From Microbacterium sp. cx-55 (GTDB taxonomy: Bacteria; Actinomycetota; Actinomycetes; Actinomycetales; Microbacteriaceae), in the NCBI RefSeq assembly GCF_021117345.1, contig NZ_CP088261.1:1550001-1614000 (forward strand): a DNA stretch of 64,000 nucleotides, written 5' to 3'. The notes beneath the pieces are model-generated. The model was not told where the DNA came from. It saw nothing but the letters and a program-made list of their open reading frames with translations, and searched no databases. The position numbers and the translations under genes are program-made. Positions 1 to 64,000 of this stretch are shown in pieces (position 1 is the stretch's first letter; every line of letters begins with the position of its first letter).

Positions 1-769
1 GCCCGAGGGGCGGATGACGCTCGGGCAGCACCTGGTGGAGCTGCGGAAGCGGCTGATGATCTCCGCCCTCGCGATTGTTGTGGCAATGATCGCGGCGTTC
101 TTCCTCGCCGAGCAGGTCATCCAGCTCCTCTCGGTACCCATCGCCATGATCGCCGAGCAGCGTGGCACGGAGTTCGCGAAGCTGAACTTCACGTCCATCA
201 CGGCCGGGTTCGACCTTCGGTTGCGGATCGCGTTCGCGATCGGTCTCATCGCGTCGGCACCCGTCTGGATCTGGCAGATCTGGGCGTTCCTGATGCCCGG
301 GCTGACCCGTAAAGAAATCCGCTACACGGTCGGATTCCTGGCCGCGGCCATACCGCTGTTCTTCGCGGGAACCGCGGTGGGGTGGCTGGTCATGCCCCAC
401 ATCATCGAGCTCATGGCGCAGTTCGTGCCCGCGCAGGGCGCGCTGTTCTTCGACGCTCAGTACTACTACGACTTCATCCTCAAGCTGCTGCTCGTCGTCG
501 GTGTCGCGTTCGTACTCCCGGTCTTCCTCGTCGCGCTGAACTTCGCCGGGGTGATCTCGGGAATCGCGATCCTGAAGGGATGGCGCATCGCCGTTCTGGT
601 CTCGGTCATCTTCGCGGGCCTCGCCACCCCTGCCGCCGACATCTTCTCGATGCTGATGCTCGCGGGAATCCTGATCGTGCTCTACATCGCGGCCGCCGGG
701 ATCTCGCTACTCGTGGACCGGCGTCGCAACAAGCGCAACGAGACCCTTCTGGAGACGACGACGCCATGA
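1..769 (+). CDS. tatC: Sec-independent protein translocase TatC (5' end may lie outside the window)
   Basis: Core membrane subunit of the Tat system, which binds twin-arginine signal peptides and exports folded proteins across the cytoplasmic membrane. The protein opens with the family's cytoplasmic motif (LGQHLVELRKRL), followed by about six hydrophobic segments, the conserved F-x-PGL-x4-E region (FLMPGLTRKEIR) and a basic C-terminal tail. An ATG lies at position 14, but the frame is open back to the window edge and the residues before it (PEGRM) look like the linker seen before this motif in longer TatC proteins, so the true start may be upstream. Its stop overlaps the next gene's start by 4 bases (ATGA). 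A tatC-helY pair is also known from Mycobacterium, which supports both calls. Confidence 0.95.
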   Translation, partial: PEGRMTLGQHLVELRKRLMISALAIVVAMIAAFFLAEQVIQLLSVPIAMIAEQRGTEFAKLNFTSITAGFDLRLRIAFAIGLIASAPVWIWQIWAFLMPGLTRKEIRYTVGFLAAAIPLFFAGTAVGWLVMPHIIELMAQFVPAQGALFFDAQYYYDFILKLLLVVGVAFVLPVFLVALNFAGVISGIAILKGWRIAVLVSVIFAGLATPAADIFSMLMLAGILIVLYIAAAGISLLVDRRRNKRNETLLETTTP

Positions 770-3237
770 CCGAGCCGAGCCCGGCCGAACGATACGCCCG
801 CGCGACGAGCGCGCGACAGCATCCGGAGACGGCGGAGTTCGCGAGTCGGCAGGCCTTCACGCTCGATCCGTTCCAGATCGACGGATGCGAATCGCTCGAA
901 GAGGGGCGGAGCGTGCTGGTGGCCGCGCCGACCGGCGCGGGCAAGACCATCGTGGGGGAGTTCGCCATCCACCTCGCGATGAGCACGCCCCGCGACAAGG
1001 CGTTCTACACGACGCCCATGAAGGCGCTCTCGAACCAGAAGTTCCGCGAACTCGTCGAGGTGTACGGCGCCGAGAACGTCGGGCTGCTGACGGGTGACAC
1101 CAACATCAATGCCAACGCCCGGGTCGTCGTCATGACCACCGAGGTGCTGCGCAACATGCTGTACGCGTCGTCTTCGGCGCTCCGGGATCTGCGGTTCGTG
1201 GTGATGGACGAGGTGCACTACCTGGCCGACCGATTCCGCGGCGCCGTGTGGGAGGAAGTCATCATCCACCTCCCGCCGGAGGTGCGACTCGTGTCGTTGT
1301 CGGCGACGGTCTCGAACGCGGAGGAGTTCGGCGACTGGCTCGACACGGTGCGCGGCGAGACCGACATCATCGTCTCGGAGACCCGCCCGGTTCCCCTCGA
1401 GCAGCACGTGCTCGTGCGCGGAGATCTGCTCCCGCTCTTCGACGATCGTGCGGGGGTCGCGACGGCGCAGGTGAACCAGGAACTGCTGCGCATCCGCTCG
1501 GCGACGGGGCAGACCTACGAGCGCAACCGCAACGCGATGCAGAATCGGCGGGCGGACGGCCAGCACCGCCGCCCCCACAAGGGTGGGCAACGCGCCATCC
1601 GCCCCGCGAACTCGCGGCGGATGGAGCGGATCGACCGCCCGGAGGTGATCGAGCTGCTCGCTCGCGCCACCCTGCTCCCCGCGATCTTCTTCATCTTCAG
1701 TCGGGTGGGCTGCGACGCGGCCGTACAGCAGGTGCGGCGTTCGGGGGTGCGGCTGACCGACGCGGACGAGCGGCGTGCCATTCGCGAACTGGTCGAAGAG
1801 CGCACCCGCAATCTCGCCGAGGAAGACCTGGCCGTGCTGGGGTTCTGGGAGTGGCGCGAGAATCTCGAGCGGGGCGTGGCCTCCCATCACGCCGGCCTTC
1901 TTCCCGCCTTCAAGGAGATCGTCGAAGAACTCTTCCGGCGCAAGCTCGTCAAGGTCGTCTTCGCGACCGAGACCCTCGCGCTCGGCATCAACATGCCGGC
2001 GCGCACGGTCGTGCTCGAGAAGCTCGAGAAATTCAACGGCGAAGCGCGTGTTGCGATCACCTCGGGGGAGTACACGCAGCTCACCGGTCGCGCCGGGCGC
2101 CGAGGCATCGACGTCGAAGGTCACGCGGTCGTGCAATGGACCGAGGGGATGGACCCGCAGTCCGTCGCCGCGCTCGCCTCGCGGCGCACCTATCCGTTGA
2201 ACTCGAGTTTCCGGCCCACGTACAACATGGCCGTGAACCTGATCGATCAATTCGGCCGCCCCGCGGCGCGCGACATCCTCGAGTCGTCGTTCGCGCAGTT
2301 CCAGGCCGACCGCGCGGTGGTCGGCCTCGCTCGCGAGGTGCGTGCGGCTGAGGAGTCGCTGCGCGGGTACGCCGAGGCCATCGCCTGCGACCGCGGAGAC
2401 TTCGCGGAGTACGCCGCCATCCGGGTCGCTCTGGGCGAGGTCGAGAACCTCAATCGGAAGGACGCCACCGCGTCGCGCGCGACGAGAGATGCCCGTCAGC
2501 AGGAACGCGAGTCGCTGCGCAAGCGCATGCAGCGGCATCCGTGTCATTCCTGCCCCGAGCGCGAACAGCACTCGCGGTGGGCCGAGCGTCACCGTAAGCT
2601 CGCGCGACAGGTCGACCGGATGCGGTCGCAGATCGAGGCGCGCACCGGAACCGTCGCGCGCGTCTTCGACCGCGTCGTGGAGGTCTTGACCGCGCTCGAC
2701 TACGTGCGGGTCGAGTTCGACGGCAGCGCGACCCTCACGGCGGCCGGCCGGACGATGCGTCGCATCTACGGAGAGCGCGACCTGCTCGTCGCCGAGTCGA
2801 TCCGCACCGGGATCTGGGACTCGCTCGACGCGCCCTCGCTCGCGGCGCTCGTGTGCGCGCTCGTGTACGAACCCCGGCGCGACGAGGCCGGCCCCGGCGA
2901 GCGGGGTCTGCCGCGGGGCCGGTTCCGTGATGCGTTGACCGCGACGGAGTCGCTGTGGCAGCAACTCGACGACCTGGAGCAGGACCATCGGCTGCCCGGC
3001 TCCGAGCCGCCCGCGAGCGGGCTCTCGCAGGCGATGTACTCCTGGGCGCGCGGTGCGCTGCTCGACCGCGTCCTGAGCGAGGCGGACATGGCCGCGGGAG
3101 ACTTCGTGCGGTGGGTGAAGCAGACGATCGACCTGCTCGACCAGCTGTCTCTCGTCGCCGACGCCCCGCTCGCCTCGACGGCGCGAACGGCGCTGGATGC
3201 GGTGCGGCGCGGAATCGTCACCTACGTCGCGGGCTGA
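766..3237 (+). CDS. helY: Ski2/Mtr4-like DEAD/DEAH-box RNA helicase (HelY-like)
   Basis: Superfamily 2 ATP-dependent helicase of 823 residues, probably acting in RNA metabolism. Visible motifs are Walker A APTGAGKT (residues 54-61), motif II DEVH (148-151), SAT just after it, a second RecA domain with the HHAGLLP and ETLALGIN-type motifs, and QLTGRAGRRG near residue 438. A four-cysteine CHSCPE region and coiled stretches follow, then an alpha-helical C-terminal domain as in Ski2-like proteins. The start is the ATG overlapping the tatC stop. The frame stays open upstream to 382, but that part only shadows tatC. Mycobacterial HelY is somewhat longer (about 900 residues, from memory). Confidence 0.92.
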   Translation: MTEPSPAERYARATSARQHPETAEFASRQAFTLDPFQIDGCESLEEGRSVLVAAPTGAGKTIVGEFAIHLAMSTPRDKAFYTTPMKALSNQKFRELVEVYGAENVGLLTGDTNINANARVVVMTTEVLRNMLYASSSALRDLRFVVMDEVHYLADRFRGAVWEEVIIHLPPEVRLVSLSATVSNAEEFGDWLDTVRGETDIIVSETRPVPLEQHVLVRGDLLPLFDDRAGVATAQVNQELLRIRSATGQTYERNRNAMQNRRADGQHRRPHKGGQRAIRPANSRRMERIDRPEVIELLARATLLPAIFFIFSRVGCDAAVQQVRRSGVRLTDADERRAIRELVEERTRNLAEEDLAVLGFWEWRENLERGVASHHAGLLPAFKEIVEELFRRKLVKVVFATETLALGINMPARTVVLEKLEKFNGEARVAITSGEYTQLTGRAGRRGIDVEGHAVVQWTEGMDPQSVAALASRRTYPLNSSFRPTYNMAVNLIDQFGRPAARDILESSFAQFQADRAVVGLAREVRAAEESLRGYAEAIACDRGDFAEYAAIRVALGEVENLNRKDATASRATRDARQQERESLRKRMQRHPCHSCPEREQHSRWAERHRKLARQVDRMRSQIEARTGTVARVFDRVVEVLTALDYVRVEFDGSATLTAAGRTMRRIYGERDLLVAESIRTGIWDSLDAPSLAALVCALVYEPRRDEAGPGERGLPRGRFRDALTATESLWQQLDDLEQDHRLPGSEPPASGLSQAMYSWARGALLDRVLSEADMAAGDFVRWVKQTIDLLDQLSLVADAPLASTARTALDAVRRGIVTYVAG

Positions 3238-3286
3238 ACGCACGGGGCGATGTCGACGCACGGCGTCCTCACGGCCAGCCCGGCTC

Positions 3287-3298
3287 TAGGCTGATCTA
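3287..3298 (+). promoter_or_regulatory. Predicted leaderless promoter (-10 box) of lnt
   Basis: TAGGCT at 3287-3292 ends 6 bases before the ATG of lnt. This TAnnnT spacing puts the transcription start at or next to the A of the ATG, and there is no Shine-Dalgarno sequence between. It is one of a recurring class in this window. Confidence 0.6.
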
Positions 3299-4843
3299 AT
3301 GACCCGAGAACGGCCGCTGCTCCCGTTGTGGGCCGCGGCTCCGACGGCCGTCGGAGCGGGACTGCTTCTCACCTTGGCGTTCCCCGCGGTGAGCTGGTGG
3401 CCGGTCGTTTTCGTCGCGATCCCGCTCGCGCTGCTGCCGTTGATCGGACGCCGGGCCTGGGCGGCTCTCCTGATCGGCACCCTCTTCGGGGCGGCGTTCT
3501 TCCTGGTCAACGTCTCGTTCACGGCGCGGTACCTCGGGCCCATTCCGTGGCTCGCGTTGTCGCTTCTCGAGGCCGCACTGACCGGCGTCGGCGCGGTTCT
3601 GATCACCTGGGCCTACCGCTGGGTTCCGCGCGTGCTCCGCGGCGACATCGCCCGAGTGACGGCCCTGCCGGCACTCGTGGCGGGTCTGTGGACGCTGCGG
3701 GAGCAGTGGCTCGGGTCCTGGCCGTACGGCGGTTTCCCCTGGGGACGGATCGGCGTGACGCAGGCATCCGGCCCCCTGGCCGAGGTCGCATCGTGGGTCG
3801 GCATGTCGGGTCTGACCTTCCTCATCGTCTTCGTGTGCGCCGCGGCGGTCGAGTACGTCCGCATCCGACGCCTGCGTGACGTGCGACTCGTGCTCCCGGC
3901 CGCGGTCGTCGCCGTGGCACTCGTCGCGGTTCCCGCCTTTCCGACCACGGATGCGGGGAGCATGCGGGTCGGGTCCGTACAGGGAAACGGCCCCGCGGGG
4001 TACTTCGACCGGCGGAGCGCCGGAGACATCCTGGCCTCCCAGCTCTCGGCGACCGCGCCGATCGTGGACGAGCAGATGGACGTCCTCGTCTGGCCCGAGG
4101 GCGGAATCGATTCCGATCCCACGAACAATGCCGCAACGGCCGCGACGCTCGATGCCCTCGCCGAGCGCGTGGACGCACCGCTGATCGTCAATGCGGCCAC
4201 TGCCCGCGGCGACGAGTACTTCAACACGTCCATGCTCTGGCAGGCCGGCGACGGTGCCGTGCAGACCTACGACAAGATCCACCCGGTACCCTTCGGCGAA
4301 TACGTGCCCGACCGCCCGTTCTTCGAGGCCCTCGCGCCCGACCTGATCGGTCTCATCCAGCGCGAATACACCCCGGGCACCTCCGAGCCGGTGTTCGATC
4401 TCGGCGACGCAATGGTCGGGCTCGCGATCTGCTTCGACGTCATCTACGACGACGTGATCTGGGCGGCGATGAACGGCGGCGCCGAGGTGTTCATGTTCCA
4501 GACGAACAACGCCGACTTCCGCGGCACGGATGAGAACCTGCAGCAACTGGCGTTCGCCCGCATGCGCGCCATCGAAACGGGCCGCTCGGTCGTCAACATC
4601 TCGACGGTCGGCACGAGTCAGGTGATTGCACCCGACGGATCCGTCATCGAGGGGCTCTCGGCCGATGAGGCGGGGGCGATGCTCACCGACGTCCCGCTCC
4701 GGACCGGCCTGACCCCGGCCGTTGTTCTGGGGCCGTGGGTGCACGGAGTGCTGGCCGGGGGGAGTGCCCTCGGGCTGATCCTTGCGGGCGTCATCGCCGC
4801 CGTCATCCGGCGCCGGGCACGCGAAACGGCGCCGTCCCTCTAG
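3299..4843 (+). CDS. lnt: Apolipoprotein N-acyltransferase
   Basis: Integral membrane enzyme that transfers an acyl chain from phospholipid to the free amino group of the lipidated N-terminal cysteine of lipoproteins, the last maturation step after Lgt and signal peptidase II. The N-terminal half has several membrane helices and the C-terminal half is a nitrilase-like domain. The expected catalytic triad is in place: Glu267 in WPEGG, Lys326 in DKIHPVPFGEY and Cys378 in ICFDVIYDD. A final membrane helix precedes the basic C-terminus. Length (514 residues) fits stand-alone Lnt, with no Ppm1 (dolichol-phosphate mannose synthase) domain fused as in Mycobacterium tuberculosis. It converges on rbpA. 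The lipoprotein at 18559-19566 and lgt at 43856 belong to the same pathway. Confidence 0.95.
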   Translation: MTRERPLLPLWAAAPTAVGAGLLLTLAFPAVSWWPVVFVAIPLALLPLIGRRAWAALLIGTLFGAAFFLVNVSFTARYLGPIPWLALSLLEAALTGVGAVLITWAYRWVPRVLRGDIARVTALPALVAGLWTLREQWLGSWPYGGFPWGRIGVTQASGPLAEVASWVGMSGLTFLIVFVCAAAVEYVRIRRLRDVRLVLPAAVVAVALVAVPAFPTTDAGSMRVGSVQGNGPAGYFDRRSAGDILASQLSATAPIVDEQMDVLVWPEGGIDSDPTNNAATAATLDALAERVDAPLIVNAATARGDEYFNTSMLWQAGDGAVQTYDKIHPVPFGEYVPDRPFFEALAPDLIGLIQREYTPGTSEPVFDLGDAMVGLAICFDVIYDDVIWAAMNGGAEVFMFQTNNADFRGTDENLQQLAFARMRAIETGRSVVNISTVGTSQVIAPDGSVIEGLSADEAGAMLTDVPLRTGLTPAVVLGPWVHGVLAGGSALGLILAGVIAAVIRRRARETAPSL

Positions 4844-4858
4844 AGGGGACGACGCCGT
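4826..4858. terminator. Bidirectional terminator between lnt and rbpA
   Basis: Imperfect inverted repeat of 33 bases (acggcg...cgccgt outside, cgtccctc...gaggggacg inside) that includes the lnt stop codon. It lies between convergent genes and has no U-tract, which is usual for high-GC actinobacteria. Confidence 0.7.
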
Positions 4859-4871
4859 GCGTTGCCAGTGG

Positions 4872-5249
4872 TCAGGCGGTCTTCTTGTTCACGTCCTCGC
4901 CGGCGCCGCGGCGCGAGCGGATGAATGCGAGACGCTCTTCAAGAAGCTCTTCGAGCTCGGGAATGCTCCGGCGTTCGAGCAGCATGTCCCAGTGCGTGCG
5001 GGCGGCCTTCTGGTCGCCCCGGTCGACCGTGACGGTAGTGCCGTCGACGCTCAGGACTGCTTCGCCACCGCACGTCCGGCACTCCCAGGTCTGGGGTGCA
5101 TCGGCGTCAGCGGCGAAGTTCAGTGTGGTTTCCTTGCCGCACGTGCTGCACACGTAGGTGTGCTGTGTGCGCTCATGGAAAACGACGCCCTCTTCGCTCT
5201 GTAAGCTCTGGGCGCCGAGTCGAATGCCGCGGAGACTGCGGTCTGCCAT
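4872..5249 (-). CDS. rbpA: RNA polymerase-binding protein RbpA
   Basis: Small transcription factor (125 residues) specific to actinobacteria that binds RNA polymerase and group 1/2 sigma factors and stabilises the open promoter complex. It begins MADRSLRGIRLGAQS, followed by the RbpA core domain with paired cysteine motifs (CSTC and CRTC) that can bind zinc, then the basic linker and the sigma-interaction helix near the C-terminus (HWDMLLERRSIPELEELL). The ATG start is supported by length and by the conserved N-terminus. Its neighbour lnt is also next to rbpA in Mycobacterium (as ppm1/lnt). In Streptomyces rbpA is controlled by sigma-R. I could not confirm such a promoter here, but a palindrome lies about 41 bases upstream. 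Confidence 0.97.
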   Translation of the reverse strand: MADRSLRGIRLGAQSLQSEEGVVFHERTQHTYVCSTCGKETTLNFAADADAPQTWECRTCGGEAVLSVDGTTVTVDRGDQKAARTHWDMLLERRSIPELEELLEERLAFIRSRRGAGEDVNKKTA

Positions 5250-5289
5250 TGTGTGGTCCTCTCGTCGCGTATCTTTCCGGTATAACGTG

Positions 5290-5312
5290 TTCGGATGGGA
5301 GGATCATCCGAA
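5290..5312. promoter_or_regulatory. Perfect 8-bp inverted repeat upstream of rbpA
   Basis: TTCGGATG at 5290-5297 and CATCCGAA at 5305-5312 form a perfect inverted repeat with a 7-base spacer, in the 164-bp gap between the glycerophosphodiesterase gene and rbpA. It could be an operator for rbpA or a weak terminator for the upstream gene. A smaller CCTGG/CCAGG repeat lies at 5322-5340. Confidence 0.4.
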
Positions 5313-5413
5313 GCACCTATGCCTGGTCTGAACTCCCAGGTGATGCACAGCCGCGAATGCGCTGCGACATGGTTAGGTGCACCCGCTATTCCGACGGACG
5401 TCTGACCTCCTCC

Positions 5414-6196
5414 TCAGGTATGCGGGGGAGCGAGAGCCTCCAGCGCGATGTCGGCGTGATCCGTGACGATGCCGTCGACGCCGAGAGCCCGGAGGCGGCG
5501 CATCTGCGCCACATCGTTCACGGTCCAGACGTGCACTTCGACTCCGGAGCGATGCGCCGCACCGATCAGGCGCTTCGTCAGCACGCGCACCGGGCCGCGC
5601 CGCTCGGGGATCTGCAGAGCGTCCAGGCCGGCAAGCGCCGCGCTCGTCAGTCGCGCCGATCCCGTGGCGACGGCAGCGAGCACTCGAGCGAGCCGGGCGC
5701 TGCCGGCCGATGTGGCGGGGATCAGGGCGGGGCGCGTCGCGCGTGCGGTGGCGAGGGCGGCCTCGCGCCGGGCATCCGAGAAGCTCGTGAGCAGCACCCG
5801 CTCGGCGTGGTCCGCGACGATCTCGCCGGCGGGCTCCGCCGCCGCGGCGACCTTCACATCGATGTTGAACCGAAGGTCGGGAAAAGCGGTGAGCGCCTGA
5901 GCGAGGGTGATCAGACCTCCGCGCGGGGCCATCAGGTCTTCGAGCTCGTGCAGCGACACGTGCGCGAGGCGTCTCGGGTCGCCGGTCACCCGCCGAAGGT
6001 CTTCATCGTGGAACAGCACGACGACGCCATCGGCGGTGAGGTGGCAGTCCGACTCGACGTACACGGCTCCGGCCGCGTGAGCGGCGGCAACGGCGGCGAA
6101 GGAGTTCTCGGCGACATCCTTCTCCCCGTCCGGAACGAGACCGCGGTGAGCGAGAACGCGCGGCACATCGGTGCCGATGAAGTAGGGGTGTGTCAC
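5414..6196 (-). CDS. Glycerophosphodiester phosphodiesterase family protein
   Basis: Predicted to hydrolyse glycerophosphodiesters to glycerol 3-phosphate and an alcohol (GDPD TIM-barrel family). Counting from the start chosen here, the conserved residues are His17 (AHRG), Glu30-Asn31 (EN), Glu48 and Asp50 (ESD) and His63-Asp64 (FHDED), which match the metal-binding and catalytic positions of the family. No signal peptide is evident, so it is probably cytoplasmic. I chose the GTG at 6196 because GGAGG sits 5 bases upstream. An in-frame GTG at 6208 would place that ribosome-binding site inside the gene. Length (260 residues) is normal. rbpA lies downstream on the same strand after a 164-bp gap. 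Confidence 0.88.
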   Translation of the reverse strand: MTHPYFIGTDVPRVLAHRGLVPDGEKDVAENSFAAVAAAHAAGAVYVESDCHLTADGVVVLFHDEDLRRVTGDPRRLAHVSLHELEDLMAPRGGLITLAQALTAFPDLRFNIDVKVAAAAEPAGEIVADHAERVLLTSFSDARREAALATARATRPALIPATSAGSARLARVLAAVATGSARLTSAALAGLDALQIPERRGPVRVLTKRLIGAAHRSGVEVHVWTVNDVAQMRRLRALGVDGIVTDHADIALEALAPPHT

Positions 6197-6312
6197 GGGA
6201 ACCTCCACGCGCCACGGTACCCGCCGTGACGAGGACGGCGCCGTTGGTAGGGTCGAAGCGGTCGTCGCGATTCGTCGCGCGGCGCATCCGCATCCGAGAT
6301 CCTGGAGTTCCC

Positions 6313-7083
6313 GTGTCCCACCTCACCCCCCTCGAACCCGGCACGCTGACGGGTAAGACCGCGCTGGTCACCGGCTCCTCCCGAGGGATCGGTGCCGACA
6401 CGGTGCGGTACTTCGCACAGGCCGGCGCGAACGTGGTCATCAACTTCCGGAACAAGGCGCCGCGGGCCGAGAAGCTCGCCACCGAGCTCCGCGGTCTCGG
6501 CGTCGAGGCGCTCGTCGTCGGCGCGGACCTCACCGATCCCGAGTCGGTGCGCGCCATGATGGCCGAGGTGGAACGCACCTTCGGCTCGCTCGACATCCTC
6601 GTGCTGAACGCATCCGGAGGCATGGAGAGCGGGATGGCGGAGGACTACGCGCTGCAACTCAACCGAGATGCGCAGGTCGACGTGCTCGAGAGCGCGCTGC
6701 CCCTGCTCGGCAGCGGCGCACGCGTCGTCTTCGTCACGAGCCACCAGGCCCACTTCATCCGTACGACGCAGACCATGCCCGAGTACGAGCCCGTGGCCCG
6801 CTCCAAGCGCGCGGGCGAAGACGCTCTGCGCGAGCGGATCCCCGCGCTGTCCGACCGCGGTGTCGAGTTCGTCGTCGTCTCCGGCGACATGATCGAGGGC
6901 ACCATTACGGCGACTCTGCTCGAACGCGCCAACCCGGGCGCGATCGCCGCACGCCGGGGCGACGCCGGCAAGCTCTACAACGTCGCGGAGTTCGCCGCGG
7001 AGGTCGCTCGCGCCGCCGCGGACCCGATCCCCGCCGACAACACCCGCCTCGTCGGCGACACGTCGTCGTTCGACGCTGCGTAG
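6313..7083 (+). CDS. SDR family oxidoreductase with atypical active site
   Basis: Short-chain dehydrogenase fold (256 residues) with a clear nucleotide-binding motif TGSSRGIG (residues 20-27), a D-L-T cofactor-loop segment and a LNAS variant of the NNAG motif (98-101). The active-site lysine is recognisable (Lys165 in VARSKRAGED), but the tyrosine expected four residues before it is Val161. The nearest tyrosine is Tyr158. Ser143 is in place. The substrate is unknown and catalysis may differ from standard SDRs. The GTG start at 6313 has GGAG 5 bases upstream. The gene is monocistronic, diverges from the phosphodiesterase and is closed by a very strong hairpin. Confidence 0.85.
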   Translation: MSHLTPLEPGTLTGKTALVTGSSRGIGADTVRYFAQAGANVVINFRNKAPRAEKLATELRGLGVEALVVGADLTDPESVRAMMAEVERTFGSLDILVLNASGGMESGMAEDYALQLNRDAQVDVLESALPLLGSGARVVFVTSHQAHFIRTTQTMPEYEPVARSKRAGEDALRERIPALSDRGVEFVVVSGDMIEGTITATLLERANPGAIAARRGDAGKLYNVAEFAAEVARAAADPIPADNTRLVGDTSSFDAA

Positions 7084-7085
7084 CC

Positions 7086-7136
7086 CGCACGAAGAAGCGC
7101 CCGCCACCGTTCGGTGTGCGGGCGCTTCTTCGTGCG
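7086..7136. terminator. Strong bidirectional terminator hairpin
   Basis: A perfect 19-bp stem (7086-7104 with 7118-7136) whose loop can add four more pairs (cacc/ggtg). It lies between the convergent SDR and HdeD-like genes, 2 bases after the SDR stop codon. Confidence 0.85.
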
Positions 7137-7148
7137 CGGGACGAACCC

Positions 7149-7700
7149 TTAGACGCTCTTGCCGAACGTGAACGCGCGGATGATCTGCAGGATGCCGAGC
7201 AGCACGAGCGACACCCCGACGAACAGCCAGAGCAGCGCGACGTAGAGCGGGGAGAACAGCAGGGTCACACCGGCGAGGAGGCTGACGATCGCGAAGAAGA
7301 CCGTCCAGCCGCGCGAGCCGGCAGATCCCAGGGTCGTGAGCGCGACGACGCCCTCGACGATCCACGTCACTCCCACGAACACGCCGACGAAGATCGCGAG
7401 GAAGACCGTCGTGTCGCCGAGGTTGGCGAGCGCGATCACGCCCGCGACGACGAACAGAACCCCGAGCACGATGTGGCCGACGCGCGCCCACCCGCTGAGG
7501 GTCTTCGAGAAGACCCCGATGCCGGCGTAGACGAGCCCGGTGACGATCGCGTACACGGCGATGATCGCGGTGCCGACAGCGGCCGTCTTCAGCGGCCAGA
7601 CGAGGATGAGGATGCCGACGATGAGCGCGACAGCGCCACCGATGCCGAGCGCCGTGCGGATGCCGCCGACCACGCTCTTCTCTGCGGAAGCAGTAGTCAT
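7149..7700 (-). CDS. HdeD family (DUF308) membrane protein
   Basis: Small polytopic membrane protein of 183 residues with about six hydrophobic helices arranged as repeated DUF308 units (for example ALIVGILILVWP and LGVLFVVAGVIALAN). This is the family of E. coli HdeD, linked to acid resistance, but the molecular function is unknown. The ATG at 7700 was chosen because hydrophobic, family-like sequence starts right after it. Upstream is a leader of about 55 bases with a possible -10 box TATGGT at 7744-7749 and an AAGGG-type ribosome-binding site. The gene is monocistronic, and its 3' end faces the hairpin at 7086-7136. Confidence 0.85.
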   Translation of the reverse strand: MTTASAEKSVVGGIRTALGIGGAVALIVGILILVWPLKTAAVGTAIIAVYAIVTGLVYAGIGVFSKTLSGWARVGHIVLGVLFVVAGVIALANLGDTTVFLAIFVGVFVGVTWIVEGVVALTTLGSAGSRGWTVFFAIVSLLAGVTLLFSPLYVALLWLFVGVSLVLLGILQIIRAFTFGKSV

Positions 7701-7810
7701 GGAGTGCCCTTTCTGAAAGAAGCCTGTGAACTCACTTGTCACCATAGCGTGAGGACGGACGCCTGGTGAGGTCCGGGCCGAGCGGGCGACATTGGACGTC
7801 TTGTGCAGGC

Positions 7811-8728
7811 TCACTGGAAGAGCAGCACCGCGGCGATCAGGACGGGGACGCAGCCGATCGTGGTGAGCAGGATCGTGTCGCGGCTGACGGTCTCGCCCAC
7901 ACCGTAGCGCTGGGCGTAGTTGAAGACGTTCTGCGCGGTGGGGAGAGCGGCGAGAACGACGACGACGAGCGTGTCGGCGGCGCTCAGCCCGAACATCGTG
8001 GCCACACCCCACGCGATCACGGGCATCACGATCAGCTTCAGTGCACTCGCGACGACGACCTCGGCGCGATGCCCGGCGGCCCCCAGCACGCGTTGCCCGT
8101 GCAGCGAGATGCCGTAGGAGATGAGGAGCACGGGCACGCAGGCGTTCGCGATCAGGAGCGAGGGCTCCAGGATCACCGGCGGAAGATCGATGTCGAAGAC
8201 CGAGACCAGGGTGCCGAGAACCGACCCGACGACGATGGGATTCGTAACGGTGCGGGTGAGGATTCGGCCGAACGACCGCTCGCCGCTCGTCGTCGCGTCG
8301 AGGATGCCGAGCGTCAGGGGAGTGAAGAGCAGAAGCTGCATCAGGATCACGGGCGCCGGGAAGGCGGCGCTCCCCAGCAGGTACAGCGAGAGCGGAATGC
8401 CGATGTTGTTGGAGTTGACCTGACCGGCCGAGAGCGCGCTGATGACGGTCTCCGGGATCGAGCGTCGCCACACGAGGCGGGCGAGAAGGCCCTGCACTGC
8501 GATGACGACGACCGCCGCGATCGCCGACACCGGCAGTAATGCGGAGAACAGCGAGTGCACATCGGCCTGTGCCAGGACGGTGAACAGGAGGAACGGCGAG
8601 AGGACGTAGAAGGTCAGTCGGCTCAGGACGTGGCGGGCGTGCGGTCCGAGCAGATCGATTCGGCCGAGGATGTAGCCGACCACGATGGCCAGGCCCACCA
8701 CCACGAATCCCGTCAGTACGTCCAGCAT
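7811..8728 (-). CDS. AEC family transporter (auxin efflux carrier type)
   Basis: Membrane transporter of 305 residues with about ten hydrophobic helices in two five-helix halves, as in the AEC family, whose bacterial members export or import small organic acids such as malate or malonate. Supporting motifs are the polar GQVNSNNIGIPLSLYLLG region in the first half and the LPTAQNVFNYAQRY region in the second, both at the unwound helix positions of the family. The substrate cannot be told from sequence. It starts with ATG at 8728 and stands alone between the HdeD-like gene and dps, all on the minus strand. Confidence 0.88.
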   Translation of the reverse strand: MLDVLTGFVVVGLAIVVGYILGRIDLLGPHARHVLSRLTFYVLSPFLLFTVLAQADVHSLFSALLPVSAIAAVVVIAVQGLLARLVWRRSIPETVISALSAGQVNSNNIGIPLSLYLLGSAAFPAPVILMQLLLFTPLTLGILDATTSGERSFGRILTRTVTNPIVVGSVLGTLVSVFDIDLPPVILEPSLLIANACVPVLLISYGISLHGQRVLGAAGHRAEVVVASALKLIVMPVIAWGVATMFGLSAADTLVVVVLAALPTAQNVFNYAQRYGVGETVSRDTILLTTIGCVPVLIAAVLLFQ

Positions 8729-8745
8729 CCGTCCAGCGTAGAACG

Positions 8746-8786
8746 CGACGAAGCGCCGCCCTCACCGAGAGGACGGCGCTTCGTCG
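8746..8786 (-). terminator. Terminator downstream of dps
   Basis: Perfect 13-bp stem CGACGAAGCGCCG (8746-8758) with CGGCGCTTCGTCG (8774-8786), just after the dps stop codon on the minus strand and just before the AEC transporter start. Confidence 0.75.
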
Positions 8787-8793
8787 AGGCTGA

Positions 8794-9378
8794 TCAGCGC
8801 TTGCGGGGCACGCGGTTCTCGGCGCTGACCATCCACGACAGCTGCTCGAGACGCTCGAGGATCGAGTGCAGGATGTCGGCGCTGGTCGGGTCTTCGTCGT
8901 CGACGTCATCGTGCACGTCGCGGCAGGTGGCGGTGACCGCATCCAGTCGTTCGGTCATGAGGTCGATGACCTCGGTCGTTGCGATCTCGCCCTGGGGGAT
9001 CTCGGGAAGGGTCGTCGTCTCGGCCACGACATCGCTGCGGCCGTCCGGCAGCGCGTGCAGCGCACGCATGCGCTCGGCGACCGTGTCGGCGAACTCGCGC
9101 GCGGCCTCGATGATCTCGTCGAGCTGAAGGTGGGTGTCGCGGAAGTTGGTGCCGACGACGTTCCAGTGCGCCTGCTTGCCCTGCAGCGAGAGTTCGATGA
9201 GGTCGACGAGCACCTTCTGCAGGTTCTCGCTGAGCGACTCGGACGCGGTGAACCCGCGTTCGGCGTTCTGTTCGCCGGTCAAACCGGCGCCGCTGCCGCC
9301 GCGTGCGGGTCGCCGCTGGTTTCGCGTGGGGGACTTCTCGGTTGCACTGGATGCGGCGGACGTGGACTTCGTAGCCAT
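8794..9378 (-). CDS. dps: Dps family DNA-binding ferritin-like protein
   Basis: Ferritin-like dodecameric protein that oxidises and stores iron and protects DNA during starvation or oxidative stress. It has a disordered, basic N-terminal tail of about 40 residues (Lys/Arg/Ser-rich), often a DNA-binding element in actinobacterial Dps proteins. The four-helix bundle carries the inter-subunit ferroxidase residues: His-Trp in KQAHWNVVG, Asp/Glu in HLQLDEIIEAAREFADTVAERM. At 194 residues it is slightly longer than E. coli Dps because of the tail. The ATG at 9378 has GAAGGAG 7 bases upstream. A possible -10 box TAGCGT lies about 34 bases upstream, so this gene is leadered, unlike many neighbours. 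Confidence 0.93.
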   Translation of the reverse strand: MATKSTSAASSATEKSPTRNQRRPARGGSGAGLTGEQNAERGFTASESLSENLQKVLVDLIELSLQGKQAHWNVVGTNFRDTHLQLDEIIEAAREFADTVAERMRALHALPDGRSDVVAETTTLPEIPQGEIATTEVIDLMTERLDAVTATCRDVHDDVDDEDPTSADILHSILERLEQLSWMVSAENRVPRKR

Positions 9379-9523
9379 CGGGATACTCCTTCATCGGTTG
9401 CGATTTCCACGCTAGGCAGGGGCCTCCGCATCCGCCCGCCCTTGCCCCCGCTCTGTCGAGGTGGTAGCCGTTACACGGCGCACCGGATGCGGGCAAGGGG
9501 CGGTCCGCGGGTCGGTTCCTGCT

Positions 9524-9536
9524 TAGCGTTGACCGG
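9524..9536 (+). promoter_or_regulatory. Predicted leaderless promoter of the GH15 gene
   Basis: TAGCGT at 9524-9529 with 7 bases to the ATG at 9537 and no ribosome-binding site between. It faces away from the dps promoter in the 158-bp divergent gap. Confidence 0.6.
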
Positions 9537-11351
9537 ATGATGGCTGACCCGAACTCCGCGCCCGATGCCCTCGGCGAGCCGCTGGACTCGTACGCCGCCA
9601 TCGGTGACGGGCGCACGATCGCCCTCATCGGCCGGCGCGGCCAGATCGACTGGATGCCCGTGCCCGACATCGGTGCAGAACCGGTGTTCGCGCGTCTCCT
9701 CGACGACGACGACGGCGGATGCATCGAGCTGGAGCCGACGACGGAGTATTCGGTGACCCGGCGCTACCTGCCGGGGACCAACGTGCTCGAAACCACGTTC
9801 ACGACGGCGTCGGGAGTCGCGCGGGTCACCGATGCGCTCGTCGTCGGGGTCGCCGGCCGGTTGCCCTGGTGCGAGCTGGGCAGGCGGGTCGAGGGAGTGC
9901 GCGGCGAGGTCTCGTTCGCCTGGCGAGTGCAGCCCGGCACCAAGCTCGGCACGGCGTCGCCGTGGATCGAAACCACCGAGCGCGGCGCGATCATCCGCTG
10001 CGGCGACACCGCGATCGCTGTCGTCGGAGACGGACACGCACCCGAGGAACCCGACGCCACCGCCGCCTCGGTCGTCCTCCGCGGCACGATCAACACGACC
10101 GCGGATTCGCGGCACCTGCTCGTGGTCGTCGCCACGCACGACGAGCCGCTGCGGTTGCCGGACCCGGCGAACGTCGACCGCGGCATCGACCGCACGATCG
10201 ACAGTTGGCGGATGTGGTCGCGCGAGTTCTCGTACGACGGCCCGTGGGCGGATGCCGTTCAGCGCAGCGCGCTCGCGATGAAGCTCCTCGTCTACGCCCC
10301 CACCGGGGCGATCGTCGCCGCCGGAACGACCTCGCTTCCGGAGACCGGACGCGGCGGCAAGAACTGGGACTACCGATTCGCGTGGGTGCGCGACGTGGCC
10401 TACACGGTGCACGCGCTCGTCGGGTTCGGCCTCCGCGAAGAGACGCACGCGGCGCTGTCGTGGTTGAGTCGCGCGATCCGCACGCACGGATCTCCCGACC
10501 CGCACGTGTTCTACGGGCTGGACGGCGTGCCCACCGACGGTGTCGAGTTCCGGGATGCGCCGGGCTGGAAGGGGATCGGACCCGTCGTGGTCGGCAACCC
10601 CGCCCAGGGGCAATTACAGCTCGGTGTCTACGGCGACGTGTTCGCGGTCTGCCGCACCTACGTGGATGAAGGGAACGTGCTCGATCACGGCACCGCGCGA
10701 CTGCTCGGCGAACTCGCCGACCGGGTGTGCGACCTGTGGCGGACGCCGGATTCGGGCATGTGGGAACTCCCCGAAGCCCGGCACTACATCTCCTCGAAGA
10801 TGGGATGCTGGCAGGCGCTGAACGATGCCGTGCACCTGAACGAGCGCGGGCAGGCGCCGGGGCGGGCGGAGCGGTGGGCCGCCGAGCGGGAACGCATCCG
10901 GGCATGGATCGACGATCACGGGTGGGATGAGGAGCAGGGCGCCTACGTGATGGCGGCCGGCAGCCCCGACCTCGATGCATCCGTCCTCCTGCACGCGCCG
11001 AGCGGCTTCGACCGCGGCGAACGGATGAGCCGCACGATCGATGCCCTGACCCGGCAACTCGGGGTCGGGGACCTGCTCTACCGCTACAGCGGGGCGGCCG
11101 CAGAGGAGCACACCTTCCTCGCCTGCGCATTCTGGCGGGCGGGCGCTCTCGCGTGCGTCGGTCGGTACGACGAGGCCATCGCGAGCATGGACCGGCTGAT
11201 GGAGACCGCGAACGACGTCGGCATCCTCCCCGAGATGATCGACGCCTCGGACGGGTCGTTCTGGGGCAACCTGCCGCAGGCGCTCAGTCACCTGGCGCTG
11301 GTCACGACGGCCCTGACGATCCGCGAGGTCGCACCGGACTGGGTCGCGTAG
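9537..11351 (+). CDS. Glycoside hydrolase family 15 protein (trehalase/glucoamylase-like)
   Basis: Cytoplasmic enzyme of 604 residues with an N-terminal beta-sandwich trehalase-like domain (about 1-230) and a C-terminal (alpha/alpha)6 barrel. Barrel landmarks are the GGKNWDYRFAWVRD substrate-binding motif near residue 278, the MWELPEARH region that follows DLWRTPD, and the C-terminal SFWGNLPQALSHLALV motif of GH15. Mycobacterial homologues with this architecture are inverting trehalases, so trehalose hydrolysis is the best guess, with alpha-glucosidase as the alternative. There is no signal peptide. The ATG at 9537 is preferred over the adjacent ATG at 9540 because of the -10 box spacing. The AraC regulator downstream starts 38 bases after the stop. 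Confidence 0.9.
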   Translation: MMADPNSAPDALGEPLDSYAAIGDGRTIALIGRRGQIDWMPVPDIGAEPVFARLLDDDDGGCIELEPTTEYSVTRRYLPGTNVLETTFTTASGVARVTDALVVGVAGRLPWCELGRRVEGVRGEVSFAWRVQPGTKLGTASPWIETTERGAIIRCGDTAIAVVGDGHAPEEPDATAASVVLRGTINTTADSRHLLVVVATHDEPLRLPDPANVDRGIDRTIDSWRMWSREFSYDGPWADAVQRSALAMKLLVYAPTGAIVAAGTTSLPETGRGGKNWDYRFAWVRDVAYTVHALVGFGLREETHAALSWLSRAIRTHGSPDPHVFYGLDGVPTDGVEFRDAPGWKGIGPVVVGNPAQGQLQLGVYGDVFAVCRTYVDEGNVLDHGTARLLGELADRVCDLWRTPDSGMWELPEARHYISSKMGCWQALNDAVHLNERGQAPGRAERWAAERERIRAWIDDHGWDEEQGAYVMAAGSPDLDASVLLHAPSGFDRGERMSRTIDALTRQLGVGDLLYRYSGAAAEEHTFLACAFWRAGALACVGRYDEAIASMDRLMETANDVGILPEMIDASDGSFWGNLPQALSHLALVTTALTIREVAPDWVA

Positions 11352-11389
11352 CGCTCGCCTCCGCGGCTCTCGCGTGGGACCATCGGGAC

Positions 11390-11848
11390 GTGACCGCGTC
11401 CTCTGATGACACCGCGCGCCTGCGTGAGCTGGTGCTGTTGCGGCGTGTGCGCGACCGCATCGATCGCGACTACGCCCAGCCCCTCGATGTGCCCGCGCTG
11501 GCGCGCGGGGTGAACCTGTCGGAGGGGCACCTCAGTCGTCGATTCCGTGCCGCATACGGCGAGTCGCCGTACAGCTATCTCATGACGCGGCGGGTCGAAC
11601 GCGCGATGGCGCTTCTTCGTCGCGGTGACCTGACCGTCACGGAGATCTGCTTCGCGGTCGGGTACGGCTCCGTCGGGACCTTCACCACGCGCTTCACAGA
11701 ACTCGTCGGACACTCGCCGACGGCGTATCGCGCCCGGGCATCACGGACGGCTCCGGAGATGCCGGGGTGCCTCTCGAAGCACGCGACGAGACCGGTCAGG
11801 AATCGAGAAGCGCGTGACGGCGCATCGGGCCTAACGTCAGCGCTATGA
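11390..11848 (+). CDS. AraC family transcriptional regulator (DNA-binding domain only)
   Basis: Short regulator of 152 residues made almost entirely of the AraC/XylS double helix-turn-helix. The first HTH is in DVPALARGVNLSEGHLSRRFRAAYG and the second in TVTEICFAVGYGSVGTFTTRFTELVG, ending with the typical HSPTAYR. There is no cupin or other ligand-binding domain, so its signal is not apparent. The C-terminal ~30 residues are low-complexity. GTG at 11390 was chosen as the first start that keeps the domain intact. The frame is open upstream but overlaps the GH15 gene. Its stop overlaps the VOC gene start (ATGA), so the two are translationally coupled and the regulator probably controls this pair. 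Confidence 0.88.
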   Translation: MTASSDDTARLRELVLLRRVRDRIDRDYAQPLDVPALARGVNLSEGHLSRRFRAAYGESPYSYLMTRRVERAMALLRRGDLTVTEICFAVGYGSVGTFTTRFTELVGHSPTAYRARASRTAPEMPGCLSKHATRPVRNREARDGASGLTSAL

Positions 11849-12255
11849 ACATCACCATCCATTACGCCTTCCTCCCGCACACGGATGCGGACGCCTCGCT
11901 CGCCTTCTATCGCGACACCCTCGGGTTCGAGGTCCGCAACGACGTCGGATACAACGACATGCGGTGGATCACGGTCGGGCCGATCGGCCAGCCCGAGACC
12001 TCGATCGTGCTGCAGCCGCCGGTGGCCGACCCGACGATCACGGACGACGAGCGGCGCACCATTCTCGAGCTGATCGCGAAGGGGTCGTACGGCGCGCTGA
12101 CGCTCGCGACCGACGATCTCGACGGGCTCTTCGCGAAGCTCGAAGCCAGCGGCGCCGAGGTCGTGCAGGAACCCGCCGATCAGCCCTACGGCGTGCGCGA
12201 CTGCGCGTTCCGTGATCCGTCGGGCAACCTGCTGCGCATCAGCGAGATCCGCTGA
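11845..12255 (+). CDS. VOC family protein (glyoxalase/bleomycin-resistance fold)
   Basis: Vicinal-oxygen-chelate fold protein of 136 residues with two beta-alpha-beta-beta-beta modules. Family signs are the opening FYRDTLGFEVRNDVGYNDMRW segment and the closing YGVRDCAFRDPSGNLLRISE. The substrate is unknown: members include glyoxalase I, dioxygenases and antibiotic-sequestering proteins. The ATG overlaps the stop of the AraC regulator by 4 bases. A TAACGT box ends 7 bases before this ATG (11832-11837), so the gene may also be transcribed as a leaderless message from inside the regulator gene. Confidence 0.88.
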   Translation: MNITIHYAFLPHTDADASLAFYRDTLGFEVRNDVGYNDMRWITVGPIGQPETSIVLQPPVADPTITDDERRTILELIAKGSYGALTLATDDLDGLFAKLEASGAEVVQEPADQPYGVRDCAFRDPSGNLLRISEIR

Positions 12256-12338
12256 GCGCAGAGTCCGCGAACGTCGGGGCTCTGCCCTACGATCGCACGC
12301 AGGGAGCGGGGGAGACCCGCTCGGGGGGAGCGCACACC

Positions 12339-14720
12339 GTGACCATGCCGACGACCACCACGACAGACCGCCATCCTGCCGACCTGCACGACGTGATCCG
12401 CGTGCAGGGCGCGCGCGAGAACAACCTCCGTGACATCGACGTCGAGATCCCCAAGCGGCGACTGACGGTGTTCACCGGGGTCTCCGGATCGGGCAAGAGC
12501 TCGCTCGTCTTCGGCACGATCGCCGCCGAATCGCAGCGCATGATCAACGAGACGTACAGTGCGTTCGTGCAGGGTTTCATGCCGTCGCTCGGACGCCCCG
12601 ACGTCGACGTCCTCGAGGGTCTGACGACGGCGATCATCGTCGACCAGGAGCGGATGGGCGCGAACGTGCGTTCCACCGTCGGCACCGCGACCGACGCGAA
12701 CGCGATGCTGCGCATCCTGTTCAGCCGACTGGGTGAACCGAGTCTGGGGTCGCCGCAGGCCTACTCCTTCAACGTCGCGTCGGCACACGGTGCGGGGGCG
12801 GTGACCGTGGAGCGGGGAGGTGAGAGCAAAGCGGTCCGCGCGTCCTTCCGCGTGCTCGGCGGGATGTGTCCGCGCTGCGAGGGGATGGGTCACGTCACCG
12901 ACATCGATCTCGCTCAGATCTTCGACGAGAGTAAATCCCTGGTCGAAGGGGCGATCACCGTTCCCGGATATACGGCGGACGGGTGGATGGTGCGCATCTT
13001 CTCCGAATCGGGCTTTCTTCCGCCGAAGAAGCCCATCCGTGATTTCACGGCTGCCGAACGGAAAGACTTTCTCTATAAGGAACCGACGAAGGTCAAGCTC
13101 GCCGGTGTGAATATGACGTACGAGGGACTCGTGCCCAAGGTGCAGAAGTCGTTCCTCTCGAAAGATCGGGAGGCGATGCAGCCTCACATCCGCGCTTTCG
13201 TCGACCGGGCCGTGGCGTTCGCCGTCTGCCCGGACTGCGCGGGCACGCGGTTGAACGAGGGTGCCCGGTCGTCGAAGATCGGGGGCGTCAGTATCGCCGA
13301 TGCCTGCGCCATGCAGATCAGCGATCTGGCCGTCTGGGTGCGGGGGCTCGACGCGCCATCCGCCGGTCCGCTCCTCGAGAAGCTCAGTCAGACACTGGAC
13401 TCGTTCGTTCAGATCGGCCTCGGATACCTGTCGCTCGATCGCCCGGCAGGTACCCTGTCGGGCGGCGAGGCGCAGCGGACCAAAATGATCCGGCACCTCG
13501 GGTCCTCGCTCACCGACGTCACCTACGTCTTCGATGAGCCGACCGTCGGCCTGCATCCGCACGACATCGAGCGGATGAACGCGCTGCTGCTCCAGTTGCG
13601 CGACAAGGGCAACACCGTGCTCGTCGTCGAGCACAAACCCGAGACCATCGCGATCGCCGACCGGGTCGTCGACATCGGGCCGGGTGCCGGAACGGCCGGC
13701 GGCACGATTTGCTTCGAGGGAACGGTCGACGAGTTGCGGGGGAGTGGCACACTCACCGGTCGGCACCTCGAAGATCGCACGGCACTCAAGGAGCGAGTGC
13801 GCGAGCCGCGTGGCGTTCTCGAGATCCGTGGCGCGACGGCGAACAACCTCCGGAACGTCGACGTCGACGTTCCGCTGGGTGTGCTCGCGGTCATCACGGG
13901 TGTCGCGGGCTCGGGGAAGAGCTCGCTCATCCACGGCTCCGTTCCCGCATCCGCGGACGTGGTGTCGATCGATCAGGGCGCCATCAAGGGGTCACGTCGC
14001 AGCAATCCCGCAACGTACACGGGGTTGCTTGAGCCGATCCGGAAAGCGTTCGCGAAGGTCAACGGCGTGAAGCCCGCGCTGTTCAGCGCGAACTCCGAAG
14101 GCGCATGCCCCGCCTGCAACGGCGCGGGTGTGATCTACTCCGACCTCGGCATCATGGCGGGCGTCGCCACTGTGTGCGACGTGTGCGAGGGGCGCCGGTT
14201 CGACGCATCGGTCCTCGAATACCGGCTGGACGGGCGCGATATCAGCGAGGTGCTGGCGATGCCCGTCTCCGAAGCGGTGGAGTTCTTCGCGGAGGGGGAG
14301 TCCCACATCCCGGCGGCCCACGCGATCCTGACGCGGCTCGACGATGTCGGGCTCGGTTATCTCACCATCGGGCAGCCGCTCACGACCCTATCGGGCGGGG
14401 AACGCCAGCGGTTGAAGCTGGCGACGCGCATGGGAGATGCGGGGGGCATCTACGTTCTCGACGAGCCGACGACAGGTCTGCACCTGGCGGACGTCGAACA
14501 GCTTCTCCGGCTCCTGGATCGCTTGGTCGACTCCGGAAAATCTGTGATCGTCATCGAACACCACCAGGCCGTTATGGCCCACGCGGATTGGATCATCGAC
14601 GTCGGGCCGGGCGCCGGCCACGACGGTGGGCGGATCGTGTTCGAGGGGACGCCGGCGCAACTCGTCGCGGATGCGACGACGCTGACCGGTCAGCACCTCG
14701 CGGCGTACGTCGGTCGATGA
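12339..14720 (+). CDS. UvrA-like ABC ATPase (short paralogue, possible drug-resistance protein)
   Basis: Two-nucleotide-binding-domain protein of the UvrA family, 793 residues, shorter than housekeeping UvrA (about 950). NBD1 has Walker A GVSGSGKSS, a zinc motif pair (CPRCEG and CPDCAGTRL), the signature LSGGEAQR and Walker B VFDEPTVGLHP. NBD2 has GVAGSGKSS, CPACNG/CDVCEG, LSGGERQR and VLDEPTTGLH. The protein resembles the DrrC/UvrA-like group involved in resistance to DNA-binding antibiotics (family knowledge); the substrate is not known. The GTG at 12339 has GGAG 8 bases upstream, and a possible -10 box TACGAT lies further up. It overlaps the next gene by 4 bases. A second UvrA-like gene lies at 21476. 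Confidence 0.88.
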   Translation: MTMPTTTTTDRHPADLHDVIRVQGARENNLRDIDVEIPKRRLTVFTGVSGSGKSSLVFGTIAAESQRMINETYSAFVQGFMPSLGRPDVDVLEGLTTAIIVDQERMGANVRSTVGTATDANAMLRILFSRLGEPSLGSPQAYSFNVASAHGAGAVTVERGGESKAVRASFRVLGGMCPRCEGMGHVTDIDLAQIFDESKSLVEGAITVPGYTADGWMVRIFSESGFLPPKKPIRDFTAAERKDFLYKEPTKVKLAGVNMTYEGLVPKVQKSFLSKDREAMQPHIRAFVDRAVAFAVCPDCAGTRLNEGARSSKIGGVSIADACAMQISDLAVWVRGLDAPSAGPLLEKLSQTLDSFVQIGLGYLSLDRPAGTLSGGEAQRTKMIRHLGSSLTDVTYVFDEPTVGLHPHDIERMNALLLQLRDKGNTVLVVEHKPETIAIADRVVDIGPGAGTAGGTICFEGTVDELRGSGTLTGRHLEDRTALKERVREPRGVLEIRGATANNLRNVDVDVPLGVLAVITGVAGSGKSSLIHGSVPASADVVSIDQGAIKGSRRSNPATYTGLLEPIRKAFAKVNGVKPALFSANSEGACPACNGAGVIYSDLGIMAGVATVCDVCEGRRFDASVLEYRLDGRDISEVLAMPVSEAVEFFAEGESHIPAAHAILTRLDDVGLGYLTIGQPLTTLSGGERQRLKLATRMGDAGGIYVLDEPTTGLHLADVEQLLRLLDRLVDSGKSVIVIEHHQAVMAHADWIIDVGPGAGHDGGRIVFEGTPAQLVADATTLTGQHLAAYVGR

Positions 14721-15193
14721 CCGAGGTGCGCGTCTACTGCGTCGAGTACGAGCTCGAGGACGACGGGGAGGTGCTGACGGTGGGAGACCGCATCCGCCGC
14801 GTCGTCGTTCCTTACGGCACGGGGGAGTACTTCGGCACCGAGCTCGATCGGACTCCGTGGATGTTCGATCGCGCGGGTTTCGCAGCACCCGGCTTGGGGG
14901 GCCGCGTGCTCGAGGGCGTCGTCACGAGGATTGACGCGATCTACGTGCAGCGGCCCGTCGGGCAGCATGTGGTGCGGGGGAGTGCGCAGCTGGAGCCGCT
15001 GCCGTCGACGGATGACTGGCGTCGGCCCGAGCTTCGGACTCTCACTCCGTCCATCCCTCCGGGTTTCACGGGCACGTACTTCTGGGCGACCTATGAAGAC
15101 CCCCGCATCGGCGATGAAGACTTCAGCGGCTGGGTCATCACCGTGGATACCGATCTGCCGCTGGGTGCCACGGAGGCGGAGAGCTCTGAGTGA
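14717..15193 (+). CDS. Uncharacterised protein coupled to the UvrA-like gene
   Basis: Protein of 158 residues that I do not recognise. It starts MTEVRVYCVEYELEDDGEVLTVG and is acidic, with many beta-prone segments, no signal peptide and no membrane helix. The segment LTVGDRIRRVVVPY and the GTYFWATYED region look like a small beta-domain, but no catalytic motif is visible. The ATG lies inside the stop of the UvrA-like gene (ATGA overlap), so the two are almost certainly cotranscribed and translationally coupled. A functional link to the ABC protein is inferred only from this coupling. The gene ends 92 bases before the stop of a convergent small membrane protein. Confidence 0.75.
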   Translation: MTEVRVYCVEYELEDDGEVLTVGDRIRRVVVPYGTGEYFGTELDRTPWMFDRAGFAAPGLGGRVLEGVVTRIDAIYVQRPVGQHVVRGSAQLEPLPSTDDWRRPELRTLTPSIPPGFTGTYFWATYEDPRIGDEDFSGWVITVDTDLPLGATEAESSE

Positions 15194-15284
15194 ACGAGAT
15201 CTGTCGGCAAGAGTGCTGCGGTTGCGGGCCGGACGGCGTCTCAGCATGCGTTTGCATACACTTGGCGGCGATCCGGCCGCGACG

Positions 15285-15527
15285 TTATGTCACATCGGGC
15301 CGAGTCGCAGCGTTGCGGCGTCCGATGGCGAGCCACGTGATCGGGCCGATGATCGGGACGAGAACGGTCAGCAGCGTCCAACCGAGCGTCTGCCCACCGG
15401 TGAGTCGTGTTGCGTGCCGTGCCAGTGACACCAGCGCGGCGAGCATCAGCGTCAGCAGCGCGGCGGTCACCAGCGCCCACGCGATGTCGTTGCCATCCGG
15501 CAACAGTGGATTCACGGAGACGCTCAT
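15285..15527 (-). CDS. Small membrane protein with PLDc_N-like domain
   Basis: Protein of 80 residues with two hydrophobic helices (AWALVTAALLTLMLAALVSL and WTLLTVLVPIIGPITWLAIG) separated by a short basic loop. The ending WTLLTVLVPIIGPITWLAIGR matches the phospholipase-D N-terminal (PLDc_N) type seen in cardiolipin synthases and in many stand-alone actinobacterial proteins. No phospholipase domain follows, so the function is unknown. A -10 box TACAGT lies 6 bases before the ATG, which suggests a leaderless message. The AT-rich palindrome at 15593-15606 lies about 66 bases upstream. Confidence 0.75.
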   Translation of the reverse strand: MSVSVNPLLPDGNDIAWALVTAALLTLMLAALVSLARHATRLTGGQTLGWTLLTVLVPIIGPITWLAIGRRNAATRPDVT

Positions 15528-15539
15528 GCGGACACTGTA
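15528..15539 (-). promoter_or_regulatory. Predicted leaderless promoter of the PLDc_N-like gene
   Basis: Minus-strand TACAGT (15539-15534) with 6 bases to the ATG at 15527. There is no ribosome-binding site between. Confidence 0.55.
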
Positions 15540-15592
15540 CGAGCTGCGGCGGGCGCTCCCCAGAGTGAGATAGCCCGGATCGCTTATTGCCG

Positions 15593-15606
15593 ATAATGTA
15601 CATTAT
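15593..15606. promoter_or_regulatory. AT-rich perfect palindrome ATAATGTACATTAT
   Basis: A 14-base perfect palindrome in otherwise GC-rich sequence, 2 bases after the end of the gene at 15608 and about 66 bases upstream of the PLDc_N-like gene. It has the form of an operator for a dimeric repressor. No regulator gene is adjacent. Confidence 0.45.
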
Positions 15607-15607
15607 G

Positions 15608-16348
15608 TCAGATCGTCGCGAAGGTTAGCCGCGCCTCGACGCCGGGAGCCGGGACGAGCACCAGCGCAGGCGTATGCGCATGGCGCGCGGATGGCGCAAT
15701 CCCGCAGGTGCCGGGCTCCTCGCCGACGAGGATGGGCAGCGTGAACGCGGGGACGCCCTTCGGGGGCGGGGCGATGCCGTCACTCTGATCGATCCGGTAC
15801 CAGACCTGCAGGGACCCGTCCTTCTCCGCGACCGTGTACGCGCCGTCGAAGAACGGGTGGTAGCCGTCGTCTCCGGAGGTGTCTGCGACGGCTGTGACGT
15901 AGATGCCATCCGTTCGGTATACGACTCCGCCTCCCGCGAGCAGAAATGACTTCTCCGCGACCACGTAGCCCGTCTCGCGCCCCGCACTTACGAGAGGCAC
16001 GACGGTCACTGACGACGTCACCCAGAGGAAGCCGCCCGCGAGGACGGCCGCCGAAAGCGCTGTAGTTCGTACGGGGACGAGAAGTAAGAGCCACCACCGA
16101 CGCGCCGGGATTGCGCACAACGCCGCGGCGAGTGCGCTGAAGCCGACCAGCACGGCAAGCGTCAGGAGCCGATGCGAGTCGAACGTGTCGATGAGAATGG
16201 AGACCTTGCCATCGGAGGACTCGCCCACCCGCACCACGAAAACGGTGATCGCGATCGACGCGGCCAGTGCGATGGCAGCGACCATAACCAGGGCGCGACG
16301 GACCCGCATGTCCCGAGGACGCGTGGAGTGCGGGCAAGCACGGAGCAC
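15608..16348 (-). CDS. Uncharacterised membrane-anchored protein
   Basis: Protein of 246 residues with three predicted N-terminal membrane helices (about 18-35, 55-75 and 85-110) and a soluble C-terminal region of about 130 residues that is probably extracytoplasmic. The soluble part has no motif I recognise; it contains repeated G-Y-hydrophobic strands and ends with a C-G-I segment and the sequence HTPALVLVPAPG. The GTG at 16348 is preferred because TAGGCT lies 6 bases upstream (leaderless). An ATG at 16309 is the alternative start. It sits just downstream of the siderophore permeases on the same strand, but the 70-base gap and own promoter suggest a separate unit. Confidence 0.7.
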   Translation of the reverse strand: MLRACPHSTRPRDMRVRRALVMVAAIALAASIAITVFVVRVGESSDGKVSILIDTFDSHRLLTLAVLVGFSALAAALCAIPARRWWLLLLVPVRTTALSAAVLAGGFLWVTSSVTVVPLVSAGRETGYVVAEKSFLLAGGGVVYRTDGIYVTAVADTSGDDGYHPFFDGAYTVAEKDGSLQVWYRIDQSDGIAPPPKGVPAFTLPILVGEEPGTCGIAPSARHAHTPALVLVPAPGVEARLTFATI

Positions 16349-16360
16349 GACGTCAGCCTA
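16349..16360 (-). promoter_or_regulatory. Predicted leaderless promoter of the 15608-16348 gene
   Basis: Minus-strand TAGGCT (16360-16355) with 6 bases to the GTG start at 16348. It decides the GTG start over the downstream ATG. Confidence 0.55.
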
Positions 16361-16418
16361 TGAGCGTTCACGGCGCATCCTGTGTTGTCCGCGGTGGATT
16401 CAGGGCGATGACCCGTGA

Positions 16419-17486
16419 TCAGCCCGTGGGTCTGTTCTGCCGAATAAGCAACCAGACGAAGTACGCCCCGCCGACGACGACGGTCATGACTCCCACCGGG
16501 AGTTGGGTCGGGGCGAACGCGCGCTGGGCGGCGATGTCCGAACACAACAGGATGATCGCACCGGTGAGGCCGGCGGGAATCAGCGCAATCGTCGCGCTGC
16601 CGCGCAGTCTCGCGGCGATCTGCGGTGCCACGAGTGCAACGAATGCGACGGGACCGACGGCGGCGGTCGCGATCGCCACGAGAAGGATTCCGCACAGTAG
16701 AGCTCTCAGGCGGACGGCCTCGACGCGGACCCCGAGGGCCTGCGCGAGGTCGTCGCCGAGTTCGAGTTGGCGGAGCGCCGGCGCCTGCGCGAGCAGCGCC
16801 GGACACACCACGGCGAGGAGACCGAGTACGGGCCAGAGTTGGTCGTACCCGACCCCGTTCAGGGAGCCGCTCCCCCACGCCGCGGCCTGCATCGCATCGT
16901 CGAGATCGGCGCGGGTCGACAGCCAGCTGTTGACCGACGCGAGTGTCGCCGAAACGCCGATACCGATGATGATCAGCCGGAACCCCTGGATGCCGCCGCG
17001 GTACGCGAGCGCGTAGACCAGCAGTGCGGTCACCACACCGCCCGCCACCGCACCGATCGCGGTCAGCAAATACCCGCCGCCGAAGATCAGGATGACGACG
17101 AGCCCGCCCGTGTACGCCCCCGTCGTGAACCCGATGATGTCGGGGCTGCCGAGAGGATTTCGGGTCAGTGACTGGAACACCGCTCCGCTCATTCCCAGGG
17201 CTGCTCCGATGACGATCGCCAGCAGCGCCCTCGGCAAGCGCCACTCCCCGACGACCAGACGCGCCTGCGGCGAACCGCCTCCGCCCAAGGTGGCCAACAC
17301 ATCGACGGGCGAGAGGACGTAATCGCCCACGCTGAGCGCCACGAGAAAGAACACGCCGGTCACCGCGGCCAGCAGTACGCAGAGCGCCAGGGTTCTGACG
17401 TCGACCCGCGCCGACAACGCGGGCAGCGCTCCCTTCCCCGCCGTGCGGATGACGAGCGGCGCACGACGCGTTCCGTTCCCGCGCAT
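16419..17486 (-). CDS. FecCD family iron-siderophore ABC transporter permease (second)
   Basis: Membrane subunit of a siderophore importer, 355 residues with about nine or ten helices. Family features are W-R-L-P-R-A near the start of the fold (GEWRLPRALLAIVIGAALG), the MSGAVFQSLTRNPLGSPDIIG motif and the GPVAFVALVAPQIAARL motif, which contacts the ATPase. The C-terminal LPVGVMTVVVGGAYFVWLL is typical. The ATG at 17486 shares a base with the stop of the first permease (TGATG). The N-terminal basic tail of ~20 residues is a little longer than usual. No ATPase gene follows; the next gene downstream is unrelated. Confidence 0.92.
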   Translation of the reverse strand: MRGNGTRRAPLVIRTAGKGALPALSARVDVRTLALCVLLAAVTGVFFLVALSVGDYVLSPVDVLATLGGGGSPQARLVVGEWRLPRALLAIVIGAALGMSGAVFQSLTRNPLGSPDIIGFTTGAYTGGLVVILIFGGGYLLTAIGAVAGGVVTALLVYALAYRGGIQGFRLIIIGIGVSATLASVNSWLSTRADLDDAMQAAAWGSGSLNGVGYDQLWPVLGLLAVVCPALLAQAPALRQLELGDDLAQALGVRVEAVRLRALLCGILLVAIATAAVGPVAFVALVAPQIAARLRGSATIALIPAGLTGAIILLCSDIAAQRAFAPTQLPVGVMTVVVGGAYFVWLLIRQNRPTG

Positions 17487-18499
17487 CACAGCCCGGTGAT
17501 CTTCCTGCGGCGCGCGAGCAGCACGAGCACCGGAGCGCCGATGAACGCCGTGATGATGCCGACCTGCAGTTCTTGCGGCGGCACGATGACCCGCCCCACG
17601 ACATCCGCGATGAGCAGCAGAATCGGTGCGCACACCGCGGTGTAGGCGATGATCCACCGCTGGTCGGGCCCGACGAACCAGCGGACGACATGCGGGACCA
17701 TGAGCCCGAGGAACGCGATCGGGCCGGCCGCGGCCGTAGCGGCCCCGGCCAGGAGCGTCACAGCGACGATCACCAGAACCCGCGTGCGAACGACACTCGC
17801 ACCCAAGGACCGGGCCAGGTCCTCGCCGAGAGCCACGGCGTTCAGCGGCGCGGCGACGAGCGCGGCGATGACGAGCCCGATCGCGATGAACGGAAGGACG
17901 GCCCAGAGCACGTGCTCGTCACGCGACGTGAGGCTGCCTGCTCCCCAGAACCGCATCCCGTCGAAGACGGATGGGTTCAGAAGCGAGATCATGCTCGACA
18001 TTCCGCTGAGCATCGCCCCCAGTGCGACCCCGATCAAGGTCAGGCGAATGGGCGTCGCGCCCGCGGGGCCGCGGGAGCCGATGGCGAAGACGAGCATCGT
18101 CGCCGCGGCGGCGCCCGCGAAGGAGAACCAGACATATCCCTGGATGTTGCCTACCCCGAACCAGCCGATCCCGACGGTGACGAGGAATCCCGCACCCGCG
18201 TTCACCCCGAGAATGCCGGTATCCGCGAGCGGGTTGCGGGTCAGCGCCTGGATGAGCGCTCCCGCGACGCCCAGCGCCGCGCCGACGGCGGCGCCGATGA
18301 AGGCGCGCGGGAGACGCAGGCCGACCACGATCTCGTACACCTCTCCGGATCCGCGGCCCTGCGCGGCGTCGATGAGAGTTCGCACGACCTCGCCCGGCGG
18401 GATGTAGCGCGCACCGACCGCGAGACTCCCGACGACGGTCACGGCGAGCACTCCGGCGAGCACGATCAGCAGGCTCGACCGCGCCCCTGCCCCCCGCAC
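17486..18499 (-). CDS. FecCD family iron-siderophore ABC transporter permease (first)
   Basis: Partner membrane subunit, 337 residues, with the same fold as the second permease. It carries VGLRLPRAFIGAAVGAALG, VAGALIQALTRNPLADTGILG, the GPIAFLGLMVPHVVRW ATPase-contact motif and the C-terminal PPQELQVGIITAFIGAPVLVLLARR. The first available start in frame is the GTG at 18499; no convincing ribosome-binding site precedes it. The gene starts 59 bases after the binding-protein gene and runs directly into the second permease, so the three are one operon. The two different permeases are expected to form a heterodimer. Confidence 0.92.
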   Translation of the reverse strand: MRGAGARSSLLIVLAGVLAVTVVGSLAVGARYIPPGEVVRTLIDAAQGRGSGEVYEIVVGLRLPRAFIGAAVGAALGVAGALIQALTRNPLADTGILGVNAGAGFLVTVGIGWFGVGNIQGYVWFSFAGAAAATMLVFAIGSRGPAGATPIRLTLIGVALGAMLSGMSSMISLLNPSVFDGMRFWGAGSLTSRDEHVLWAVLPFIAIGLVIAALVAAPLNAVALGEDLARSLGASVVRTRVLVIVAVTLLAGAATAAAGPIAFLGLMVPHVVRWFVGPDQRWIIAYTAVCAPILLLIADVVGRVIVPPQELQVGIITAFIGAPVLVLLARRRKITGL

Positions 18500-18558
18500 T
18501 CTCGTGGGGGCAGGGGCGCGAGGGAGGCGCCCGACGGCCGACGTCGACGGGGCGATTG

Positions 18559-19566
18559 TCAGCTCGCCGACTCGGGGATGAGAACGGTCTGTTCGACCGA
18601 ATGCAGCCAGTCGAGCGCGGTGCCGTAGTCGGTCACACTCGACCAGACGCCGTACACGCTGCCCGACTGGGCGGCGGGGAGCGCGGTGAACAGCGGCGTC
18701 TGCACCGTGCCCGCCAGCGATGCAGACAACTCCCCTGCGGGGTTCGCGCCGGTGACGATGATCTCCGCCTCGCCCAGCACGGACGTGGTCAACTCGGGTG
18801 AGATGTACATCCAGCCTTTGTCGCCGTCCTCTTCGGCGGGGATGCTGGGTGTGGTCGCCGCGCCGAGGTCGTCGAAGAACAGGGCGCCGACGGCGCCGCC
18901 CGGGTAGAGCACCGAGAACCCGCCCTCGACGTCGCCGTCGCCGATCGCCGCCCAGGGGCGAGCCAGCACGTCGGCGTACTCGTCCTGCACCCGCGCCAGC
19001 TCGTCCTCGTAGAGGGCTTCGGCGGCGGAGAACTCGTCGGCGTGGCCGACGACATCCGCCACGCTCGCTCCGATGGCCCGCCAGTCGCCGCGGTACTCGC
19101 CCTCGAAGATGGCGGTGGGCGCGATCTGCGAGAGCTTTTCGTACGTCGCCTCGTCGATCTCCAGGACGTCGCCGACGATGAGGTCGGGTTCGGCGGCGAG
19201 AACCGCTTCGATGTTCAGATCGAAGAAGGCGCCGACGGTGTCCGCGCTGGCGATGAGATCCTGCTGTGCGGCCGTGAACGAGTCCGCGTACGCCGAGTAG
19301 TCCTGCATCGCCACCGGGGTGACTCCGACCGCAGCGAGCTGCCAGGGCGTGTCGTACGACACCGCGACGACGCGAAGCGGTTCGACGGGCACGGTGACGT
19401 CGCCGTAGGCGGTGTCGACGGTACGAGTCTCGGATGCTGCGGCCGATGCATCGGGCGCCGTGTCGGCGGGCGTGCAGGCCGTCAGGCCGACGAGCGTGAA
19501 CGCGAGAGCGATGGGCAGGGCGATACGGGCGCCGACGGAAGCGGTGCGGGGCATGAACGATCTCAT
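18559..19566 (-). CDS. Iron-siderophore ABC transporter substrate-binding lipoprotein
   Basis: Extracytoplasmic binding protein of 335 residues that should capture a ferric siderophore. The signal peptide has a basic start, a hydrophobic core and a lipobox LTAC with Cys31 as lipidation site. The mature part is a FepB/FhuD-type periplasmic binding protein fold: VVAVSYDTPWQLAAVGVTPVA near the N-terminus, NIEAVLAAEPDLIVG in the middle and a C-terminal lobe. The ATG at 19566 is supported by a -10 box 8 bases upstream; an ATG at 19554 is possible. Expression should be repressed by iron through the DtxR/IdeR-type box over the -10 region. Confidence 0.93.
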   Translation of the reverse strand: MRSFMPRTASVGARIALPIALAFTLVGLTACTPADTAPDASAAASETRTVDTAYGDVTVPVEPLRVVAVSYDTPWQLAAVGVTPVAMQDYSAYADSFTAAQQDLIASADTVGAFFDLNIEAVLAAEPDLIVGDVLEIDEATYEKLSQIAPTAIFEGEYRGDWRAIGASVADVVGHADEFSAAEALYEDELARVQDEYADVLARPWAAIGDGDVEGGFSVLYPGGAVGALFFDDLGAATTPSIPAEEDGDKGWMYISPELTTSVLGEAEIIVTGANPAGELSASLAGTVQTPLFTALPAAQSGSVYGVWSSVTDYGTALDWLHSVEQTVLIPESAS

Positions 19567-19580
19567 TTCAGCGAAGATTA
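19567..19580 (-). promoter_or_regulatory. Predicted leaderless, iron-controlled promoter of the binding-protein operon
   Basis: Minus-strand TAATCT (19580-19575) with 8 bases to the ATG at 19566. It overlaps the left edge of the iron box, so repressor binding would block RNA polymerase. Confidence 0.6.
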
Positions 19581-19596
19581 GGTAAGCCTTACCTAC
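19578..19596. promoter_or_regulatory. DtxR/IdeR-type iron box
   Basis: TTAGGTAAGCCTTACCTAC matches the 19-base DtxR/IdeR consensus (TTAGGTTAGSCTAACCTAA) at 16 of 19 positions, and its core is a palindrome. It overlaps the -10 box of the siderophore-binding protein gene. This predicts repression in iron-replete cells by an iron-dependent DtxR-family regulator encoded elsewhere. Confidence 0.88.
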
Positions 19597-19675
19597 TCCA
19601 CGATCGTAACCGTGTCCCCATTGCGCTAGTTGGACAATGTGTACCTTTTTCTTGACAGCCGCCTCGTACGGTGAG

Positions 19676-20455
19676 TCAGTCCCGATCCTGCTCCACGTGT
19701 CCGCTCGCGCCCGCGGTCCAGTAGCCCACGGCGCGGTGGCGGTCCCGGCTGAGCCCCCACGCCATACGCACGTGCGACCGCACGCGCCGCGCCGCCGCCG
19801 CCTCGCACGCGATCCAGGCGTACCCGGGCCCATCCGGCACATCGCTCTCCGCCACCGCGGCGGGCAACGCGCTGGTGCGTCCGCCGGATCCGATGATCCA
19901 CGTCCACTCGACGTTTCCGCGTGTGGGGATCTCCTGTCGGTCCTGCTCCCCCGGGACTTCGACGATGGCGCGGGCGCGGGCTCCGGCGGGGAGTTCCTCC
20001 ACGATGCGCGCGAGTCCCGGCAACCCGGTCGCGTCGGCGACGAGCAACTGCCACTGACTGTCCGCCGGCGGCGCGTAGTACGACCGAGACGGTCCGCCGT
20101 GGAAGACGCCGACGATGTCGCCGGCCTCGGCGTTCTCGGCCCAGCCGGACGCGACTCCGCCCTCGTGGACGACGAAGTCGATGTCGAGTTCCTGTCCGTC
20201 GTCGTGCACCGCACGCACGGTGTAATGGCGCCACGGCGGTTCGTCGTCGGTCGGGGCGTGCCCGTACTCGCGGTCGTTGAAGAATGCGACGTCCGCATCC
20301 CGCTCTCCTGGCCGGGGAAACGCGAGGTCGATGCGCTCATCGCCACCGCCGTCGGTGTGCCAGCGCCAGTCTCCGACGGCACGCAACCGCACGCGGATGG
20401 CGGAGGGGGTCAGTCGTGTCGTGCGGACGACCGCCGCGGGCTCGCAGAATGCCAT
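19676..20455 (-). CDS. Siderophore-interacting protein (FAD-binding ferric-siderophore reductase)
   Basis: Cytoplasmic flavoprotein of 259 residues in the ViuB/YqjH (SIP) family that reduces ferric siderophore and releases iron. The N-terminal FAD-binding barrel contains the signature RHYTVRAVHDDGQELDIDFVVHEGG and the GWAENAEAGDIVGVFHGG strand. The NAD(P)H-binding half has the LLVADATGLPGLARIVEELP segment and the C-terminal YAWIACEAAAARRVRSH motif, with alpha-helical extension (MAWGLSRDRHRAVGYW). The ATG at 20455 starts 2 bases after the stop of the AraC regulator, so these two form an operon transcribed towards the iron-box promoter of the uptake genes. Confidence 0.92.
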   Translation of the reverse strand: MAFCEPAAVVRTTRLTPSAIRVRLRAVGDWRWHTDGGGDERIDLAFPRPGERDADVAFFNDREYGHAPTDDEPPWRHYTVRAVHDDGQELDIDFVVHEGGVASGWAENAEAGDIVGVFHGGPSRSYYAPPADSQWQLLVADATGLPGLARIVEELPAGARARAIVEVPGEQDRQEIPTRGNVEWTWIIGSGGRTSALPAAVAESDVPDGPGYAWIACEAAAARRVRSHVRMAWGLSRDRHRAVGYWTAGASGHVEQDRD

Positions 20456-20457
20456 GG

Positions 20458-21327
20458 TCAGCTCTCCTGGGTGGGGGTGTCGTCGCGACGGCCGGAGGTC
20501 GCTGCGCCGAAGGAACGGAAGTAGGCGGCAGGCGTGTGGCCCGTGGCCTGTCGGAAGAGTTGGATGAAGGTGCTCGAGTTGGTGTACCCGACGTTCCGCG
20601 CGACCGTGATCACGGACTGGCCCGCGGCGATGTCGATCAGGGCGCGCCGCATCCGCACGTTGATGCGCCACTGCGTCAGGCTCGAACCGGTTTCGCGCTC
20701 GAACCCGCGGTTCACGGTGCGTCCGCTCACCCCGATCGTCCGGCCCCACTCGTCACTCGTGCCGCTGTCGGCGGGGTTCTGGGCGATCTTCTCCGCGATC
20801 GCCCTCAGCTCGGCGCTCCGGGGCATGTGCACGTCGAGCGTGGCGGAGCGGACGGGCGCGAGCAGGTCGACGACCAGTTGTTGGATCCGCATCCGCACGT
20901 CGGTCGTCAGCTCGGCGTTCTTGTTGGCGAGAAGCAGTTCCCGCAGCACCGGTGTGACGCCGATCCCGGTGGCGATCTGCCACGGGACGGTGACGCGATC
21001 GGCCGAGAAGTACGTGACGTAGAACGATGTTCCGGGTTCGGCCGTGACGTGGTGGGTGGTTCCGGCGGGGATCCAGATCCCCAGTCCGAGCGGGGTGACC
21101 CACAGCCGTCCGTCTGCTTCGACGGTCAGCACGCCGCTATCGGAGAAGATCAGCTCGTGTTCATCGTGCACCCCGTCGGTCCACTTCTCGTGGCTGGTGC
21201 TGACGATCGACTGCGTCGTCAGGAGCCACGGTTCGTGGGTCAGGGCATGCGTCACGTCATCCGGCGCTGATGACGGGTCTGCGTCGGATGGTGCATCCGC
21301 CGCCGCTGCGTGTCCAGAATCAAGCAT
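20458..21327 (-). CDS. AraC family transcriptional regulator of the siderophore locus
   Basis: Regulator of 289 residues. An N-terminal cupin-like sensor domain (about 35-150: HDEHELIFSDSG, LGIWIPAGTTHHV) precedes a C-terminal AraC double helix-turn-helix (about 190-275: ELRAIAEKIAQ and SVITVARNVGYTNSSTFIQLFRQATGHTPAAYF). Many AraC regulators next to siderophore genes bind the ferric siderophore and activate uptake, which is the likely role here (inference from location). The ATG at 21327 has a TACACT box 8 bases upstream. It is cotranscribed with the reductase gene. I see no iron box in front of it. Confidence 0.9.
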   Translation of the reverse strand: MLDSGHAAAADAPSDADPSSAPDDVTHALTHEPWLLTTQSIVSTSHEKWTDGVHDEHELIFSDSGVLTVEADGRLWVTPLGLGIWIPAGTTHHVTAEPGTSFYVTYFSADRVTVPWQIATGIGVTPVLRELLLANKNAELTTDVRMRIQQLVVDLLAPVRSATLDVHMPRSAELRAIAEKIAQNPADSGTSDEWGRTIGVSGRTVNRGFERETGSSLTQWRINVRMRRALIDIAAGQSVITVARNVGYTNSSTFIQLFRQATGHTPAAYFRSFGAATSGRRDDTPTQES

Positions 21328-21341
21328 CGGGCTCGAGTGTA
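21328..21341 (-). promoter_or_regulatory. Predicted leaderless promoter of the AraC-reductase operon
   Basis: Minus-strand TACACT (21341-21336) with 8 bases to the ATG at 21327. Confidence 0.5.
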
Positions 21342-21384
21342 ACGCGATCCGTCTACTCGTCGTGGGTGACGACGCTTGCGCGCT

Positions 21385-21444
21385 GTCGTGAACGTGCGCG
21401 TCGTGAACGTCCGCGTCGGGAACGTGCGCGTCGGGAACGTGCGC
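21385..21444. repeat. Four tandem copies of a 15-bp repeat
   Basis: Units at 21385-21399, 21400-21414, 21415-21429 and 21430-21444, consensus GTCGKGAACGTGCGC; the last two copies are identical and the others differ at one or two bases. A partial fifth copy (GTCGCG) follows. The array lies between the AraC regulator start and the stop of the UvrA-like gene, about 30 bases beyond that stop. Confidence 0.85.
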
Positions 21445-21475
21445 GTCGCGCCCCGCGCTGCGCGTCAGCGGCGGA

Positions 21476-24049
21476 TCAGGCCCGCAGCGATCTGCGTCGT
21501 TCGAGCGCCGCCGTGAGGTACGGCCCGGTCGGGCTCGACGGGTGCGCCGCGACGGACTCGGGCGTGCCTTCGGCCACCACGGTGCCGCCGGCCGCTCCCG
21601 CGCCGGGACCCATGTCGATGACCCAGTCGGCCTCCGCGACGATGCGCATGTCGTGCTCGACGATGATGACCGTGTTGCCGCCGTCGACGAGGTGCTGGAG
21701 GTGGGTGATCAAGCGGTCGGCATCGGCGGGATGCAGCCCGGAGGTCGGTTCATCCAGAAGGTAGAGCGTGTCGCCACGGGTGGCACGACGCAGCTCGGAC
21801 GCGAGCTTCACGCGCTGCGCCTCACCACCGGACAGCTCGGTCGCCGGCTGACCGAGCGACACGTACCCGAGGCCCACGTCGAGGAGCGCATCGAGGTGGC
21901 GGCACACGTCGGGGTCGTCCGCGAAGACCTCGCGCGCACGAGTGACGCTCAGCGACAGGACGTCGGCGATCGTGTGCCCCGCCAGCTCGATCTCGAGCGT
22001 CTCCGGGTTGTACCGTGAACCGCCGCACGTCGCGCACGGTGCCTGCACGGTGGGCAGGAAGAGCAGCTCGACCTCCATCGTCCCCTCCCCCTTGCACGTG
22101 GGGCAGCGACCACTCGGCAGATTGAATGAGAAGCGACTTGCGTTGTAGCGGCGTCGGCGCGCTTCCGGCGTTGCGGCGAACAACAATCGCACTCGATCGA
22201 ACAGGCCGGTGTAGGTCGCGACATTCGACCGGGGCGTGCGGCCGATGGGCTTCTGGCTGACCTGAACAACGCGGCGGAGTCGATCCGCCGGTCCGGTCGC
22301 CCGTCCGGAGGTGACAATCGGTGCGGCACCGAGCAACGGATCGTCGGCGGATGCTGTCTCGGTCTCGCCCGCGGCACTCTCGCCCACGTCGCTGGCCAGA
22401 CTCTCGCGGAGGAGGTCGGGAAGCGCCTGGCTCACCAGGCTCGACTTGCCGGACCCCGAGACTCCGGTGACCGCCGTCAGCGCACCGAGGGGGAACGTGA
22501 CCGACAGCTCGCTCAGGTTGTTCCGGCTCACGTTCTCGAGCGCCAGGCGCGCGTCACCCGACCGGCGGGGCCGGCGCTCAGTCCGCGGGGTGTCCGCATC
22601 CGCGAAGAGATAACGGCGGGTGACGGACTGCTCGACGCCGCGCAGGCCCTCCAGCGGACCGGAGTACAGCACCGAGCCGCCGGCCGCGCCGGCGCCCGGA
22701 CCGATGTCGACGATCCAGTCCGCGTGACGGACGACGTCGACCGAATGCTCGACGAAGAAGACCGTGTTGCCGGTGTCCTTCAGCGTGCCGAGGATTCGCA
22801 GCAGCGCCTCGGTGTCGGCCGGATGCAGCCCCGCGGACGGCTCGTCCAAGACGAAGACCACGCCGAACAATCGCGAAACGACCTGGGTCGCGAGGCGCAT
22901 GCGCTGGAGCTCCCCCGATGACAACGTGATCGTCGTCCGGTCGAGGGAGAGATATCCGAGCCCGAGGTCGATGAGCGGGGTCACGCGTACGAGGAGCTCG
23001 GAGATGAGACGCTGCGCCGCCAGACGCTGCTCGGGGGCCAGCGCCTCACCGCGAGCGACGGACGCGCTCGGGATCCAGTCCGGCTCTTGCACGCGACGCA
23101 TCAGCGCCGCCAGATCGTCGAGCGTCATCGACGACACCTGCGTGATGTCACTGCCCTCGAAGGTGACCGCGAGAGCGTCGGGCTTCAGCCGAGTGCCGTG
23201 GCAGGTCGGGCACTCGACGCTCACCATGAACGAGGCCGCGCGTTCCCGCATCCGGGCGCTCTTCGAGTTCGCGAACGTGTCCAGCACGTAGCGTCTTACG
23301 CCCAGGAACGTGCTCATGTAGCGCGGTTCGAGCCCGGCGGCGACCGCCCGTCGTACCTCTGCCGGAGGGCGATCGGTGAAGACCGGCACCTGCGGAGAAT
23401 CATCCGTGTAGAGCAGCCATTCGCGCTGATCGGGCGCGATATCCCGCCAGGGGATGTCGAGGTCGTAGCCGAGTGAGATCAGACTGTCGCGGAGCTGCTT
23501 GCCGTGCCACGCGGTCGGCCATGCCGCGAGCGCGCCGTCGTTGATCGACAGCCCTTCGTCGGGAACCATGAGCTCTTCGGGCACGTCGTACACGCGACCG
23601 AGACCGTGGCAGGTGGGGCAGGCGCCCTGCACCGTGTTCGTGGAGAAGTCCTCTGCCAGCAGCATGGGCGCGCCATCCGGGTACGTACCGACGCGGGAGA
23701 ACAGCATCCGTACGACGTTCGCGATGGTGGTGGCGCTGCCGACCGTCGATCGTGCCGTGCCGCCCGAGCGCTGTTGCGGGAGGGCGACCGCGGGCGGGAG
23801 GCCGTCGATCGCATCGACGTCGGGCGCACCGACCTGCTCGATCAGACGCCTTGCGTAGGGTGCGACCGATTCGAAGTAGCGGCGTTGGGACTCGGCGTAC
23901 AGCGTGCCGAACGCGAGCGAGCTCTTTCCGGAACCGGAAACGCCCGTGAAGGCAACGAGCGCATCGCGCGGGATGTCGACCGCGACATCCCGGAGATTAT
24001 GCTCCCGCGCCCCACGGACGCGGACACCGCTCTCGTGAGCGGGCGTCAC
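21476..24049 (-). CDS. UvrA-like ABC ATPase (second paralogue)
   Basis: UvrA-family protein of 857 residues with two nucleotide-binding domains. NBD1 has Walker A GVSGSGKSS, zinc motifs CPTCHG (twice), Walker B VLDEPSAGLHP and an unusual signature TLSSGELQR near residue 376 instead of LSGGE. NBD2 has GVSGSGKSS, CPTCKG/CATCGG, LSGGEAQR and LLDEPTSGLHP. A low-complexity acidic insert follows the NBD2 Walker A. It is shorter than housekeeping UvrA and differs clearly from the paralogue at 12339, so it is probably not the repair enzyme; antibiotic or DNA-adduct tolerance is the family-based guess. GTG at 24049 overlaps the stop of the DUF6458 gene (GTGA). Confidence 0.88.
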   Translation of the reverse strand: MTPAHESGVRVRGAREHNLRDVAVDIPRDALVAFTGVSGSGKSSLAFGTLYAESQRRYFESVAPYARRLIEQVGAPDVDAIDGLPPAVALPQQRSGGTARSTVGSATTIANVVRMLFSRVGTYPDGAPMLLAEDFSTNTVQGACPTCHGLGRVYDVPEELMVPDEGLSINDGALAAWPTAWHGKQLRDSLISLGYDLDIPWRDIAPDQREWLLYTDDSPQVPVFTDRPPAEVRRAVAAGLEPRYMSTFLGVRRYVLDTFANSKSARMRERAASFMVSVECPTCHGTRLKPDALAVTFEGSDITQVSSMTLDDLAALMRRVQEPDWIPSASVARGEALAPEQRLAAQRLISELLVRVTPLIDLGLGYLSLDRTTITLSSGELQRMRLATQVVSRLFGVVFVLDEPSAGLHPADTEALLRILGTLKDTGNTVFFVEHSVDVVRHADWIVDIGPGAGAAGGSVLYSGPLEGLRGVEQSVTRRYLFADADTPRTERRPRRSGDARLALENVSRNNLSELSVTFPLGALTAVTGVSGSGKSSLVSQALPDLLRESLASDVGESAAGETETASADDPLLGAAPIVTSGRATGPADRLRRVVQVSQKPIGRTPRSNVATYTGLFDRVRLLFAATPEARRRRYNASRFSFNLPSGRCPTCKGEGTMEVELLFLPTVQAPCATCGGSRYNPETLEIELAGHTIADVLSLSVTRAREVFADDPDVCRHLDALLDVGLGYVSLGQPATELSGGEAQRVKLASELRRATRGDTLYLLDEPTSGLHPADADRLITHLQHLVDGGNTVIIVEHDMRIVAEADWVIDMGPGAGAAGGTVVAEGTPESVAAHPSSPTGPYLTAALERRRSLRA

Positions 24050-24303
24050 ACCGTGTCGTCGGTCGAACGCGTGGTGCGGCGCGTGACGCGCTCACCGGCG
24101 GTCGGGTCGACGGCCGTGCGGGTCACGGTGTCGGTCTGGCGGCGACGCGCGAGCAGCACGATGCCGATGACGAAGACGACCGCACCGGCGCCCATCAGGA
24201 TGTAGCCGATCAGGTCGAGGTTCACACCCGGGACATCGACGTTGATGGCGAAGGCGAGAATTGCTCCGATGACGAATAGGGCGATGCCCCCACCGATACT
24301 CAC
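24046..24303 (-). CDS. DUF6458 family small membrane protein
   Basis: Protein of 85 residues with two membrane helices (GGIALFVIGAILAFAINVDV and LIGYILMGAGAVVFVIGIVL) and an Arg/Thr-rich cytoplasmic tail. The MSIGGGIALFVIGAILAFA opening and the conserved DLIGYILMGAG segment identify the DUF6458 family, which is common in actinobacteria and of unknown function. The ATG at 24303 has a GGAGG-type site close upstream. Its stop overlaps the GTG of the UvrA-like gene by 4 bases, so the two are cotranscribed. Confidence 0.88.
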   Translation of the reverse strand: MSIGGGIALFVIGAILAFAINVDVPGVNLDLIGYILMGAGAVVFVIGIVLLARRRQTDTVTRTAVDPTAGERVTRRTTRSTDDTV

Positions 24304-24385
24304 AGTGGCCTCCTGATAGCTGGCGAACGGTACGACGCCATCATGGCGGACGGGTCAGACACGCTCCCGGGGCTTGACAGCGCGC

Positions 24386-25153
24386 TCAGGCGACGGGGCT
24401 CACGGGCGTCCACTGCCCGAACTTCGGCAGCCGTCCGTCGCCCGAGGACCGACCCGTCAGACGCCGACGCACCCACGGGCCGACGTGAGTGCGGTAGTAC
24501 GCGGCTCCGCGGAGCCGCACCGAGCGGTCCTCCTCGGTCAGCGACCACCAGTCGTGCGGCGGAGTGTGGCCGAGAGAGGTCAACACCCGCGCCGCGACGC
24601 GGTGGTGTCCACGAGAGTTCATGTGCAAGCGGTCTTCCGACCAGTAGTCCGGCCGCGAAAGCTCGTCGTCGGGCCAGTTCAACGCGCGGAACACGTCGTC
24701 GCGGCCAGCGATCCGGTCGACGACCGCCACCGAGAGCTCGTCGCCGCGGCGCTGCACGAGGCGGCCCATCGGCAGGTGGGCCGACGGATTCGCGCCCGAC
24801 AACAGGATCACCCGGACGCCTTCCGCGTCGCACCGCTCGAGCACACGCGTGAACGCGTCGGCGACGTGAGCGATCGTCGTGCGCGGCCGGAGCATGTCGT
24901 TGCCCCCGCCGTTGAACGACAGGTGGGTCGGGCGCAGCGCGAGTGCGGGCTCGAGCTGCTCCTCGACGATCGGCCAGACGAGCTTCCCGCGGATGGCGAG
25001 GTTCGCGTATGAGATCGGCTCACCCACCGCATCCGCCCATCCCTGGGCGACGATGTCTGCCCAGCCGCGAACGGTCCCGTCGGGCAGCTCGTCGCCGACG
25101 CCCTCGGTGAATGAATCGCCGATCGCGACGTAGCGGATAGAGGGTGCAGGCAC
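24386..25153 (-). CDS. SGNH/GDSL hydrolase family protein
   Basis: Serine hydrolase of 255 residues with the SGNH blocks: GDSFTEGVGD near the N-terminus (nucleophile Ser14), Gly in the NLAIRGKL block, GGGND near residue 82 and the terminal DRLHMNSRGHHRV block, which provides the catalytic Asp-His pair. No signal peptide is present, so it is probably cytoplasmic. The substrate, an ester of some kind, cannot be deduced. The GTG at 25153 is supported by a TAAGCT box 6 bases upstream. The MFS gene upstream on the same strand stops only 5 bases away. Confidence 0.9.
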   Translation of the reverse strand: MPAPSIRYVAIGDSFTEGVGDELPDGTVRGWADIVAQGWADAVGEPISYANLAIRGKLVWPIVEEQLEPALALRPTHLSFNGGGNDMLRPRTTIAHVADAFTRVLERCDAEGVRVILLSGANPSAHLPMGRLVQRRGDELSVAVVDRIAGRDDVFRALNWPDDELSRPDYWSEDRLHMNSRGHHRVAARVLTSLGHTPPHDWWSLTEEDRSVRLRGAAYYRTHVGPWVRRRLTGRSSGDGRLPKFGQWTPVSPVA

Positions 25154-25165
25154 CGGCTCAGCTTA
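25154..25165 (-). promoter_or_regulatory. Predicted leaderless promoter of the SGNH hydrolase gene
   Basis: Minus-strand TAAGCT (25165-25160) with 6 bases to the GTG at 25153. It overlaps the end of the MFS gene. Confidence 0.5.
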
Positions 25166-26513
25166 GGGCCGGCGACTGCTCATCGAGCGCGCGGCCACGA
25201 CGGTCGGCGAGACCGAAGGTCGCAGCCCCCGCGATCACGAAGAACGCGGCGAACACCACGAACAGGAGCGGTGCGCCGCCGAGCGCGAGCAGCGGCGGCA
25301 CCGACAGCGGGGCGAGGATGGAGGCGATTCGTCCGATGCCGGCCGCCCACCCGCTGCCGGTCGCCCGCAGCGGTGTGGGGTAGGTCTCGGGAGTCACGGC
25401 GTACAGCGCACCCCATGCCCCGAGATTGAAGAAGGACAGCGACATTCCGGTGACGATGACCATGACCTCCCCGCTCGATACCCCGAACAGCACGGCGGAG
25501 ACGGCGGACCCCGCGAGGAACACGACAAGAGTGATCCGCCGACCCCACCGCTCGATCGCCCACGCGGCGACGAGGTAGCCGGGGAGCTGGGCGAGCGTGA
25601 TCAGCAGCGTGAAGCCGAACGACCGCACCAGGTCGTAGCCCTGCGAGACAAGGATCGTGGGAATCCAGATGAACGCGCCGTAGTACGAGAAGTTCACGCA
25701 GAACCAGACGATCCAGAGGCTCGCGGTGCGGCGACCGAGACCGGGCGCCCACAGAGCCGCGAGTCGATCGCGGGCGGATGCGGCCGGCGCCACGGGCGCC
25801 ACGACCAGCGGCGGCGATGTGCTCAGGTGACCCGCGGACCGCTCCAGAGCGGTCACGATGTCGTCGGCTTCGGTGTACCGGCCGCGGGACGCGAGCCAGC
25901 GCGGCGACTCCGGCAGGCCCCAGCGCACGATGAGCGCATAAACCGCCGGCACTGCCCCGAGCGCGAACGCCCACCGCCAGCCATCAGCGGACGCGGGAAT
26001 CACGAAGTAGCCGATGAGGGCGGCCGCCGTCCAACCGATCGCCCAGAAGGCCTCGAGCAGCACGACGAGTCGGCCCCGCATCCGCGCCGGTGCGAACTCG
26101 CTCACATAGGTGGAGGCAACGGGAAGCTCGGCGCCGAGGCCGAGACCGACGATGAATCTCAGCACCAGCAGCGCGGCGAGCCCGCCGACCAGTGCGCTGG
26201 CACCTGTGGCGATCCCGTAGACGAGAAGGGTCACAGCGAAGACCTGCCGTCGACCGAACCGGTCGGCGAGGAGACCCCCGACGCTCGCTCCCACGGCCAT
26301 CCCCACGAACCCGATCGACGCGATCAGGCTCGTCTCCGCCGGCACGAGGTCCCACTGCTGGGCGAGCACGGCGATCACGAACGAGATGATGCCGACGTCC
26401 ATGGCATCGAGCGCCCAGCCGAGACCCGACCCGGTCAGCACCTTCAGATGCTTGCGGGTGAAGGGAAGGTCGTCGAGTCGTTCGCCGAGCGGCAGCACGG
26501 AAGGAGCAGTCAT
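25158..26513 (-). CDS. MFS transporter, sugar-porter/AAHS-like
   Basis: Twelve-helix major facilitator of 451 residues. It has the G-x3-D-R-x-G-R-R loop motif after helix 2 (GGLLADRFGRRQVF), the R-x-G-L-G-x-G-A-E-L-P segment of helix 4, the PESPRWLASRGR motif after helix 6 and a second RWGRR motif (ERWGRRITLV). The WALDAMDVGIISFV start of helix 1 is typical of the metabolite:proton symporter and aromatic acid transporter groups. The substrate is unknown. The ATG at 26513 has GAGGA 6 bases upstream. It starts 17 bases after the LLM oxidoreductase stop, so the two form an operon. Confidence 0.9.
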   Translation of the reverse strand: MTAPSVLPLGERLDDLPFTRKHLKVLTGSGLGWALDAMDVGIISFVIAVLAQQWDLVPAETSLIASIGFVGMAVGASVGGLLADRFGRRQVFAVTLLVYGIATGASALVGGLAALLVLRFIVGLGLGAELPVASTYVSEFAPARMRGRLVVLLEAFWAIGWTAAALIGYFVIPASADGWRWAFALGAVPAVYALIVRWGLPESPRWLASRGRYTEADDIVTALERSAGHLSTSPPLVVAPVAPAASARDRLAALWAPGLGRRTASLWIVWFCVNFSYYGAFIWIPTILVSQGYDLVRSFGFTLLITLAQLPGYLVAAWAIERWGRRITLVVFLAGSAVSAVLFGVSSGEVMVIVTGMSLSFFNLGAWGALYAVTPETYPTPLRATGSGWAAGIGRIASILAPLSVPPLLALGGAPLLFVVFAAFFVIAGAATFGLADRRGRALDEQSPALS

Positions 26514-26530
26514 CGCGGATCCTCGATCGA

Positions 26531-27568
26531 TCAGTCGTCGGCGAGCATGTCGCGCACAAGCGGGACGACCTTCGACCCGTACAGCTCGATGGAGTGCAGC
26601 ATCCGCTCGTGCGACAACGTGCCGTTCGAGAACTTGAGGTCGAAGCGGTCGAGTTTCAGCGTGCGGACGGTCTCGGCGATCTTCCGCGCGACGGTCTCCG
26701 GCGACCCGGCGTACATGGCGCCGCCCGGACCGACATCGTGCTGGAACTGCAGCCGGCTGTACGGCGGCCATCCGCGGTCGCGGCCGATGGCGTTGCGGTT
26801 GACCTCCATCGCCGGATACGCCTCATCCCAGGCCTGCTGGTCGGTGTCCGCGATGTGCCCGGGCGAGTGCACGCCCACCGGCAGACGATCACGGCCGGCA
26901 CCGTCCAGAGTGCGGTGGAAGAGATCGACGTACGGGCGGAAACTGGAGGCGGGTCCGCCGATGATGGCGAGCATGAGGCCGAACCCGTAGCGCGCCGTGC
27001 GGAGCACGGATTCGGGCGACCCGCCCACGCCGACCCACGCGCGGATGCCGTTCTCGGTCTTCGGGAAGATATCGGCGTTTGTGAGGCCGGCACGGGTGGT
27101 TCCCGACCACGTCACCGGCTTCTCGTTCATCAGCCGACTGAACAGATCGAGCCGCTCCTCGAAGAGCACTTCGTAGTCCTGCAGGTCGAAGCCGAACAGC
27201 GGGAAGGACTCGATGAACGACCCGCGCCCGAGGATCACCTCGGCCCGCCCGTTCGAGATGGCGTCGAGCGTCGCGAACCGCTCGTACAGTCGCACCGGGT
27301 CATCCGAGGACAACACGGTGACCGCCGTGCCCAGGTGGATGTTACGGGTGCGGGCCGCGGCCGCCGACAGCACAATCTCGGGGCCCGACACCGCGAACTC
27401 CCGACGGTGGTGCTCCCCCACGCCGAAGAACGACAACCCCACCTCGTCGGCGAGGACCGCCTGGTCGACGACGTTCCGGATGGTCTGCGCGTCGGTGAGC
27501 AGCGCGCCGCTCTCATCGGCGGTGACATCTCCGAACGTGTCGAGCCCGAACTCCACTGCAGCGCTCAT
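26531..27568 (-). CDS. LLM class flavin-dependent oxidoreductase
   Basis: Luciferase-like monooxygenase of 345 residues with a TIM-barrel fold that uses FMN or F420. Family features are the N-terminal GLDTFGD strand, VGEHHRREFAVSGPEIVLSAAAART (the GEHH motif), LGTAVTVLSSDDPVRLYERFATLD, the GRAEVILGRGSF strand and a C-terminal G-S-P-E-T-V-A motif (YAGSPETVARKI). The substrate is not known. It is the first gene of a pair with the MFS transporter, which suggests uptake and oxidation of one compound (inference). The ATG start at 27568 follows a normal leader. Confidence 0.9.
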   Translation of the reverse strand: MSAAVEFGLDTFGDVTADESGALLTDAQTIRNVVDQAVLADEVGLSFFGVGEHHRREFAVSGPEIVLSAAAARTRNIHLGTAVTVLSSDDPVRLYERFATLDAISNGRAEVILGRGSFIESFPLFGFDLQDYEVLFEERLDLFSRLMNEKPVTWSGTTRAGLTNADIFPKTENGIRAWVGVGGSPESVLRTARYGFGLMLAIIGGPASSFRPYVDLFHRTLDGAGRDRLPVGVHSPGHIADTDQQAWDEAYPAMEVNRNAIGRDRGWPPYSRLQFQHDVGPGGAMYAGSPETVARKIAETVRTLKLDRFDLKFSNGTLSHERMLHSIELYGSKVVPLVRDMLADD

Positions 27569-27640
27569 GCCGCCCTCACTTTCGATTCACGTGCATGTAA
27601 CGGGCGTGGCGCACGCGCTATTCCGCGTCGGCGGGTCGAA

Positions 27641-29314
27641 TCAGGACTGCAGCGCCGACCGCAGGGTGTCCAGGCCCACACCGCCGACATCGAGAGCGCG
27701 CTTGTGGAAGTCCTTGATTGAGAACGCGTCGCCCTGCGCCGCACGGGTGTCGTCTCGGATCTGCTCCCAGATGCGCTGACCGACCTTGTACGACGGCGCC
27801 TGTCCCGGCCAGCCGAGGTAGCGGTTGACCTCGAACTGGATGAACTCGTCGGACATGTTGACGTTGCGGCGCATGAAGTCCAAGGCGTACTCGTGGTCCC
27901 ACACGCCCGTGCCGTCCAGGCGCGGCTTCTTCAGGTGCACGCCGATATCGAGGACGACGCGGGCCGCCCGCATCCGCTGGCCATCCAGCATGCCCAGCCG
28001 ATCGGCGGGGTCATCGAGATAGCCGAGCTGTTCCATCAGTCGTTCCGCGTAGAGCGCCCAGCCCTCCGCGTGACCCGACGTGCCGGCGAGCAATCGGCGC
28101 CACGAGTTCAGCTGCCCGCGGTTGTACACGGCCTGCGCGATCTGCAGGTGGTGACCGGGAACGCCCTCGTGATAGACCGTCGTGAGTTCCCGCCAGGTGT
28201 CGAACGACGTGACCCCCTCGGGAACCGACCACCACATGCGTCCCGGGCGGGAGAAGTCGTCGGTCGGGCCGGTGTAATAGATGCCGCCCTCCTGCGTGGG
28301 CGCGATCATGCACTCGAGTCGGCGAATCGGCTCGGGGATGTCGAAGTGCGTGCGGCCGAGCTCGGCGACGGCCCGGTCGCTGGTCGCCTGCATCCACTCG
28401 CGAAGCGCGTCCGTGCCGTGCAGCTTGCGCGAATCGTCGGACTCGAGGTACGCCACGGCCTCCTCGACCGAAGCCCCCGGAAGGATCTCGTGAGCGATCG
28501 ACTCCTGCTCGGCGACCATGCGCGCGAGTTCTTCGACCCCCCACTCGTACGTCTCGTCGAGGTCGATCGTCGCCCCGAGGAAACGGCGGGAGTGCAGTGC
28601 GTAGAGCTCGCGACCGACCGCATCCTCTTCGGAGGCGACCGGGGCGAGCTCCGTGATGAGGAACTGGGCCAGCGTGTCGTACGCCACGCGTGCGGCTCCC
28701 GACTGGTCGGCGAGCTCCCGTGCGAGCGAGGCAGGCAGGTGACCTTCGGCGGGGTCCGCGTCCGCCACGAACACCGCGAAGAAGCCGTTGTCGGCGGTGT
28801 ACCGGTCGATCTGCGTCGCCACCTCGGACACCTGGCGGCGTGCCGGCGTCACGCCTGCAGCGATGCCGGCACGCAGGGTCTCGATGTATCCCTCGATCGC
28901 TGCCGGAACGCCGCCGAGGCGCTGGGCGATGACGGCCCAGTCCTCCACCGTGTCGGTCGGCATGAGGTCGAACGCCGAGCGGATGTCTTGGGCGGGCGAG
29001 GCGATCACGTTCAGATCACGCAGCGACGCGTTCGCCGCGTGGAGCTCGAGATCCAGTCGCAGTTCGCGGCCCAGGTCTTCTTTCGTGACCGCGTCGATCG
29101 CGTCGACCGGGATGGCGCGGTCGAGGCGCTCGAGTGCCGCGCGTGCTGCCTCGGCGTACCGCTCCGCACCGGTGGGCGAGTAGTCGCCGAACCGTCCGTT
29201 GTGCTCGAATCGGCCGATGTAGGTCGCGACCGTCGGGGCGAGTTCTGCCACGGTGTCGACCCACTCTTCGGCGATCTCATCGATCGAGGTGGGGATGCGC
29301 GATGGTTCCGTCAT
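27641..29314 (-). CDS. DUF885 family protein (putative metallopeptidase)
   Basis: Protein of 557 residues in the DUF885 family, which is related to zinc carboxypeptidases of the gluzincin type. The key motif is YHEGVPGHHLQ about two-thirds into the protein, equivalent to HExxH, and the later GHAEGWALYAERLMEQLG segment supplies the third metal-ligand glutamate. The C-terminal NVNMSDEFIQFEVNRYLGWPGQA segment is strongly conserved in the family. There is no signal peptide, so it is probably an intracellular peptidase; the substrate is unknown. The ATG at 29314 has a TAGGCT box 7 bases upstream (leaderless). An in-frame start at 29350 is unlikely. Confidence 0.88.
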   Translation of the reverse strand: MTEPSRIPTSIDEIAEEWVDTVAELAPTVATYIGRFEHNGRFGDYSPTGAERYAEAARAALERLDRAIPVDAIDAVTKEDLGRELRLDLELHAANASLRDLNVIASPAQDIRSAFDLMPTDTVEDWAVIAQRLGGVPAAIEGYIETLRAGIAAGVTPARRQVSEVATQIDRYTADNGFFAVFVADADPAEGHLPASLARELADQSGAARVAYDTLAQFLITELAPVASEEDAVGRELYALHSRRFLGATIDLDETYEWGVEELARMVAEQESIAHEILPGASVEEAVAYLESDDSRKLHGTDALREWMQATSDRAVAELGRTHFDIPEPIRRLECMIAPTQEGGIYYTGPTDDFSRPGRMWWSVPEGVTSFDTWRELTTVYHEGVPGHHLQIAQAVYNRGQLNSWRRLLAGTSGHAEGWALYAERLMEQLGYLDDPADRLGMLDGQRMRAARVVLDIGVHLKKPRLDGTGVWDHEYALDFMRRNVNMSDEFIQFEVNRYLGWPGQAPSYKVGQRIWEQIRDDTRAAQGDAFSIKDFHKRALDVGGVGLDTLRSALQS

Positions 29315-29327
29315 GCCATCGAGCCTA
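29315..29327 (-). promoter_or_regulatory. Predicted leaderless promoter of the DUF885 gene
   Basis: Minus-strand TAGGCT (29327-29322) with 7 bases to the ATG at 29314. Confidence 0.6.
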
Positions 29328-29356
29328 CGCAGGCCGGGGTGACCGGCCAACCCGGG

Positions 29357-31996
29357 TCAGTGACCGGCGATGTTCCAGTCGGTGCCATGACCGATCTGCA
29401 CATCGAGCGGCACGGTGAGGGTGGCTGCGTCGCCCATCCGGTGGCGAACGATCTGTTCTACGGCGTCCCACTCCCCCGGCGCGACTTCCACCACGAGTTC
29501 GTCGTGGATCTGCAGGAGCACCCGGGAAGAGAGCTGCTGGGCGCGGAACTCCTCGTGGATGCGGAACAGCGCGATCTTCATGATGTCGGCGGCGCTGCCC
29601 TGGATGGGGGCGTTCAGCGCCGCGCGCTCGGCGTTCTCGCGAAGCACCCGGTTGGGGCTGGCGAGGTCAGGGAACGGTCGGCGGCGCCCGAAGATCGTCT
29701 CGGTGAACCCGTCGATCCGCGCCTGCTCGACCGAGGAACGGAGGTAGTCGCGCACCGCGCCGAACCGGGCGAAGTACTCGGTCATGAGCTGCTTCGCCTC
29801 GGACTGTTCGATGCGCAACTGCTTCGACAGTCCGAACGCCGACAGCCCGTACACGAGCCCGTACGACATGGCCTTGACCTTGGTGCGCATCGCCGGCGTC
29901 ACATCAGCCGGGTCGACGCCGAACACGCGTGCACCGACGAACCGGTGCAGGTCTTCGCCCGAGCGGAACGCTTCGACGAGACCAGGATCTTCCGACAGAT
30001 GCGCCATGATGCGCATTTCGATCTGCGAGTAGTCGGCGGTCAGCAGAGTCTCGTACCCCGCGCCGACTTCGAACGAGGAGCGGATGCGGCGGCTCTCCTC
30101 GTTGCGGATCGGAATGTTCTGCAGGTTCGGGTCGGTGCTGGAGAGCCGGCCGGTCTGGGAGCCCGTCTGCAGGTACGTGGTGTGGATGCGCCCGTCGGCG
30201 CCGATCGCGGCGTCGAGGGACTCGATGATCTGACGCAGCTTCGTCGCCTCGCGGTGCTGCAGCAGGAGATCGAGGAACGGATGCGGGTTCGAGTCCTGCA
30301 GATCCGCGAGCACGGCAGCATCCGTCGAATACCCGGTCTTGGTCTTGCGGGTCTTCGGCAGCTGGAGGTCTTCGAACAGCACCTCCTGCAATTGCTTGGG
30401 CGACCCGAGGTTCACCTCGCGGCCGATCGCGACGAACGCGTCTTGCGCGATGCGTTCCGCGCGTGCGCCGAGCTCGGCCGAGAACGTCGACAGCTTCTCG
30501 TGCGAGACGGCGACGCCGGCGAGCTCCATGTCGGCGAGAGTGACGAGCGTCGGCAGCTCGATGTCGGTGAGCACCTCGGCCACGCGTCCGGTGACCTCGG
30601 CGCGGAGCGCGGCTCCGACGCGGAGGACGAACCAGGCCAGCTGCCCGGGAGTCGCCCCCTCGGTCTCGGGGACGAGCTGCGCCGGGTCGGCTTCGGGAAG
30701 CTTCTCGCCGAGGTAGCGGTCGACGAGGTCTGCGAGGGTCTTGTCAGGAAAGCTCGGGCGGATCAGCCATCCGGCGATCAGCGTGTCGAACGCGAGTCCG
30801 TGCAGGCGCACCCCCGCGCGGTGCAGGGCTTTGACCTGACCCTTCGCGTCGTGCAGCACTTTCGGGGCCGCGGAGGCGAGCCAGGGCGCGATCGCCGCGG
30901 AGATCTCCTCCGTCCAGGTGGCTTCGACCACCGACTCGGTCGTGGCGATTCCGATGCGCGCCGGAAGACCGTTCTCGATTGTGACCGTCAGCGCGCGCTC
31001 ATCGGAGTCGGACTCCAGCCACGCGGTGAGCGCGGCAGCATCCGTCTCACTCGCCTGCGGGACGGCGACCGAGGGTGCGGTCGTCGCCGAGCCCTCGGAG
31101 GCGTCGGTTCCGGTCGCCTCGAACACGCGCGGGAGGAGCGTGCGGAACTCGAGCCGGGCGAAGATGTCGCGCACGGCTTGCGTGTCGATCGGCTGGCGGA
31201 GGAGGTCGGCGGGAGTGACCGGCAGCTCGACGTCGGTGAGAAGCCGGTTGAGGGCGCGGTTACGGCGCACATCATCGATGTGGTCGCGGAGGTTGCCGCC
31301 GACGACACCCTTGATCTCGTCGGCGTGGGCGAGGAGTTCGTCGAGCGAGCCGTACTGGGTGAGCCATTTCACCGCCGTCTTCTCGCCGACCTTCGGAACT
31401 CCGGGCAGGTTGTCGCTCGTCTCACCCACGAGGGCTGCGATCTCGGGGTACTGGGCGGGCGGCACTCCGTAACGCTCCTGCACCGTCTCGGGCGTGTAGC
31501 GCTTGAGCTGCGAGACGCCCTGCACACTCGGGTAGAGCAGCGTGACCTCGTCGTTCACCATCTGGATGGAGTCGCGGTCGCCCGAGCACACGAGCACGTC
31601 GTAGCCCGCCTCGACGCCCTGCGTCGCGAGGGTCGCCAGGATGTCGTCAGCCTCGATGTCTTCTTTCGTCAGCACCGTGATCTGCATCGCGCGCAGGCAC
31701 TCCTGCAGCAGCGGGATCTGGCCGGAGAACTCGGGCGGGGTCTCGCTGCGCGTCGCCTTGTAGGCCGGGTACTCGCGGGTGCGGAACGACACGCGTGAGG
31801 TGTCGAAAGCGACTGCCACATGGGTCGGGTTCTCGGCCTTCAAGAGGTTCACGAACATCGACAGGAAGCCGTAGACCCCGTTCGTGTGCTGACCGTCCTT
31901 GGTCGTGAAGTTGTCGACCGGCAGCGCGTAGAAAGCGCGGAACGCGAGCGAATGGCCGTCGACGACCAGAAGAGTAGGCTTTGCGGAGTCCGTCAC
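29357..31996 (-). CDS. polA: DNA polymerase I
   Basis: Repair and Okazaki-fragment polymerase of 879 residues. An N-terminal 5'-3' exonuclease (about 1-300) has VVDGHSLAFRAFYA, FDTSRVSFRTREYPAYKATR and the GDRD metal motif. A middle domain at the proofreading position (about 320-490) lacks a recognisable D-x-E exonuclease motif and is probably inactive, as in Mycobacterium. The C-terminal polymerase has motif A DYSQIEMRIMAHLS, motif B RTKVKAMSYGLVYGLSAFG and motif C QIHDELVVEV. GTG at 31996 is supported by TAGGCT 6 bases upstream. It diverges from the thioesterase gene. A polA gene near pdtaR and pyk is also the mycobacterial order. Confidence 0.96.
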   Translation of the reverse strand: MTDSAKPTLLVVDGHSLAFRAFYALPVDNFTTKDGQHTNGVYGFLSMFVNLLKAENPTHVAVAFDTSRVSFRTREYPAYKATRSETPPEFSGQIPLLQECLRAMQITVLTKEDIEADDILATLATQGVEAGYDVLVCSGDRDSIQMVNDEVTLLYPSVQGVSQLKRYTPETVQERYGVPPAQYPEIAALVGETSDNLPGVPKVGEKTAVKWLTQYGSLDELLAHADEIKGVVGGNLRDHIDDVRRNRALNRLLTDVELPVTPADLLRQPIDTQAVRDIFARLEFRTLLPRVFEATGTDASEGSATTAPSVAVPQASETDAAALTAWLESDSDERALTVTIENGLPARIGIATTESVVEATWTEEISAAIAPWLASAAPKVLHDAKGQVKALHRAGVRLHGLAFDTLIAGWLIRPSFPDKTLADLVDRYLGEKLPEADPAQLVPETEGATPGQLAWFVLRVGAALRAEVTGRVAEVLTDIELPTLVTLADMELAGVAVSHEKLSTFSAELGARAERIAQDAFVAIGREVNLGSPKQLQEVLFEDLQLPKTRKTKTGYSTDAAVLADLQDSNPHPFLDLLLQHREATKLRQIIESLDAAIGADGRIHTTYLQTGSQTGRLSSTDPNLQNIPIRNEESRRIRSSFEVGAGYETLLTADYSQIEMRIMAHLSEDPGLVEAFRSGEDLHRFVGARVFGVDPADVTPAMRTKVKAMSYGLVYGLSAFGLSKQLRIEQSEAKQLMTEYFARFGAVRDYLRSSVEQARIDGFTETIFGRRRPFPDLASPNRVLRENAERAALNAPIQGSAADIMKIALFRIHEEFRAQQLSSRVLLQIHDELVVEVAPGEWDAVEQIVRHRMGDAATLTVPLDVQIGHGTDWNIAGH

Positions 31997-32008
31997 CCTG
32001 CCAGCCTA
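31997..32008 (-). promoter_or_regulatory. Predicted leaderless promoter of polA
   Basis: Minus-strand TAGGCT (32008-32003) with 6 bases to the GTG at 31996, in the 63-bp divergent gap with the thioesterase gene. Confidence 0.6.
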
Positions 32009-32059
32009 ATCAGCGGCGCAGACACCACGACACGGGCGAGGAAGCGAGGACCTGCCGCG

Positions 32060-32491
32060 ATGACCGAAACGACGCCCCCGCTCGATGGGATCGCCTGGGC
32101 CATGCAGCGCGGCAACGGCGCACTGGCCGACAAGATGGGCTTCGAGTGGGTCGAGCTGACGGTCGATCGTGCCGTGGCGACCATGCCGGTGGCGGGCAAC
32201 ACGCAGCCGGTGGGCCTGTTCCACGGAGGCGGCTACGTCGTGCTCGGCGAGTCGCTGGGCTCCATGTCGGCGAACCTGTACGCCGGCCCCGGCAAGCTCG
32301 CCGTCGGAGTCGACATCAATGCGACGCACACCCGGTCCGCGACGTCTGGTCACGTCACGGGCGTCTGCACGCCGATCCACCTGGGCCGCACGATGACGGT
32401 GCACGAGATCGTCGTGAGCGACGATCAGGGTCGGCGGTGCTCCACCATCCGCATCACGAACCTCATCAAGGACGCGCCCGCCGAGCGCTGA
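32060..32491 (+). CDS. PaaI family hotdog-fold thioesterase
   Basis: Acyl-CoA thioesterase-like protein of 143 residues with a single hotdog domain. Family features are the substrate-site segment NTQPVGLFHGGGYVVLGESLGSMS, where the asparagine and His-Gly-Gly form the active site, and INATHTRSATSGHVTGVCTPIHLGR on the next strands. It resembles PaaI/YdiI-type enzymes, which hydrolyse aromatic or 1,4-dihydroxy-2-naphthoyl-CoA esters; which substrate applies here is unknown. The ATG at 32060 has GAGGA 9 bases upstream. The frame is open further upstream, but that part shadows polA. It converges on pdtaR across a long hairpin. Confidence 0.9.
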   Translation: MTETTPPLDGIAWAMQRGNGALADKMGFEWVELTVDRAVATMPVAGNTQPVGLFHGGGYVVLGESLGSMSANLYAGPGKLAVGVDINATHTRSATSGHVTGVCTPIHLGRTMTVHEIVVSDDQGRRCSTIRITNLIKDAPAER

Positions 32492-32528
32492 GGCTCTGTG
32501 GCGCGAGCGGGTCTTGCGGCCTTCTCTC

Positions 32529-32599
32529 CGCGAGACGGGATCTTCGCGCCGAGACCGTGGGGTTACCCCGCTGTCTCGGCGCCCGGATCCCGTTTCGCG
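32529..32599. terminator. Very long bidirectional terminator hairpin
   Basis: Nested inverted repeats of 71 bases between convergent genes: outer arms 32529-32542 and 32586-32599 (one G-U pair), then GCGCCGAGAC (32546-32555) with GTCTCGGCGC (32573-32582), and an inner GGGG/CCCC arm. It ends 12 bases before the pdtaR stop codon. Confidence 0.85.
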
Positions 32600-32610
32600 G
32601 TCGGGAGGGA

Positions 32611-33225
32611 CTACTTCTTCGCGGCCAGCTGTTCGATGATGGCCTTCGCGACGTCCTGCATGGTGAGACGGCGATCCATGGATGCCTTCTGAATCCAGCG
32701 GAAGGCCTCGGGCTCGCTGAGGCCCATCTTCTCGTTAAGCAGACCCTTGGCCCGGTCGACGAGCTTGCGGGTCTCGAAGCGCTCGACCATGTCGGCGACC
32801 TCGGCCTCGAGCGTGATGATCTGCTCGTATCGGGCGAGGGCGATCTCGATCGCGGGCAGCAGGTCGTTGGGCGTGAAGGGCTTCACGACGTACGCGAGAG
32901 CGCCGGCTTCGCTGGCCCGCTCGACGAGCTCCTTCTGGCTGAACGCGGTCAGCAGCACGACGGGAGCGATGTGGTTCTTGCTCAGCTTCTCGGCGGCGCT
33001 GATGCCGTCGAGCTGCGGCATCTTCACGTCCATGATCACGAGGTCAGGGCGGAGGTCGGTCGCCAGCTGCACGGCGGTTTCACCGTCTCCGGCTTCGCCG
33101 ACGACGTCGAAACCGTTGTCGCGCAGGATCTCGACGATGTCGAGACGGATGAGCGACTCGTCCTCTGCGACCACCACGCGGCGGGGTGCGGACGGCGTGT
33201 TGGCGGGGGCATCCAGGTCAGTCAC
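32611..33225 (-). CDS. pdtaR: ANTAR-domain response regulator (PdtaR-like)
   Basis: Two-component response regulator of 204 residues that acts on RNA rather than DNA. The receiver domain has the acidic pair EDE (21-23), phospho-acceptor Asp66 in VIMDVKMP, the Thr in LLTAFSQ and Lys in VVKPFTP. The C-terminal ANTAR domain (about 145-200: VDRAKGLLNEKMGLSEPEAFRWIQKASM) is an RNA-binding antiterminator module that recognises paired hexaloop hairpins. In Mycobacterium it is phosphorylated by the orphan kinase PdtaS; no kinase gene is in this window. GTG at 33225 has both a TAGGAT box and AGGA upstream. Location near polA and pyk matches the mycobacterial order. Confidence 0.93.
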   Translation of the reverse strand: MTDLDAPANTPSAPRRVVVAEDESLIRLDIVEILRDNGFDVVGEAGDGETAVQLATDLRPDLVIMDVKMPQLDGISAAEKLSKNHIAPVVLLTAFSQKELVERASEAGALAYVVKPFTPNDLLPAIEIALARYEQIITLEAEVADMVERFETRKLVDRAKGLLNEKMGLSEPEAFRWIQKASMDRRLTMQDVAKAIIEQLAAKK

Positions 33226-33237
33226 TCCTGAATCCTA
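33226..33237 (-). promoter_or_regulatory. Predicted leaderless promoter of pdtaR
   Basis: Minus-strand TAGGAT (33237-33232) with 6 bases to the GTG at 33225. The spacer also contains AGGA, so a very short leader cannot be excluded. Confidence 0.5.
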
Positions 33238-33372
33238 CGGCACGGCCTGTCACGGCGCGGCGTGCACGCGCGCGCGGGGCGGATCGGGTTCCGGATGCAT
33301 CCGCGCCCACGCCCCGAGGACGGTGCGCACCTGCGCTAGTCTCGATGGCGGCGTGCGACTCAGTTGCCGCGT

Positions 33373-33455
33373 GCCGGTGTGGCGGAATGGCAGACGCGAC
33401 CGACTCAAACTCGGTTGCCCGAAAGGGCGTGTGGGTTCGACTCCCACCACCGGTA
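33373..33455 (+). tRNA. tRNA-Leu, anticodon CAA
   Basis: An 83-base tRNA with a long variable arm, as in leucine tRNAs. The acceptor stem is GCCGGTG (33373-33379) with CACCGGT (33448-33454) and the discriminator base is A. The anticodon arm ACCGA-CTCAAAC-TCGGT gives anticodon CAA at 33406-33408, reading UUG. The T arm contains GGTTCGACTCC. CCA is not encoded. A possible -10 box TAGTCT lies at 33337-33342. Confidence 0.95.
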
Positions 33456-33483
33456 CTTCTCTGGTATCCGCGGCGATGCGCCG

Positions 33484-34143
33484 TCACTGCGGGGCTGCGC
33501 CTGTCGCGAACCACGTCAGGGCCTGCCGGTAGTGCGCGCTGTCGGAGCGCGTCTCTTCCGTGACGAGGAGCGCAGTGGCGCTCAACCTGCGCGTGTACTG
33601 CCCCTGACACGGAATGCTCACCACGGTGGTCAGCCCCGCGCGCCAGGCAGGAACGAGCGCGTCGAGGTCGCGCCGTTCCGGGGTCCCGTCGTGCCCGCGT
33701 GTCAGCGCGGCAAGGTACCGATCCGTTCCTTCTCGATCCCAAGAGACATAGGACGGATCGGTGAGGGCGTCTGAGCCGAACTCGCCTGCCCAACTCGGGC
33801 CGACGATCTCGTCCAGGAGCGACTGGCGTTCCGGTGAGCCGGACGCCGTGTGACTCAGACGATCGAAGACTGCGGGGTCCGGGTTCTGCCCCGCGTGTGC
33901 GAGAACCTCAGCCCAGATCCGAGGCCAGGCGTCCCGCCACGTCGACCTCGTGGAGTCATCCACCTGCACCGCGGCGGGTTGCGGGGCGTCGGACAGCAGA
34001 GGGAGGAGCGGGAGGACGTCAGGCCGCAGGGCGTGCGCTTCGCGGATCCACAGCATCTCGATCAGGTGCTGTGGACGATCGTCGACGGTGAGGGCCATGT
34101 CGTGCGGCCACGGGTTGCCCGGGATCGGTGTAGAGGAGCGCAT
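33484..34143 (-). CDS. Uncharacterised protein next to tRNA-Leu
   Basis: Protein of 219 residues that I do not recognise. It has no signal peptide or membrane helix and is rich in Trp, Arg and Asp. Visible segments are LIEMLWIREAHALRP, TWRDAWPRIWAEVLAHAG and the C-terminal TTVVSIPCQGQYTRRLSATALLVTEETR, which looks like a beta-strand pair. Codon use is typical of the window, so it is likely a real gene. The ATG at 34143 has no clear ribosome-binding site, and other starts inside are possible. It ends 28 bases after the tRNA gene, in opposite orientation. Confidence 0.65.
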   Translation of the reverse strand: MRSSTPIPGNPWPHDMALTVDDRPQHLIEMLWIREAHALRPDVLPLLPLLSDAPQPAAVQVDDSTRSTWRDAWPRIWAEVLAHAGQNPDPAVFDRLSHTASGSPERQSLLDEIVGPSWAGEFGSDALTDPSYVSWDREGTDRYLAALTRGHDGTPERRDLDALVPAWRAGLTTVVSIPCQGQYTRRLSATALLVTEETRSDSAHYRQALTWFATGAAPQ

Positions 34144-34247
34144 GGGGCCAGTTCAGCGCACTCGACCACGGACGTAAAGGAGCGGTCATCGCGCCGCACT
34201 CTCGCACGCCGAGCTCCACTTGACGCCCGCCGGGCGTGTCGGCGGGA

Positions 34248-35099
34248 TCAGGGTCGCCACGGTACGGCGTTCCGCGCTCGCTCGGCTTCCCGCTCCGCGG
34301 CACCCGCGCGCGATCGTGCCTCGGCGCTCTCCCGGCGCAGGCGTTCGGCGTCGGATGCAGCCGCCTCCGCATCCGCCACGGCACGATCGAGCGCGACGCG
34401 CAGGTCGTCGGCTCGCGCGCGCAAGGACCTCGCCTGTTCCTCCGCCTTCGCGCTCCGTGCGTCGGCTCGCTCCGCGTCGCGCACGGCGGCGGACGCCGCG
34501 TGCTCCGCTGTTCGCGCCGCATCTTCCGCCGCTTTCCGCGCGCGGCGCTCGGCCAGGTCGTTCCGCACCGGGCTCGCCGCCCGAGCTGCGCCGTCGGGCG
34601 CCGAGCCGGCCACGTACTCGCTCACGGCCTCACCGTCGAGCTGGCCCGCCTCGAGCGGTGCGAGCAGCCGGCCCGTCAGCACCGCCGCGGCGACCACCTC
34701 ATCCACGACGGCCGCGTTGATGGTCTGGGTGACCGCGTCTCTGGCCGACGGACTCAGGGGCGTGCCCGCCGCCTGGGCGAGGTCCGCCGCCCGCTTCGCG
34801 AGCGACGCGACGAGCTGTCGGCGCTGCCGACCCAGCTGCGTGAGCTCCTTCGCGTCCAGATCATCCTGCGCGTCGCGGAGGGCGGCCGAGAGCTCAATGG
34901 CCTCGGCGAGCTGCCCCTCGCGGACCAGGATGTTCACCGCCCATGCGGAGACCGCGGGCTTCCGAAAAGCCTTGATCGTCGAAGCCGCAGCTCCGGATGC
35001 GGATGCCGCCGCCGCGTTCCGCGCGGCCGTGAACTGGGTGGGCGAAAGACCGTAGAGCGCGGCGGCCACCGCATCCGCTTCGTCCTCGATGCCGGCCAT
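34248..35099 (-). CDS. Uncharacterised coiled-coil protein
   Basis: Protein of 283 residues, highly helical and alanine-rich. The N-terminal half has conserved-looking motifs (ADAVAAALYGLSPTQFTAARNAAA, KPAVSAWAVNILVREG, RRQLVASLAKRAADLAQAAG). The C-terminal ~110 residues form a long coiled coil of Ala/Arg/Glu heptads (ERRARKAAEDAARTAEHAAS and onward). No enzymatic motif, signal peptide or membrane helix is visible. The ATG at 35099 fits the beginning of the structured region; a CAGAAT box lies 6 bases upstream. It is divergent from the quinone oxidoreductase gene with a 63-bp gap. Confidence 0.75.
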   Translation of the reverse strand: MAGIEDEADAVAAALYGLSPTQFTAARNAAAASASGAAASTIKAFRKPAVSAWAVNILVREGQLAEAIELSAALRDAQDDLDAKELTQLGRQRRQLVASLAKRAADLAQAAGTPLSPSARDAVTQTINAAVVDEVVAAAVLTGRLLAPLEAGQLDGEAVSEYVAGSAPDGAARAASPVRNDLAERRARKAAEDAARTAEHAASAAVRDAERADARSAKAEEQARSLRARADDLRVALDRAVADAEAAASDAERLRRESAEARSRAGAAEREAERARNAVPWRP

Positions 35100-35162
35100 G
35101 TTCTCATTCTGCCGGTCGCTCCGCGCGGAATGATCCCGGTGCTCCCGCGCTTGCATCGGGGT

Positions 35163-36194
35163 ATGAGAGCAATCGTCTACTCCCGCACCGGTGCCTCTTC
35201 GGTCCTTTCCATTGTCGAGCGGGAGCCGGCGACGCCCGGTCCGGGTGAGGTCCGCGTGCGCGTCGCCGTCTCGGGCGTGAACCCGACCGACTGGAAGGCG
35301 CGCGCCGGCAACGGTGCTGCTCCCGACTTCGCCGAGATCGTCCCGAATCAGGACGGCGCGGGCGTCGTCGACGCGGTCGGAGGCGATGTCACGCACGTCG
35401 CCGTCGGCGATCGCGTGTGGGTGTACCTCGCCGCTCACCAGCGACCCACCGGAACCGCCCAGGAACGGACGGTGCTGCCGGCCCGTCACGTCGTCCGCTT
35501 GCCGGACGGCACCGGCTTCGACGTCGGAGCGAGCCTCGGAGTGCCGGCGATGACCGCGCACCGTGCGCTGACGGTTCACGAGTTCGGACCCGTCCGCCTC
35601 TCCCCCGGCGCGCTCGACGGGCGTGTCGTGCTCGTGCAGGGAGGCGCGGGCGCCGTCGGTCACGCGGCGATCCAGCTTGCGGTCTGGGCCGGTGCCACCG
35701 TGATCGCCACGGTGAGCAGCGAGGCGAAAGCCGCTCTCGCCCGCGCCGCCGGCGCCCATCACGTCCTTCAGTACCCGGACGAGCAGCTGTCGACCCGCAT
35801 CCGGGACCTCGCCCCGAACGGCGTCGACCACATCGTCGAGGTCGCCCCGGCCGTCAACGCCGCTCTCGATGTCGAGGTCGCGGCCAACCACGCCAGCGTC
35901 GCGTATTACGCCAACAACAACGGGAACGACTTCACGGCGCCGATCGTCGCGAGCTTCGCGAAGAACATCCGTTGGCAGGGACTCCTGCTCTACACCGTCG
36001 GCGAACCCGCCCTCGACGCCGCCGCACAGGACATCACCGCGGCTCTCGACGACGGTGCGCTGCCGGTCGGCGCCGCGTCCGGACTTCCGCTCACATGGTT
36101 CGATCTGGACGACACCGCTGCGGCACACGATGCCGTCGCGCAGGGTGAGATCGGCAAAGTACTGATCCGCGTTTCCGCAGACGTGCCGGAGTAG
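35163..36194 (+). CDS. NADPH:quinone reductase-like zinc-independent alcohol dehydrogenase
   Basis: Medium-chain dehydrogenase/reductase of 343 residues, quinone oxidoreductase (zeta-crystallin) branch. The N-terminal domain has ATPGPGEVRVRVAVSGVNPTDWKAR, and the NADPH-binding motif is LVQGGAGAVGHAAIQLA (about 157-173), with no zinc-binding cysteines. It should transfer a hydride from NADPH to a quinone or enone; the substrate is not known. The ATG at 35163 follows CGGGGT at short distance. The frame is open far upstream, but only as a shadow of the coiled-coil gene. A strong hairpin ends the unit. Confidence 0.9.
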   Translation: MRAIVYSRTGASSVLSIVEREPATPGPGEVRVRVAVSGVNPTDWKARAGNGAAPDFAEIVPNQDGAGVVDAVGGDVTHVAVGDRVWVYLAAHQRPTGTAQERTVLPARHVVRLPDGTGFDVGASLGVPAMTAHRALTVHEFGPVRLSPGALDGRVVLVQGGAGAVGHAAIQLAVWAGATVIATVSSEAKAALARAAGAHHVLQYPDEQLSTRIRDLAPNGVDHIVEVAPAVNAALDVEVAANHASVAYYANNNGNDFTAPIVASFAKNIRWQGLLLYTVGEPALDAAAQDITAALDDGALPVGAASGLPLTWFDLDDTAAAHDAVAQGEIGKVLIRVSADVPE

Positions 36195-36207
36195 TCGCCT
36201 CCACCAC

Positions 36208-36244
36208 GAAGAGGAGGGGCCCCGACTCGGGACCCCTCCTCTTC
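36208..36244. terminator. Bidirectional terminator between the quinone oxidoreductase gene and pyk
   Basis: Perfect 12-bp stem GAAGAGGAGGGG (36208-36219) with CCCCTCCTCTTC (36233-36244), extended inward by a CCCGA/TCGGG stem. It lies between convergent genes. Confidence 0.85.
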
Positions 36245-36260
36245 AAGCACCTGCCGGCTG

Positions 36261-37709
36261 CTACTCGCCCGACTTGTAGATGGGCGCGAGGCCGTTGACG
36301 GCGTCGCCGATCCGGTGGATGCGGATGTCGTTGGTCGAACCCGCGATTCCGGGAGGGGAACCGGAGATCACGACGACCTTGTCGCCCTCGACGGCCAGGC
36401 CGTGCGAGAGGAAGAAATCATCGACCTGCATGAACATCCGGTCGGTGTGCGGCACGTGCTCGACGAGAGACGAACGGATGCCCCACGTCAGCGCCATCCG
36501 ACGACGAATCGCCGGGTCGGGCGTGAACGCCATCATCGGGATGTGCGGGCGCAGACGCGACATGCGCCGCGCGGTGTCACCGGACTCGGTGAAGATACAG
36601 AGCCACTTCGCCTCGACGAACTCCGCGACCTCCATCGCGGCGAGCGTGATCGCGCCGCCCTGGGTGCGGGGCTTCGTGTTGAGCGGCAGGATGCGGTCGA
36701 GACCGTGCTCCTCGGTCGAGGCCACGATGCGCGCCATCGTCTCGACGACACCCACCGGGTACTTGCCGACGCTGGTCTCGCCCGAGAGCATGACCGCATC
36801 CGCACCGTCGAGCACGGCGTTCGCGACGTCGGACGTCTCAGCGCGCGTGGGCACCGGGTTGTCGATCATCGACTCGAGCATCTGGGTGGCGACGATGACG
36901 GGCTTCGCCATCCGGCGGCAGAGCTCGACCGCACGCTTCTGCACGATCGGCACGGCCTCCAGCGGAAGCTCGACACCGAGGTCGCCGCGGGCGACCATGA
37001 TGCCATCGAACGCGTCGATGATCTCTTCGAGGTTGTCGACGGCCTGCGGCTTCTCGATCTTGGCGATGACCGGGATGCGCAGGCCTTCCTCGGCCATGAT
37101 CTCGTGAACACGATCCACGTCCTCTGCGCTGCGCACGAAGGAGAGGGCGATCACGTCGGCGCCGGCGCGGAGGCCCCAGCGAAGGTCGGCCTCGTCCTTG
37201 TCGGACAGGGCCGGCACGTTGACCGCGACGCCGGGCAGGTTGATGCCCTTGTTGTTCGAGACGGGGCCGGCGACGATCACCTTCGTGGTGACGACGACAC
37301 CATCGGTCTCGACGACCTCGACGCGCACCTTGCCGTCGTCGATCAGGAGGAAGTCACCCGGCTTCACGTCCTGAGGCAGGCCCTTGAAGGTCGTCGAGAC
37401 GATCTCCTTCGTGCCGAGGATGTCTTCGACCGTGATCTTGAAGATGTCGCCGACAGCGAGGAAGTGAGGTCCTTCGGCGAACTTGCCGAGACGGATCTTC
37501 GGACCCTGGAGGTCGACGAGGACGGCGACCGCCCGGCCCGCGTCATCCGCGGCCCGACGCACGTTCGCGAAGTTCGCGTCGTGCACGGAGTAATCCCCGT
37601 GGGAAAGGTTGAGGCGGGCAACGTCTACACCTGCGTCGATGATCGCGCGGACCATCTCGTAGGACGATGTTGCCGGGCCGAGGGTTGCGACGATTTTCGC
37701 GCGTCTCAT
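36261..37709 (-). CDS. pyk: Pyruvate kinase
   Basis: Glycolytic enzyme that converts phosphoenolpyruvate and ADP to pyruvate and ATP; 482 residues, the normal length for a bacterial enzyme. The N-terminus AKIVATLGPATSS and RLNLSHGDY (substrate Arg and Asn) are typical. The catalytic lysine lies in VIAKIEKPQAVDNLEEII, followed by GIMVARGDLGVELPLE (metal-binding Glu/Asp). VIVATQMLESM and DGADAVMLSGETSVGKYPV are also canonical. The C-terminal allosteric domain is complete. The ATG start is at 37709. gltD lies 45 bases upstream on the same strand. Confidence 0.97.
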   Translation of the reverse strand: MRRAKIVATLGPATSSYEMVRAIIDAGVDVARLNLSHGDYSVHDANFANVRRAADDAGRAVAVLVDLQGPKIRLGKFAEGPHFLAVGDIFKITVEDILGTKEIVSTTFKGLPQDVKPGDFLLIDDGKVRVEVVETDGVVVTTKVIVAGPVSNNKGINLPGVAVNVPALSDKDEADLRWGLRAGADVIALSFVRSAEDVDRVHEIMAEEGLRIPVIAKIEKPQAVDNLEEIIDAFDGIMVARGDLGVELPLEAVPIVQKRAVELCRRMAKPVIVATQMLESMIDNPVPTRAETSDVANAVLDGADAVMLSGETSVGKYPVGVVETMARIVASTEEHGLDRILPLNTKPRTQGGAITLAAMEVAEFVEAKWLCIFTESGDTARRMSRLRPHIPMMAFTPDPAIRRRMALTWGIRSSLVEHVPHTDRMFMQVDDFFLSHGLAVEGDKVVVISGSPPGIAGSTNDIRIHRIGDAVNGLAPIYKSGE

Positions 37710-37754
37710 CGGTGTGTTGTGCTCCGGTTCATTGGGTGGGGGAACGCGTTCAGC

Positions 37755-39213
37755 CTACGCGCGCTGCAGCCCGATGGCGACATCGTCCGGTTGAACGGGC
37801 GAGGGCAGAGCGGTGTCTCCCATGAGGTAACGGTCCACGGATGCTGCCGCCGCGCGGCCTTCCGCGATCGCCCACACGATGAGGGACTGTCCGCGACCCG
37901 CGTCGCCGGCGACGAACACGCCGGGCGTGGTGGCCTGGTAGTCCTTCGCGCGTTCGACGTTGCCCCGGTTCGTGAACTGCGTGCCCAGCTGCGTCTCCAG
38001 CTCGGTGCGCTCCGGGCCCGTGAAGCCGAGCGCGATGAGCACGAGGTCCGCCGGGATCTCCCGCTCGGTGCCGCTCTTGGGTACGCGGCGTCCGTCGATG
38101 TACTCGGTCTCCGCGACGCGCAGCGAGCGCACCTCGCCGACCTCGTTCGCAAGGAACTCGACCGTGGAAGCGAGGAACATCCGCTCGCCGCCCTCTTCGT
38201 GCGCAGAGGAGATCTCGAACAGGGTCGGCGTCGTCGGCCACGGCTGGTTCTCGGCGCGCTCCGCCGGCGGCTGCTTTCCGATGGCGAGGTTCGTGACGCT
38301 GAGGGCGCCCTGCCGGTGCGCCGTTCCGATGCAGTCCGCGCCGGTGTCGCCGCCGCCGATGACGACGACGTGCTTGCCTTCGGCGGAGATCTGGTTGTGC
38401 ACCTGGTCGCCGGCCACCGCGTGGTTGGACTCGACGAGGTACTCCATCGCGTAGTGCACGCCCGCCAGATCCCGGCCGGGGATGGCGAGGTCGCGCGGCA
38501 CGGTCGAGCCGGTCGCGATGACGACCGCGTCGTAGCGCGTGCGCAGGTCGGACCAGCTGATGTCACGGCCGATCTCGACTCCGGCGCGGAAACGGGTGCC
38601 CTCGTCTTGCATCTGCCGCAGGCGCGACTCGAGGTGCTTCTTCTCCATCTTGAAGTCCGGGATGCCGTAGCGCAGAAGTCCGCCGATGCGGTCGTCGCGC
38701 TCGAAGACGGCAACCGTGTGCCCCGCGCGCGTCAGCTGCTGTGCGGCGGCCAGACCCGCGGGACCCGAACCGACGACGGCAACGGTCTTTCCGGTCAGAC
38801 GCTCCGGCGGCTCCGGCTCGACCCACCCGTGTGCGAACGCATCGTCGATGATCGAGACCTCGACCTGCTTGATCGTGACCGGCGGCTGGTTGATGCCCAG
38901 CACGCACGAGCTCTCGCACGGCGCCGGGCACAGCCGGCCCGTGAACTCGGGGAAGTTGTTGGTCGCGTGCAGGCGCTCGATGGCCGCACGGCCCTCCCCG
39001 CGCCAGGTCAGGTCGTTCCACTCCGGAATCAGGTTGCCCAGCGGGCAGCCCTTGTGGCAGAACGGCACACCGCAGTCCATGCAGCGACCCGCCTGACGGC
39101 GGAGCACGGCGGAATCGCCCGGCTCGTACACCTCTTTCCAGTCCATGATGCGAACCGGAACCGGTCGGCGAGAGGGAAGCTCCCGCTCCGTGACCTTCAG
39201 AAAACCTTTCGGG

Positions 39214-39221
<8 letters not shown>
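37755..39221 (-). CDS. gltD: Glutamate synthase small (beta) subunit
   Basis: FAD- and iron-sulphur-containing subunit (488 residues) that passes electrons from NADPH to the large subunit for glutamate synthesis from glutamine and 2-oxoglutarate. N-terminal cysteine clusters for 4Fe-4S centres are seen in [20 protein letters not shown] and [12 protein letters not shown]. The FAD-binding motif [14 protein letters not shown] follows, then the NADPH-binding motif [14 protein letters not shown] and the C-terminal FAD motif [19 protein letters not shown]. The GTG at 39221 lies inside the end of gltB (8-base overlap), so the two subunits are coupled in translation. Confidence 0.97.
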
Positions 39222-43803
<4,582 letters not shown>

Positions 43804-43855
43804 ACCAACCGTCCTCATGTTGTTGCTTTTACGGGGACGACGTCGGCCCTGGGAG

Positions 43856-44875
43856 TTATTCGAGACGTCCGGAGCTTGTGGCTGTGCGCTCGGTGCTGAC
43901 TTCTGCTGCGGGCGGTTCGCTCACGTCAACGAAGTCGTCGGTGTCTTGCGAGTGTAGCGCCGTCTTGTCTACCCATTCGCGACCCGGCCGATACGGCGAG
44001 GGCTCGAGTCCCGGATGGCGGCGCTTCTGCACGATCACGATGACGAGTCCGATGACCACACCGATGATCGCCGCCCACACGTTCGAGCGGAGCCCGAAGT
44101 AGATCTCACTCGGGTCGATCCGGATGTTCTCCCAGACGATTCGGCCTGCGCTGTACCAGATCAGGTACAGACCGAACAGACGACCCCACTGGAGCGTGAA
44201 GCGCTTTCCGGCCCACAGGATGACCGCGGCGCCGAGCAGATTCCAGATCACCTCGTAGAGGAAAGTCGGCTGGAAAAGCGTGCCGTCTGGCAGTCCCGCC
44301 GGGATCGCGGCGTTGCCCGGATCGATCTCCAGTCCCCACCACGCATCCGTCGGCTGACCGAACAGCTCCTGGTTGAAGTAGTTGCCGAATCGGCCCATCG
44401 CCTGCGCGATCAGCATGCCCGGAGCCACCGCATCCGCGAACGTCCAGAACCGGATCCCGGTCCAGCGGCAGCCGATCAACGCGCCGATGGCGCCACCGAT
44501 GAGCGCACCGTAGATGGCGATGCCGCCCTCCCAGATGGCCCAGACGGTGCCCGTCCGCCACGCGATCTCACCGTTCTCGAACGTGAACAGCACCCACGGG
44601 TTGCTGCCGTCGCCGAAGTAGAACCCCGGGTGGGTCAGCACGTGGAAGATGCGCGCTCCGATGATCGCGATCGGGATCGCGAACAGGCAGATATCGATGA
44701 CGACCCACGGCTCTGCACCGCGTCGGCTGAGCCGACGGTTCGTCAGCAGCACCGCCACGATGATGCCGGCGATGATGCACAGCGCATAGAAGTGGATGCG
44801 CAGCGCACCGATCTCGAAGTAGCTGATCGAGGGGCTCGGGATGCTGCCGAACACGGAAAGTGCCGAGAAAGTCAC
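43856..44875 (-). CDS. lgt: Prolipoprotein diacylglyceryl transferase
   Basis: Membrane enzyme (339 residues) that attaches diacylglycerol to the lipobox cysteine of prolipoproteins. It has seven or so membrane helices, the [14 protein letters not shown] motif and the Lgt signature [19 protein letters not shown], including the conserved Arg and Asn. The C-terminal ~65 residues are polar and acidic, longer than in E. coli, as is usual in actinobacteria. GTG at 44875 has a TAGACT box 7 bases upstream. Its position after trpA is conserved in Mycobacterium. The gap to trpA holds one doublet of the 67-bp repeat family. Confidence 0.96.
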
Positions 44876-44888
44876 GACGGCGAGTCTA
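44876..44888 (-). promoter_or_regulatory. Predicted leaderless promoter of lgt
   Basis: Minus-strand TAGACT (44888-44883) with 7 bases to the GTG at 44875. It lies just downstream of the first repeat doublet in the direction of transcription. Confidence 0.6.
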
Positions 44889-44952
44889 CTGGGCTGTCGG
44901 ACGTGCGCCGCGCGCCGTGCTTCGTGGAGGCAGGCGGGGTTGGCAGCGCGCT

Positions 44953-45019
44953 ACAACTCCTCCAGAACCCGTCGCTCGGAGCCCCCAGCGGCGTGCGGGT
45001 ACCGGATTGAAGGAGTTGT
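44953..45019. repeat. 67-bp inverted-repeat element, copy 1
   Basis: Terminal inverted repeat ACAACTCCTCCA (44953-44964) and TGAAGGAGTTGT (45008-45019; one mismatch), core of 43 bases. It is in the 314-bp gap between trpA and lgt. The core differs from all other copies except for a short GAAC next to the left arm and CCGGAT next to the right arm. The rest of the gap has no gene that I can support. Confidence 0.85.
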
Positions 45020-45112
45020 GGCGTGCGGGGCGTCGTGTCGCCGCGGGTTCGCTCCGCTCTGCCGACCGACCGCTGCGCTCCCGCGATGGCGGATCGCGTG
45101 CGGTCTACGGCG

Positions 45113-45179
45113 ACAACTCCTCCAGAACGAGCGTCGCGGTGCCATCTGACACCCGAACGGCCGGGATTGGAGGAGTTGT
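45113..45179. repeat. 67-bp inverted-repeat element, copy 2
   Basis: Terminal inverted repeat ACAACTCCTCCA (45113-45124) and TGGAGGAGTTGT (45168-45179), a perfect 12-bp match, core of 43 bases. It lies 93 bases from copy 1 and 10 bases before the trpA stop. The core is unrelated to copy 1 apart from GAAC at its left edge and GGGAT/CGGAT at its right edge. Confidence 0.88.
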
Positions 45180-45189
45180 GCGCTGCGGG

Positions 45190-45978
45190 TCAGGCTGAGC
45201 GGGTGCCGTCGGCGAGAGCTCGAGCGGTGCGGGCGAGCTCGTCGAGCCCGCCGTCACGAAGCGCGCGGACGAGCGCGGTCCCGACGATCGCCCCGTCGGC
45301 GTAGTCCAGAACGCCGGAGACCTGATCTGCCGTGGAGATTCCGATGCCGACGCACGCGTGCTCGACGCCGTGTTCGCGAAGACGCGCCACGAGGGTCCGT
45401 GCCGCCGCATCCAGCTCGGCGCGCTCCCCCGTGATACCCATCGTCGAGACCGTGTAGACGAACCCGGTCGAGTTTCGCGCGACGAGCTCGAGGCGTTCGT
45501 CCGTCGACGTCGGTGCGGCGAGGAAAACGCGGTCCAGGCCCGTCCGCTCGCTCGCGGCGATCCAGTCGGCCGCCGCCTCCGGCGTGATGTCGGGGGTGAT
45601 CAAACCCGCGCCGCCGGCCGCGGCGAGCTCATCCGCGTATCGGTCGACACCGTACTGGAACACCGGGTTCCAGTACGTCATGACGAGAACCGGGATGTCG
45701 ACACGGGAGGCGATCTCTTGCACGGCCGGGAAGATGTCGCGCAACCGGAAGCCGCCGGCCAGCGCGTGCTGGGTCGCCTCTTGGATGACGAGACCGTCCA
45801 TGACCGGATCGGAATACGGCGGGCCGAGCTCGAGGATGTCGGCTCCGTTCTCCGCGAGCGTGACGGCCGCCTCGATGCTTGTGCGGAGATCCGGGAACCC
45901 GAGCGGCAGATAACCGACGAACGCTCCGCGCCCTTCGGCTTTCGCGGCATCGATCGCCGCGGCGACGCGCGAGCTCAC
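45190..45978 (-). CDS. trpA: Tryptophan synthase alpha chain
   Basis: Splits indole-3-glycerol phosphate into indole and glyceraldehyde 3-phosphate; indole is channelled to TrpB. 262 residues, TIM barrel. The catalytic residues are in [12 protein letters not shown] (strand 1) and [20 protein letters not shown], where the Glu and Asp act. Phosphate-binding glycines occur in [12 protein letters not shown] and [12 protein letters not shown]. Position [16 protein letters not shown] near residue 175 is also typical. GTG at 45978 overlaps the trpB stop by 4 bases (GTGA), so the alpha and beta chains are made together. Confidence 0.96.
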
Positions 45979-47246
45979 AGCTCCGTCCCCTCGCCCTTGG
46001 CTTCCTCCGTGGGCGCGGGAACGTCCACGGGTGATCCGTCATCGCCGGCTTCGGCGTCGTACAGCTCGAAGTAGCGGGCGGCGGTGTCCATGTCCTTGTC
46101 GCCGCGACCGGAGAGGTTCACCACGATCACCGACTCCGGACCGAGCTCGGGGCCGAGTCGCACCACGGCCGCCAGGGCGTGCGCCGACTCGATGGCGGGG
46201 ATGATCCCCTCGGTGCGCGAGAGCAGGCGCAGCGCCTGCATCGCCTCGTCATCGGTCGCCGGAATGTACTGCGCGCGACCGATCGACGAGAGCCACGCGT
46301 GCTCGGGGCCGACGCCGGGATAGTCGAGCCCGGCCGAGATCGAATGGGACTCCACCGTCTGACCGTCTTCGTCTTGCAGCACGTACGTCTTCGCGCCGTG
46401 CAGGATGCCCGGTCGCCCGCGCTCGATGGAGGCCGCGTGGCGCGGGGTGTCGACGCCGTCGCCGGCGGCCTCGACGCCGTACAGCGCGACACCCTCGTCG
46501 TCGAGGAACGCATCGAACATGCCGATCGCGTTCGACCCGCCGCCGACGCACGCGAAGACCGCATCCGGAAGCCGGCCGATCGTCTCGAGCATCTGCGCGC
46601 GAGTTTCTTCGCCGATGATCTTCTGGAAGTCGCGCACCATGGCCGGGAACGGATGCGGTCCTGCGGCGGTGCCGAAGATGTAGTTCGTCGTCTCGACGCT
46701 CGACACCCAGTCGCGGTACGCCTCGTTGATCGCGTCCTTCAGCGTGCGGGAGCCGGTCGTCACCGGGATGACCTCGGCGCCGAGGAGCCGCATCCGCGCG
46801 ACGTTCAACGCTTGACGCTCGGTGTCGACCTCGCCCATGTAGATCGTGCAGTCGAATCCGAAGAGCGCCGCAGCGGTCGCGGTCGCCACACCGTGCTGTC
46901 CTGCCCCGGTCTCGGCGATCACGCGCGTCTTGCCGAGGCGCTGCGTGAGCAGCGCCTGCCCGATGACGTTGTTGATCTTGTGGGACCCGGTGTGGTTGAG
47001 GTCTTCGCGCTTGAGGAAGACCCGTCCGCCGCCCGCGTGCTCGGCGAACCGGGCGACCTCGGTGAGCGCGGACGGTCGGCCGGCGTAGGAGTTCAACAGC
47101 CCCGTCAGCTCGGTGGCGAACGCGGGGTCCGCCATGGCCGTCTCGTAGACCTCGGTCAGCTCGTCGATCGCGGCGATGAGCGATTCGGGCATGTACCGGC
47201 CGCCGAACTCACCGAAGAACGGACCTTTGGCATCGCGGAGTTTCAT
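45975..47246 (-). CDS. trpB: Tryptophan synthase beta chain
   Basis: PLP enzyme (423 residues) that joins indole and serine to form tryptophan. The PLP lysine is in [17 protein letters not shown] and the phosphate-binding loop is [10 protein letters not shown]. The N-terminal [15 protein letters not shown] and the [23 protein letters not shown] segments are typical of the TrpB1 form, which works with TrpA. The C-terminal ~25 residues (acidic and Pro-rich) extend slightly beyond most homologues. The ATG at 47246 overlaps the trpC stop (ATGA). Confidence 0.97.
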
Positions 47247-48019
47247 GAACCGACCTCCAGGAAGGATCGCAGGGTGGCGACGGGGTCGCCGGTGACGAGG
47301 GCTTCGCCAACGAGCACGACGTCCGCGCCCGCGTCGCGATAGTGGCGGACATCCGCGGGCTGCAGCACGGCGGACTCGGCGATCTTGACCGCATCCGCAG
47401 GGAAGCTGTCGGCCAGGCGGCCGAACAGGTCACGGTCGAGTTCGAACGTGAAGAGGTTGCGGGCGTTCACGCCGATGAGTCGCGCCCCGAGATCGGCGGC
47501 GCGGGCGAGCTCATCGGCCGAGTGCGTCTCGACGAGAGGCGTCATCCCGAGCTGTCGCACCAGGTCGTGAAGCTCGACCAGCAGCGGTTGCTCGAGCGCC
47601 GCGACGATCAGCAGCACCAGGTCGGCACCCGAGGCGCGCGCCTCCAGCACCTGATACGGGGTGGCGATGAAGTCCTTGCGCAGCACCGGCAGCGCCACGG
47701 ACGCGCGCACGGCCTCGAGGTCGGCGAGGCTGCCCTTGAATCGGCGACCCTCGGTGAGCACGGAGATGGCGCTCGCTCCGCCCTGCTCGTAGAGCGACGC
47801 CTGGTGGGCCGGATCGGGGATGGCGGCGAGATCACCTCGTGAGGGGCTCGCGCGCTTCACCTCGGCGATGATCTTGACGCGGTCGGCGGGGGCCAAGGCG
47901 GCCAGCGCGTCGAGCGCGGGGGTCTGCGCGAGTGCCGCGCGTTCCACCTCGGCGATCGGACGCACAGCGGCGCGGGCCTCGGCATCTTCCACCGCGCCGG
48001 CCATCAGGTCGGCGAGCAC
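47243..48019 (-). CDS. trpC: Indole-3-glycerol phosphate synthase
   Basis: TIM-barrel enzyme (258 residues) that closes the indole ring of tryptophan from carboxyphenylaminodeoxyribulose phosphate. Conserved residues include the lysine in [16 protein letters not shown] in [13 protein letters not shown], the catalytic lysine in LPVLRKDFI, the Glu of TPLVETHS and [12 protein letters not shown]. The phosphate-binding GDP-type segment is AVLVGEAL-like ([13 protein letters not shown]). GTG at 48019 is preferred over ATG 48004 because the DUF6704 stop lies 3 bases upstream, so the genes are closely coupled. No trpD or trpF gene is adjacent. Confidence 0.95.
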
Positions 48020-48021
48020 GC

Positions 48022-48252
48022 TCAGTGCTCTTTCGCGATGTACTTCGACCCGTTGGCGCCCCAGCCGGCGCGCGACATGATCCAACCCACGATGGCGCCG
48101 ATCACGAGCAGAACCACCGAAGCCCACACGAGCGCCGGCAGGTCGAGCACGAAGAACAGGGTGCCGAAAGCGACGGCGACGAGCATGATGATGACCGCCG
48201 TCCATGCTGCCGGGGAGTGTCCGTGGCCCGGGTCGCCGATGGGGTTGCTCAT
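48022..48252 (-). CDS. DUF6704 small membrane protein of the trp operon
   Basis: Protein of 76 residues with two membrane helices (AAWTAVIIMLVAVAFGTLFFV and ALVWASVVLLVIGAIVGWIM) between a polar His/Gly start (GDPGHGHSPAAWT) and a short tail. The HGHSPAAWTAVII beginning is characteristic of the DUF6704 family, found next to trpC in actinobacteria. Function is unknown. The ATG at 48252 has GGAG 5 bases upstream. The stop lies 2 bases from the trpC GTG. Confidence 0.85.
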   Translation of the reverse strand: MSNPIGDPGHGHSPAAWTAVIIMLVAVAFGTLFFVLDLPALVWASVVLLVIGAIVGWIMSRAGWGANGSKYIAKEH

Positions 48253-48297
48253 GAGTCTCCTTCGCGTGGCGCGGGCATCTCGTGCCCGGCTCTCAGT

Positions 48298-48903
48298 CTA
48301 GCGGGGGGTCTGCAGGGTCGTTGGATCGTCGCCACGGCTGAGGTCGTCCCACGAGTCGACGGCATCGAGGGGTCCATCGGTTGTGCGTCGCGCGTCCCGA
48401 CGGGCGGCAGCCTCGTACTTGCGAGTCCCGCTCGGCCACCGCATCCCGGTCACGACGACGAAGACACCGACGGCGGCGAGGACGAGCGCCGCGAGCGCTG
48501 CGACGAAGGGCCACGCCGTCGTCGATGTCGACGACACGAGGTCGCCGACCGCCGAGTCGCCGGCGATCCCGGTGACCTCGGTGACGCTCGGGGTGATGGC
48601 CGATGCGGGCACCCCGACCAGGAGCGGCACGACCAGCGTCGCGAGCAGCACGGCGATCAGCACCGTGAGGAGGCCGAACACGAGCCGCAACGCGCGCCCG
48701 ACGATCGACAGCGCCGCGCCGAGAGCCAGTACGGCGAGGCTCAGCGGGGCGAGAACCGGGATGGCGGTGGCTCCCGCCACGGCGACATCCGACGTCGCGC
48801 CGCCGGTCAGCACCACGTGCACCCAGGTCTGGGTCGACGAGATGACGCCCGCGGCTCCCGCGAGGAGAGTCACAAGGACCGACGTCGAGCGGGCGCGCCG
48901 CAT
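48298..48903 (-). CDS. Trp biosynthesis-associated membrane protein
   Basis: Membrane protein of 201 residues with four hydrophobic helices (for example TSVLVTLLAGAAGVISS, APLSLAVLALGAALSIVG, VLIAVLLATLVVPLLVG and WPFVAALAALVLAAVGVFV) and a charged C-terminal tail. It matches the small family encoded between trpE and trpC in actinobacteria, annotated as tryptophan-associated; its biochemical role is unknown. The ATG at 48903 shares one base with the hisI stop (TGATG). The trpE gene that normally precedes it is absent here, hisI being the neighbour instead. Confidence 0.85.
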   Translation of the reverse strand: MRRARSTSVLVTLLAGAAGVISSTQTWVHVVLTGGATSDVAVAGATAIPVLAPLSLAVLALGAALSIVGRALRLVFGLLTVLIAVLLATLVVPLLVGVPASAITPSVTEVTGIAGDSAVGDLVSSTSTTAWPFVAALAALVLAAVGVFVVVTGMRWPSGTRKYEAAARRDARRTTDGPLDAVDSWDDLSRGDDPTTLQTPR

Positions 48904-49259
48904 CAGCGATCGCCGCGCACGGGGTCGAGGTCGTCGCTGTCGAAGCAGGTGCGGGTACCGGTGTGGCACGCGACCCCGACCTGATCGACGCGGACGAGGA
49001 TCGCGTCCCCGTCGCAGTCCAGGCGGGCGCCCTTCACCAGCTGCATGTGACCCGAGGTGTCGCCCTTGCGCCAGTACTCCTGGCGTGAGCGCGACCAGAA
49101 AGTCACCCGACCGGACGTGAGTGTGCGGCGGAGGGCCTCCGCATCCATCCATCCGAGCATCAGCACCTCACCGGTGTCGTACTGCTGGATGATCGCCGCC
49201 ACGAGTCCGTCGGCCGTGAACGTCACCCGGGAGATGCGCTCGTCGAGCGTCTCACTCAT
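48903..49259 (-). CDS. hisI: Phosphoribosyl-AMP cyclohydrolase
   Basis: Third step of histidine synthesis, opening the purine ring of phosphoribosyl-AMP. The protein has 118 residues and no fused hisE domain. Metal-binding cysteines and aspartates are in [29 protein letters not shown]. The [16 protein letters not shown] and [19 protein letters not shown] motifs are canonical. The ATG at 49259 overlaps the hisF stop (ATGA). The separate hisE gene lies two genes upstream in the same operon. Confidence 0.96.
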
Positions 49260-50020
49260 GCGCGCACCTCGATTCCGGCGTCGGTCAGGGCGGACTTCAC
49301 GTCGCCGACCGTCAGCTGCGCGGAGTGGAAGACGGATGCGGCGAGCACCGCATCCGCGCCGGCCTGGATCGCGGGGGCGAAGTCCTCGGCCGCACCGGCA
49401 CCGCCCGACGCGATCACGGGCACCCGCGCGATCTCGCGCATCAGCGTGACCAGCTCGAGGTCGAACCCGTCCTTGGTGCCGTCGGCGTCGATCGAATTCA
49501 CGAGCAGCTCACCGGCGCCGCGTTCGATGGCTTCCTGCGCCCACTCGACGGCATCGAGCGTGGTCAGGGTCCGGCCTCCGTGCGTCGTCACGACGAAACC
49601 CGACGGCGTGAGCGGCGCGCGCTTCACGTCGAGCGAAAGAACGAGCACCTGCGCACCGAAGCGGTCGGCGATTTCGTCGATGAGAGCGGGACGGGCGATG
49701 GCCGCCGAGTTCACGCCCACCTTGTCGGCGCCCACCCCGAGCAGACGCGCGACATCCTCCGCGGAGCGCACTCCCCCGCCGACCGTCAACGGGATGAACA
49801 CCTCTTCGGCGGTGCGACGCACCACGTCGTACGTGGTGGCGCGCTCGTCGACCGTCGCCGTCACATCGAGGAAGGTGAGTTCGTCAGCGCCCTGCTCGAA
49901 GTAGAGCCGCGCAAGTTCGACCGGGTCGCCCATATCGCGGAGATTCTCGAAGTTGACGCCCTTCACCACGCGCCCGGCGGCCACGTCCAGGCACGGGATG
50001 ACCCGGCAGACGAGGCTCAT
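49256..50020 (-). CDS. hisF: Imidazole glycerol phosphate synthase, cyclase subunit
   Basis: TIM-barrel cyclase (254 residues) that uses ammonia from HisH to form imidazole glycerol phosphate and AICAR. The catalytic aspartates are in [16 protein letters not shown] (Asp11 type) and [16 protein letters not shown] (Asp130 type). The phosphate-binding segments [15 protein letters not shown] and [11 protein letters not shown] are also present. The ATG at 50020 shares a base with the hisG stop; the frame continues upstream, but only over hisG. Its glutaminase partner hisH is not in this window. Confidence 0.97.
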
Positions 50021-50862
50021 CAGAGCCTCGCGGCGTGGATTTCGGTGACCAGGATGGCGCGCGCGCCAATGGCGTAGAGCTCGTCCATTACCTGATTCAC
50101 GTTCTTCCGCGGGCTCATCACCCGAACGGCCACCCACGCGGGGTCGCGCAGCGGCGAGATCGTGGGCGACTCGATGCCGGGCGCGACCGCGATCGCGGCG
50201 TCGATGAGTTCGACCGGGAGGTCGTAGTCCACCAGCACGTAGCGCTGCGCAACGAGCACTCCGCGCAGGCGACGCAGCAGCGTGTCGAGTCCGGCGGGCT
50301 CTTCGGGGCCAGTGATGAGCACCGCATCCGACTCGAGCAGGACAGGACCGAAGATCTCCAGCCCCGCCTGGCGGAGCGTGGTACCGGTCGAGACCACATC
50401 GGCGACCGCATCCGCAACGCCCAGTTCGACCGCGGACTCCACCGCACCGTCGAGCGGGACGAGGTCGACAGCGATGCCCTGCTCGTCGAGATATGCGTCG
50501 ACGAGGCCCGGGTACGCGGTCGCGACCCGCACGCCGTCGAGATCCTTCAGCTCGTGGAAGCGCCCCGGAGGCGCCGCGAAGCGGAACGTCGACCCGCCGA
50601 AACCGAGAGCCTCGATCTCGCGGGCGCCCGGCATCCGGGCATCGAGCAGCAGGTCGCGCCCGGTGATGCCGACATCCAGCGCTCCCGAGCCGACGTAGGT
50701 CGCGATGTCCTTCGGACGGAGGTAGAAGAACTCGACATCGTTGACCGGGTCGATCACGTGCAGGTCTTTGGGGTCGCGGCGACCGGTGTACCCGGCCTCG
50801 GCCAGCATGGCGTGCGACGTCTCAGCCAGTGAACCCTTGTTGGGCACGGCGATTCTCAGCAT
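50020..50862 (-). CDS. hisG: ATP phosphoribosyltransferase (long form)
   Basis: First and committed step of histidine synthesis, joining ATP and PRPP. At 280 residues it is the long HisG type with a C-terminal regulatory domain of the ACT-like kind that binds histidine, so feedback inhibition is expected. Features are [13 protein letters not shown] at the start, [12 protein letters not shown], a PRPP-binding loop [19 protein letters not shown] and the C-terminal [24 protein letters not shown]. The ATG at 50862 has an AAAG-type weak ribosome-binding site. hisE ends 42 bases upstream. Confidence 0.96.
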
Positions 50863-50904
50863 GGGGAAAGACTCTCTCGAAAAGTGCGGACGGAGGGATG
50901 CCGG

Positions 50905-51168
50905 TCACAGATGTCGGTAGACGTCCTGCAGCGTGAGGTTCTTCGCCAGCATCATCACCTGCAGGTGGTAGAGGAGCTGGGAGATCTCTTCTGCGGCAGC
51001 ATCCGTCGACTCGTACTCGGCGGCCATCCACACTTCGGCGGCTTCTTCGACGATCTTCTTGCCGATCGTGTGCACCCCGGCGTCGAGCTCGGCGATCGTG
51101 CCGGAACCAGCGGGTCGGGTGCGTGCCTTCTCGCTGAGCTCCGCGAATAGATCGTCGAACGTCTTCAC
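50905..51168 (-). CDS. hisE: Phosphoribosyl-ATP pyrophosphatase
   Basis: Second step of histidine synthesis, removing pyrophosphate from phosphoribosyl-ATP. The protein has 87 residues and the MazG-like helical fold, with [14 protein letters not shown] and the metal-binding motif [18 protein letters not shown], then [25 protein letters not shown] at 51168 is chosen because it begins the conserved sequence and a TACCCT box lies 6 bases upstream. A longer frame upstream reads unlike the family. Confidence 0.95.
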
Positions 51169-51180
51169 TGGTCCAGGGTA
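51169..51180 (-). promoter_or_regulatory. Predicted leaderless promoter of hisE (his-trp operon)
   Basis: Minus-strand TACCCT (51180-51175) with 6 bases to the GTG at 51168. It could give the his-trp genes their own transcript separate from rpe. Confidence 0.5.
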
Positions 51181-51232
51181 TCGAACCGGGAGGACCCCTC
51201 GGACCGGATGACCGCGGCGGCGTGCGCCGGAG

Positions 51233-51910
51233 CTACGCGGCCCCGTGCAGGTGAGCCCGCGCGGCCGCCGTGCGAAGCCCCGCGATGGCGTTGTCGGGAT
51301 CGTCCGCACCGAACACGGCGGATCCGGCGACGAACGTATCGGCGCCGGCCGCGGCGGCCTGAGCGATCGTCGACTCGCCGATCCCCCCGTCGACCTGCAG
51401 CCACACGGCAGAGTCCCGACGACGCGCTTCTGCGGCCAGCGTGCGAAGCTTCGGCATGGTCTCGGGCATGAACGACTGTCCGCCGAAGCCCGGCTCGACC
51501 GTCATCACGAGCACCTGATCGAACTCGGGAAGAACCTCGAGCAGCGCGTCGACCGGGGTTCCGGGCTTCACGGCGACACCGGCGCGCGCCCCGATCGCAC
51601 GCAACCGCCGGGCCAGCGCGACCGCATCGTCCGCGGCCTCGAGGTGGAACGTGACCGACGCCGCGCCGAGCTCGGCGTACTCGGGAGCCCACCGGTCGGG
51701 ATCCTCGATCATGAGATGGACGTCCAGCGGCACGGGACTCGTCTCCTGAATACGACCCACCATCTGCGGACCGAACGTCAGGTTGGGCACGAAGTGGTTG
51801 TCCATCACGTCGACGTGCACGAAGTCTGCAGAGGCGATGCGGGCGAGTTCGGCCTGCATGTTCACGAAGTCGGCGGCGAGGATCGACGGGTTGATGCGGA
51901 GATCGGTCAC
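51233..51910 (-). CDS. rpe: Ribulose-phosphate 3-epimerase
   Basis: Pentose phosphate enzyme (225 residues) that interconverts ribulose 5-phosphate and xylulose 5-phosphate. It has [10 protein letters not shown], the metal-binding [16 protein letters not shown] and [26 protein letters not shown] and [12 protein letters not shown]. All match the TIM-barrel family with its His/Asp metal site. GTG at 51910 has a GATAAT box 6 bases upstream. rpe lies between the repeat doublet 3-4 and hisE on the same strand; rpe also follows fmt and the rsmB homologue in Mycobacterium. Confidence 0.96.
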
Positions 51911-51922
51911 GCGTCCATTATC
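51911..51922 (-). promoter_or_regulatory. Predicted leaderless promoter of rpe
   Basis: Minus-strand GATAAT (51922-51917) with 6 bases to the GTG at 51910. It is just downstream of repeat copies 3 and 4 in the direction of transcription. Confidence 0.5.
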
Positions 51923-51958
51923 CCCGGGTGGTCGCCGCCCAACCGCGGGGTCGTCGCG

Positions 51959-52025
51959 ACAACTCCTCCACGTGGGGCCCCGGCGGTGTCGGTGGCCCCG
52001 GGGTTACCGGTTTTGGAGGAGTTGT
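51959..52025. repeat. 67-bp inverted-repeat element, copy 3
   Basis: Perfect 12-bp terminal inverted repeat ACAACTCCTCCA (51959-51970) and TGGAGGAGTTGT (52014-52025), extended to 14 bp by CG on each side, with a core of 43 bases. It lies in the 310-bp gap between rsmB and rpe. The core resembles copy 4. The rest of the gap has no gene that I can support. Confidence 0.88.
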
Positions 52026-52084
52026 CGAGTCGCGAGCTCGGAGCGGGCGCAGCGCGGGCGGCCGGTTCTCCCGAGCCGCGCGCG

Positions 52085-52152
52085 ACAACTCCTCCACGTG
52101 GGGCCCTGGCGGCGCCGGTGGACCCCCGGGTTACCGGTTTTGGAGGAGTTGT
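52085..52152. repeat. 68-bp inverted-repeat element, copy 4
   Basis: Perfect 12-bp terminal inverted repeat at 52085-52096 and 52141-52152 with a core of 44 bases, 59 bases from copy 3. Its core is clearly related to copy 3: CGTGGGGCC at the left and GGGTTACCGGTTT at the right are shared. Confidence 0.88.
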
Positions 52153-52220
52153 CGAGTCGCAAGCCCGGCGCGGGCACAGTGCGGGGCGGCATCCGCGCGT
52201 CGGCGCGGACCGCGAGCGGG

Positions 52221-53591
52221 TCAGCGTCGGCGGAGGAGGCTCAGGAACATGGCGTCCGTGCCGTGCCGGTGCGGCCACAGCTGCGCACGCCCCGATCCGT
52301 CGGCGGGCGTCGGCAGATCCAGCGGCGTGCGCGCCACCGCCTGCACGGCCGCGCGTGCGTCCAATTCCTCCAGCTCATCGCCCCACTCGCGACGCGCCTC
52401 CGCGACGACCCCCACGGTCTCGGCGAGGTGCGGCGAGCACGTCACGTACGCGACGATCCCGCCGGGGCGGAGTGCGCCGATCGCGGCCGACAGCAGTTCG
52501 GACTGGAGCGCGGTGAGCTCCGCGACGTCGGCGGCGGACTTCCGCCAGCGGGCCTCCGGGCGACGGCGCAGCGCGCCGAGGCCCGTGCAGGGCGCATCGA
52601 CGAGGATGCGGTCGTACGACCCGGGCACCAGGGCGGCGCGCTCCCGACCGTCGAGCTCGCTCACCGGAACGTCAGCGGGTACGCCCGCCAGCGCCGCACG
52701 CACGAGCCCCGCCCGCGCGTGGGAGATCTCGTTCGCCTCGAGATGGGCACCGTGCGCGAGCGCCTCCGCGGCGAGCAGGGCGGTCTTCCCGCCGGGGCCG
52801 GCGCACAGATCGAACCAGCGTTCGCCGTCGCGCACCGGCACGACGCGTGAGAGCGCGAGAGCGACCAGCTGCGAACCCTCGTCCTGCACGCGGATGCGGC
52901 CACCCGCTGCCGCCATCACGCCGGCAGGGTCGCCGCCGGCCGAGAGCGCCCCCACCGGGGAGTACACGGTCGGCGCGAGATCCGCGGGACGCGTGGCGAG
53001 CCCCGGAAGAACCGCCAGTGCCACTCGCGGCGACGCGTTGTCGGCCCGCAGCAGTTCGTCGAGCTCGTCTGCGCGTCCTTCCGCTGCGAGAGCGCGACGG
53101 AAGGCGCGGAGGATCCACACGGGATGCGAGGTCGTGAGGCTCAGGCGTTCGTCGGCGGATCGCGCCGACGCCTCGATGCGAGCGATCCACTCCCCCGGTG
53201 TGTCGCGGGAGATCCGGCGCAGAACGGCGTTCGCGAAGCCGGTGGGGCCGGGGCCCGCCACCGCGCGGACGAGCGCGACGGTCTCGTGCACCGCCGCGTG
53301 GGAGGCGATCCGCGTGGAGAGCAGCTGGTGGGTACCGAGCCGAAGCGCGTCGAGGACGTCGGGGTCGATCGCCTCCGGTTCGCGCCCCGCGGCGGACGCG
53401 ATGATCGCGTCGTAGGTGCCCTGCCGCCGCAGGGTGCCGTAGGTCAGCTCGGTCGCGAGCCCGGCATCCTGCGAGTTCAGCCCCGCGCGTTCGATCTCGA
53501 TCGGAAGCAGCAGGTTGGCGTACGCCTCATCGGCGTGCACCGCCCGAATCGTCTCGTACGCGACGCGACGAGGTCCGCGCGTGACGCTCAC
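52221..53591 (-). CDS. rsmB: 16S rRNA (cytosine-967 C5)-methyltransferase RsmB
   Basis: RNA methyltransferase (456 residues) that acts on 16S rRNA. An N-terminal NusB-like RNA-binding domain (about 1-150: RVAYETIRAVHADEAYANLLLP and LNSQDAGLATELTYGTLRR) is followed by a SAM-dependent domain with DLCAGPGGKTALLA, the catalytic cysteine in VDAPCTGLGALRRRPEARW and the second cysteine in AYVTCSPHLAETVGVV. GTG at 53591 overlaps the fmt stop (GTGA). In Mycobacterium the equivalent fmu gene also sits between fmt and rpe. Downstream is the repeat doublet 3-4. Confidence 0.94.
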   Translation of the reverse strand: MSVTRGPRRVAYETIRAVHADEAYANLLLPIEIERAGLNSQDAGLATELTYGTLRRQGTYDAIIASAAGREPEAIDPDVLDALRLGTHQLLSTRIASHAAVHETVALVRAVAGPGPTGFANAVLRRISRDTPGEWIARIEASARSADERLSLTTSHPVWILRAFRRALAAEGRADELDELLRADNASPRVALAVLPGLATRPADLAPTVYSPVGALSAGGDPAGVMAAAGGRIRVQDEGSQLVALALSRVVPVRDGERWFDLCAGPGGKTALLAAEALAHGAHLEANEISHARAGLVRAALAGVPADVPVSELDGRERAALVPGSYDRILVDAPCTGLGALRRRPEARWRKSAADVAELTALQSELLSAAIGALRPGGIVAYVTCSPHLAETVGVVAEARREWGDELEELDARAAVQAVARTPLDLPTPADGSGRAQLWPHRHGTDAMFLSLLRRR

Positions 53592-54508
53592 GAGCCGACC
53601 ACCGGTTCGGCCGAGCGGATTCCTCGATACCAGTCCCCGGCCGCCATGGCGGATTTTCCGGCGGGCTGAACGCGGGCGAGAACGAGCGGGTCGGTGCCCG
53701 TGCCCACCCGAATGGCGGACCCGTCCAGCGCCAGCCGACCGGGAGCGAGTGCGGACTCCGCGTCGGCGCGATGCAGCTCGATCACTTTCACCCGCGCGCC
53801 CTCCAGCGTCGTGAACGCACCGGGTTCGGGAGTCGTGCCGCGCCACCGGGCGAGGATCTCGTCGGCGGGTCGGGTCCAGTCCAGTCGCCCGTCCTCGGCG
53901 GTGAGCTTGGGCGCGTACGTCGGTTCGCCGGACTGCGGCACGGCGCGCGCGGTGCCGGCGGCGATCTGGTCGACCACCCGGTGCAAGAGCTCGGCGCCCT
54001 GTTCGGCGAGGTCGGCGAGCACGCGGTCTGCCGTCGCGAGCGGCGGCACCCGATAGCGGATCTCGTCGAAGACATCGCCGGCGTCCAGAGCCGCGACGAG
54101 CTGGAACACGCCGGCACCGATCACGGAGTCGCCCGCGACGAGGGCGCGCTGCACGGGTGCTGCTCCCCGCCAGGCCGGGAGCAGAGAGAAGTGCAGATTG
54201 ATCCACCCGTGCCGCGGCGTCGACAGCAGCGGTTCGCGCACGAGGCCGCCGTACGCGACGATCACCCCCAGGTCGGGCGCGAGACGGGCGATCTCGGCCG
54301 TCGCCGCATCGTCGAGTCGATCCGTCTTGACGACCGGCAGACCGAGGTCGGTGGCGGCCTGTGCGACGGATGACGGCGTGAGCACGCGCTTGCGGCCCAG
54401 CGGCGCGTCGGTGCGCGTGACGACCGCGGCGACGTCGTGGGCGGATGCGGCGAGCACCCGCAGAGAGGGGACAGCCGCATCCGGCGTCCCTGCGAAAACG
54501 AGACGCAT
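53588..54508 (-). CDS. fmt: Methionyl-tRNA formyltransferase
   Basis: Formylates initiator methionyl-tRNA with 10-formyltetrahydrofolate; 306 residues. Features are MRLVFAGTPDAAVPSLRVL, VVTRTDAPLGRKR (tRNA-binding region), the catalytic core NLHFSLLPAWRGAAPVQRAL containing Asn-His, and DEIRYRVPP, where Asp is expected to act. The C-terminal beta-barrel domain for tRNA binding is complete. The ATG at 54508 opens 8 bases after the priA stop. Confidence 0.96.
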   Translation of the reverse strand: MRLVFAGTPDAAVPSLRVLAASAHDVAAVVTRTDAPLGRKRVLTPSSVAQAATDLGLPVVKTDRLDDAATAEIARLAPDLGVIVAYGGLVREPLLSTPRHGWINLHFSLLPAWRGAAPVQRALVAGDSVIGAGVFQLVAALDAGDVFDEIRYRVPPLATADRVLADLAEQGAELLHRVVDQIAAGTARAVPQSGEPTYAPKLTAEDGRLDWTRPADEILARWRGTTPEPGAFTTLEGARVKVIELHRADAESALAPGRLALDGSAIRVGTGTDPLVLARVQPAGKSAMAAGDWYRGIRSAEPVVGS

Positions 54509-54516
54509 GACGCTCC

Positions 54517-56637
54517 TCACAGATCGGGGTCGGGCACGTCGACCCGCACTCTGAGTGTATTGCGCGCCGCAACCGCGGCCCGTCCCTTCGCCCGGCTGCG
54601 GCGCCCGGCGACCGCCTCGGCGACGACCGATGCGCGAAGGGTCTGGGCCACGGCTCGTCCGTGCGCGTAGTCGAATCGGACGAGAGCGCGCACCCGCGGG
54701 ACGTCGTCGCTCGGGATCGGCACCGGGCCCACGACCGCGTCGGCGGTGAGTTCGTGCACATCGCGGGCGAGCGCCGAGAGAGCGCCGTCCACGGCCGGGC
54801 GGGTTCCTTCGACGACCGCCACGCGAACGGTCGGCGGCATCTTCAGCGGGGCGCGCTCCGCCAACTCGGATCGGGCATAGGCGGGCTGGGTCCAGGTCGC
54901 CAGGGCGCGGGCGACGGCGCCCGCCACCCCCGTTAGCATCACGGGAGAGCCGGGAGCCGCGAGGGCAGCGGCGTTCGACCACCAGCGCAGGCAGGACTCC
55001 GTGATCCGCAGGTCCTCGGCGAGCAGCATCCGGTCGCCGTCGAGGAGGAGAACGGCGCGGTACCCGCCGTCGGCGACCGGTTCGGCGCCGCGCGTCGCGA
55101 CGACGAGGGCGGGGCGCGCGTCGACGCGCAGCAGGGCATGGTCGCGGTCGGCGAGGATGACCCGGGTGTTCGGGAAGGCCCGGCCGAGTTCGTCGGCGGT
55201 GCGCTCACTGCCCGAGGAGGCGAGGCGCATCTCGGTCGCCGAGCAGTGCGGGCAGACCCAACCCGCGATTCCGCGGCCGCACCAACCGCACTCGGGGGCG
55301 CGCCCGTGCCCCCGCACGCGCAGCGGGCCGGTGCAGTGCACGCAGCGCGCCGGATGCCGGCACGACGAGCACACGACCACCGGTGCGTATCCCGGCCGCG
55401 CGACCTGGACGAGCACCGGACCGGAGGCGAGGGCCTCCCGCACCGCCGCGAACGCGCTGGAGGGGATCCGTGCCTGGGTGGGCGCGTCGGATGTGGCGGT
55501 CAGCACGACGCGCGGAGACTGCCGACGGCGCGCGGGCACGTCGCGGAGCCAGCCCAGGCCCACCAGACGCTCCACGTCGGTCGTGCGGGTGTGCCCGAGG
55601 ATGAGCAGCGCCGATGCCTCCAGCTCCTGACGGACGAGTGCGGCGTCCCGGGCGTGCACGCCCGGACTCAGCGGTTCGGCGAGCAGCGGATCGCCGTCGT
55701 CCCAGATCACGACGAGCCCGAGCGCCGCGACGGGGGCGTACACCGCCGACCGATTGCCGACGACGACGCAGGGGGCATCGCTGAGGGTGCGGAGGTACGC
55801 CGCATACCGCGCCGGCCCGGACTGGCGCGCGTCGACGGGCACAACCGCGTCGACCGGCAGCTTGCCCTCGAGCGCGGAAACGACCTGCTCCTGGTCGCGG
55901 TGATCCGGCACCACAATGACGACGCTGCGGCCGGCCGCGAGGGTGACCGCTGCGGCCGCCGCGACGAGCACGGCCCACGCCCCGACCGTGCGACCCTCCC
56001 CGATGACGACGGGTCGGGGCGGTGCGTCGAGCGCCATTCGCTCGCGATCCGTTAACCCGGGGCGCAGCGTCGGGAATGCGTCGAGCACGTCTTCGGCGGC
56101 GCGCACCACCTCGGGCGCGACGACGGGCGCCGTCGGCGGCTCCCGCAGCAGCCAGGACTTCTCAGCTCGCACCATCCGCTTCGGTACCGCGAGTCGGAGG
56201 ACATCGGATGCGGACCCCGCCGCCCGGTCGGCAACCTTCCGCGCCAGCTCGTACAGCCCGCCCGGCAGCACCGGCACCGGCGAGATGACGGAGTCGAGCT
56301 CGGAGAGCGGGCGCTGACTCGGCTCAGACCAGGCGCGTTCGACCACGAAGCCGTCGATCATCCGGCCCGCGCTGCGCAGCGGAACCTTCACCCGCACGCC
56401 GGGCTGCGCGTCCGCATCGAGGTCGGGCGGGACCGCGTAGTCGAACAGGCGGTCGAGCTGGGGCAGCGGGCTGTCCAGCAGCACACGGGCGATCGGGCGG
56501 GCGGATGCCGACGGCGGCGCAGCGGCGGCCGTATCCGATTCCGCCGCGCCACCTGCGGCCGCATCCGATGCCTTCGCGTCGACTGTCGCGTCGCCGCCCG
56601 CCGCATCGTCTGCGGTCTCGGTCGCCCCCGCCGTCAC
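54517..56637 (-). CDS. priA: PriA-like primosomal protein with degenerate helicase motifs
   Basis: Homologue of the replication-restart protein PriA, 706 residues. The N-terminal 3' DNA-binding domain (about 60-150: RVLLDSPLPQLDRLFDYAVPP) and the zinc-binding cysteines CSSCRHPARCVHC/CGWCGRGIAGWVCPHC are intact. The helicase motifs are not: where GxGKT is expected the sequence reads GEGRTVGAW, and where DEEH is expected it reads WDDGDPLL. ATP hydrolysis is therefore unlikely, as reported for mycobacterial PriA, and the protein may act as a structural loader. GTG at 56637 starts 1 base after the metK stop. The N-terminal ~45 residues are low-complexity Ala/Asp-rich. Confidence 0.92.
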   Translation of the reverse strand: MTAGATETADDAAGGDATVDAKASDAAAGGAAESDTAAAAPPSASARPIARVLLDSPLPQLDRLFDYAVPPDLDADAQPGVRVKVPLRSAGRMIDGFVVERAWSEPSQRPLSELDSVISPVPVLPGGLYELARKVADRAAGSASDVLRLAVPKRMVRAEKSWLLREPPTAPVVAPEVVRAAEDVLDAFPTLRPGLTDRERMALDAPPRPVVIGEGRTVGAWAVLVAAAAAVTLAAGRSVVIVVPDHRDQEQVVSALEGKLPVDAVVPVDARQSGPARYAAYLRTLSDAPCVVVGNRSAVYAPVAALGLVVIWDDGDPLLAEPLSPGVHARDAALVRQELEASALLILGHTRTTDVERLVGLGWLRDVPARRRQSPRVVLTATSDAPTQARIPSSAFAAVREALASGPVLVQVARPGYAPVVVCSSCRHPARCVHCTGPLRVRGHGRAPECGWCGRGIAGWVCPHCSATEMRLASSGSERTADELGRAFPNTRVILADRDHALLRVDARPALVVATRGAEPVADGGYRAVLLLDGDRMLLAEDLRITESCLRWWSNAAALAAPGSPVMLTGVAGAVARALATWTQPAYARSELAERAPLKMPPTVRVAVVEGTRPAVDGALSALARDVHELTADAVVGPVPIPSDDVPRVRALVRFDYAHGRAVAQTLRASVVAEAVAGRRSRAKGRAAVAARNTLRVRVDVPDPDL

Positions 56638-56638
56638 G

Positions 56639-57832
56639 TCAGAGCCCGGCAGCGGCGCGCAACTCCTCGACGCGGTCGAGGCGCTCCCAGGTGAAATCAG
56701 GTAGCTCGCGCCCGAAGTGCCCGTACGCCGCGGTCGCGGCATAGATCGGGCGCAGCAGGTCGAGCTGGTCGATGATCGCCTTGGGGCGGAGATCGAAGAC
56801 GTCGAGGATCGCGCGCGTGATCTTGTCGTCGTCGACGTGGGCCGTTCCGAAGCTCTCGACGTAGAGTCCGACGGGGCTCGCTTTGCCGATGGCGTACGCG
56901 ACCTGCACCTCGAGACGGTCGGCGAGACCCGCCGCGACGGCGTTCTTCGCGACCCAGCGCATGGCGTAGGCGGCGGAGCGGTCGACCTTCGAGGGATCCT
57001 TGCCGCTGAAGGCGCCGCCGCCGTGGCGGGATGCCCCGCCGTAGGTGTCGATGATGATTTTGCGACCGGTGAGTCCGGCGTCGCCCTTCGGGCCGCCGGT
57101 GACGAAGGGGCCCGCCGGGTTGATGTAGTACTGCACGTCGGGGAGGTCGAGTCCGGTCGAGGCGAGCACCGGGTCGATCACCGCGGCGCGCACCTGGGCG
57201 CGCAGGTCTTCCTGGCTGATGTCGGGGTGGTGCTGGGTCGAGAGCACCACGGACTCCACCGTCTTCGGCACGTGCCCGTCGTAGCCGAGTGTCACCTGCG
57301 TCTTGCCGTCGGGGCGTAGGAAGGACAGCTCGCCCGAGCGCCGCGCATCGGCGAGCCGCTCCGCCATCCGGTGGGCCGTCCACGCGGCCATCGGCATGTA
57401 CTGCGGCGTTTCGGTGGTGGCGAAACCGAACATGATGCCCTGGTCGCCGGCGCCCTGTTCGTCGCGCGGGTCGATCGACCGGCCCTCGCGCTGCTCGAAC
57501 GCCTGGTTCACTCCGGCGGCGATGTCGGAGGACTGCGCGCCGATCGACACGCTCACCCCGCAGGAATCACCGTCGAAGCCGGTGTCGCTGGAGGTGTAGC
57601 CGATGCGGTTCACGACGTCGCGCACGATCGCCGGAATCTCGACGTACGCACGCGTCGACACTTCACCCGCGACGTGCACGAGCCCGGTCGTGACGAGAGT
57701 CTCGACCGCGACACGGCCGGCGGGATCGTCGGCGATGATCGCGTCGAGGATGCTGTCCGAGATCTGGTCGCAGATCTTGTCGGGGTGCCCCTCGGTGACG
57801 GACTCGGAGGTGAACAGGCGCAGGTCGGTCAT
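56639..57832 (-). CDS. metK: S-adenosylmethionine synthetase
   Basis: Makes S-adenosylmethionine from methionine and ATP; 397 residues, three repeated domains. Features are [20 protein letters not shown] (substrate and metal site), the [14 protein letters not shown] loop, the [16 protein letters not shown] segment and the [22 protein letters not shown] motif that binds phosphate. The ATG at 57832 has GGGGAG 6 bases upstream. There is no SAM riboswitch that I can recognise in the 85 bases between rpoZ and metK, only a hairpin. Confidence 0.97.
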
Positions 57833-57873
57833 CGGTACTCCCCGTTGTGGCGAACGCTGCCGCCATCATGCAC

Positions 57874-57903
57874 GCGGCCCCGGACACCAGGTGTCGGGGC
57901 CGC
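57874..57903 (-). terminator. Hairpin between rpoZ and metK
   Basis: Stem GCGGCCCCGGACAC (57874-57887) with GTGTCGGGGCCGC (57891-57903), one bulged base and a 3-base loop, 14 bases after the rpoZ stop on the minus strand. It could terminate the rpoZ transcript or attenuate metK. Confidence 0.65.
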
Positions 57904-57917
57904 GCAACAGAACGAAA

Positions 57918-58172
57918 TTACTCGGCGTGCCGCAGACGCAGCTTGTCCTCGTGGATCTCGTGCATCGCGATGGTGAGGGGCTTGTCCTCGATCGTCGAGT
58001 CCACCAGCGGACCCACGTTGTCGAAGAGGTTTCCCTCGTGCAGGTCGGAGTAGTAGTCGTTGATCTGACGCGCGCGCTTGGATGCGTAGATCACGAGCTG
58101 GTACTTCGAGTCGACCTTTTCGAGAAGGCTGTCGATGGGGGGCTCGATGATGCCCTGGTTGGTTCCTGCCAT
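57918..58172 (-). CDS. rpoZ: RNA polymerase omega subunit
   Basis: Small RNA polymerase subunit (84 residues) that assists assembly of beta-prime. The conserved core is [30 protein letters not shown], followed by the C-terminal [20 protein letters not shown]. The ATG at 58172 has GGAGG 8 bases upstream. It follows gmk on the same strand, an order conserved in actinobacteria. The coaBC gene that often comes next is missing, metK being the next gene. Confidence 0.97.
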
Positions 58173-58223
58173 GGCGAAACCTCCTGGTTCTTCAGTGGCG
58201 GCGAAAGTCGGCGGACGCGGCGA

Positions 58224-59138
58224 TCAAGATGCGCGCGAAGATGCCTGGGCCAATTCTACGACCTCACGCGCGGCTTCGGCGACGTCCGCGTTCACGACGC
58301 GGTAATCGAACTCGTGCTGGGAGGCCAATTCGACCCGCGCGGTACGCAACCGGCGGGCTCGTTCCTCGTCGTCCTCGGTGCCGCGCCCCACGAGCCTGTG
58401 GACGAGCTCGTCCCAGCTGGGCGGAAGCAGGAACACCAGCGTCGCGTCGGGGGCGGCCTCGCGCACCTGACGCGCGCCCTGCAGATCGATCTCGAGCAGA
58501 ACCGTGCGTCCCTCCGCGAGGGCTTTGTCGATCGGAGCCCGCGGCGTGCCGTACCGGTGCGCGTTGTGCACCGTGGCGTACTCGAGGAGCTCGCCCCGGG
58601 CGATGAGGTCGTCGAAGCCGGCGTCATCGACGAAGAAGTAGTGCTGGCCGTCGACCTCGCTGGGGCGCGGAGTCCGCGTCGTCGCCGACACCGACAGCAG
58701 GATCTCCGGATGGTGCTCCTGTATGTGGGTGGCGACCGTGCCCTTGCCGACGGCGGTGGGCCCGGCGAGCACGATCAGCCGGCTTCGTGCCCCGCGCGGA
58801 CGGGGTTCGGGGAACCGGCCCTCGAGCCAGGTGTCGAGCGCGCGCCGCTGGCGCACGCCGAGACCCGCGAGGCGCTTCACGTTCGAGATTCCGAGTTCGG
58901 CGAGGATGCGTTCGCGTTTGCTCTCGCCGATCGCGGGCAGCGCGGTGAGGAAGTCGGTGATGCGGAGCGTTCCCGCCGGCGACAGGCTGTCGGTGTCGGC
59001 GCGGCGCAGCACCTCCTGCGGCGACACGACACGGGTCGCGATGTCGCGTTTGAGGGAGGCGCGCGCGCGGCGGGCGGCCACGGCCTTCCGTGACGCCGCC
59101 GCGCGGTCGACCTCGGGGGGTGTCTGCTTGTCAACCAC
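58224..59138 (-). CDS. gmk: mIHF-guanylate kinase fusion protein
   Basis: Two-domain protein of 304 residues. The N-terminal part (about 12-108) matches mycobacterial integration host factor: AVAARRARASLKRDI, then TLRITDFLTALPAIGESKRERILAELGISNVKRLAGLGVRQRRALD, a helix-two-turn-helix DNA-binding module. The C-terminal part is guanylate kinase with Walker A GPTAVGKGT (126-134), SVSATTRTPRPSEVDGQHYFF and LEIDLQGARQV. In Mycobacterium the two are separate neighbouring genes (mihF and gmk). GTG at 59138 is preferred because GGGGGAG sits 5 bases upstream; a GTG at 59144 overlaps that site. The start lies inside the pyrF end. Confidence 0.93.
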   Translation of the reverse strand: MVDKQTPPEVDRAAASRKAVAARRARASLKRDIATRVVSPQEVLRRADTDSLSPAGTLRITDFLTALPAIGESKRERILAELGISNVKRLAGLGVRQRRALDTWLEGRFPEPRPRGARSRLIVLAGPTAVGKGTVATHIQEHHPEILLSVSATTRTPRPSEVDGQHYFFVDDAGFDDLIARGELLEYATVHNAHRYGTPRAPIDKALAEGRTVLLEIDLQGARQVREAAPDATLVFLLPPSWDELVHRLVGRGTEDDEERARRLRTARVELASQHEFDYRVVNADVAEAAREVVELAQASSRAS

Positions 59139-59985
59139 GGGCACTCCCCCGGTAGAGCGCGGCGCGTTCTTCGATCCGCGCCGCGAGGCCCGCGGGCCCG
59201 ACGGACAGGATGCTGCGGCTCTCGTTCGCGATCACGTTCGAGGCCCCGTAGCCGAATAGACGCGGCAGGTCGGCGGGGTCCGCCCCCTGCGCGCCGAAGC
59301 CCGGCGCCAGCACCGGCATGCCGGCGATGACGATGTCGGTCAGCCCGAATGCGGCGCGGTCGACGGTCGCGCCGATGACGACGCCGATCGAGCCGAGCGC
59401 ACCGGGCAGTCCCATGTTCAGTTCGCCCACGTCGTGCGCGACGCGGGCCGCGAGGCGGCCCCGCACGTCCGCCGAATCGTCGTCGACGAGCGCCTGCTGC
59501 ACGAGGGCGGCTTCCGGGTTGCTGGTTGCGGCCAGCACGAACGCGCCCTTCCCGTGGGCGATCGCCATCCGCAGCGATGCGCGGAGCGAATCGGGCCCGA
59601 GGTAGGGGCTGAGCGTGACGGCGTCGGCCTCGAGGGGCGAGCCCGGTCGCAACCACGCGTCGGCGTATCCGGCCATCGTCGTGCCGATGTCTCCGCGCTT
59701 CGCGTCGGCGACGACCAGCAGGTCGGCCGCGCGCGCGGCCTGCAGGACGTCTTCGAGCGCGGCGAATCCCCGTGAGCCGTACTGCTCGAAGAACGCGACC
59801 TGCGGCTTCACCACACCGACGCGTCCGGCCGATGCCTCGACGACGCGCAGGCCGAACTCGCGCGCGCCGGCGGCGGAGGGCTCGAGGCCCCACGCCGTCA
59901 GCAGGCTCGCGTGCGGATCGATTCCCACGCACAACGCGCCGTGGTCATCGAGCGCGGCGCGCAGGCGCTGGCCGAATGAGATCAC
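59131..59985 (-). CDS. pyrF: Orotidine 5'-phosphate decarboxylase (type 2)
   Basis: Last step of UMP synthesis. The protein has 284 residues, the long type 2 form. Features are [12 protein letters not shown], the catalytic Asp-Lys-Asp in [24 protein letters not shown] and the phosphate-binding [10 protein letters not shown]. The ATG at 59985 overlaps the carB stop by 4 bases (ATGA), and its own stop overlaps the start of the mihF-gmk fusion. This links pyrimidine and purine nucleotide synthesis in one transcript. Confidence 0.96.
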
Positions 59986-62900
59986 GCGCGCGCCGCCCGA
60001 TCCGCCGCGTACTCCTGCAGGCTGCGCACGTTGTAGCCCTCGCGGATGACCGGCAGCGCACTCACGGCCGCGCCGAGCACGGCCATCGTGGTGAATAGCG
60101 CCTTGTCGGCCGCCACGGCCGCCGCCCGGATCTCGTATCCGTCGGCGCGCGCAGATCCACCACTCGGGGTGTTGACGATCATGTCGATGCGCCCGGCGTT
60201 GATCAGATCGACGACGTTCTCCTCACCGCTCTCCTGGGTGGCCGAGTACTTGTTGACGATCTGCACCCGGATGCCGTTCCGCGCCAGGATCTCGGCCGTT
60301 CCCTCGGTGGCCAGCAGCTCGTACCCGAGCTCCTGCAGGCGGTGGGCGGGCAGGATCACGGCCCGCTTGTCGGCATCCGCGACCGAGATGAACACCGTTC
60401 CGCCCAGCGGCATGCCGCCGTATGCGGCCTGCTGGCTCTTCGCGAACGCGGTCGGGAAGTCGCGGTCGATGCCCATGACCTCGCCCGTCGAGCGCATCTC
60501 CGGTCCGAGCACCGAATCGACGGTCTGACCGTCCTTCGTGCGGAACCGCTTGAAGGGGAGCACGGCTTCCTTCACCGCGACCGGTGCGTCCAGCGGGACC
60601 CGCGAGCCGTCCTGCTCGGGCAGCATGCCCTCGGTCTTCAGATCCGCCACCGACGAGCCCGCCATGATCCGCGCGGCCGCCTTCGCGAGCGGGATTCCGA
60701 GGGCCTTCGAGACGAACGGGACCGTGCGGCTCGCGCGTGGGTTGGCCTCGATGACGTAGAGCACGCCGGCGCTGATCGCGAACTGCACGTTCAGCAGTCC
60801 GCGCACACCCACGCCCCGGGCGATGGCGAGCGTCGCTTCGCGCACGCGGTCGACATCGGATCGACCGAGGCTGATCGGGGGCAGGGTGCAGCTCGAGTCG
60901 CCGGAGTGGATGCCGGCCTCCTCGAGATGCTCCATGACGCCACCGATGTAGAGCTCGTCGCCGTCGAACAGGGCGTCGACGTCGAGCTCGATCGCGTCGT
61001 CGAGGAAACGGTCGACCAGGAGCGGCAGACCCGGTCCGATGATCGCCTGGTCGGCGACGCGCACGAAGTAGTCGCGGAGGCTCTCGGTGTCGTAGACGAT
61101 CTCCATGCCGCGCCCGCCGAGCACGAAGCTCGGACGCACGAGCACCGGGTAGCCGATCTCTTCCGCGATGGTGACGGCGCCGTCCACGTCGATCGCCGTG
61201 CCGTTGCGAGGAGCAACCAGCCCCGCGTCATCCAGCAGGCGCGCGAACAGCTCGCGCTCCTCAGCGAGATCGATGGCCTCCGGGCTCGTGCCGAGGATGC
61301 GGTACCCCGCGTCCTCGATCCCCTTCGCGAGCCCGAGCGGCGTCTGGCCGCCGAGCTGGCAGATGACGCCGAGGATCTCCCCCGAGCGGCTTTCGGCGTG
61401 CAGCACTTCGAGCACGTCCTCGAGCGTCAGCGGTTCGAAGTACAGGCGGTCGCTGGTGTCGTAGTCGGTCGAGACCGTCTCGGGGTTGCAGTTGACCATG
61501 ATCGTCTCGTAGCCCGCATCCGACAGTGCGAAGGAGGCGTGCACGCAGGAGTAGTCGAACTCGACGCCCTGACCGATGCGGTTCGGACCCGACCCGATGA
61601 TCACGACCTTGGTGCGCTCGGACGCGGCGACCTCGGTCTCCTGGTCGTAGCTCGAGTAGTGGTACGGCGTGAGGGCGGGGAACTCGCCCGCGCAGGTGTC
61701 GACCGTCTTGTAGACCGGGCGGATGCCGAGTCCGTGCCGGATGCCGCGCACCTCGGTCTCGCTGAGTCCGCGGATCTCGGCGATCTGAGCGTCGCTGAAC
61801 CCGTGGTCCTTGGCGACCCGGATGGCTTCCGCATCCAGTTCATCGGCCGTGCGCAGGAACTCGGCGACCTCGTTGATCAGGACGATCTGGTCGAGGAACC
61901 ACGGGTCGATCGCGGTCGCCTCGAAGGCCTGCTCGATGGTCGCCCCCTTCCGGAGCGCCTGCTGCAGCACGACGATCCGGCCGTCGGTGGGCGTCCGCGA
62001 GATCTCCAGGAGCTCCTGCACCGAGCGGTCCTCGGGGCCCCAGTGGAAACTCGACCCGCGCTTCTCGAGCGAGCGCAGCGCCTTCTGCAGGGCGGTCGCG
62101 TAGTTGCGGCCGATCGCCATGGCCTCGCCGACGGACTTCATGGTGGTCGTGAGCGTGACGTCGGCGGCCGGGAACTTCTCGAAGTTGAAGCGCGGAACCT
62201 TGACGACGACGTAGTCGAGCGTCGGCTCGAAGCTCGCCGGCGTCACCTTGGTGATGTCGTTCGGGATCTCATCGAGGCGATACCCGATCGCGAGCTTGGC
62301 GGCGATCTTGGCGATCGGGAACCCGGTCGCCTTCGACGCCAGAGCGGACGAGCGCGAGACGCGCGGGTTCATCTCGATCACGATGATGCGGCCGGTGGCC
62401 GGATCGATCGCGAACTGGATGTTGCAGCCACCGGTGTCGACGCCGACGGAGCGGATGATGTCGATGCCGATGTCGCGGAGCTTCTGGTACTCGCGGTCGG
62501 TGAGCGTCAGCGCGGGCGCCACCGTGATCGAGTCGCCGGTGTGCACCCCGACCGGGTCGACGTTCTCGATCGAGCAGACGACGACCGTGTTGTCGGCCGT
62601 GTCGCGCATGAGTTCGAGCTCGTACTCCTTCCACCCGAGGATCGATTCCTCGAGCAGCACCTCGTTCGTGGGCGAGTCGTGCAGGCCGGCGCCGGCGATG
62701 CGGCGGAGGTCGCGCTCGTCGTAGGCGAAGCCCGAGCCGAGGCCGCCCATCGTGAACGAGGGGCGCACGACCAGCGGGTAGCCGAGTTCTTCGGCCGCGG
62801 CGAGGCACTCGTCCATCGTGTGGGCGATGCGGCTGGCGGCCACATCCGCGCCGCACTCCAGCACGAGCTCCTTGAAGACCTGGCGGTCCTCGCCCTTCTG

Positions 62901-63269
62901 GATGGCCTCGACCTTCGCGCCGATGAGCTCGACGTCGTACTTGGCGAGGATGCCCAGCTCGTCGAGCTTGATGGCGGCGTTCAGGGCGGTCTGGCCACCG
63001 AGGGTCGGCAGAATCGCGTCCGGCTTCTCCTTCGCGATGATCGTCTCGAGCACGTCGGGGCTGATCGGCTCGATGTAGGTCGCGTCGGCGAAGTCGGGGT
63101 CGGTCATGATCGTCGCCGGGTTCGGGTTCACGAGGATCACGCGCAGGCCTTCGGCCCGGAGGACCCGGCACGCCTGGGTGCCGGAGTAGTCGAATTCGGC
63201 GGCTTGCCCGATGACGATCGGGCCGGAGCCGATGACCAGGACGGAGCGGATGTCGTCGCGCTTAGGCAT
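59982..63269 (-). CDS. carB: Carbamoyl-phosphate synthase large subunit
   Basis: Makes carbamoyl phosphate for pyrimidine and arginine synthesis from bicarbonate, ATP and ammonia. 1095 residues with two homologous ATP-grasp halves. The first begins [24 protein letters not shown] and the second [24 protein letters not shown]. Each half has its own ATP-grasp motifs ([20 protein letters not shown] and [20 protein letters not shown]). The C-terminal domain (about 950-1095: [24 protein letters not shown]) is the MGS-type regulatory region. The ATG at 63269 overlaps the carA stop by 8 bases. Confidence 0.98.
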
Positions 63270-64000
63270 TGGCGGCTTTCTTGCTGAGGTCCTCGCGCAC
63301 GAGCTGGGCGAAGCGGTCGAACAGGTAGTTGGCGTCGTGTGGGCCGGCGGCGGCTTCGGGATGGTACTGCACGGAGAACGCGGGGATGTCGAGCGCGCGC
63401 AGGCCCTCGACCACGTTGTCGTTCAGTCCGACGTGGCTCACTTCGACGCGGCCGTAGCCGTGCGGGCTGTCGGAGGTGGTGTCGAGCGGCGCATCGACCG
63501 CGAAGCCGTGGTTGTGCGCCGTGATCTCGACGCGCCCGGTCTCGCGGTCCAGCACGGGCTGGTTGATGCCGCGGTGCCCGAACGGCAGCTTGTACGTGCC
63601 GTAGCCGAGCGCGCGACCGAGCAGCTGGTTGCCGAAGCAGATGCCGAAGAAGGGCAGCCGTTCGTCGAGCACCGCGCGCAGCAGTTCGACGTGATCTTCG
63701 GATGCGGCGGGGTCGCCGGGGCCGTTGGAGTAGAAGACCGCGACCGGGTCGATCGCGCGGATGTCGTCGATCGTGACCGACTGGGGCAGCACGTGCACGT
63801 CGAAGCCGCGGGCCGCGAGGTTCACAATGGTCGCCTGCTTCACCCCGAGATCGAGCACGGCGAGGTTGCCGATGCGCTCCCCCGTCGCCGGGGTGATCTC
63901 GGCGGCGGCGACGGACACGCTGGCCGACAGGTTCTGCCCGGCCATCTCGGGCGCCTCGCGGACGATCCGGAGCTGCTCTTCGGGATCGAGGGCTGCGGCA
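63262..64000 (-). CDS. carA: Carbamoyl-phosphate synthase small subunit (5' end outside the window)
   Basis: C-terminal two-thirds of the glutaminase subunit, which supplies ammonia to CarB. The frame is open to the window edge, with [19 protein letters not shown] in front of the first internal ATG (63945), so the gene continues beyond the window. The class I glutaminase domain has the nucleophile cysteine in [20 protein letters not shown] and the catalytic His-Pro-Glu in [14 protein letters not shown]. The motif [14 protein letters not shown] is typical of CarA. TAA at 63262-63264 lies within the start of carB. Confidence 0.95.

Follow-up and report, generated by a model that had tools for sequence, protein, structure and literature searches.

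Dispersed paired-arm elements of stepped length in Microbacterium, candidate two-armed sites for a DNA-bending protein

MITEs are small dispersed elements with terminal inverted repeats, and nucleosome-type rotational positioning is marked by an A+T rhythm in wrapped DNA. REPINs, as presented in PMC3116915, are inverted doublets of REP sequences that are mobilised by RAYT transposases. The REPIN is the nearest known kind to the elements that we report here from a 64-kb window (the whole stretch of DNA analysed) of Microbacterium sp. cx-55, and three of the four REPIN features tested were not found in them. The feature shared is that inverted doublets keep a preferred spacing. Because the arm sequence AACTCCTCCA lacks self-complementarity, no end overlaps a REP palindrome; the tyrosine transposase of the RAYT link (Y1_Tnp, Pfam PF01797) was detected in none of the 40 genomes searched, 20 carriers of arm pairs and 20 non-carriers, with 5 of 14 control genomes positive; and compensatory changes in a doublet hairpin amounted to weak signals at the second outer base (p 0.016) and at gap 56 (p 0.0075). 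We propose that the elements are probably two-armed sites in double-stranded DNA for one putative sequence-specific protein.

The window holds four elements, none with an assigned strand, in two intergenic stretches. The trpA-lgt stretch (44876..45189) contains element 1 (44953..45019, 67 bp, gap 45), whose left arm is exact and whose right arm reads GAAGGAGTT with one mismatch, and element 2 (45113..45179, 67 bp, gap 45), with both arms exact. It is flanked on the minus strand by lgt (43856..44875; TIGR00544, 148 bits versus a cut-off of 119) and trpA (45190..45978; TIGR00262, 228 bits versus 102). The rsmB-rpe stretch (51911..52220) contains element 3 (51959..52025, 67 bp, gap 45) and its near copy element 4 (52085..52152, 68 bp, gap 46), both with exact arms, 126 bp apart and with cores differing at 9% of positions. 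It lies between rpe (51233..51910, minus strand; TIGR01163, 254 bits versus 213) and the part of an open frame assigned to rsmB (52221..53600, minus strand), which best matches the RsmB models NF011494 and TIGR00563, under their cut-offs. A preliminary description made from the letters alone had the four elements and their total lengths (67, 67, 67 and 68 bp) right, as well as the dissimilarity between the first two cores, which differ at 35% of positions even with gapped alignment; its perfect 12-bp inverted repeat is limited to three of the four copies, since copy 1 has GAAGGAGTTGT as its right arm. Single-arm matches with at most two mismatches numbered 28 in the window against a shuffle mean of 12.2 (sd 3.4), and none of 100 shuffles reached 28. 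No sigma-70 promoter was found in either stretch, trpA-lgt or rsmB-rpe. The trpA-lgt junction spans only ~10 to 60 bp in the 15 congeners, out of 16, in which it was visible (stops and starts set by eye), and relative to them ~300 bp including two elements were gained here. At rsmB-rpe, a different palindrome lies upstream of rpe in 3 of the 12 congeners inspected; one pattern, run on the fetched loci for a possible parallel family, matched the palindrome of G009 alone among those of G006, G007 and G009.

Throughout the home genome, we recovered at least 42 elements, grouped into 22 clusters; 40 have exact arms, and in all 42 the arms AACTCCTCC and GGAGGAGTT are separated by 44 to 46 bases (44, 45 and 46 in 2, 35 and 5 elements, respectively). 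This count is a lower bound, because copies with mismatched arms were sought genome-wide at gap 45 only and at other gaps within the fetched stretches. Paired arms at gaps of 30 to 60 occurred 40 times versus 0 for a reversed-pattern control, and a whole-genome search at gap 45 allowing up to three mismatches returned 33 exact copies, 2 with one mismatch, and 0 with two or three. The family, whose reality the preliminary description had made dependent on further copies and a tight core length, is confirmed as real and larger than first described, and the selection for a set distance between the arms that it had suggested is supported as well. Spacers between neighbouring copies (n = 20) range from 52 to 179, unlike the tight gaps. 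Neighbouring copies were phased at 11.2 bp in the home genome (first interval per array, n = 14, R 0.78, p 0.003), which favours the two-armed-site model; no such phasing was seen in the 13 intervals from other genomes, which counts against it.

Arms and cores evolve differently. Between adjacent home-genome copies (20 pairs), differences were found at 3 of 400 arm positions, 161 of 861 core positions, and 362 of 1480 flank positions. In eight orthologue pairs, arms differed at 2 of 160 positions, and indel columns numbered 0 over 427 core positions and 64 over 1552 flank positions, these totals excluding an array common to G234, G079, and G080 because its copy pairing is ambiguous; the 11 comparisons within that array gave no arm difference, 1 to 9 core substitutions, and no core indel. 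The cores thus drift in letters while their length hardly changes, and the arms are near invariant. The core, initially called free, is so for most of its letters, but its length is hardly altered and it carries a phased A+T rhythm.

Within the genus, arm pairs are patchy, occurring in 29 of 366 genomes. In related species the arms recur at two further distances, 54 to 57 and 66 to 69, so that element lengths step by ~11 bp from the shortest class (class 1) to the longest (class 3). In a tally of loci that, from a scan of genome contigs, omitted L085-L199 and retained L200-L204, the latter the source of two of the eight outliers (gaps 41 and 43), 128 of the 136 distinct arm pairs had gaps of 44 to 46, 54 to 57, or 66 to 69. 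In G210, all 30 matches found between gaps 42 and 72 lie at gap 55 (4), 56 (20), or 68 (6). Spacing is therefore confined to whole helical turns, as for phased, looped, or wrapped sites, with steps of 10.5 and 12.2 bp between class means. The inequality of these steps counts against the proposed paired-site model, as do two outliers (gap 58 in G047 and gap 78 in G181) and the fact that nearly all elements came from patterns requiring exact 9-base arms. Congeners were surveyed for gaps 35 to 65 and 66 to 96, and the places per genome are at least those listed. That contig scan gave at least 120 stretches; among the 80 listed, those outside Microbacteriaceae were of scattered length and chance-like by eye. 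The 43 stretches from viral contigs have sequences unlike the family by eye, and hence no phage link was inferred. We found no description of this paired-arm family in the titles and abstract starts of the open-licence PMC literature, and a paper unknown to us may exist.

The cores carry an A+T rhythm with a period of 10.0 to 10.5 bp. Eight of the 128 sequences within the three classes were set aside because they are coding or resemble coding DNA (those of rdgB and kdpB and two further recurrent ones); L308, a close relative of these, was kept. Of the remaining 120, 83 non-redundant cores gave z 12.2 at 10.0 bp, versus a maximum of 3.8 at any period in 300 shuffles. About the dyad, the rhythm scored +5.9 in class 1, -13.3 in class 2, and +6.0 in class 3, a phase flip about the core centre that one added helical turn predicts. 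The rhythm of ~10 bp is thus locked to the arms, for class 1 only with the dyad fixed; with the dyad left free, class 1 falls short of significance (best z 2.4), which counts against the model, as does a weak rhythm (z 2.5) in a control 150 bp downstream, perhaps due to arrays extending there. Read by hand from the class profiles, the inner A+T marks lie 4, 5, or 6 turns apart.

An exact 74-bp element with both arms is found within rdgB, at the gene start, in 9 of the 29 genomes, and its right arm is conserved coding sequence. G046 provides a tenth case, at an unchanged position, with a left arm decayed by two bases. GTGGAGGAGTTCGG is present in these 10 genomes and in 0 of the 19 others. The starred branches of the rdgB tree, a single-gene tree too weak to separate gain from loss, require at least three changes.

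A miniature mobile element of the REPIN or MITE kind, with arms acting as transposase-recognised ends and a spacing dictated by how the transposition complex is built, would account for the many dispersed and mostly intergenic copies, their patchy occurrence in the genus, and the DNA gained between trpA and lgt; inverted doublets of preferred spacing are indeed the REPIN hallmark given in PMC3116915. Nevertheless, we consider this origin unlikely. No transposase was seen by eye among the 42 listed references to genes flanking the clusters (40 different), the copies show no consistent target duplication, and decayed copies are missing both in the home genome (two or three arm mismatches at gap 45), though the cores have diverged, and in 16 congener stretches, none of which holds a two-mismatch arm pair of its own. 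Moreover, the rdgB copy was not inserted whole, because one of its arms sits in conserved codons. The mobilising-enzyme site offered by the preliminary description is retained as a rival, against which stand this coding arm and the absence of the REP transposase family from all 40 genomes.

Complementary arms, a folding of whole elements much stronger than in shuffles (mean z -4.4), and the location of the rdgB copies would also suit an RNA or single-stranded DNA hairpin serving as terminator, mRNA stabiliser, or anti-Shine-Dalgarno switch. However, most of that folding comes from the arms, and the 42 class 1 cores show no more of it than their shuffles (mean z -0.06). The cores of class 2 (z -0.35, se 0.15) and class 3 (z -1.33, se 0.59) fold somewhat better than shuffles, and the gap-56 cores of class 2 show a slight excess of complementary bases (11.2 versus 9.9 of 27), with a trend in gap-68 cores (p 0.079), so a hairpin may contribute there. 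Left/right covariation was absent at inner variable arm positions, at the base adjoining the arm, and in class 1 cores; further out along the arm it was weak (second outer base, p 0.016; third, p 0.064; both uncorrected). Genes flanking the clusters are convergent, divergent, and co-directional alike (simple gene caller), neither window stretch holds an intrinsic terminator (stem-loop then T run, loops of 3 to 8 scanned), and Rfam returned no family over 43800-53000, its single hit being sub-threshold and located elsewhere. A hairpin also leaves the ~11-bp steps and the A+T every 10 bp unaccounted for. Given the lack of inner-arm covariation, of class 1 core folding, and of gene orientation bias, and a rhythm with the period of duplex DNA, the suggested hairpin exposing a Shine-Dalgarno-like GGAGGAG is not supported, and we judge a hairpin function very improbable. 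Scarcely better placed are operator pairs of an ordinary transcription regulator looping DNA at promoters: a spacing of 5 to 8 turns does fall within the short repression loops given in PMC5081198, but several clusters (657171, 985407, 2234114, 2857889, and 2925457; simple gene caller) lie between convergent genes, where a promoter is not expected, and the neighbours look by eye like unrelated housekeeping genes without common function.

Altogether, the near-invariant arms, quantised lengths, phased A+T, and rdgB coding arm, alongside the stable core length, argue for protein sites in double-stranded DNA over RNA hairpins, terminators, or decayed transposons, in support of the dimeric protein-binding site, one of three options first offered. 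Spacing near whole helical turns and nearly unchanged ends suggest that the putative protein holds the two arms and bends the core, and from this pattern we infer its existence, oligomeric state, wrapping, and purpose. In the home genome, it would read AACTCCTCCA and about three outer bases (GCY) per arm; in other species the outer bases are different, and often so is the tenth. Since the arms are inverted and near a whole number of turns apart, both would lie on the same helix face, where the protein, probably an oligomer, could hold them at once. The intervening 45, 56, or 68 bp would follow a bent or wrapped path on which the minor groove turns inward at A+T once in each helical turn; selection would then keep arm letters, length, and A+T phase and leave most other core letters free. 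Copies would come from tandem duplication of a neighbour, from newly gained intergenic DNA and, as rdgB shows, from formation in place within existing sequence. As to purpose, chromosome architecture (loops formed locally, supercoils fixed in place) would be the most likely, ahead of the control of one promoter. A bolder version, possible though rather doubtful, would have a dedicated architectural protein wrap 4, 5, or 6 turns between two anchors, a sequence-addressed nucleosome-like particle at up to ~40 fixed chromosome points; arm specificity would drift from one species to another, and sites could form within genes through synonymous substitutions and even amino-acid replacements.

If the paired-site model is true, this genome family stores the in-cell helical pitch of DNA in its sequence lengths and offers a natural experiment on DNA looping, replicated in related species and at three lengths. 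It would also lead to the putative protein by which two anchors are paired and the intervening DNA is bent, and it would represent a dispersed repeat maintained by protein binding, not transposition.

With REPINs as described in PMC3116915, the elements share a pair of short, inverted ends that do not vary, a spacer that is less conserved but of preferred length, and many intergenic copies in clusters. They differ by showing little sign of compensatory changes, by a spacing in helical turns with phased A+T, and by lying partly within coding sequence. Terminal inverted repeats, small size, and dispersion recall MITEs, but no parent transposase adjoins the clusters (by eye), decayed copies were not found, and at the best of 81 offset pairs, within GC-rich flanks, equal 3-mers occurred in 10 of 42 elements, 5-mers in 5, 6-mers in 4, and 8-mers in 1, hence no consistent target duplication. 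Paired lac operators (6 to 8 turns), in the account of PMC5081198, are likewise two copies of one site at helix-set spacing. Here, in contrast, each carrier genome holds a few to ~40 dispersed copies without a promoter tie, lengths keep within 1 to 2 bp of three values, and the binder is putative. As in nucleosome-type positioning, A+T recurs once per turn, phase-locked to the site, whereas the present sites are bacterial, 63 to 86 bp in total, and ended by fixed sequence-specific arms.

The four elements of the window, each made of two inverted arms around a core, are present as in the preliminary description, apart from the right arm of copy 1, which carries one mismatch. The expectation of further copies with a tight length distribution was borne out in the complete genome (3.27 Mb, one contig), where AACTCCTCC followed by any 30 to 60 bases and GGAGGAGTT gave 40 arm pairs, with 0 matches for the reversed-pattern control over the same gaps (bases between arms). 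Fixing the gap at 45 and allowing up to three mismatches, we found two extra copies, both with a single mismatch, and no copy carrying two or three, for a total of at least 42 elements. They form 22 clusters of one to five copies, 20 of them intergenic according to a simple gene caller; of the other two, one overlaps an open frame at its end, and one lies inside a long open frame, that of a pcaB-like gene. Spacers between neighboring copies (n = 20) range from 52 to 179. Flanking genes occur in all orientations (convergent, divergent, and codirectional), and no shared function was seen among them by eye. By hand count, 10 of the 22 clusters lie in the chromosome quarter nearest the contig start, versus 5.5 expected; a dnaA-like gene, recognized by eye, lies near this start, at position 134.

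Across the genus, matches were found in 29 of 366 genomes at gaps of 35 to 65 and in 27 of 366 at gaps of 66 to 96. Among 136 distinct sequences tallied, 128, including a few coding or coding-like ones, have a gap of 44 to 46 (class 1), 54 to 57 (class 2), or 66 to 69 (class 3). Class means of 45.1, 55.6, and 67.8 are separated by 10.5 and 12.2 bp, each step being close to one added helical turn, on a ladder that is not perfectly even. The cx-55 genome holds the shortest class only, with gaps of 44, 45, and 46 in 2, 35, and 5 of 42 copies and no matches at 47 to 60 or 66 to 96, and in the congener G210 all 30 matches have a gap of 55, 56, or 68 (search range, 42 to 72). Eight outliers fall outside the classes: gaps of 65 (G185) and 73 (G249 and G184) look coding by eye, 77 (G270) is a composite of neighboring arms, 58 (G047) and 78 (G181) are without explanation, and 41 and 43 are among the matches listed in a wider contig scan.

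The core letters of different elements are apparently unrelated. Core A+T content is rhythmic, with a period of 10.0 to 10.25 bp (z 12.2; 83 nonredundant cores, 13 bp trimmed off both ends), and 300 within-core shuffles never rose above 3.8 at any period tested; a control region 150 bp downstream has a weak rhythm too (z 2.5). Measured relative to the center, classes 1, 2, and 3 have rhythm values of +5.9, −13.3, and +6.0, with A+T, G+C, and A+T at the center, respectively. Since one full turn added per class shifts the center by half a turn per side, the sign must flip from class to class, as was observed, with the phase relative to the arms constant. For class 1 alone with the phase left free, the rhythm is not significant. 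Many class 3 copies have a center similar to CCGCGGAATnCCGCGG.

Adjacent copies in the cx-55 genome (20 pairs) differ at 3/400 arm, 161/861 core, and 362/1,480 flank positions, and eight orthologue pairs from other species differ at 2/160, 10/427, and 69/1,552, with 0 indels in cores and 64 indel columns in flanks; thus, arms and length are kept while core letters drift. In 16 congener stretches, picked for holding exact elements and searched with up to two mismatches, 39 elements were exact and 2 had one mismatch; no independent pair had two, since each of the three such rows is an exact element read a second time. The reversed control yielded 0. The tenth base is A in 83 of 84 cx-55 arms and in about three quarters of class 2 arms, and the outer bases vary by species (GCY in cx-55, CCG in G270 and G271, and mostly CGA in G210). 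Action as RNA would explain some features, while leaving the quantized lengths unexplained. Left/right covariation is absent at the inner variable positions and the first outer base, with a weak excess at the second outer base (P = 0.016, uncorrected), and class 1 cores show no fold (mean z −0.06). The lack of covariation at these inner and first outer positions argues that selection does not act mainly on base pairing.

A mobile element would likewise account for some features and not for the quantized lengths. The trpA-lgt junction, ~10 to 60 bp in 15 of 16 congeners (the 15 whose junction was shown), has gained ~300 bp with two elements in cx-55. This gained stretch (window positions 44876 to 45189) exceeds its two elements, and the surrounding DNA (~10, 93, and 67 bp) is also missing from the congener junctions shown. 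Upstream of rpe, at the site of elements 3 and 4 in cx-55, congeners G009, G007, and G006 (loci L253, L254, and L255) carry a different palindrome of ~62 to 65 bp (hand count), with arms CGTGAG-GGTCAAGA or GTTGAGTGTCCAAGACACGCCGCA. Within rdgB (RdgB/HAM1), both arms are exact and 74 bp apart in 9 of 29 genomes; G046 (L331) keeps the right arm and exactly 74 bp at the same place, with two mismatches in the left arm. This G046 element looks decayed; in the fetched G046 loci, elements have gaps of 45 to 46, the arm being followed by T or C, and a single element has a gap of 68. The right arm supplies codons for V-E-E-F-G, and GTGGAGGAGTTCGG occurs in all ten genomes (nine exact plus G046) and in 0 of the 19 others, 10 of which have V-E-E, all with GTC. 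Because the part adjoining the right arm is conserved protein sequence, insertion of this copy in one piece can be excluded, and it presumably formed in place; the ten copies may share common descent. An 86-bp element lies in a kdpB-type coding sequence of G079, with like sequence in three genomes (L293 1501 to 1586, L285 1501 to 1586, and G080:C37:1716 to 1801), among which the coding location is established for G079 only. In the pcaB-like gene of cx-55, the element of locus L219 (genome positions 3024064 to 3024125, gap 44) codes for a portion of the protein tail, past the conserved domain; lyase models reach residue ~450 of 529.

Altogether, the near-invariant inverted arms, the spacing of about whole turns, the phased A+T, and the constant length fit sites of a putative protein that would grip the two arms on the same DNA face, bending or wrapping the core between them. 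Scattered placement regardless of promoters suggests a possible purpose in chromosome architecture. Neighboring cx-55 copies are phased with a period of 11.2 bp (P = 0.003 for the first interval per array, n = 14), a pattern predicted for copies that stack or work jointly; such phasing was not seen in 13 intervals from other genomes.

In the accounts cited here, REPINs, i.e., inverted REP doublets, are the nearest described kind. The ends of a REPIN consist of palindromic REPs associated with RAYT transposases (Pfam PF01797, Y1_Tnp) (PMC3116915, PMC2817692, PMC3733652), whereas RAYT transposases were found in 0 of 40 genomes here. REPINs and the present elements, as far as these accounts describe the former, have in common inverted doublets with a preferred spacing. 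Paired operators looped over 6 to 8 turns are reported to demonstrate that closure of spans this short is possible in cells (PMC5081198).
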